Origin: a virus
IMG/VR virus record: IMGVR_UViG_3300031217_000014
Coordinates: 1 to 25,868 of that record
Strand: one strand, 5' to 3'
Length of the DNA: 25,868 nucleotides
Shown piece by piece: positions 1 to 25,868 of the stretch. The notes under the pieces were generated by a model. That model was not told where the DNA came from, made no database searches, and saw only the letters and a list, made by a program, of their open reading frames with translations. The position numbers and the translations under genes are program-made. How positions within the stretch are numbered: position 1 is the stretch's first letter; each line of letters opens with the position of its first letter.

Positions 1-464
1 GAGATGGCGGAGGTGGTGGAGCTAATATGGTTCCTAAACTTGTAGATGTAGTTCCTAATACTACTTACACTATCACCATAGGCAATGGAGGAAGTAGTGG
101 TTCTAATGGTGGAGATACTACTTTTGGTTCTACTAATTGGTTTGGCGGTAGAGGAGGTAATTCTTCTGGAGCTGAGTCTAGAGGTGCAATAACTCAAGGT
201 ATCTACATATTTAGAGAAGGTGGTGGATATGGGGCAGATGAAGATGGTTCTCCAGGATATAATATGAATAATTATGTAGGTGGTACTAGTGGCGCAGAAG
301 CTGGTGGTGGAGGTGCTGGTGGTAGAGGTAATGGAGCAAATGGCAACCCTGCTGGTACTGGAGATAGTGCCGCTGCTAATACAGGAGCTGGAGGTGGAGG
401 GTCTTCATCAGGTTCTGGTGGACTTGGTGGGTCTGGTTATTTAGAATTAATATGGTTTGAGTAG
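1..464 (+). CDS. Glycine-rich tail/adhesin-like protein, C-terminal part (5' truncated)
   Basis: The reading frame is already open at the window edge (codons from position 3), so only the last ~154 residues are visible. The visible part is dominated by Gly, Ser and Asn runs (GNGG, GGRGG, GAGGGG) broken by short beta-type segments (TYTITIG, TTFGSTNWFGG). It ends in a hydrophobic strand, YLELIWFE. Glycine-rich domains of this style occur in phage receptor-binding adhesins, where polyglycine-II helices form the core; that link is inference from composition. The gene lies directly upstream of tail genes, and its domain order matches the protein at 4487-5395. It could instead be a minor virion decoration protein. 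No start or ribosome-binding site can be assessed. Confidence 0.7.
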   Translation, partial: DGGGGGANMVPKLVDVVPNTTYTITIGNGGSSGSNGGDTTFGSTNWFGGRGGNSSGAESRGAITQGIYIFREGGGYGADEDGSPGYNMNNYVGGTSGAEAGGGGAGGRGNGANGNPAGTGDSAAANTGAGGGGSSSGSGGLGGSGYLELIWFE

Positions 465-491
465 TTTAATAAGGGTAATATAGGAGATAAT

Positions 492-830
492 ATGAAAAAT
501 ATAGCATTTAGAAGAGCAAGAAACACACAAGCAAAAGGTAGGATGCACGATAAATTTATCGTAGAATATGCTGATACCTCACTATTTACTTACGGTTTCC
601 ACAAAAAGGAAGATGGTTGGGAATTTATGGCTGAAGATAAGTTTGAAAAAGAGCTTGAGAAGAATAACAAGTGGGTTGATGAATTTCAGAATAATGAAAA
701 GAAAGAGTTAGATAAGCAAAGAGCAAAAGCTTTAAAGAAGAGACCAGAATTACTTAAACAGAAAGAAGAACAAGAGAAGCTAATGAAAGAATTTGAAGAG
801 TTTAAAGCATGGAAAGCATCACAGAAGTAA
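492..830 (+). CDS. Small charged protein with C-terminal coiled coil
   Basis: 112 aa, start ATG preceded by GGAG six bases upstream. I do not recognise the family. The first ~60 residues look globular (KFIVEYADTSLFTYGFHKKEDGWEFMAEDKF). Residues ~65-112 are almost purely Lys/Glu-rich helix (ELDKQRAKALKKRPELLKQ and onward) that should form a coiled coil. It sits between a glycine-rich adhesin and the large tail protein, so a chaperone or small structural role in the tail tip is plausible but unproven. A TTAATAAGGGTAATAT element overlaps its leader (466-481). Confidence 0.75.
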   Translation: MKNIAFRRARNTQAKGRMHDKFIVEYADTSLFTYGFHKKEDGWEFMAEDKFEKELEKNNKWVDEFQNNEKKELDKQRAKALKKRPELLKQKEEQEKLMKEFEEFKAWKASQK

Positions 831-852
831 TTACAACTAGTTAGGAGATAAT

Positions 853-3762
853 GTGGCATTTACAACACATGAAGAATATATTGCATCAAATAAGAGTGAG
901 AAGATAATCCTAGGTCATATTCATGCCTCTAAGAGACTCTATAACTTCCTCTCTGACTCTGGCTTATTTGCTAGGGTAACTACTGAGTTTGTCAACAAAG
1001 TGTTCCTAGGGACTACTGAGCTTACGAGAGTGGTTAATACTGGTGCAGTTACAGATGCTACTAAGTTTTATTATGATGTAACTACGTCTAAATTATATTT
1101 GTATGAGTTTGACCAAGACAATGATGAGATTATAGTAGAATATAGGTTCTTTTTTAGCAATGTACCTATTAATCTAGCTTGGGATTTAGGTTCTGGAGCA
1201 GAAGTGGAATATGAACCTAGAATTGTTAAAGTTCCTAAGTTTAAATCCCAAATGAGTCAAGGTAAAAAAGGTATTAATCTAGTTGGTAAGGGTAACTTTC
1301 AAATAAACAACAATGATGGCAAGTATGATAGTGTGTATGATACTGTATTCTTTGAAAATAAAGATGCCAATATATATACATTTAACAGAGATTTAGCGGT
1401 TTCTGAAGCACAAATTATCTTTAGAGGTACTATTACAGGTAAGCATTTAGACACTAAAGCAATTGTGTTTACATTGAATGATAGTTTATATGCACTAGAT
1501 GAATTGGTCCCTACTGTTCAATACGGTACAGATGTTATAGATGAAGATTCAAATAACCATAAAAGGATTATATATGGACAGGCAGATAATTTGCAAGTCC
1601 AATCATTAGACAAATATGGTTCTGGAGGTATTGTTATTACTGGAACTTTTACTGGTATTACTGGGACAGATTACATTGTAGGTACTGGTACTAATTTTTT
1701 AAACGACTTATCTGATGGCGATGTACTTAAGTTTAGTGATTTTGAAGTAACAGTTAACCAAGTAAAGACGAATACCGTAATTAAGGTTAATGAATTAGAT
1801 AGAACATTTAACAATAGAGATGCTACGCTTATACCGGAGATACAATATAACAATAGAAATAGAGAGTTTCAAGTAGCTGGACATGCTATTAAAAAGAGTA
1901 CTACTACTATAGATACTATTATATCTAGAAATAGAATTATTTTGACTGATGTAACTGGTTTTAAAGCTGATGATATAATTGACTTTGATGGTGAAGAAAA
2001 GACCATTAGAAGAATAAGTGGCAACACAATGGTATTATCTACTAACTTTAACCTACCCCATAGTGCTGGTGATCCAGTGACTAAGAAGGAATTATTCAAC
2101 ATTAGATACGATAAAGATACTAACCTTATAGACTCTGCCGATGTAACAATAACAAACACTTCGGCAGGAACTACTTTTACAATAGGGTCAAATACAGAGA
2201 TTAACACTGCACCTACTGTTAGATTAGCTCAACCAATTAGATGGTTGGACGGATTTGCCGGTGCTTGGGTTGGTGTTCCTCATGTAGTTAATATAAACAT
2301 AGTTTCTGGACCAATGTACGAGAAATACTTCATTTTATATGATACTGAAGGAGAATCTACAGCCTATTGGTTTAAAGATACAGCTCCAGTTGAAGTAAGT
2401 GATTTTAAAGAGCCTAATCATGGTGCAGACAATAGCACACCTATTAGTTTAACTGTTAGTAATCCCGATACAAATACACTAGTTGAAGCTGTATTTGAAG
2501 CAATAGCTAGGACTCAAGATAATTATCAAGTCAGGTTCTTAGGGAGTAATGTTACAATTACATCAATTAATCCTGAACCTATTACTAATCCAAATGTAGG
2601 AACTACTTCTTTTGGAACTACTGTACTATATGCTGGCTCTGCTAATGATTATAAGATTGATTTGAAGGATATATTAAACCCCAGAGATTACGTAGTTGGA
2701 CCTGATGGTTTTAGCTACGAGATACTACAGGTATATGAAAAATCACTTACACTAAGAACTAACTTTGGTGGACCATTTGATGCGACAATAGGGCTTTCTT
2801 ATAAAAATATTGAGTATATTAATGACGAAACAGTGGTATATCTTGATTGCTTTGGTAAGACAAAGGATGGAGAACCTACTGGAGAGTTGATAGAGACAAG
2901 TCCAGAAGTTGTAAAAGACATTATAGATAGTGTAGGGTTGGGTCAATTTGTAGATACCGCCTCTTTTATAGATGCATCAATTAGAGCACCACAAGTAATG
3001 TCATTAGTTATCCCGGAAAAACTAGCTTCTCAGCCAGACTCAGCAAAAGAGGTAGTTAATAAGATAAATAAGACGATATTAGGTTCTTTATATGTAAATC
3101 CAAGTCTTGACTTGGGATATGATATACTTGATTCTGAGGTTCCTATTGACACTTTAAGGTCAATTACTGAATCGGATTTAATATCTTGGAAGGTAAAAGC
3201 AGACAGTTTTGATTTAACAAAGACAAGTATAGCTAGATATAAGTTTATTGATTGGAATCCTACTAAAAAGTCAGAAGATACTAGTGAAGTTTCATACACA
3301 TCTAACTTTGTTGAGAAGTATATCGGTAATAAGAATACTAAACAGTTAGACTTTTACTTGTATAATCAAGTAGATGCACAGGAAATGGTTGAGAGAGAGA
3401 CATTTGTTAACTCAGTGTCTAACTCAACTATAAAAATTAAAGGTAAGCTTAATTTGTCTAAATTCCAACTAGGTGAAAGGGTGTTGTTAGATCTAGATAG
3501 ATTATATGTAGCCTTAGGATCAAGTAGCAACAGTAAGAGAGTGGGTATTGTAACTTCACTTGAAAATACTGGTGAGTCAGTTCAATTACAAATAGAGGAT
3601 ATTGGAGCTGTATATACAAGAGCATCAAGAATAACCAACGAAACAGCTAATGACTATGTAGATGCTTCGGGTGAAGAAAGAGTTACAAACTCATATATAG
3701 TAGATGAGAACGAAATAATTGGTACTGATGAAGATACCTTTTCAACAAACTTAATAGGATAG
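853..3762 (+). CDS. Large tail protein, putative tail tip/baseplate hub
   Basis: 969 aa and the largest complete gene here. The start is GTG at 853 with AGGAG at 843-847; an ATG at 851 opens only a short out-of-frame peptide. The chain is rich in beta-strand patterns and lacks signal peptide or membrane segments. The N-terminal ~230 residues (FRGTITGKHLDTKAIVFTLND and surroundings) resemble a hub or tail-tip domain in general character. Residues ~250-450 contain repeated small beta domains (GTGTNFLNDLSDGDVLKF, ITGFKADDIIDFDGEEK-like), as in tail proteins with inserted carbohydrate-binding or OB-like modules. The C-terminal ~250 residues (ESDLISWKVKADSFDLTKTSIARYKFIDW, then LSKFQLGERVLLDLDRL) fit a baseplate/tail-tip upper domain. 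The assignment rests on size, fold character and position after the tail genes; no catalytic motif was seen. Confidence 0.6.
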   Translation: MAFTTHEEYIASNKSEKIILGHIHASKRLYNFLSDSGLFARVTTEFVNKVFLGTTELTRVVNTGAVTDATKFYYDVTTSKLYLYEFDQDNDEIIVEYRFFFSNVPINLAWDLGSGAEVEYEPRIVKVPKFKSQMSQGKKGINLVGKGNFQINNNDGKYDSVYDTVFFENKDANIYTFNRDLAVSEAQIIFRGTITGKHLDTKAIVFTLNDSLYALDELVPTVQYGTDVIDEDSNNHKRIIYGQADNLQVQSLDKYGSGGIVITGTFTGITGTDYIVGTGTNFLNDLSDGDVLKFSDFEVTVNQVKTNTVIKVNELDRTFNNRDATLIPEIQYNNRNREFQVAGHAIKKSTTTIDTIISRNRIILTDVTGFKADDIIDFDGEEKTIRRISGNTMVLSTNFNLPHSAGDPVTKKELFNIRYDKDTNLIDSADVTITNTSAGTTFTIGSNTEINTAPTVRLAQPIRWLDGFAGAWVGVPHVVNINIVSGPMYEKYFILYDTEGESTAYWFKDTAPVEVSDFKEPNHGADNSTPISLTVSNPDTNTLVEAVFEAIARTQDNYQVRFLGSNVTITSINPEPITNPNVGTTSFGTTVLYAGSANDYKIDLKDILNPRDYVVGPDGFSYEILQVYEKSLTLRTNFGGPFDATIGLSYKNIEYINDETVVYLDCFGKTKDGEPTGELIETSPEVVKDIIDSVGLGQFVDTASFIDASIRAPQVMSLVIPEKLASQPDSAKEVVNKINKTILGSLYVNPSLDLGYDILDSEVPIDTLRSITESDLISWKVKADSFDLTKTSIARYKFIDWNPTKKSEDTSEVSYTSNFVEKYIGNKNTKQLDFYLYNQVDAQEMVERETFVNSVSNSTIKIKGKLNLSKFQLGERVLLDLDRLYVALGSSSNSKRVGIVTSLENTGESVQLQIEDIGAVYTRASRITNETANDYVDASGEERVTNSYIVDENEIIGTDEDTFSTNLIG

Positions 3763-3771
3763 GAGAATTAT

Positions 3772-4305
3772 ATGGCGTATGTTACAATTCCAACTTCGGT
3801 AATAGAAGTAGGTAAGGCAATTAAAAAGAGTTTATTCACTCTAATAAAGGATAACTTTGACGATCATGAAACCAGAATTGATGGTCTAGAGGCAGGAGCT
3901 AATAAGGTAGAGATATTTAACTTTGAGGTTATGGGGTTTATTAATAACTACACCGCAGCTGAGTTAGTACAAATTGGTACATTTAGAGCACCCTCTGACG
4001 TTACAGTAACAGAGATTAAACTTACTTTAATGAATGGTACGTCATCTGCTGTATCTAGCTCTAGTGGTTCTTTAACTATTGACATTCAAAAATCTAGTGA
4101 TAATGGAGCTACTTGGAACACAATTCTAGCTTCTGAGCCAGAAATTGCAGATGGAGTAAGTGCTTCAGGTTCTGTATCAGCTTTAGTATCATTTATAACT
4201 GATGGAGAAGACGTAGTTACTGATGATATTTTAAGGGTAAATGTAACATCTAAGAAAGATACACAGGGATCATTCCTAATAACAGTATATGGAGATGTAG
4301 CATAA
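3772..4305 (+). CDS. Fibre-like structural protein (N-terminal helix plus beta domain)
   Basis: 177 aa, AGGAG upstream of ATG. The first ~40 residues (SVIEVGKAIKKSLFTLIKDNFDDHETRIDGLEAGANK) form a heptad-like amphipathic helix, typical of the short trimerising stalk that attaches phage fibres. The remainder is a Ser/Thr-rich beta-sandwich-like domain (SLTIDIQKSSDNGATWNTIL and later strands, ending SFLITVYGDVA). It directly follows the large tail protein and overlaps the next gene by one base (TAATG), so it is probably a minor tail or baseplate fibre. Family not recognised. Confidence 0.7.
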   Translation: MAYVTIPTSVIEVGKAIKKSLFTLIKDNFDDHETRIDGLEAGANKVEIFNFEVMGFINNYTAAELVQIGTFRAPSDVTVTEIKLTLMNGTSSAVSSSSGSLTIDIQKSSDNGATWNTILASEPEIADGVSASGSVSALVSFITDGEDVVTDDILRVNVTSKKDTQGSFLITVYGDVA

Positions 4306-4487
4306 TGGAATTACTAGCATTTTTAGCATTAACACATGGTATTTTGATCTATTTTATAGTAGATGGAACTAGGAAAAGTAATGCCAAAACAAAGAGAATT
4401 AATAAGATAGTATATAAGTTCACTAAAGATATGTCTAAAGAAGAGATAACTCAATGGTGGAAAGAATTTAATCAAGGAGATAAGTAA
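4305..4487 (+). CDS. Small single-pass membrane protein
   Basis: 60 aa. Start ATG overlaps the previous stop (ATAATG) with GGAG upstream at 4291. Residues ~2-20 (ELLAFLALTHGILIYFIVDG) form one hydrophobic segment. A basic stretch (RKSNAKTKRINKIVYK) follows and then a charged tail, predicting N-out/C-in or a signal anchor. It also overlaps the following adhesin-like gene by one base. A lysis-accessory role is possible, but one TM and small size are not diagnostic; unknown function. Confidence 0.65.
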   Translation: MELLAFLALTHGILIYFIVDGTRKSNAKTKRINKIVYKFTKDMSKEEITQWWKEFNQGDK

Positions 4488-5395
4488 TGTCAGGCAATTT
4501 TTATTTACCACAGAAAGCAGACAAAGAAGTACAATATTCAATACCCTCAACGGGAACATATACTTGGACAGTGCCAGAAGCAGCTGGAGATACTGCTGGT
4601 GCAGCGGTTGAATTAACTATGCAAGTATGGTCAGCTGGTGGTGGAGCTGGTGGTACTCATGGGGCTTCTTCTTCAGGCGGTGGAGGTGGAGGTAAGTTTG
4701 TTATAGGTAGATATACATTTACTCCCGGACAAATTCTTACTTTTGTTGTACCTTCAGGTGGAGCTGGCGGAAGTAAGAATGCTGACGGTACATTAGCTGG
4801 TGCTGGTGGTGATGGTGGTGATGGTGGTGAAGCAAGTATAAAAATAGGTACAACCAATATAGTGTCTGTCTTAGGTGGCGGAGGATCAGGTGGTTCTCTT
4901 AGTAATTCAACTGGAGTTCCTTCACCATCAGTAGGCTCAGGGGCAACAAGTCATTCAAACCATGCATCTTTTACAGTAGATAAGGCTGTTAATGGAGCAA
5001 ATGGTGGTATAGGTGGTGGTGGTGGAAACAGTGCTGGTTCTAATGGTGGTTCAGTTTCAAATGCTGGTGCTGGTGGAGGTGGTGGATCTGGTGGTGCTGG
5101 TGGTACATCAAGCGAATCAGGTTCAAGTCAAGCTTTAGGTGGCGGTGGAGCTGGTGCTTCTGCTAATGCAAATGGTGGACGAGGTGGTAATGCTACTGGT
5201 GTTGGTGATGGTGAAGTTACTACAGGTGGTGGTGGTGGAGCTGGATACTACGTAGGTGGTACTGGTCAAGATAGAACATCTTCTACAGGAAATGCTACTT
5301 GGTATGGATCTAATGGTGGAGATGGCGGAGGCGGTTATATTTCATTTTCTTTTACTACTACTAATGGTGGAAGTGGCGGAAGTGCTCCTTCATAA
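4487..5395 (+). CDS. Glycine-rich adhesin-like tail protein
   Basis: 302 aa. The N-terminal ~50 residues are beta-type (YSIPSTGTYTWTVPEAAGDT, ELTMQVWSAGGGAGG). Next come a second beta hairpin (FTPGQILTFVVPSGGAGG) and ~180 residues of GGGG/GGNGG-type repeats, with a C-terminal strand GYISFSFTT before a short Gly/Ser tail. The opening pattern STGTYTWTVP matches glycine-rich phage tail proteins of the type proposed to present polyglycine-II bundles; that is family-level inference. It is the last + strand gene of the distal tail block and is followed by a strong hairpin. The repeats are GGT/GGA-rich and may be prone to length change by slippage. Best guess: receptor-binding or host-range adhesin. 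Confidence 0.75.
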   Translation: MSGNFYLPQKADKEVQYSIPSTGTYTWTVPEAAGDTAGAAVELTMQVWSAGGGAGGTHGASSSGGGGGGKFVIGRYTFTPGQILTFVVPSGGAGGSKNADGTLAGAGGDGGDGGEASIKIGTTNIVSVLGGGGSGGSLSNSTGVPSPSVGSGATSHSNHASFTVDKAVNGANGGIGGGGGNSAGSNGGSVSNAGAGGGGGSGGAGGTSSESGSSQALGGGGAGASANANGGRGGNATGVGDGEVTTGGGGGAGYYVGGTGQDRTSSTGNATWYGSNGGDGGGGYISFSFTTTNGGSGGSAPS

Positions 5396-5438
5396 TAAAC
5401 ATTTTAACCTTGGTATTTATGGTACTAAGGAATATATA

Positions 5439-5471
5439 GAGAGGGTTACAATCATCTCCTGTAACCCTCTC
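5439..5471. terminator. Hairpin between convergent operons
   Basis: A perfect 12-bp inverted repeat (GAGAGGGTTACA / TGTAACCCTCTC) with a 9-nt loop lies between the + strand tail block and the - strand operon. Only weak T-rich tails flank it (CTTCTTAATCTTTT on +). It probably serves as a bidirectional terminator; on the - strand it lies just past the stop of the 5478-5669 gene. Confidence 0.8.
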
Positions 5472-5477
5472 GTCTTC

Positions 5478-5669
5478 TTAATCTTTTAAATAAAGAGTCT
5501 TAAACCCTTGTTTTCTTTCAACTTCAGCTAAATTAGAAGCCATCTTATCTTTTTGTTCTTGTGTACATGATACATGAGCTTTACCATTAAGTCCATAATC
5601 TATACAGTTAGAGTAATCTTGAGTCATCATAGTCATAGTAGCTACGAAGAAAATAAAAAATGTAAACAT
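5478..5669 (-). CDS. Small exported or membrane-anchored protein
   Basis: 63 aa, ATG preceded by AAAAAGGATTAATT. Residues 1-16 (MFTFFIFFVATMTMMT) are strongly hydrophobic and resemble a signal peptide or N-terminal anchor lacking basic residues. The rest is hydrophilic, with two cysteines (NCIDYG, HVSCTQ) that could pair after export. It is the last gene of the accessory operon. Family not recognised; a periplasmic or superinfection-type role is only speculation. Confidence 0.6.
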   Translation of the reverse strand: MFTFFIFFVATMTMMTQDYSNCIDYGLNGKAHVSCTQEQKDKMASNLAEVERKQGFKTLYLKD

Positions 5670-5705
5670 AATTAATCCTTTTTGTTAGTTATTGTTGTTA
5701 TTATA

Positions 5706-6038
5706 CTAATCTAAATCCTTATCAATGTCAATAGATAGTTCGTCTTGTTCTAATGTTTTTATAGCTCCTTCAGCCTGTTTACGGTCATTTACGTTAGCAC
5801 CAATAATTAAATTAATACCTTGAGTGAAGTTATGCCATTGTTCTCTACTTGAATCTCCCGGCATATTAGCTACTACAGTCTCTAATTCAGCTTCTATAAT
5901 AGATAAAGTCTCTTGGTTCTTAGGCATCTTAGCCAATGTATTCTTAACAGCCTCATCCTTAAAGGCTCTAGTATACTTCTCAATCTTCTCCTCTATTCTC
6001 TTTTGTACTGAATCTGGGCTAAAATACTTATTTTTCAT
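5706..6038 (-). CDS. Helical hypothetical protein
   Basis: 110 aa. ATG with AGGAG seven bases upstream; the start overlaps the preceding gene by 11 bases, indicating translational coupling. The sequence is predicted almost wholly helical and acidic at the C-terminus (QDELSIDIDKDLD). No recognised motif. It pairs in the operon with the 6028-6570 gene and could form a complex with it, judged only from overlap. Confidence 0.7.
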   Translation of the reverse strand: MKNKYFSPDSVQKRIEEKIEKYTRAFKDEAVKNTLAKMPKNQETLSIIEAELETVVANMPGDSSREQWHNFTQGINLIIGANVNDRKQAEGAIKTLEQDELSIDIDKDLD

Positions 6039-6570
6039 CTTTATTCTCCTGTTTAATTGCTTTCTGTTTCTTAATTGAACTATTAATCTTATCTTTTCTT
6101 AAACTAGCACCTAACTTAACACATTCCTGTCCAAATTCAACGAGGATTGTTTCTAAGCTTCTTCCAAGGTCAGAGTTTATCTCATCTACTGTTGCTTCTA
6201 AGAACGTCTTAAAAGCATACTGAGGGTCTTGTAGAGAGTTAACACCATATCTATACTCTCCAGTTGGCTCTATGTAATTATTATCGTCATCAATGAACTT
6301 CAAATAATTAGTACTAGTGCTTGCAATAGCGTAAACATCCCTGTTTTGAGCGTTGGTGGCATCAAAAGTTTCCTTCTTAGCCACCTCAAATTGTTCTTCA
6401 GTAAGTTCGGTCCTATGAATAGAACCTTCCCTATTTAAAGCGTTAGAGTAATACTCATTTTCAAATTGGTCCATCCATGCCTTATTCTTAGCATCTAATT
6501 TATCCTTATAATCAGAATCTACGAAACCTCTTACATTTGCTCTATACTTATTACGTTTTTTGTCGCTCAT
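6028..6570 (-). CDS. Hypothetical protein
   Basis: 180 aa from ATG at 6570 (MSDKKRNKYRA...), which overlaps the stop of the phosphoesterase gene as TAATG and follows GGAGAATTAAGG. An in-frame TTG 21 bases upstream is less likely. It has a basic N-terminus, then mixed helix (DKLDAKNKAWMDQFENEYYSN), a beta-ish centre (YVEPTGEYRYGVNS-like segment with SLQDPQYAFKTFLEA) and a lysine-rich tail (SIKKQKAIKQENKDEK). Not recognised. Confidence 0.7.
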   Translation of the reverse strand: MSDKKRNKYRANVRGFVDSDYKDKLDAKNKAWMDQFENEYYSNALNREGSIHRTELTEEQFEVAKKETFDATNAQNRDVYAIASTSTNYLKFIDDDNNYIEPTGEYRYGVNSLQDPQYAFKTFLEATVDEINSDLGRSLETILVEFGQECVKLGASLRKDKINSSIKKQKAIKQENKDEK

Positions 6571-7289
6571 TACCTTAATTCTCCTATCCAATCGCCATTC
6601 TTATCAAGAACCATTGGAATTAACATTGGTTGTCCTTCTATAATGATACCACATCCTATAATAGGTCTTCCCATATTTGTCTTATTGTATTCAAATGCCA
6701 ATGCCTTATCATCTATTAAACATCCTACAGTCATATTCCATAACAAAGCGTTAGGAGAAGAACAATAATTGATGTTAAAGTCATTGTGAAAGTGACCTTG
6801 TACAAAGTTCATACCTATCTCTTTAGTTACTTGTATACCATTCTTCTTTAATCCATGGTGAAAATACACTTGTGAACCATCAGAACATTTAAGTTTGATA
6901 TGGTGTTGCCATTCCCAGCCCTCAGGAGCCTCTAGAATGTCTCCATACTCTCTCAAATACTTTCTAGCTATACCGTGATGTTTTCCTTTTCTGTAGTGCA
7001 TAGAGCCATGATTAGAGTCTACTAGAGATACTTTAGGAAATAATTTATATATAGGCTTTAAGAACTCAATAGCTATTTCCAACTCATCTCCAGCACTTGG
7101 TAAATCTGGGTCTGAATCATGAAAACTCATTGAGTGATTATCAACCTCATCTCCAATACATATAACCTTATCTATATCATATGATTCTTTAATAGCTGTT
7201 AGGAAAGCTAATGTATCCTTATGATGGTATGGTATATGCATATCACTAATTACTAATATACAACTATTCTCTACTTTTTTCTTACTCAT
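6570..7289 (-). CDS. Calcineurin-like metallophosphoesterase
   Basis: 239 aa. The metal-binding motifs of the superfamily appear in order: D16-x-H18 (SDMHIP), G46-D47-x-x-D50 (GDEVDNH), S92-N93-H94 (SNHGS, replacing the usual GNHD/E), H144-H145-G (FHHG) and G165-H166-F-H168 (GHFHND). These are the dinuclear metal ligands, so an active phosphodiesterase or phosphatase is expected. The usual acidic residue after NH is Gly, a variant also common in phage members as far as I recall. Substrate unknown; nucleic-acid or cyclic-nucleotide cleavage are both possible. The start overlaps the upstream stop (TATAATG) with AAAGG seven bases before it. Confidence 0.88.
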   Translation of the reverse strand: MSKKKVENSCILVISDMHIPYHHKDTLAFLTAIKESYDIDKVICIGDEVDNHSMSFHDSDPDLPSAGDELEIAIEFLKPIYKLFPKVSLVDSNHGSMHYRKGKHHGIARKYLREYGDILEAPEGWEWQHHIKLKCSDGSQVYFHHGLKKNGIQVTKEIGMNFVQGHFHNDFNINYCSSPNALLWNMTVGCLIDDKALAFEYNKTNMGRPIIGCGIIIEGQPMLIPMVLDKNGDWIGELR

Positions 7290-7693
7290 TATACTACCTT
7301 TGTTGCGTACATTTGTACTTTTTTATTGAATTTACCCATTGTAATACCAACTACTTCTATTAAATTTGATTGCTCAAGCTCTGTTAGTCTACCTGAGATA
7401 CTTCCGGTTGATATTTCAGTACCATGTATTTGTTGAAATAAGTCTACAATCTCATGTCTAGTTATTCCTTTATATTCTTTTATAATTTCAAATACTTGCT
7501 TTCTTCTACCTGATAACTCACTTTCTGTTAAAGAATTATACGCACCAGCAGAAGTATTAAACCTTGCATCTCTATAAGCTTCTTTTGTAATAGATCGTTT
7601 TAAATCTACTTTCTTCTTCTCAAACATTGTATTAGCTAATACTTTGGCTCTTTCTCTAATTAATTTCTCTAATTGTAATCTTGTTATTTCCAT
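7289..7693 (-). CDS. Winged-helix DNA-binding protein
   Basis: 134 aa. Residues ~60-134 read as a winged helix: SGRRKQVFEIIKEYKGITRHEIVDLF (helices 1-2), STGSISGRLTELEQSNLIEVVG (recognition helix) and the wing KKVQMYATKVV. The N-terminal ~55 residues are a basic helix (LEKLIRERAKVLANTMFEKKKVDLKR) that could dimerise or bind DNA. It overlaps its neighbours by one base on each side. It is a likely transcription regulator of early genes; its target cannot be read from sequence. Confidence 0.7.
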   Translation of the reverse strand: MEITRLQLEKLIRERAKVLANTMFEKKKVDLKRSITKEAYRDARFNTSAGAYNSLTESELSGRRKQVFEIIKEYKGITRHEIVDLFQQIHGTEISTGSISGRLTELEQSNLIEVVGITMGKFNKKVQMYATKVV

Positions 7694-7908
7694 TATTTAC
7701 TCCCTTTAGCTAATTCTCTTCTTTTGTCAGCATCTCTTCTTACTACTACAAGCGAAAACTGTCCTAATGTTGCAATAAACGTCATAACTAACGCTACTAA
7801 TGCTATAGGAAGTAATACTGGTGAAGCGTCAATCGCTATCCAATACCACATTGCCGTAGCTGCTCCATAAAATAATACTGATAATGTGTCTTTAATTGTT
7901 TGTTTCAT
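7693..7908 (-). CDS. Two-TM small membrane protein
   Basis: 71 aa with two hydrophobic segments, residues ~10-28 (SVLFYGAATAMWYWIAIDA) and ~30-52 (VLLPIALVALVMTFIATLGQF). A basic, charged C-terminus follows (VVRRDADKRRELAKGSK). Size and topology match a class II holin, but it lies among early accessory genes and not beside the lysin. It may equally be an inner-membrane host-takeover protein. ATG with AGGAG eight bases upstream. Confidence 0.65.
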   Translation of the reverse strand: MKQTIKDTLSVLFYGAATAMWYWIAIDASPVLLPIALVALVMTFIATLGQFSLVVVRRDADKRRELAKGSK

Positions 7909-7928
7909 TTCTAAATCTCCTGTGATTC

Positions 7929-8135
7929 TTAGTGTAATAATTGTTGGTTTAAAATTTGTCTACATGCTTCTCTTATTAGTTCGCCTTCAAAAGACTCATT
8001 AACAGGTACTTCTTCTAGCATAATCCCACAGATACTCTCTACTGGCACTGTGGTAAGTTTAGAAAGGTGGTAAATCCTCTCAATCTCTAGTTCTAATTCA
8101 CTTTTCTCTTGGTCAAGTTCATCGTAATAATTCAT
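7929..8135 (-). CDS. Small acidic hypothetical protein
   Basis: 68 aa from the ATG at 8135 (MNYYDELDQEKSELELEIERI). That ATG is seven bases from AGGA, whereas the in-frame ATG at 8141 is only two bases from it. Predominantly helical, acidic, with a C-terminal segment ELIREACRQILNQQLLH. No family recognised. First sizeable gene of the 8.1-5.5 kb operon, hence expected to be expressed early and strongly. Confidence 0.6.
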   Translation of the reverse strand: MNYYDELDQEKSELELEIERIYHLSKLTTVPVESICGIMLEEVPVNESFEGELIREACRQILNQQLLH

Positions 8136-8149
8136 TCTCATTTCCTTTG

Positions 8150-8203
8150 TTAGATTGGCTTTATTGCCTTTCTTGTTATGATGTAAAGATTAAGTCTCCA
8201 CAT
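8150..8203 (-). CDS. Possible 17-aa leader peptide
   Basis: ATG at 8203-8201 is preceded by CAGGAAGAC and encodes MWRLNLYIITRKAIKPI. The stop (ATCTAACAAAGG) lies just before the Shine-Dalgarno site of the 8135 gene. The same stop-plus-SD arrangement follows the 29-aa ORF at 10937-11026, which makes a coupled leader peptide plausible. Too short for coding statistics. Confidence 0.3.
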   Translation of the reverse strand: MWRLNLYIITRKAIKPI

Positions 8204-8507
8204 GTCTTCCTGTTATATAGTTGTTAAATTTAACTGATTTATTTTCATTTATTTTCAATTAAATTCATTTTTAGAATCATTTCAATAACTTACGTTTTAC
8301 TTGTTATTTACTTTATTTCTTTTGTTCCTATACTATATAGATTATGATTCTTATAAGTTTATTATAGTATTTTTAGGGTTAAAATTAGAGTTTTCTGGAG
8401 TTAATTTCAATATTTGAACAATATTAAGTACTTAGAAATGAAACTTTTTTGACTTTTTATTAGAGTTTTATGATACTATTGTAGTAAATCTTCCCATTAT
8501 ATAAAAT
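8204..8507 (-). promoter_or_regulatory. AT-rich intergenic region, probable promoter of the 8.1-5.5 kb operon
   Basis: About 300 bp without a credible gene, bounded by a terminator on one side and the first gene of the next - strand operon on the other. So it must hold that operon's promoter. Visible elements are the 10-bp palindrome TAAGTACTTA (8428-8437), an AATATT-tgaac-AATATT inverted repeat beside it, and a TACTATAAT-like -10 on the - strand. No good -35 pairs with the latter, so no exact promoter is assigned. Confidence 0.45.
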
Positions 8508-8534
8508 TTGAAAAGAAAAGCGACCGAAGCCGCT
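8508..8534 (-). terminator. Intrinsic terminator after the primase gene
   Basis: On the - strand the stem AGCGGC / GTCGCT closes a TTCG tetraloop (8534-8519) and is followed by TTTCTTTTC. A C(UUCG)G loop plus a U-rich tail is a classic rho-independent terminator. It lies five bases past the primase stop codon and ends the replication operon. Confidence 0.85.
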
Positions 8535-8538
8535 CATT

Positions 8539-9468
8539 CTACCACTTATATTTAGGGTTAAACTCTTTCTTTACTTCTTTTTGTTTGTATGTTGGCTTAA
8601 AAGGTTTCTTATATTTAAAATATTCTTCTTTCTCATATATTCTTTTTAACTGATACTCATCCATCTTATCTAAATGACCTGTTACTGACTCTAATAGAGC
8701 TTCAACCTCTTCATATTCATAACCTTGACCAAATAAGTCATTGGCAGTGAACCAAAAGTCATCATTCCAGCTACCATCATCATATTGACCCTCTAAGAAC
8801 GTCTTGGAACGCTTTCTCATGTCCCCCTTACCACTTTGTTCAACTAATGCTTTGATAGCCTTAGAATCCATCCTCGACTCATCTAAGTTCTTTAATTTAG
8901 CCTTTGGCTTAGTGTCTGGAAACTTATTTAACCAGAGTACAAGTTCATCATATGTGATTCTTTTACCTAACTGTATGATTTTAGGTGATATATTAGTATC
9001 TTTACGTGTATTCAATGGGTTACGAACACCTATAACAGCAGAACTATTAGGGTCTATCTCGGTTAAAATGTTTTGTATCCATTCTCTAGTAAATTTCCAA
9101 ATACCACGACTAGGTAATTCGTCTTCTAAACACATAAGTATATGTAAGGACTTATTACCAGAATAGATTATAGCAGATGTTGGCACACCTTTGTCAATGA
9201 AGTATTGTCTTTGTCTAGATAACTCAGCTAACTTTTGTTCATTATTAAATGTAGCCCATTCTTCTTTCTCAGGGTCTATCTCAAATAGAAAGTTTCTATA
9301 TGATGTAATGTTATTCTCTTTAATACCTTCAAGTACTGGATTTATAACGATTTGTTCAAAAGAAGCATCAACTTCATCCTTATAGTAATGCATATCTTTA
9401 CATCTCATCTTACCAATACATTCTTTCTCATTAAACATTAACTCTAATAGATTAGATACTGTTTTCAT
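8539..9468 (-). CDS. AEP-superfamily DNA primase (primase-polymerase type)
   Basis: 309 aa from ATG at 9468, six bases from AGGAG; the ATG at 9474 abuts the SD and is less likely. Motif I appears as NFLFEIDP (E63-x-D65, the acidic metal pair), motif II as YSGNKSLHILM (S103-G-N-K-S-L-H109), and a third conserved patch as AVIGVRNPLNTRKD followed by QLGKRI. This is the archaeo-eukaryotic primase pattern found in phage primase-polymerases. The C-terminal ~120 residues are helical and lysine-rich, likely DNA- or helicase-binding. The gene overlaps the SF3 helicase by 17 bases, the usual functional partner. Whether it also extends DNA as a polymerase cannot be told from sequence. Confidence 0.8.
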   Translation of the reverse strand: MKTVSNLLELMFNEKECIGKMRCKDMHYYKDEVDASFEQIVINPVLEGIKENNITSYRNFLFEIDPEKEEWATFNNEQKLAELSRQRQYFIDKGVPTSAIIYSGNKSLHILMCLEDELPSRGIWKFTREWIQNILTEIDPNSSAVIGVRNPLNTRKDTNISPKIIQLGKRITYDELVLWLNKFPDTKPKAKLKNLDESRMDSKAIKALVEQSGKGDMRKRSKTFLEGQYDDGSWNDDFWFTANDLFGQGYEYEEVEALLESVTGHLDKMDEYQLKRIYEKEEYFKYKKPFKPTYKQKEVKKEFNPKYKW

Positions 9469-10744
9469 GTACATCTCCTAAAGTTATTGCTTGTACTAAC
9501 TGCAAACCATGCTTTACTTCAATAAAATCACCATTTTTAGTACTATCTGAATGACCACGAACTGACTTACAAGTAAATACAGTCTTATATGAATTGGCTA
9601 AGTTCTTAAATTTATTACGACCCGGAGCATTACCCATATAAGGTAAATCCTTAAGCATTGCTTCTTTTACATCATTAATACTTATAGTTAAAGAACCTGA
9701 TACACCGCTATTGTCAAATTTAACTCTTTCTGCTGGTATATAGCTATAAAGTAACCATCTAGCCCAATCACTAAGAGAAGCTTCTAGTACTTCATGTGTC
9801 TTTCTTGATACAAATGGCTTACTCATGTTGTTAACTATCTTTCTATCTAATAAGAAGTAAACAAATTCATCTACCAAGCTACCATCTAATAGTAATAAGT
9901 CAATTTCTTTCTGAGATAAGTTATCTTCTAGCCTATCACAAGTAAGATTAACAAAAGAAAACCTTCTATCACCAACCTCAACCTTAAGACCATCAACTCT
10001 ATTAGAAGATATGTATATATTAGCAAAGTTCTTAATAACCTCAGAATCCTTACCTTTCTCTTCAACTTCTATAAACTCATTACTAAATGACTTTAATCTT
10101 TCAACTTGTTCTGTAGTAGTTAACTGTACTTCATCTATATTAAGTAGACATGTGTTCTTAATTTGTGCATTAAATGAGGACTTAATAACCCTATCAGATA
10201 CTTGTCTATAGTTTGAACCAAATAGATTGCCACATATAGAACCTAAGACACCTTTACCAATACCTTGAGCACCAATAAGAGATAGATAAGTTATATTCTT
10301 ACCCTTAAGAGCCGTTGAAAGCCAATCTAAGATATATTCTTCAGATAGCGCATCATTTTCTGTTAAATGCTCTAAAAACTTCTTATAGATAGCAGGATAT
10401 GAACCTAATGGCTTCTTAGACTCTACTTCAGAGAAAAATTCATCTTCTTGCCATCTTGGTGGGTTATATACATTAAAGATTTGAAAAAAGTCTTCTACGA
10501 ATAACTTCTCTTTAACATCTGGTCTATATTGAAATAATGCTGGTACATGACATGTAGTATAGAATGTGTTATACCTACCCACACCTAATATGGACTTAAG
10601 GGCGGCTAATGATATTTTAGCTACTCTTTGCTCTTTCATGTTTAATAGGTAATGGTCTGTACTCTTCTCACTAACATCTGATATAAGAATACTATTCTCA
10701 ATAAAATCTATTGTGTCTTGCTTATTTATTACTTGATTCTTCAT
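9452..10744 (-). CDS. SF3-type replicative helicase
   Basis: 430 aa. Walker A is GAQGIGKG (158-165), Walker B is LLNIDE (200-205), motif C is IYISSNR (243-249) with the sensor Asn, and GDRRF (258-262) carries the probable arginine finger. This order is that of superfamily 3 helicases of the D5/primase-associated type. The N-terminal ~130 residues form the collar-like leader domain; the C-terminal ~120 are less conserved and helical (PGRNKFKNLANSYKTVF). It should unwind DNA at the phage origin as a hexamer and work with the primase encoded immediately downstream. Start: ATG with GGAG seven bases upstream, nested in the end of the preceding gene. Confidence 0.85.
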   Translation of the reverse strand: MKNQVINKQDTIDFIENSILISDVSEKSTDHYLLNMKEQRVAKISLAALKSILGVGRYNTFYTTCHVPALFQYRPDVKEKLFVEDFFQIFNVYNPPRWQEDEFFSEVESKKPLGSYPAIYKKFLEHLTENDALSEEYILDWLSTALKGKNITYLSLIGAQGIGKGVLGSICGNLFGSNYRQVSDRVIKSSFNAQIKNTCLLNIDEVQLTTTEQVERLKSFSNEFIEVEEKGKDSEVIKNFANIYISSNRVDGLKVEVGDRRFSFVNLTCDRLEDNLSQKEIDLLLLDGSLVDEFVYFLLDRKIVNNMSKPFVSRKTHEVLEASLSDWARWLLYSYIPAERVKFDNSGVSGSLTISINDVKEAMLKDLPYMGNAPGRNKFKNLANSYKTVFTCKSVRGHSDSTKNGDFIEVKHGLQLVQAITLGDVHENSI

Positions 10745-10922
10745 TGTTGCTCTCCATTTGAGTTTCTGTTGTGTTTTCTTTCTTAATAATCTTAAGTGTA
10801 GTTGAATGACCAGCTATATTAATAATCTTGTCACCATTAAGTAGCGTAAATTCTTCGCCAGCCTTAATTTTCCTTACTAAACCCTTTTGATGCTTGTGTT
10901 CTTTTTTCACTTCTTCTTTCAT
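10722..10922 (-). CDS. Small protein with a CsrA-like segment
   Basis: 66 aa, ATG after AAAAGGATTAGAG. Residues ~14-48 (LVRKIKAGEEF, LLNGDKIINI, AGHSTTLKIIKKE) follow the beta-strand order of CsrA/RsmA (LTRK-GE--x-IGD-x-I-x-V-x--G-x-VxI). The usual fifth strand with AP and the RE signature is missing and is replaced by a Glu/Asn/Ser-rich tail. If real it would be a post-transcriptional RNA-binding regulator; the resemblance is by eye only. Its end overlaps the helicase start by 23 bases, so it is co-translated with replication genes. Confidence 0.6.
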   Translation of the reverse strand: MKEEVKKEHKHQKGLVRKIKAGEEFTLLNGDKIINIAGHSTTLKIIKKENTTETQMESNNEESSNK

Positions 10923-10936
10923 CTCTAATCCTTTTG

Positions 10937-11026
10937 TTAGATGTTCTTATTAAGAGCTTCTTTCATTAACTTGCTAAAATTAATGGTTGACTCATTTTCA
11001 TCTTCTTGTACTAACTTTAGTTTCAT
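10937..11026 (-). CDS. 29-aa small ORF (possible leader peptide)
   Basis: ATG at 11026-11024 is preceded by AAAAGGGTTTAA, a good Shine-Dalgarno site, and encodes 29 residues beginning MKLKLVQEDENE and ending ALNKNI. The stop lies 14 bases before the next start. Acidic then basic helix; no family. It may be a true microprotein or a translational leader for the CsrA-like gene. Confidence 0.5.
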   Translation of the reverse strand: MKLKLVQEDENESTINFSKLMKEALNKNI

Positions 11027-11154
11027 TTAAACCCTTTTGCTTTGTTTAAACAGCATTATCGCTGCTATAATATAAAGATTAGCATTCTATGTTGTATATT
11101 AACTACTTTTTAAACCTTATTTTAAATATACTTTCATATATACAACAATAACAG

Positions 11155-11307
11155 CTACTTAAAGACTGATAATTTAATGAAGATTTTGGCTATTTCATCG
11201 AATTGCTTACGTCTGGCTTTCTCTTTGGCAGTATATACTATATAATTTGGATAATTATAATTATTGTACATTAACTCTTGTATAAGCTTTATTTGTTCAG
11301 TACTCAT
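11155..11307 (-). CDS. 50-aa hypothetical protein
   Basis: Starts MSTEQIKLIQELMYNNYNYP and ends FIKLSVFK. Its ATG overlaps the upstream stop as TAATG, the junction style used throughout this genome, but no strong SD precedes it, so it would depend on coupling. Basic centre (TAKEKARRKQF). Its stop overlaps an AGCTACTTA box on the + strand. Unknown function. Confidence 0.5.
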   Translation of the reverse strand: MSTEQIKLIQELMYNNYNYPNYIVYTAKEKARRKQFDEIAKIFIKLSVFK

Positions 11308-11441
11308 TATAGATTCTCATAAGCGAATGCATCTACAATTTCGCCAGTTTTTGATACACTTACATTATATAAGTATTCTTGAAGACATTCTAATTCAACA
11401 CTAACTACTATAGATACTAAATCTTCTTGAAGACATTGCAT
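11307..11441 (-). CDS. 44-aa hypothetical protein
   Basis: MQCLQEDLVSIVVSVELECL and onward, ending AFAYENL. The frame is open ~18 codons further upstream without a better start, and no SD precedes the chosen ATG, so the start is uncertain. Its stop overlaps the next start. It contains an internal near-repeat, QCLQED / ECLQEY, encoded by a 14-base direct repeat (AATGTCTTCAAGAA). Unknown function. Confidence 0.35.
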   Translation of the reverse strand: MQCLQEDLVSIVVSVELECLQEYLYNVSVSKTGEIVDAFAYENL

Positions 11442-11908
11442 ATATTCTAATTGGTGTAAACGCTTAATGTTTAGGCTATATCTAAAGAAAAGTTAATATA
11501 TCTCGCTTATTCCCATGATTACAGTAACTTAACTCTATACCCAGCTATACCAAACCATTCCTAACGTATCCCAGAACGAGATTACAGCTACTTAGAAAGG
11601 TCTGTACTAATAAAAACAATAAGTTAGAAGTATACCCAAAATCTATACCAGCTTTTGTCTCAGTTCAGGGATATATAATATACATGGATACTAATATATT
11701 TACTTAATGAAAACTCCGAGGTAAAGTTTTATTGGGTATAGAAATATTTATTTAATAATTTTAAGTAGTTAGAAAAGGTCTTTTTACAGTATTTTAAGGA
11801 TTAGTTCTTTAATTTCAACCACTTAACTCTATACCCAAAAAAGTTAGGTATATGCCAGGTATATTGGGTATAGAACTGTAATTATAAGTACTTAGCTTGG
11901 GTATATAA
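11442..11908. promoter_or_regulatory. Repeat-rich control region, candidate replication origin
   Basis: About 465 bp with no credible gene. It holds six exact TATACCC/GGGTATA sites: 11536-11542, 11631-11637, 11734-11740, 11830-11836, 11866-11872 and 11899-11905. Several one-base variants also occur. A 16-bp direct repeat ACTTAACTCTATACCC is present at 11527-11542 and 11821-11836. ACTTA-type boxes include AGCTACTTAGAAAGGTCT (11585-) and TAAGTACTTA (11885-11894). It lies just upstream of the helicase/primase operon. Clustered short repeats in AT-rich DNA beside replication genes suggest an iteron-type origin and/or operator array for the early promoter. This is inference; no unwinding element was proven. 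Confidence 0.55.
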
Positions 11909-11910
11909 AT

Positions 11911-12090
11911 TTACTTAGGTTGGATAGGGTAACGAGTACTTATCATTTCATTATATGAATCTAATTCTTCTTGTTTAGTAAAAGTAAAATGACCATTAGC
12001 TGCATCATCCTCATATAGAAATATAATAGGTATAGTTAGAACCCATACACCATTATCATCTACCATCCATTCGTATCCTGTAGTATCCAT
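11911..12090 (-). CDS. Small hypothetical protein downstream of the lysin
   Basis: 59 aa from ATG at 12090 (MDTTGYEWMVDDNGVW...), six bases from GGAG, which is itself inside the last codons of the lysin gene. An earlier in-frame ATG at 12102 lacks spacing. Contains a short hydrophobic strand VWVLTIPIIFLYEDD, not long enough for a clear TM. Acidic overall. Unknown; pairing with the lysin suggests a lysis or particle role, without direct evidence. Confidence 0.6.
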   Translation of the reverse strand: MDTTGYEWMVDDNGVWVLTIPIIFLYEDDAANGHFTFTKQEELDSYNEMISTRYPIQPK

Positions 12091-12091
12091 A

Positions 12092-12556
12092 TTACTCTCC
12101 ATCTTCTATTTTCTTATAAGCATCATTTATCTCTTGAACACTCATTAACTTAGGTAGATACTCTTTCTTTACAATAGTCCTATTATTCCATCTCTTAGAC
12201 TCAGCCCTTATATCAGTATGAATAAACACATCATATACTCCTAGACTCTTCTCACTAAACATCTGGTCTATAATCTCTTCTAGAATAGGTAATGAGTCAC
12301 ACTGTAGATCAGCTGCCCAACCTTTAACATGACTACTATTTAATACTCCACCTACATTCTCATTATGATTTGGACACCTGTAAGCACTTGTAATCTTGAT
12401 AGGGTGACCATATAAGTCCCTAAGCTCCTGTAAATACGATACTAAGTCATCATGAACGATTTGTTCTTCACATTGTCCACATTTACACATCAACTCACTT
12501 AGTTTAAAATTCTTACTTAATTGCTTGTCTGATTCACTTCTTTTGTATATTGCCAT
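12092..12556 (-). CDS. Peptidase M15-type endolysin (D,D-/L,D-carboxypeptidase fold)
   Basis: 154 aa from ATG at 12556, six bases from AGGAG; the ATG at 12562 abuts the SD. The M15A/VanY-like zinc site is visible: S75-H76-x-x-G79-x-A-A-D83 (SSHVKGWAAD), with the second His in FIHTDIR (H113). Preceding these are KLSEL, ITSAYRCPNHNENVGG and LQELRD, the family's usual N-terminal signature. It should cleave peptide cross-links or stem peptides in peptidoglycan during lysis or entry. A Cys cluster (MCKCGQC) is typical of this subgroup. There is no signal peptide, so it would need a holin; none is adjacent. Confidence 0.88.
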   Translation of the reverse strand: MAIYKRSESDKQLSKNFKLSELMCKCGQCEEQIVHDDLVSYLQELRDLYGHPIKITSAYRCPNHNENVGGVLNSSHVKGWAADLQCDSLPILEEIIDQMFSEKSLGVYDVFIHTDIRAESKRWNNRTIVKKEYLPKLMSVQEINDAYKKIEDGE

Positions 12557-12573
12557 AATCATCTCCTATATGT

Positions 12574-12607
12574 ACTATATCTTATTAATCTAGCTACTTA
12601 CGTAAGA
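12574..12607 (-). promoter_or_regulatory. Putative phage promoter for the lysin operon
   Basis: Read on the - strand: TCTTAC, 13 nt, TTAATAAGATATAGT. This matches the spacing of the + strand late-promoter motif. The predicted start falls near 12567, giving a leader of only about ten bases before ATG. Its upstream box shares the palindrome CTTACGTAAG with the divergent + promoter. Confidence 0.45.
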
Positions 12608-12629
12608 TACCATTTAATAAGGGTTTATA
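12596..12629 (+). promoter_or_regulatory. Putative phage late promoter (terminase/portal block)
   Basis: AGCTACTTAC, 12 nt, TTAATAAGGG, then TTTATA. Two further copies of this bipartite motif occur upstream of the scaffold/capsid and major tail genes. TTTATA is the -10 candidate. Confidence 0.55.
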
Positions 12630-12695
12630 AGGCGACAACTGGTAAAACTCATAGGTTGATTAATTAACAAAAGACCAGAGCCTATAAATATATAA

Positions 12696-12726
12696 TTACA
12701 GCTACTTACAGTGTATTGGCTATAAT
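12696..12726 (+). promoter_or_regulatory. Second candidate promoter upstream of the endonuclease/terminase block
   Basis: A perfect TATAAT (12721-12726) follows TTACAGCTACTTACAG, so an ACTTAC box sits 18 bases before it. Spacing differs from the bipartite motif above, and no good -35 at 17 bp was found. The expected start is near 12733. Confidence 0.45.
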
Positions 12727-12738
12727 TTAACGACAAAA

Positions 12739-12751
12739 GCATTAGTAATGC
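12739..12751 (+). other. 5' leader inverted repeat
   Basis: GCATTAGTAATGC, a perfect inverted repeat, begins a few bases after the expected transcription start and ends two bases before the AGGA of the GIY-YIG gene. It could protect the mRNA 5' end or bind a regulator. Confidence 0.4.
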
Positions 12752-12762
12752 ATAGGAAAGCA

Positions 12763-13185
12763 ATGAAGACATGGTATGTATATGCACATTATAATTTAAA
12801 CACCAACGAACTATTCTATATAGGAGTAGGTACTGGCAAAAGAGCCTATAACAAGAATAGAAACCAACTATGGAAGAATATAGTGGTTAAACATGGTTAT
12901 AGAGTAGAAATGCTAAGAACAGGCTTTACTAATCGTGATGAAGCTGTCAAAGTAGAAATAAGACTACAACAACTAAACAAACCCAGAGCATGTTTTCAAT
13001 ATGGAGATAGACTTAATAGTATACAATCCCAAGAAACTAAAGATAAGAGAGCTAAAGCCTTAACTGGTAAGAAACGCTCAAAAGAGACTAAACAATTATT
13101 ATCTAGAGCGTTAAAGACAGGTAGAACTGCTGGTAAGTACGAAGACGGTACTAAAGTGAGATGGAGCTACCATGTCAATTCATAA
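12763..13185 (+). CDS. GIY-YIG homing endonuclease
   Basis: 140 aa from ATG at 12763, five bases after AGGA; an in-frame ATG at 12748 has no SD. The nuclease core shows Y5-V-Y7, Y19-I-G21 (FYIGVGTGKR), R27 and a candidate catalytic Glu at 65 (KVEIR), the standard GIY-YIG order. A basic middle (KDKRAKALTGKKRSKETKQLLSRALK) looks like a NUMOD3-type DNA-contact repeat, and the C-terminus ends AGKYEDGTKVRWSY. The same C-terminal signature occurs in the proteins at 18189 and 21056. It should nick or cut DNA to spread itself. It sits just before the terminase genes, a common landing zone, and overlaps the small terminase start by 14 bases. Confidence 0.8.
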   Translation: MKTWYVYAHYNLNTNELFYIGVGTGKRAYNKNRNQLWKNIVVKHGYRVEMLRTGFTNRDEAVKVEIRLQQLNKPRACFQYGDRLNSIQSQETKDKRAKALTGKKRSKETKQLLSRALKTGRTAGKYEDGTKVRWSYHVNS

Positions 13186-13603
13186 GAAGATAAATGAGCG
13201 TGTAACCAAAGCACGACTAGACCAAATCATCCTAAGAGTTATTGATTTAATGGGTAAAAACCACACTACAATGCAAATATGTGGTATTTTAAGACCCGAA
13301 TTGAATAAATCAGAGACTCAAATCAAGAGGTATGTCTCTAAAGCCACAGAAGTGCTTAAGAAGGACTTTGAACGTGATGCCCAGATAAAGAGACTCGAAA
13401 TGGAACAGTCTCTTAGAAAGGATCTAGTGGATGCTTATGTCATATTCAACTCATTAGCCCCAGATGACCGTCAAAAGTCAGTATGGTACAAACTTATCCT
13501 AGAAACTAAAGACAGGTTAGCTAAATTTACACCAGAAGATATAGACAAGAATGAAGAACAGACTATATCAATAACATATAAAGAAGTGGGTAAAGATGAC
13601 TAA
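13172..13603 (+). CDS. Terminase small subunit (putative)
   Basis: 143 aa, GGAG seven bases before ATG. Residues ~15-60 (ARLDQIILRVIDLMGKNHTTMQICGILRPELNKSETQIKRYVSKA) read as a helix-turn-helix of the packaging-recognition type. A coiled helical oligomerisation region follows (KDFERDAQIKRLEMEQSLRKDL), and then a short beta tail (TISITYKEVGK) that would contact the large subunit. The function is assigned from the HTH, the size and the overlap (8 bases) with the large terminase gene. It should recognise the genome start site, possibly within or near this gene. Confidence 0.78.
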   Translation: MSIHKKINERVTKARLDQIILRVIDLMGKNHTTMQICGILRPELNKSETQIKRYVSKATEVLKKDFERDAQIKRLEMEQSLRKDLVDAYVIFNSLAPDDRQKSVWYKLILETKDRLAKFTPEDIDKNEEQTISITYKEVGKDD

Positions 13604-14819
13604 GAAGTTAGAATTACTACCTACACAACTAGAACTATTAGAATCAGAGTCTAAAATAGCACTATATCTGGCAGGTATCGGTAATGGTAAGACATTTACA
13701 CTGGCACACTATGTTATACAGATGGTAGCTAAGTATCCGAAAGCTAAAGGATTAATAGTAGCTAATACTATATCACAGCTTAAGAACGCTACAATGACAG
13801 GACTTACTGAGGAATTAGAGGCACTTAACATACCTTTTACAATGGTAATGGGTGGAGCATCTAAGACAATAACAATACTAGGAACAACAATATATCTATA
13901 CAGCCTTGAACGCTACGAGAATATAAGGGGTATTCAAGTCGGATGGATAGCAGGGGATGAGGTAGCATTTGCCAAGAGAGAGGCTATTGATGTTATTATG
14001 GGTCGTTTAAGAGATGGTAATGGACCATTGACTACTCGATTCTTCTCTTCTCCTAACTCATTCAATTGGACTTACGACATGTTCAATGGCTTTGATGGCG
14101 ATAACAAGACAGATATGTTCCACTTAATCAAAGGTAAGACTAAAGATAATGTATTCCTACCTGATGGCTACTATGAATCACTTGTCGAACTATATGGTGG
14201 ATTAGACTCTCCATTAGCTAAACAAGAGTTAATGGGTGAATTTGTCAATCTAACAGAAGGTGCAGTATATTGGGCATTCGATAGAGACAAACATGTACAG
14301 AAGTGTGAACTAAACAATAATTATATGGTATACATAGGACAAGATTATAATATAGCTAACATGGCTAACTGCTATGTACAGTATATAAATGGCATATTCT
14401 ATGTTAGTCAAGAGACAATCCTATCAGGTAACTCATCTAATACATTTGATGCCACAGATAAGATACTAAAAGACCTAGTTAAGTCACATAAGACAGTGAT
14501 ACCAGATAGCACAGGTAAGGCTAGAAAGACCAGTTCTACACAATCAGACCATCAGATTATGAGAGCAGCAGGTCTAAATGTAATGGAAACACATAACCCA
14601 CTCATAAGAGACCGTCAGAACACCGTAAACGTGGCTCTAAAGAAGGGTAAGCTAGTTATTGACCCATCATGCAAACAAATCATTAAAGAGCTAGAGAGCC
14701 TAGCACAGCGTGATAAAGAGGGTGAAGTATCCCATGTAGCAGTTGCACTAGGGTATGTACTATTTAAACTAGACCCATTAAGAAGAGCTACCAAAGCAAG
14801 CAAACAGATACAACTATAA
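13596..14819 (+). CDS. terL: Terminase large subunit (packaging ATPase-nuclease)
   Basis: 407 aa. Walker A is AGIGNGKT (26-33). Walker B is VGWIAGDE (115-122), with the Asp-Glu pair at 121-122. RFFSSPNSFNW is the C-motif/coupling region. In the nuclease half, YIGQDYNIANM carries the first catalytic Asp, TVIPDSTGK the second acidic site, and VSHVAVALGYVLFKLDP the C-terminal one, as in RNase H-like terminase nucleases. It pumps DNA into the prohead at the portal and cuts the concatemer. Length is at the short end of the usual range. It is followed by a short gap holding TTAATAAGG before the portal gene. Confidence 0.92.
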   Translation: MTKKLELLPTQLELLESESKIALYLAGIGNGKTFTLAHYVIQMVAKYPKAKGLIVANTISQLKNATMTGLTEELEALNIPFTMVMGGASKTITILGTTIYLYSLERYENIRGIQVGWIAGDEVAFAKREAIDVIMGRLRDGNGPLTTRFFSSPNSFNWTYDMFNGFDGDNKTDMFHLIKGKTKDNVFLPDGYYESLVELYGGLDSPLAKQELMGEFVNLTEGAVYWAFDRDKHVQKCELNNNYMVYIGQDYNIANMANCYVQYINGIFYVSQETILSGNSSNTFDATDKILKDLVKSHKTVIPDSTGKARKTSSTQSDHQIMRAAGLNVMETHNPLIRDRQNTVNVALKKGKLVIDPSCKQIIKELESLAQRDKEGEVSHVAVALGYVLFKLDPLRRATKASKQIQL

Positions 14820-14847
14820 ATTAATAAGGACTACAAAGGAACTAACT

Positions 14848-16293
14848 ATGAAGACAAACAAACCATTATCGCAACTCGTACCAAGTATGATTGCACACAC
14901 TCAAGCACATTATAACTCACATGTAGTGTATAACTCAGCACTAATCGACATTAGTAACGGTGCATTACTACCCTTTATTGAGGAGAGTATGCAACATGAG
15001 CTTAATCCTAGAGCATTTGAAAGGTCTAAACAACGTATACCACCTATCAATATAATCAGTAAGTTACAGACTAAACTCTCCAAAGTATATGGTGAGACAC
15101 CTGTAAGAAACGCTGGTAAGAACACTGTAGATACAGAGATAATGAATGAGTATGTATCAAGTTGGGAGTTAGACGGTAATATGCAATATGCCAATGACTT
15201 ACTAGTAATCAACAAATACTGTGCCTTAGAGCCATATATGATTGATGGTGAGCCTAGAATGAGAGTACTATCAGCTAAAGACTTTATTGTATATAGTGAT
15301 TCAAAAGTTAATCCTAATGAGATGACAGTGTTTATTAAGTTCATGGGTAACACACAAAAAGAATATGAAGAGACTAATGTTAGAGGATCAGCTGTAAAGG
15401 CTTGGAAACAAGTAGCACTATTCTATGCTTACTCAGATGACGAGTTTGTTATATATGATGAAGAAGGTGAGATATATGAGCAATCAGACAATCCTTTCGG
15501 TAAGATACCATTCATCTACCTTAGAACAAGTAACAATGAATTGATTCCTACACCTGATTCTGACAACTTACCTATGGCTACACTAATACCTAAGCTAATG
15601 GCAGACTTAAACTATGCTGTTATGTTTGGTTGTAGAAGCCAAATCGTTGGTATTGATGTTGAGATGTATAATGTAGAGATGAGTCCAGACAGTATGTGGA
15701 TACTTAACTCAGTTCCGGGTGAGGGTAAGAGTCCTTCTCTAGACACTATTAAATCAGATGTAGATGTTGATAAGGTATTGAATTTAATAACACAGCAACT
15801 TTCTCTATGGTTAGATACTAAAGGTATTAAAACATCAGCTGTAGGTAAAGTCTCAGTAGAACAAGCTGCTTCAGGTATATCTAAGCTTATTGATGAGTCA
15901 GATGCCAGTGCAGTTAATAGAAAGTATAAGGGTATATTCGAGAATGCTGAGAAAAGGCTATTCAAGATGCTACCAGAACTACATAACACATGGTTAGCTA
16001 ATGGTGAATCAGACATGACTAGAGCATTTAGTACTAAGTTTGAGCCTAACACAGACCTTATAGACGCTAAGATAATTCCTAATAATAAAGATTTGCTCGA
16101 AGAAATGAAGATAGAGTTAGAACTTGGTATTTTTTCAAAGGAAGATGGACTAAGAAGACTTAACCCTGATGCTTCAGATACTCAAATTCAAGATAAGATG
16201 GATGATTTAGAGCCAGAAACATTAAACTTCCCTAATCAAGAGCCTGAACAAGAAGAAGAGCCTGAACAAGAAGAAGAGCCTAAAGAGGAGTAA
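14848..16293 (+). CDS. Portal protein
   Basis: 481 aa; ATG preceded by AAAGGAACTAACT. It follows the large terminase and has the usual portal order: an N-terminal clip/stem region (NIISKLQTKLSKVYGETPVRN), a wing with alternating beta strands (FIVYSDSKVNPNEMTVFIKF, EFVIYDEEGEIYEQ, PFGKIPFIYLRT), and the long helical crown (LIPKLMADLNYAVMFGCRSQIVGIDVEMY through VEQAASGISKLIDESDASAVNRKYK). It should form the dodecameric DNA gate. The C-terminus is a run of PEQEEE repeats from a recent duplication (16240-16275). Function is from position, size and pattern. Confidence 0.85.
   Translation: MKTNKPLSQLVPSMIAHTQAHYNSHVVYNSALIDISNGALLPFIEESMQHELNPRAFERSKQRIPPINIISKLQTKLSKVYGETPVRNAGKNTVDTEIMNEYVSSWELDGNMQYANDLLVINKYCALEPYMIDGEPRMRVLSAKDFIVYSDSKVNPNEMTVFIKFMGNTQKEYEETNVRGSAVKAWKQVALFYAYSDDEFVIYDEEGEIYEQSDNPFGKIPFIYLRTSNNELIPTPDSDNLPMATLIPKLMADLNYAVMFGCRSQIVGIDVEMYNVEMSPDSMWILNSVPGEGKSPSLDTIKSDVDVDKVLNLITQQLSLWLDTKGIKTSAVGKVSVEQAASGISKLIDESDASAVNRKYKGIFENAEKRLFKMLPELHNTWLANGESDMTRAFSTKFEPNTDLIDAKIIPNNKDLLEEMKIELELGIFSKEDGLRRLNPDASDTQIQDKMDDLEPETLNFPNQEPEQEEEPEQEEEPKEE
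16240..16275 (+). repeat. 18-bp tandem duplication in the portal gene
   Basis: GAGCCTGAACAAGAAGAA occurs twice head to tail (16240-16257, 16258-16275) and a partial third copy follows. It encodes the acidic EPEQEE tail. In-frame, so it is a likely site of strand slippage length variation. Confidence 0.9.
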
Positions 16294-16296
16294 TCC

Positions 16297-16770
16297 ATGG
16301 TAAGTAAAGTAAACATTCAGGAATCCATATCAATACCTAGTGGCTTATCTGACGCTTTTAAAAGAGAGTTAGGTGAGCGTATACTAGTAGAGGTTAGAGA
16401 TAGAACGGCAAGAGGAATAGATAAGGCAGGTAAGCCATTTAAGGGATATGCCAAGTCATATGATAAAACAGGGACCGTTAATCTATCACAAACAGGTGAT
16501 ACTTTAGCTGAATTAGACATTATATCTATCGGTTCAACAGCAATTACAATAGGTTATCCTATATCTCATGAAAATGCAGGACAAGTTCACGGTATAGTAA
16601 CGGGTGAATACGGTAATAAAAACCCCGTAACAGCTAGAAGAGACTTTATAGGACTACCTCAATCAGTAGTTAAGAGAATAGTGGCAGAGATTAAGTCAGA
16701 ACCAGAGTTTAAAGAAGTAAGAGAAGATAGAGATAGTATAGTAGCAGGAATACTTGGCAGGTTCTTCTAA
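16297..16770 (+). CDS. Virion morphogenesis / head-completion protein (gpG/gpS-like)
   Basis: 157 aa, GAGGAG six bases before ATG. The run GKPFKGYAKSYDKTGTVNLSQTGDTLAELDI, then ITIGYPISHENAGQVHG, then NPVTARRDFIGLPQ follows the pattern of the phage virion-morphogenesis family (P2 S / Mu G type): a basic segment, L-TG-x-L, the H-x-G patch, and a terminal R-x-F-x-G. These act in tail or head completion. The next-but-two gene (17060-17518) shows a related pattern, so this may be one of a paralogous pair. Confidence is moderate because the family is highly diverged. Confidence 0.65.
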   Translation: MVSKVNIQESISIPSGLSDAFKRELGERILVEVRDRTARGIDKAGKPFKGYAKSYDKTGTVNLSQTGDTLAELDIISIGSTAITIGYPISHENAGQVHGIVTGEYGNKNPVTARRDFIGLPQSVVKRIVAEIKSEPEFKEVREDRDSIVAGILGRFF

Positions 16771-16907
16771 TGGATGTGGCGGATAGATGGCGGATTAAAC
16801 ACACCATATCTCGCATAGAGACCATTCTAAGAACAAACCCATGGCATTGTGACTATGATTACTTAATGGCTTTAAAAGCCGAATTAGAAGGTAAGTTAAA
16901 TGAATAA
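16770..16907 (+). CDS. 45-aa hypothetical protein
   Basis: Starts as TAATG on the previous stop, MDVADRWRIKHTISRIETIL and onward, ending AELEGKLNE. Two predicted helices joined by a short NPWHCDYD loop. It overlaps the next gene by 8 bases. Junction style and helical pattern support coding; function unknown. Confidence 0.6.
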   Translation: MDVADRWRIKHTISRIETILRTNPWHCDYDYLMALKAELEGKLNE

Positions 16908-17067
16908 GATATGGAAATGCAGAAGAAGTAGCCTAGCTTTAATAGGTATGATTATATGTGATATAGGATTATATCATGGTGTAGATACATCGTCAGCTAT
17001 AGCGGCAATATGTATGGGCGTAGCAGGAGCTAACGCATTTGAGAAGAAAGGCAATAAGAATGAGTAA
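16900..17067 (+). CDS. 55-aa two-TM membrane protein
   Basis: ATG at 16900, AAGG upstream. MNKIWKCRRSSLALIGMIIC begins a basic N-terminus plus first hydrophobic segment (LALIGMIICDIGLYHG). SAIAAICMGVAGANAF is a second, weaker one, and the tail is basic (EKKGNKNE). Small size and two membrane segments are holin-like, but it lies in the head block. It overlaps both neighbours by 8 bases. Confidence 0.6.
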   Translation: MNKIWKCRRSSLALIGMIICDIGLYHGVDTSSAIAAICMGVAGANAFEKKGNKNE

Positions 17068-17518
17068 ACCAAGTAGTGACATAGATAAGATGATAAAGAA
17101 GCTTAAAGACATTGGTACTAGCATGGAAGATGAGGTTATAGATGTGGCAAAAGCTGCGGTAGAGCTAATCAAGAAGCGTACTAGACTAGGATTTGGTGTA
17201 AAGAACCATGGAGATACTAAGAAGAAGCTTAAACCTCTATCTAAAGAGTATAGAGCACAGCGTAAAAGGAACAAACCAACAGGTCCAACCACAGCAGGTA
17301 AGTCTAATCTTACTAAATCTGGTGATATGTTAGATGATTTGAAGGCTAAGAAGAAGGATGATAACACTGCTACCATAGAATTTGACGGTAAAGACTCACA
17401 AGACAAGGCTGAATGGGTGTCAGATGACCGACCTTTCAACAAGTTATCTAAGGCAGAACAGAAGCAATTGACCCAAATGCTTGATAAGAAGATGAAAAAG
17501 CTAACAAAGAAAGAATAA
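17060..17518 (+). CDS. Head-tail/virion morphogenesis protein (gp10-like)
   Basis: 152 aa from ATG at 17060 (MSKPSSDIDKM...), after AAAGG; a TTG start 21 bases upstream is less likely. AKAAVELIKKRTRLGFGV, then LKPLSKEYRAQRKR, NLTKSGDMLDDL and a C-terminal RPFNKLSKAEQKQL follow the order of HK97 gp10 / morphogenesis-type proteins (basic helix, L-S-x-x-Y, L-TGxLxDSL, R-x-F). Very lysine-rich, consistent with binding DNA or an acidic surface. It lies between head and capsid genes. Confidence 0.6.
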   Translation: MSKPSSDIDKMIKKLKDIGTSMEDEVIDVAKAAVELIKKRTRLGFGVKNHGDTKKKLKPLSKEYRAQRKRNKPTGPTTAGKSNLTKSGDMLDDLKAKKKDDNTATIEFDGKDSQDKAEWVSDDRPFNKLSKAEQKQLTQMLDKKMKKLTKKE

Positions 17519-17536
17519 CTTAACGTAATTTTAAGT

Positions 17537-17571
17537 ACTTACATAAAACATCCTATTAATAAGGGTATTAT
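17537..17571 (+). promoter_or_regulatory. Putative phage late promoter (scaffold/capsid block)
   Basis: AAGTACTTAC, 13 nt, TTAATAAGGG, then TATTATAG. The upstream box contains the perfect palindrome TAAGTACTTA (17532-17541). A start near 17578 is expected, just before the 5' hairpin GGAATAGTAATTCC at 17581-17594. Confidence 0.65.
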
Positions 17572-17580
17572 AGAACCAAT

Positions 17581-17594
17581 GGAATAGTAATTCC
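17581..17594 (+). other. 5' leader hairpin
   Basis: GGAAT-AGTA-ATTCC: five base pairs and a four-base loop starting within a few bases of the predicted start of the scaffold/capsid transcript. A 5'-terminal hairpin could stabilise this abundant mRNA. Confidence 0.4.
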
Positions 17595-17613
17595 GCAGAC
17601 AAAAGGCAGTGCC

Positions 17614-18189
17614 ATGAGTGAACAAGACAAAGACATTAAGATTGAAAACGAAGCTAAAGAAGAGTTTGTAAGTAAGAAGGCTTATCAGGATGTATCCACA
17701 GATATGCATAAATACAAAACAGACCTAAAAGAAACTAAAGCATTGTTAAATCAGATTCAAGCTGAACAAGAAGCCGTAAAGAAAGAGGCTTTAGCTGAAC
17801 AAGGGAGATGGGAAGAGCTTTATAACTCAAACCAATCAGAACTTGACCAGATTAAGCAAGAACGAGACAGCGACAAGAACAAGTTTGTTGACTACCATAA
17901 GAAGAACAGCGTGTTACAGAAGATTGGTGGTTTTAAGCGTGATGACTATAACAAGTTTATCGACGTTGAAAATGTTAGTATGAACGATGATGGTTCACTT
18001 AATGAAGACAGTTTAATGAATGAAGTAGACAGAATAAAGCAGGAATACCCTGAGTTACTTAAGTCTGCATCTAATACTAAGCTACCTAACGACGCTCCAC
18101 AAGGGAATGAAGTTGGTCCTCAAGACGCAAATAAGTTACAAGGTCATGAGAAAGTACAGTATTTAAAAAGTTTGATTAAGAAGAAATAA
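17614..18189 (+). CDS. Capsid scaffolding protein (putative)
   Basis: 191 aa, highly charged (Lys/Glu) and mostly coiled coil from ~15 to 110 (DMHKYKTDLKETKALLNQIQ...). A GGFKRDDYNKFIDVENVSM segment follows, and then a basic C-terminal helix (GHEKVQYLKSLIKKK) of the kind that contacts coat protein. It directly precedes the major capsid gene, separated by one small gene, as expected of a scaffold. The ribosome-binding site is only a weak AAGG. It is expected to be lost or degraded during maturation; no protease gene is seen here. Good positional call, family not proven. Confidence 0.72.
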   Translation: MSEQDKDIKIENEAKEEFVSKKAYQDVSTDMHKYKTDLKETKALLNQIQAEQEAVKKEALAEQGRWEELYNSNQSELDQIKQERDSDKNKFVDYHKKNSVLQKIGGFKRDDYNKFIDVENVSMNDDGSLNEDSLMNEVDRIKQEYPELLKSASNTKLPNDAPQGNEVGPQDANKLQGHEKVQYLKSLIKKK

Positions 18190-18506
18190 TGAAAGAATAC
18201 TATGTTTATGCCCACTTTACTGGAGACTCACTTAATAAGGTAGTACTAAATGAGACTAGATCTAAGATGAGAGAGTCACGAAGAGGACATACTCCTAATC
18301 TAGGTAAAGTTAAAACTGTAGAAGCAAAGTTGAAAGTAAGTAGGTCAATCATTAATTGTAGAGGGGAAGTTTTTAGTTCTCTAAAACAAGCAAGTAAGGT
18401 GGTTGGTATAGGCAACACAACAATATGTGAGTGTCTAAAAGGAAGGTCTAATTCAGCAGGTAAATACTCTGATGGGACTAGAATAAAATGGAAATATATT
18501 AGTTAA
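18189..18506 (+). CDS. Shrunken homing-endonuclease remnant (NUMOD domain only)
   Basis: 105 aa starting as TAATG on the scaffold stop. The first residues, MKEYYVYAHFTG, copy the start of the GIY-YIG gene (MKTWYVYAHYN at 12763), but the YIG/Arg/Glu nuclease core is absent. It continues as GHTPNLGKVKTVEAKLKVSRS (NUMOD3-like), INCRGEVFSSLKQASKVVG (NUMOD1/IENR1-like) and the tail AGKYSDGTRIKWKY. So it looks like an internal deletion product that kept the DNA-binding modules. It may be inert or may act as a DNA-binding regulator. An internal CTTTAC/TTAATAAGGTAGTAC element (18215-18246) resembles the late promoter. Confidence 0.7.
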   Translation: MKEYYVYAHFTGDSLNKVVLNETRSKMRESRRGHTPNLGKVKTVEAKLKVSRSIINCRGEVFSSLKQASKVVGIGNTTICECLKGRSNSAGKYSDGTRIKWKYIS

Positions 18507-18550
18507 TAATAATTAATAACAGCTCTTAAATGAGCAAAAGGAGTATAGCA

Positions 18551-19390
18551 ATGGCTGTATTATCATTAAGCGAGATTCTAAGGAACGATATTCAAAGTTA
18601 TTTGGGTGGTTCTGATAGTATTCTCATCAAAACAATTCAAGACCTTTCTAGCCGTGTTGGCAAGGGTATGGATAGAGTACAAGTTCCTTTAATCTCAGGA
18701 TTAGCTACATCTGATGTTGCTTCTGGAACTAAACAATCTGCTGACTCAGTTACTTTTACTGCTGATGTTCTATTGTTAGACCAAGTTAAAGAGTCTTACA
18801 TGTACATCTCATTTGAAGAAAACGAAGAAAGTGCGATTGACATTAAAGCTGCTTTCTTAGAAGCTGCACCAAGACAAATTGCTAACGCTATGGAAGTTGC
18901 TATTGCTGCTCAACTAGCTTCTGCATCTACTAATGACTTTGATTCTGCTTCAGATACTGCTGGTGTATTTGCAATCGATGACATTGCTAATGCTAAGAAG
19001 TTAATGGACCAAGCTAAAGTACCTACATCTGATAGATACATGGCATGTAACAGTGACGCAATGGAGCTATTAGCTTCTTTCTCTGAGTTTGAAGACGGTT
19101 CTAAAGGACTTTCTCCAGAAGCTTTAAGAGATGGTGTTGTATCAAGAGTAAAAGGATTTAACGTAGTTCAATCTGAAGACGTTGGTTCTAATACTGCTGG
19201 TGATAACGAAATTCACTTTTACCACAGAGAAGCGGTTGCTATCGCTCTTCAAAGAGAAGTTCATTTTGTTGAGCAAAGAGAAGAAAGTTACGGACAAGAA
19301 TTTATTGCAATCAGAACTAAATATGGTGTTAAGGCACTTAATGCTGATGTTCTTAAATTGACAATGGCTCTTACTACAGCTACTTCATAA
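18551..19390 (+). CDS. Major capsid protein
   Basis: 279 aa from ATG at 18551, seven bases after AAAAGGAG; an in-frame ATG at 18530 lies before that SD. MAVLSLSEILRNDIQSYLGG then KGMDRVQVPLISGL, EAAPRQIANAMEVAIAAQL, RYMACNSDAMELLAS, VSRVKGFNVVQSEDV, and REAVAIALQREVHFVEQREESYGQE reproduce the HK97-fold layout: N-arm, spine helix, P-domain strands and a late 'F-V-x-x-R-E' strand. Genomic position after the scaffold and rich use of GCT/GTT codons fit the most abundant virion protein. No cleavage site or cross-link residue was sought. Confidence 0.85.
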   Translation: MAVLSLSEILRNDIQSYLGGSDSILIKTIQDLSSRVGKGMDRVQVPLISGLATSDVASGTKQSADSVTFTADVLLLDQVKESYMYISFEENEESAIDIKAAFLEAAPRQIANAMEVAIAAQLASASTNDFDSASDTAGVFAIDDIANAKKLMDQAKVPTSDRYMACNSDAMELLASFSEFEDGSKGLSPEALRDGVVSRVKGFNVVQSEDVGSNTAGDNEIHFYHREAVAIALQREVHFVEQREESYGQEFIAIRTKYGVKALNADVLKLTMALTTATS

Positions 19391-19415
19391 TCTGAAACGA
19401 TAAGATTAAATAATG

Positions 19416-19466
19416 CTCCTCTTAGTCGGAAGAGCTTGCCGACTCAGGCTAATCCATTAAGGGGAG
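19416..19466 (+). promoter_or_regulatory. RNA structure that sequesters an SD (switch-like)
   Basis: CTCCTCTTA (19416-19424) can pair over nine positions, one G-U, with TAAGGGGAG (19458-19466), which contains the SD of the HNH remnant. An inner stem GTCGG/CCGAC (19425-29 / 19439-43) stacks inside it. A competing stem CTCTT/AAGAG (19419-23 / 19430-34) would break the outer one and free the SD. RBS-hiding hairpins are known before some phage homing endonucleases (mobE of T-even phages). Confidence 0.55.
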
Positions 19467-19472
19467 TTTATT

Positions 19473-19606
19473 ATGAGAAAATGTGAAGAAGAGAATTGCG
19501 ATAATTTAGCCAGAATAAAAGGCAAAAGAACAAAGATAACTTACAAACTTTATGTGCAAACTGTCATATATTAAAAACCTATACTAACAAAGATTGGGAG
19601 TTATAA
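19473..19606 (+). pseudogene. Broken HNH homing endonuclease gene
   Basis: ATG at 19473 follows GGGGAG and encodes MRKCEEENCDNLARIKGKRT, a Cys-containing N-terminus of the HNH type. The frame then runs to a stop at 19572-19574. In the +1 frame the 3' part reads NLQTLCANCHILKTYTNKDW, a textbook HNH C-terminal half (LC-x-NCH). The central His-His portion between the halves is missing, consistent with a deletion plus frame change. The 3' frame ends exactly at TAATG of the next gene, so the element was inserted as a gene within the head operon. No active nuclease is expected. Confidence 0.75.
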
Positions 19607-19830
19607 TGTACCAATCACCAGAATTATTCATTTCATATAAACATATACAAGCTAAAACTCCTGAGAAGCTTGAGCAAATACAAGTCAACTCACAAATGCC
19701 TATAGACTTTAAAGCACCTTCATATTCAGAAGGACAATGGCATACATGGTTTCTATATGACCATTCCAAAGATATAAGACCACAAGATAAACTATTAATG
19801 AAAGGTAAGAAGTACGAACCTAACCTATAA
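19606..19830 (+). CDS. Small hypothetical protein after the capsid gene
   Basis: 74 aa from ATG at 19606 (MYQSPELFISYKHI...), preceded by GGGAG, which lies in the broken HNH gene. A TTG start at 19594 is less likely. The sequence is mixed (FISYKHIQAKTPEKLEQIQ, GQWHTWFLYDHSKDI) with a basic end. Position between capsid and adaptor genes suggests a small head protein; family unknown. Confidence 0.62.
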   Translation: MYQSPELFISYKHIQAKTPEKLEQIQVNSQMPIDFKAPSYSEGQWHTWFLYDHSKDIRPQDKLLMKGKKYEPNL

Positions 19831-19850
19831 CATAATTAATAAGAGGGAAT

Positions 19851-20192
19851 ATGAGTGATGAAAAGGATATAATGTACGATTTACTAAAAGAAGTACGAGA
19901 TGACGTTAAAGAGCACCGTGAGGATACTCTAGAGCATCAACATCAAACTAATGGTAGATTAGATATATATAATGAGCAGTTAAAGGTTCATATTGATGGT
20001 GTACAAACACTAAAGCAATTACATTTAGACAATGTAGACCGTATTAGAGAGAATGAAGATAGAATGAATAAGATAGAAGAACCAAGTAAGCTTAGAAAGC
20101 TATTAGGAAACAAGATAATTAAGGTTCTCGGTACAATTACACTGGTATGTGGTACTATAATGGCAATAGCAAAAGTGATTACACTACTTTAG
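19851..20192 (+). CDS. Coiled-coil protein with C-terminal membrane segment (XhlA/holin-accessory-like)
   Basis: 113 aa, GAGGG before ATG. Residues ~1-75 are an acidic coiled coil (DIMYDLLKEVRDDVKEHRED through RIRENEDRMNKIEE). A basic linker (KLRKLLGNK) and one hydrophobic span, residues ~89-113 (IIKVLGTITLVCGTIMAIAKVITLL), end the protein. This helix-then-TM layout is that of hemolysin XhlA-type lysis accessory proteins. Its location inside the head block is odd for lysis. It may instead anchor something at the membrane during assembly. Moderate confidence. Confidence 0.55.
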   Translation: MSDEKDIMYDLLKEVRDDVKEHREDTLEHQHQTNGRLDIYNEQLKVHIDGVQTLKQLHLDNVDRIRENEDRMNKIEEPSKLRKLLGNKIIKVLGTITLVCGTIMAIAKVITLL

Positions 20193-20201
20193 GAGAGTAA
20201 A

Positions 20202-21053
20202 ATGATTGATAAAAGAACAACACTAACGGTATTCCATGATGATAACGCATCATTTACGGATTACTCACATAAAATGGGTGCATTTGCTAGAGATAGTGTA
20301 ACAATGACTATTACTAATGCAGAGGATTATATCTACGTTGGATACCATAAGCCCATCAATGCTGTATATGTAGACATAACAACTCCTAATGGTTCAGAAG
20401 GTATTAATACAGTTGAATACTGGAATGGTACAGCTTGGGCTAATGTTAATGGACAATCTGATGATACACTAGGTCTATTCAGGTCAGGATTCATTAGATG
20501 GGACAAGAAGAACGGAGATACGGCTAACGACCATGTGGCAAATGAGGTAAATAGTGTGTCAAAGTACTGGTACAGAGTAAGACCTTCTGCTGATAGAACT
20601 GGTATAACCCTCAGTGGGCTTAATTTGGTCTTCTCAGACGATTATGAGCTTTCTCTTGAACAACCATACATATCTGACTCGGAGTTCTTAGGGAGCGAAT
20701 CTAGCCATATTAAGACACATGTAGCAGTAAGGAAAGAGATACTACAGAAGTTCAATAACAAAGACTATTATGTAATAGATGAAGTAACAGGTGATAAAGA
20801 AGACGTTACATGTTGGGATTTACTAGATATAGACGAAGTTAAACTATCTGCTTCTTATTTAGCCTTATCTAAGATATATAATCAATTAAGTGACAATCCT
20901 GAAGACGTATGGGCAGTAAAATCAGCTCAATATGAGGATAAGTACAATAAATACATCAACATAGCTAGACTATCAGTAGATGTTAACGATAACGGTACAA
21001 AAGATGCGGTAGAGAATAAGCCCGGATTTAAGACCAGATACTTTTCGAGGTAA
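20202..21053 (+). CDS. Head-tail adaptor/connector fused to an N-terminal beta domain
   Basis: 283 aa, AGGAG before ATG. Residues ~1-150 form a beta-sandwich-like module (YVGYHKPINAVYVDITTPN, VEYWNGTAWANVNG, GFIRWDKKN, SKYWYRVRPSA), a style seen in surface-decorating or sugar-binding domains. Residues ~170-283 (EILQKFNNKDYYVIDEV, DLLDIDEVKLSASYLALSKIYNQL, EDKYNKYINIARLSVDVNDNG, KPGFKTRYFSR) match gp6/gp15-like connector proteins that sit under the portal, in both length and helix pattern. So it is either a fusion or an adaptor with a large insertion at its start. The position before tail-terminator-like and tail-tube genes supports the connector role. Confidence 0.65.
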   Translation: MIDKRTTLTVFHDDNASFTDYSHKMGAFARDSVTMTITNAEDYIYVGYHKPINAVYVDITTPNGSEGINTVEYWNGTAWANVNGQSDDTLGLFRSGFIRWDKKNGDTANDHVANEVNSVSKYWYRVRPSADRTGITLSGLNLVFSDDYELSLEQPYISDSEFLGSESSHIKTHVAVRKEILQKFNNKDYYVIDEVTGDKEDVTCWDLLDIDEVKLSASYLALSKIYNQLSDNPEDVWAVKSAQYEDKYNKYINIARLSVDVNDNGTKDAVENKPGFKTRYFSR

Positions 21054-21055
21054 CA

Positions 21056-21256
21056 ATGGCAAAAACTCATTACATAGGGAAGGGACACTGGAAACAGGTT
21101 ATCAATTGTAAGGGGCAGGTTTTTATGTCTCTAATTGAAGCATGTAAAAAATTTAATATAAAAAATACTTCTAGTATATGTAATAATATATCAGGGAGAA
21201 CTAGTATAGCTGGAAAGTACCCAGATGGTACTGGTATAACATGGAGATATATCTAA
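21056..21256 (+). CDS. Homing-endonuclease DNA-binding remnant (NUMOD1/IENR1)
   Basis: 66 aa; weak SD (GAGG). It begins AKTHYIGKGHWKQ and then INCKGQVFMSLIEACKKFNI, NISGRTSIAGKY and PDGTGITWRYI. This is the same C-terminal module as in the 18189-18506 protein (INCRGEVFSSLKQASKVVG and AGKYSDGTRIKWKY). The nuclease part is absent. It sits between the adaptor and tail-terminator genes, and its stop overlaps the next start (CTAATGG). Probably a decayed or captured mobile DNA-binding domain. Confidence 0.65.
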   Translation: MAKTHYIGKGHWKQVINCKGQVFMSLIEACKKFNIKNTSSICNNISGRTSIAGKYPDGTGITWRYI

Positions 21257-21708
21257 TGGGATTAATAGCAAATATAAAAACAGGGATTGAGGCTAGATTG
21301 GCAATAAGTATACCTTCCTACACAAGGGCTGCATACCAATCAGATATAAGTATGAATAAATTCAAAGGGAATAGTGCTCTTTTTGCAGTACATCCTGTAT
21401 CAGCTACAGAAGTAGACGGATTAATAGGAGCATATACACTAGACCACCAATTTAAGGTCACTTTAACCAACTCATATAATGCTGGAGCTAAGTCTCAGAT
21501 AGGTGATTCACTTAAATCTAGCCGCATAACTGAGATAAATGACGACATATTAGCTACTTACAGAGACCTAGTTATTAATAAGGGTAATATAGATGCATCA
21601 ATACTGCTAATAAGCGAAATGAGTATCGAAGATGCTGAATTTATTGATGAAGAGAAGGTCATAACAGTAACATTCACATTTAACATAAAGTATAAAGTTA
21701 ACAAGTAA
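21256..21708 (+). CDS. Tail terminator (tail-completion) protein, putative
   Basis: 150 aa from ATG at 21256, with GGAG nine bases upstream; the ATG at 21241 has no SD. The pattern (MGLIANIKTGIEARLAISI, then alternating beta strands such as HQFKVTLTNSYNA, DASILLISEMSIED, ITVTFTFNIKYKVNK) fits the small alpha-beta fold of tail terminator proteins. The gene lies just before the major tail protein, as in other siphoviruses. A late-promoter-like element lies inside it (21556-21590). Confidence 0.65.
   Translation: MGLIANIKTGIEARLAISIPSYTRAAYQSDISMNKFKGNSALFAVHPVSATEVDGLIGAYTLDHQFKVTLTNSYNAGAKSQIGDSLKSSRITEINDDILATYRDLVINKGNIDASILLISEMSIEDAEFIDEEKVITVTFTFNIKYKVNK
21556..21590 (+). promoter_or_regulatory. 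Intragenic putative late promoter for the tail-tube gene
   Basis: GCTACTTAC, 13 nt, TTAATAAGGG, then TAATATAG. Same elements and spacing as the scaffold/capsid promoter. The predicted start lies near 21597, about 130 bases before the major tail ATG. Confidence 0.6.
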
Positions 21709-21729
21709 TAATCAAATAAGGAGAGCTAA

Positions 21730-22884
21730 ATGGCTTACACAATTAAGAAGAACGTTAAGGTAGCCGTAAAGGGTGAATCAACTGAAGGGACATACGTTGC
21801 TCCTGCAAGTGGTGCTGACTTTGTTCAGGCACAAGAAGACGGAATCGAAATGAACGGTTCAAAAGACACACTAGAACTTAACGTAATCGGTACTGGACTA
21901 TCAAAAGTAGCTCCAAGAGTAGGTCTAGAATCTGCATCTGGTTCATTAGGTGTTTATATGAAAGCTGGTTCAGCAGCTGACGAAGAGCCTGAATATGGAA
22001 TCATGTTAGAATCATTATGTGGAGCAAAAAGAAGTGCAGCAGCACAGGGAAGTGGCTCAAATCATACAACTACTCTAATCAATGTATCAAATACGTCTGA
22101 ATATGCTGTAGGAGACATTGTAGTAGTTAAACAAGGTAGTGATTACCATACATCACCAATCGTATCATTAGTGGAAGACACTAGTATTACACTATTAATC
22201 GCAGCAGCAGCACCATTCGATGACTCAGTAGTTGTAGAAGCTTTTAATACTTATGTACCAGCTGATGAGGCTCATCCTTCATACTCTGTATCTAAATGGG
22301 TAGAAGATGAAGTACTAGAACAATCAGTAGGATGTAAAACAACTAGTTTAGCTGTTGAATCATTCAGTACTGGTCAAGTAGCTAGTCTTAAGATGGGATT
22401 TGAAGGTTCTAATTATACAAGAAGCCTTACATCAATTCCTTACGAACCAACATACGATACATCTGAGACACCAATTATCTTAGACGCTTGTATACACCAA
22501 GATGGTAACATCATCCAAGTAAATGACTTTACACTTAACGTAGAGAATACTCTTGGTTGGATTAAAGATACATGTAACGGTAAATCAGCTTCTAGAATCA
22601 CTTCAAGAATGGTTTCTGGAACAATTAATCCTTATAAAGAAGACGATAGTATTGATAACTACACGAAATTTGATGCAAACACATCATTCTCACTAGTTAT
22701 CACTGCACATAACCCTAATGCTACAGCAGGTGAATATAGTGAATCAGTTTCATTCTATATGCCAATATGTACAATCACTGAATTAGGTGAAGGTGACATT
22801 GACGGAGTACTTACAGAAGCTATTAGCTTTAGTGCCAACTCAGTAGATGGAACAATCAAAGAGTTATATATATCAATTTCTTAA
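21730..22884 (+). CDS. Major tail protein (tail tube)
   Basis: 384 aa; AAGGAG seven bases before ATG. Starts MAYTIKKNVKVAVKGESTEG and then TYVAPASGADFVQAQEDGIEM, a layout common to siphovirus tail-tube subunits. Beta-rich through SSLAVESFSTGQVASLKMGF-like and SRMVSGTINPYKEDDS, ending FSANSVDGTIKELYISIS. Length is that of tube proteins with an extra domain, possibly at ~100-180 (TTTLINVSNTSEYAVGDIVVVKQGSDY). Position between terminator-type and chaperone genes, plus its own upstream promoter and downstream terminator, support high expression. Confidence 0.82.
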   Translation: MAYTIKKNVKVAVKGESTEGTYVAPASGADFVQAQEDGIEMNGSKDTLELNVIGTGLSKVAPRVGLESASGSLGVYMKAGSAADEEPEYGIMLESLCGAKRSAAAQGSGSNHTTTLINVSNTSEYAVGDIVVVKQGSDYHTSPIVSLVEDTSITLLIAAAAPFDDSVVVEAFNTYVPADEAHPSYSVSKWVEDEVLEQSVGCKTTSLAVESFSTGQVASLKMGFEGSNYTRSLTSIPYEPTYDTSETPIILDACIHQDGNIIQVNDFTLNVENTLGWIKDTCNGKSASRITSRMVSGTINPYKEDDSIDNYTKFDANTSFSLVITAHNPNATAGEYSESVSFYMPICTITELGEGDIDGVLTEAISFSANSVDGTIKELYISIS

Positions 22885-22901
22885 CAAGGAAGGTCGTATC
22901 T

Positions 22902-22916
22902 ACACCGTAATGGTGT
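22902..22916 (+). other. Hairpin after the tail-tube gene
   Basis: ACACC-GTAAT-GGTGT, five base pairs and a five-base loop, 17 bases after the stop. It lacks a U-run, so it is more likely a mRNA-stabilising 3' structure or part of a composite terminator. Confidence 0.4.
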
Positions 22917-22936
22917 CCTCAACATAACACAAAATC

Positions 22937-22966
22937 AAGGGGTTGCAGTAATGTAGCCCTTTTTTG
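22937..22966 (+). terminator. Intrinsic terminator after the major tail gene
   Basis: AAGGGGTTGC and GTAGCCCTT pair around an AGTAAT loop, with G-U and one bulge allowed. Six Ts follow directly. This fits a rho-independent terminator that limits read-through from the tail-tube gene into the tail chaperones. Confidence 0.75.
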
Positions 22967-22970
22967 TACG

Positions 22971-22987
22971 TTTAATAAGGTACTATA
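22971..22987 (+). promoter_or_regulatory. Half-motif promoter before tail chaperones
   Basis: TTTAATAAGG followed by TACTATAG, immediately after the terminator. It matches the downstream half of the late-promoter motif but lacks an ACTTAC box at the expected place, so it may be weaker or differently controlled. Confidence 0.45.
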
Positions 22988-23020
22988 GACAAACAATCAT
23001 ATGACAGGAGATATGCAATT

Positions 23021-23458
23021 ATGATGATTTACAAGACGAGTGACAAAATAAGCGTGAACATTGATGGAATAGATATTAAAATTAGTCCATTAACTCATGC
23101 TCAGAAGACCCAATTACAGTCTCACATGATGAAAGCTGTAGCTGGAGATATGGAAGCAGCAATGGATAGTGTAAGGTTATCGATTAGCTTCTCTTTAAAA
23201 GATATTAAGGGCATCACTTTTATGGATGAAGATGGTGAAGAAAGAGAGTATAAGTTACAGTTTGAAGACGGTTTACTAACAGATGAGTGTATTGACGATA
23301 TGTTAAATATGCCTATATCTGGTAAGTTAAACTCTGTATGTGCTACTTTGTTGCAAGGTGTACCAGATAAGATCGTTGATGAGAATGGTGATGAAATTGA
23401 AGGTATTAAGATAAAGAAGAGTACGGCTAAGAAGCCGGGAAAGCAGAAGAAGAAGTAG
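23021..23458 (+). CDS. Tail assembly chaperone, short form (gpG-like)
   Basis: 145 aa. AGGAG at 23006-23010 is ten bases from this ATG; a closer ATG at 23013 encodes only MQL. Beta and helix mix (ISPLTHAQKTQLQSHMMKAV, DEDGEEREYKLQFEDGLL) and a lysine-rich C-terminus (STAKKPGKQKKK), which covers the frameshift site. Role by synteny: a chaperone that coats the tape measure during tail assembly, found between the tail-tube and tape-measure genes in lambda-like siphoviruses. Sequence itself is not diagnostic. Confidence 0.8.
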   Translation: MMIYKTSDKISVNIDGIDIKISPLTHAQKTQLQSHMMKAVAGDMEAAMDSVRLSISFSLKDIKGITFMDEDGEEREYKLQFEDGLLTDECIDDMLNMPISGKLNSVCATLLQGVPDKIVDENGDEIEGIKIKKSTAKKPGKQKKK

Positions 23459-23913
23459 TTGGGAGTTTCCATTACCCTATGTTTTGGGAATATATACACT
23501 CACAAATACTTCGTATAAGTAGTATGTCAGTAGCGGAGATTGCGATGGTAAATGCTACATGGCTAACATTAACTGTAGATGAGTTTAAATGTAAGCAAAC
23601 AGAAGAGATATTATCTAAGCGTAGAGATGCTGAAGTAGCAATACAGTATGTAAGAAAAGAGAAGGGTTGTGGAGTTATAAGTAAAGTTCCAAAGGTAGAG
23701 ATAGATGGTATAGAGTATTACTCTTGTCTATGTCATCCGAACTTTAATGACTCAAGTGTTCATGAATATATGTGGCTATATAGGCAGTATAAAGCAGGAC
23801 ACTTAGGCTACGCAGGAAGTTTACTAGACCAACCTTCAAAGTATATAGAGTTAATCAGGTTTATGGATAGACTTGACGCTGAACATCAAAACAATCAATC
23901 AGAAGGGCAATAA
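23021..23913 (+). CDS. Tail assembly chaperone, frameshift fusion (gpGT-like)
   Basis: Predicted 297-aa product: 141 codons of the short form, then a -1 shift at GGGAAAG (23437-23443) into a frame open from 23431 to 23913. After the shift it reads AEEEVVGSFHYPMFWEY and ends AEHQNNQSEGQ. The downstream frame has an ATG at 23479 but no SD before it, so fusion is the better explanation. The T-part contains AIQYVRKEKGCGVIS and a Cys pair (YSCLCHP). In lambda the same two-protein ratio is set by the same heptamer. Role: tape-measure-binding assembly chaperone. Confidence 0.8.
23437..23443 (+). other. -1 ribosomal frameshift site
   Basis: Heptamer G-GGA-AAG in the frame of the short chaperone (X-XXY-YYZ), identical to the lambda G/T slippery sequence. 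It lies five codons before the stop and within the window where the -1 frame is open (after the TAA at 23428-23430). No strong downstream hairpin was seen, as in lambda. Confidence 0.85.
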
Positions 23914-23915
23914 CA

Positions 23916-25868
23916 ATGGCAAGTAACACAGTATCATTCGATTTAGAGTTGGCAGTAAAGGGGTTTGAACAGAATCTCAAGAAAGTCGATAATAATTTAG
24001 GCAAATTTCATAAAGACTTTCAAAAGAGTGCTAGTAGATCCTCTCAAGCATGGGCATCATTTGCAGGTAATCTAGCAGCTAACGCTGTTGGAGCACTGGC
24101 AAGAGGTATGGGTGACTTTGCAAAAGGTACTGTCGATGCAGCTATATCCTTAGAAAAGATGAGCACTGAATTAGGTGTCATGCTAGGGTCAGCAAAAGCT
24201 GGACAGAAACAACTAGAAGAATTACAGCAGTTCGCAGCTACTACACCATTTCAATTAACCGGAATTGTTGATGCAACTAAGAAACTACTATCATTTGGTG
24301 TAGCTTCTAAGGATATACAAAGTACATTAACCACACTAGGTAACATTGCAGCAGGTTCTGGTAAGCCAATTGAAGACTTAGCACGTATCTTTGGTCAAGT
24401 AAGAGCTGAAGGTAAATTAACTCTAGAAAGACTAAACCAACTAAATGATTCAGGTATTGCGTTAGGTACAGTATTAGCAACAAACCTAAACAAGTCAGTA
24501 GCAGAAGTAAGAAAAGAAATAACTAAAGGTTCTATTTCATTTGGAGAGTTTAAGACAGCAATGAATGACATTCAAGGTGAAGGTGGTATATTTGCTCAAG
24601 GGATGATTAAACAAAGTAAGACATTAGGTGGAGTATTAAGTACACTATCAGATAATATCTTTAACTTCCAAGGACAGATAGGACAAGCATTACTTCCTGC
24701 TATTAAATCAATGGCAATAGCATTTATAGAGACTATTCAGGCAATTTCTAAACCATTAGTAGCATTTATTGGATGGATCAATGAAAATTCATTAGCTCTT
24801 AAGGTAACACTATCGACAGCATTAGCAGCTGCTACAGGCGCTCTAGTCTATTTTAACGCACAGTTAATCATTATGAAGGTACAAGCCGCATTAGCTTGGG
24901 CAGCAGCTCTAGCACCAGTTACATTGGTTGTGGCAGGTGTAGCATTAGTTGGTGTAGCATTATTTAAGATAGTACAACATTGGGATAATATAAAAAGAGG
25001 AGCACAACTAGCTATGGCAGCTTCTTTGGAGTTTGCTGGTAGGTTTGTTGATGCAGCTAAAGAGAAAGCGGCAGCAATAAGAGAAGAAATAGCAGCAGAA
25101 GACGCAGCTAAACAAGCAATTATAGATAAAGAAGCAGCATCTGTTGCAGCATCTGAAGCTAGAGTACAAAGAGTAGCTTTAGAGAAAGCCGCAGCTGAAG
25201 AACTTAAAGCACAAAAGATGTTAGACCTAGAAGAAGAGAACTTGTTGTTAGCTTCAAGAGAGCTTACAGAAGAAGAAGTTCAAGAGAGAGTATTAGAGAT
25301 TCAAAGAAAAGCAGCGTTAGATTACAAGACAATCAATGCTAAGAGAATTAAAGATACATTAAAGGCTCAAAAAGAAGCAGGGAAGAAGACTTTACTAGAG
25401 GAAGTTGCTTTAGATAAACAACAAAGACAAAGAATTATAGACATGAATAACTTTAAAGTTAAGTTGGCAGAAATAGATGCTAACAATGCAGCTAAAGGTT
25501 TTCAATTAGGAGCACAACTAGCTAAAGATGGATCTAAAGAACAATTCCTAATCAATAAAGCAGGAGCATTAGCTCAGATATATGTTAACGATGGACTTGC
25601 TAGATCAGGTGCATTTGCTCAAACATCAATGATACCTTACCCTGCTAACTTAGCGGCTTTGGCACAGATGAATGCAAGTATATCACTAAACACAGGTTTA
25701 GCTACAGGTATTGTTGCTGCACAGTCAATTAAAGGTTATGAACGTGGAGGTATTATTCCGGGATCAAGCTTTACAGGAGATAGTGTTCAAGCCAATGTAA
25801 ACTCAGGAGAGATGATTCTTAATAGAGGACAACAAGCTCAGTTATTCCAAGACCTTAACAATGGTGGA
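23916..25868 (+). CDS. Tail tape measure protein (3' truncated)
   Basis: The frame starts at ATG 23916, two bases after the chaperone stop, and runs off the window after 651 codons. The N-terminal ~250 residues (TPFQLTGIVDATKKLLSFGV, GNIAAGSGKPIEDLARIFG, EGKLTLERLNQLNDSGIALG) match the conserved head of phage minor tail/tape measure proteins. Next come hydrophobic segments at roughly 270-350 (SLALKVTLSTALAAATGALV and AWAAALAPVTLVVAGVALVG), which may help cross the membrane. A long Ala/Glu/Lys coiled coil follows (EEIAAEDAAKQAIIDKEAAS through VEERVLEIQRK-type heptads). Near the edge are YERGGIIPGSSFTGDSVQAN and NSGEMILNRGQQAQLF, a signature seen late in many tape measures. It sets tail length. 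Confidence 0.9.
   Translation, partial: MASNTVSFDLELAVKGFEQNLKKVDNNLGKFHKDFQKSASRSSQAWASFAGNLAANAVGALARGMGDFAKGTVDAAISLEKMSTELGVMLGSAKAGQKQLEELQQFAATTPFQLTGIVDATKKLLSFGVASKDIQSTLTTLGNIAAGSGKPIEDLARIFGQVRAEGKLTLERLNQLNDSGIALGTVLATNLNKSVAEVRKEITKGSISFGEFKTAMNDIQGEGGIFAQGMIKQSKTLGGVLSTLSDNIFNFQGQIGQALLPAIKSMAIAFIETIQAISKPLVAFIGWINENSLALKVTLSTALAAATGALVYFNAQLIIMKVQAALAWAAALAPVTLVVAGVALVGVALFKIVQHWDNIKRGAQLAMAASLEFAGRFVDAAKEKAAAIREEIAAEDAAKQAIIDKEAASVAASEARVQRVALEKAAAEELKAQKMLDLEEENLLLASRELTEEEVQERVLEIQRKAALDYKTINAKRIKDTLKAQKEAGKKTLLEEVALDKQQRQRIIDMNNFKVKLAEIDANNAAKGFQLGAQLAKDGSKEQFLINKAGALAQIYVNDGLARSGAFAQTSMIPYPANLAALAQMNASISLNTGLATGIVAAQSIKGYERGGIIPGSSFTGDSVQANVNSGEMILNRGQQAQLFQDLNNGG

Follow-up and report, generated by a model that had tools for sequence, protein, structure and literature searches.

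How might a small phage turn on lysin and packaging genes that point away from each other, and could a single protein on a single DNA site serve both directions? The question arises in a noncoding gap of a small uncultivated phage; the window analysed here is its entire IMG/VR record (25,868 bases). The gap (12563-12747, 185 bp) is flanked by the lysin arm on the - strand and the packaging arm on the + strand. It is the sole divergent gap in the window, and both gene arms begin there.

The divergent gap and its flanking genes

The - arm starts with the lysin gene (12092-12562, -), which encodes a Peptidase M15_3 protein (PF08291, E 4.8e-19) that also matches a PHROG endolysin (phrog_894, E 8e-35). 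Its ribosome site AGGAG (12563-12567, -; direct reading) abuts the listed ATG 12562. At 6 nt from AGGAG, ATG 12556 is the more probable start. The first ORF of the + arm encodes a homing endonuclease (12748-13185; phrog_314, E 5e-10), and its N-terminal residues suggest the GIY-YIG type. It is followed by a probable small terminase subunit (13172-13603, +), named for its position before terL only, with no match in family searches, and by the large terminase subunit (13596-14819, +; PF03237, E 3e-15; phrog_2, E 1.5e-38).

The listed genes run on the - strand from 12562 to 5478 and on the + strand from 12748 to the window end, continuing through 1-5395. GC skew changes its sign near 5-6 kb and 12-13 kb, i.e. 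at both arm junctions. Where the arms converge, a terminator-like hairpin of 13 pairs is found (5439-5471; listed for the - strand only). The near-identical contig L020 joins the window end to its start via about 3.07 kb of tail genes, yielding a map of about 29 kb. Given this bridge and the gene directions, the entire mapped genome diverges from the gap. Neither the window nor the 3-kb tail segment with which L020 bridges its ends shows a phage RNA polymerase gene, a negative that leaves room for a strain-specific insertion elsewhere. As first gene of the - arm, lysin needs a promoter, yet the gap contains no sigma-70 promoter (-35/-10 at 16-18 nt) with at least 9 of 12 matches on either strand, the best reaching 8/12.

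On the + strand, ACTTAC (12596-12601) is followed by 12 nt and the promoter-like core TTAATAAGGGTTTATAAG (12614-12631). On the - strand, TCTTAC (12607-12602; both boxes by direct reading) is followed by 13 nt (12601-12589) and the promoter-like core TTAATAAGATATAGT (12588-12574), which ends 11 nt before ATG 12562. The overlap of the + CTTAC with the - CTTAC creates the perfect palindrome CTTACGTAAG at 12597-12606. An earlier note on this DNA had described the two boxes, the palindrome and the - core with its 13-nt spacing, leaving the + half unspelled; its strings and coordinates are all exact. If TAATAA is read as -10, the box is located near -30, like that of T4 middle promoters (PMC2988021); if TANTAT is read as -10, it is located near -40. 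Between this site and the homing endonuclease gene lies a second box copy, AGCTACTTAC, followed by TATAAT at 12721-12726 (whole element 12700-12726, +); it is the top-scoring box of the window under a model whose training set included this site.

By itself, the palindrome was rejected as a signal: perfect 10-bp palindromes number 26 against a shuffle mean of 36, so that CTTACGTAAG alone is at chance level. The arrangement of boxes and cores is different. In 4,000 dinucleotide shuffles, and in tests that are post hoc with the motif taken from the same sequence, CTTAC-N12..14-TTAATAAG is found three times on the + strand (12597, 17538, 21557) vs a shuffle mean of 0.0065 and once on the - strand (12606) vs 0.00625, and the back-to-back pair CTTATTAA-N15..40-TTAATAAG once vs 0.00375; of 20,000 shuffles of the 185-bp gap alone, equally post hoc, 1 gives the octamer pair and 4 give the - composite.

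A repeated box-and-core family

The + unit belongs to a phage-specific repeated element composed of the box A[AG][CG]TACTTA and then the core TTAATAAGGGTANTATAG. The box occupies eight noncoding loci vs one coding locus (21552) in a window with a noncoding share of 8% (binomial 1.4e-8), and a k-mer excess is observed, too. In the gap, it reads AGCTACTTA(C) at 12592-12601 (+). Full box-and-core copies are present at two other late operons. The first, AAGTACTTAC-N13-TTAATAAGGGTATTATAG (17533-17573, +), lies in the intergenic stretch ahead of ORF 17614 (scaffold-like by position) and the major capsid gene at 18530. The second, AGCTACTTAC-N13-TTAATAAGGGTAATATAG (21552-21592, +), is located inside ORF 21241-21708 and upstream of 21730-22884, which by position encodes the major tail protein. 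It contains the only coding box copy, which is at family spacing from TTAATAAGGGTAATATAG; the structural gene that follows starts about 170 nt downstream. At all three late sites with a full copy, box and TTAATAAG are a fixed 12-13 nt apart. CTTACGTAAG was sought at both sister sites and is absent; they have the same spacing without the inverted half.

Cores also occur without a box, as TTAATAAGGGTAATATAG at 466-483 (+), where it overlaps the ribosome site of ORF 492, and as TTTAATAAGGTACTATAG at 22971-22988 (+) ahead of ORF 23021. The string TTAATAAGG has seven copies in the window, all on the + (structural-gene) strand; those at 466 and 14821 overlap ribosome sites and the one at 18232 lies within coding sequence. 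Sister contig L005 carries a variant of the core at 14235. A T7-like promoter reading of TTAATAAGGGTANTATAG, which resembles ...ACTATAG, was set aside because the nearly closed map has no polymerase gene and the TTAATAAGG-TANTATAG spacing varies by 1 nt.

Conversely, boxes without a core are found in the early region at 8.4, 11.15, 11.6 and 11.9 kb, so that the box in general may serve as operator or replication site. The AT-rich noncoding stretch 11308-11910 (603 bp) adjoins a DUF5906 primase-type gene and carries several TACTTA boxes as well as six copies of TATACCCA in both orientations (0 in coding sequence). It resembles an iteron-containing replication origin. A - strand promoter is predicted at 11909-11881 (TTTATA-17-TATAAT), and its spacer contains the box TAAGTACTTA at a typical operator position. 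Two further long AT-rich noncoding stretches of the early arm, 8142-8538 and 10923-11154, each have a TACTTA box within or beside them.

The two halves of the site

The halves were compared using models built without the 12.6-kb site, which ranked about 51,700 positions. The + core took rank 5 and the + box rank 15, so the + half is a member of the family. The - core took rank 1,184 and the TCTTAC half-box (12602-12607, -), although exact as a string, rank 3,237, a weak family match. The - half lacks GGGTANTATAG, and its family likeness is limited to the TTAATAAG octamer and the CTTAC pentamer at family spacing. This means that the palindromic box, which the earlier note had seen as shared, holds up in its + half, whereas TCTTAC goes unrecognised by the family model. 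The same applies to the - core, whose TTAATAAG fits the family while the rest fails. The box was also misplaced at the palindrome: the family box is AGCTACTTA (12592-12600), on the + strand only and with its centre about 6 bp to the left. A dyad between the two units is present and non-random in combination with both cores, yet its - half fails the family models. The wider claim that the region controls both directions is well supported by the unique divergent gap, the start of both arms in it and the match of the + half to a repeated family.

The low ranks of the - core and - box would be expected if the + unit alone were a family promoter, lysin were transcribed from an unrelated weak host-type promoter with TATAGT (12579-12574) as -10, and the - octamer and CTTAC were partly fortuitous. 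Moreover, TTAATAAG occurs twice on the - strand of the window, which is about the per-strand shuffle count. However, the - strand CTTAC-N12..14-TTAATAAG is expected only 0.006 times per window, its exact back-to-back placement is rarer still, and TATAGT has no acceptable -35 at 16-18 nt. We consider this explanation possible but unlikely.

A proposed divergent late promoter pair

The reading that we prefer, to which we give an even chance, is a divergent late promoter pair used by host RNA polymerase together with a phage activator. The gap would be the divergent control region of a siphovirus-like phage of about 29 kb. It would comprise two back-to-back box(CTTAC)-N12/13-TTAATAAG units, whose boxes overlap into CTTACGTAAG. 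The rightward unit, one of three full late-type promoter copies, would drive the packaging and head genes, and the leftward unit, a weaker version, would drive lysin. Host RNA polymerase is presumed because the mapped genome has no phage RNA polymerase gene; it would use TAATAAG, or TANTAT just after it, as -10. In place of the missing -35 contact, a phage activator would bind the box, and lysis and packaging would be turned on at the same late stage. From motif, spacing and gene layout we infer promoter function (on the - strand, too), late timing, the activator, the start sites and the action of one protein in both directions. By analogy with P2, it is plausible that a single bound protein would fire both ways. 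Against the reading stand the poor ranks of the - half and its lack of GGGTANTATAG, the boxes without a core and the cores without a box, the TTAATAAGG copies on ribosome sites or in coding sequence, and the absence of the motif from the diverged relative L023. The earlier note had suggested a winged-helix protein (7289-7693) as candidate regulator. A resemblance does exist, but it is sub-threshold (Pfam HTH_12, E 0.02, below the cut-off) and thus a weak sequence guess; the predicted structure is unusable (pLDDT 40.6), and neither a PDB sequence search nor a search of phage records gave a match.

A bolder version appears doubtful: a new activator family would recognize A[AG][CG]TACTTAC at 12-13 bp from TTAATAAGGGTANTATAG, fire lysis and packaging in opposite directions from one site, and act through the same box in the early region and near the origin. 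If the proposed pair itself is real, it would provide a compact, testable case of lysis timing tied to packaging via one DNA site, in a small phage from a group with almost no sequenced relatives. The promoter and box motif could be used to annotate transcription units in this phage group. The principle of the divergent switch itself is already known from P2.

Alternatively, the boxes across the noncoding DNA might be stoperator- or CI-like operators, bound by a repressor of the phage or by a protein that switches early to late expression, and the 12592 copy might shut off promoters on one or both sides instead of activating them. Boxes are found in early noncoding regions, too, the one at 11882-11897 lies inside the predicted - promoter, and palindromic box forms such as TAAGTACTTA would suit a dimer. 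The fixed 12-13 nt between box and TTAATAAG at three full late sites, however, suits an activator better; furthermore, the searched genes include no integrase, and no repressor beyond the weak winged-helix guess. An operator therefore seems improbable. It is very improbable that the dyad works through a structure of the RNA or DNA (as a hairpin, a processing site or a replication site) instead of as promoters: the - strand fold reaches -9.3 kcal/mol (z -1.74) and the TATACCCA repeats at 11.5-11.9 kb suggest a neighbouring origin, but the + strand folds no more stably than shuffled sequence (z 0.11), Rfam yields no match, and the inverted half is missing from the sister sites of the same spacing.

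Comparison with known systems

The divergent late promoter pair proposed here has its closest counterpart in P2. In this phage, P and Q are the terminase ATPase and the portal protein, and K is the lysin. PP controls PQ and PO controls ONMLKRS, and Ogr acts at such sites (PMC3931495). In the P2-like phage Smp131, the putative PP' and PO' sites coincide in a single 18-bp stretch, one on each strand (4398-4381 and 4381-4398; PMC3931495). Divergent late operons governed from one dyad activator site would be the common feature. In contrast to the P2 site, TGT-N12-ACA, the phage studied here has CTTAC/GTAAG with cores at 12-13 nt, and its opposite arm holds lysin only and not capsid genes. The TGT-N12-ACA dyad is absent from the site. 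Likewise, no Ogr-type CX2CX22CX4C protein was found in the window, a loosened search giving one match, antisense inside the tape-measure gene. The P2 Ogr system proper can thus be discounted.

At T4 middle promoters, a phage box 12 +/- 1 bp from the -10 replaces the -35, and host RNA polymerase is used (PMC2988021). The box located 12-13 nt from TTAATAAG is reminiscent of this design. However, the MotA box reads (a/t)(a/t)(a/t)TGCTTtA instead of CTTAC, and the -10 elements of T4 middle promoters are good matches to the sigma-70 consensus, while the -10 candidates here are not. Box and -10 thus place the site outside the MotA-promoter class, and family searches gave no match for MotA or AsiA. 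With no polymerase gene in the window or the bridging segment, the site also falls outside the class of T7-like single-subunit RNA polymerase promoters.

The portion of the Mu study cited here describes the C activator as turning on several late promoters including Plys, which have non-consensus -10 and -35 elements (PMC4461284). A single late activator for several late promoters, among them a lysis promoter, is what the proposed system would share; that same portion does not mention two Mu late promoters diverging from a single site (PMC4461284). Family searches yielded no protein resembling Mu C. Stoperators of Cluster A mycobacteriophages, as far as the cited part of their description goes, are many genome-wide copies of a short phage-specific site that bind the immunity repressor (PMC9283540). 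The box resembles them as a short phage-specific site in many copies across the genome; unlike them, it is coupled at three sites to a core at a fixed distance downstream, and neither a repressor nor a lysogeny gene could be identified here.

Relatives and conservation

Searches of IMG/VR with lysin and primase returned no related contig, and those with terminase and capsid returned only 99.9%-identical contigs. These are unsuitable for a conservation test because all of them start at or after 13013. No second record covering the gap site was found. A scan of IMG/VR for the divergent pattern gave 0 matches (own record possibly excluded). Scans for the core motif found the same phage and unrelated chance contigs (such as L010, L013, L016 and L022) and no other virus with multiple matches. 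The terminase search of GTDB genomes found none, and phage records showed remote protein similarity only and no match for the site DNA.

One diverged relative, L023, was found through its metallophosphoesterase (62% identity); its terminase, portal and scaffold-region proteins are 36%, 35% and 29% identical, respectively. Replication and packaging genes have the same divergent layout on either side of an AT-rich gap (about 3973-4331). No similar lysin and no matching core were found in the L023 record, and the box/core motif is absent. Since L023 keeps the layout without the motif or lysin, the divergent layout is old, and conservation of the box/core motif and the lysin placement finds no support in L023. 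Repeats of the TAGTATA type make up the L023 gap (3973-4331), together with two direct 34-nt copies that begin with CTCTCATACT (79% alike); this is a different control sequence in the equivalent position.

Mobile elements and strain differences

Two short ORFs (18189-18506 and 21056-21256) look like decayed remnants of homing endonucleases related to the one at 12748. The GIY-YIG-type gene 12748-13185 and both remnant-like ORFs are located beside head or tail genes. Tail-fibre-like genes differ among the near-identical strains (L005 14263-16111, L007 69-2220, L020 180-2208): the same 159-aa gene is followed either by 564-aa and then 469-aa ORFs or by a 466-aa ORF. These differences suggest an exchange of host-recognition modules.
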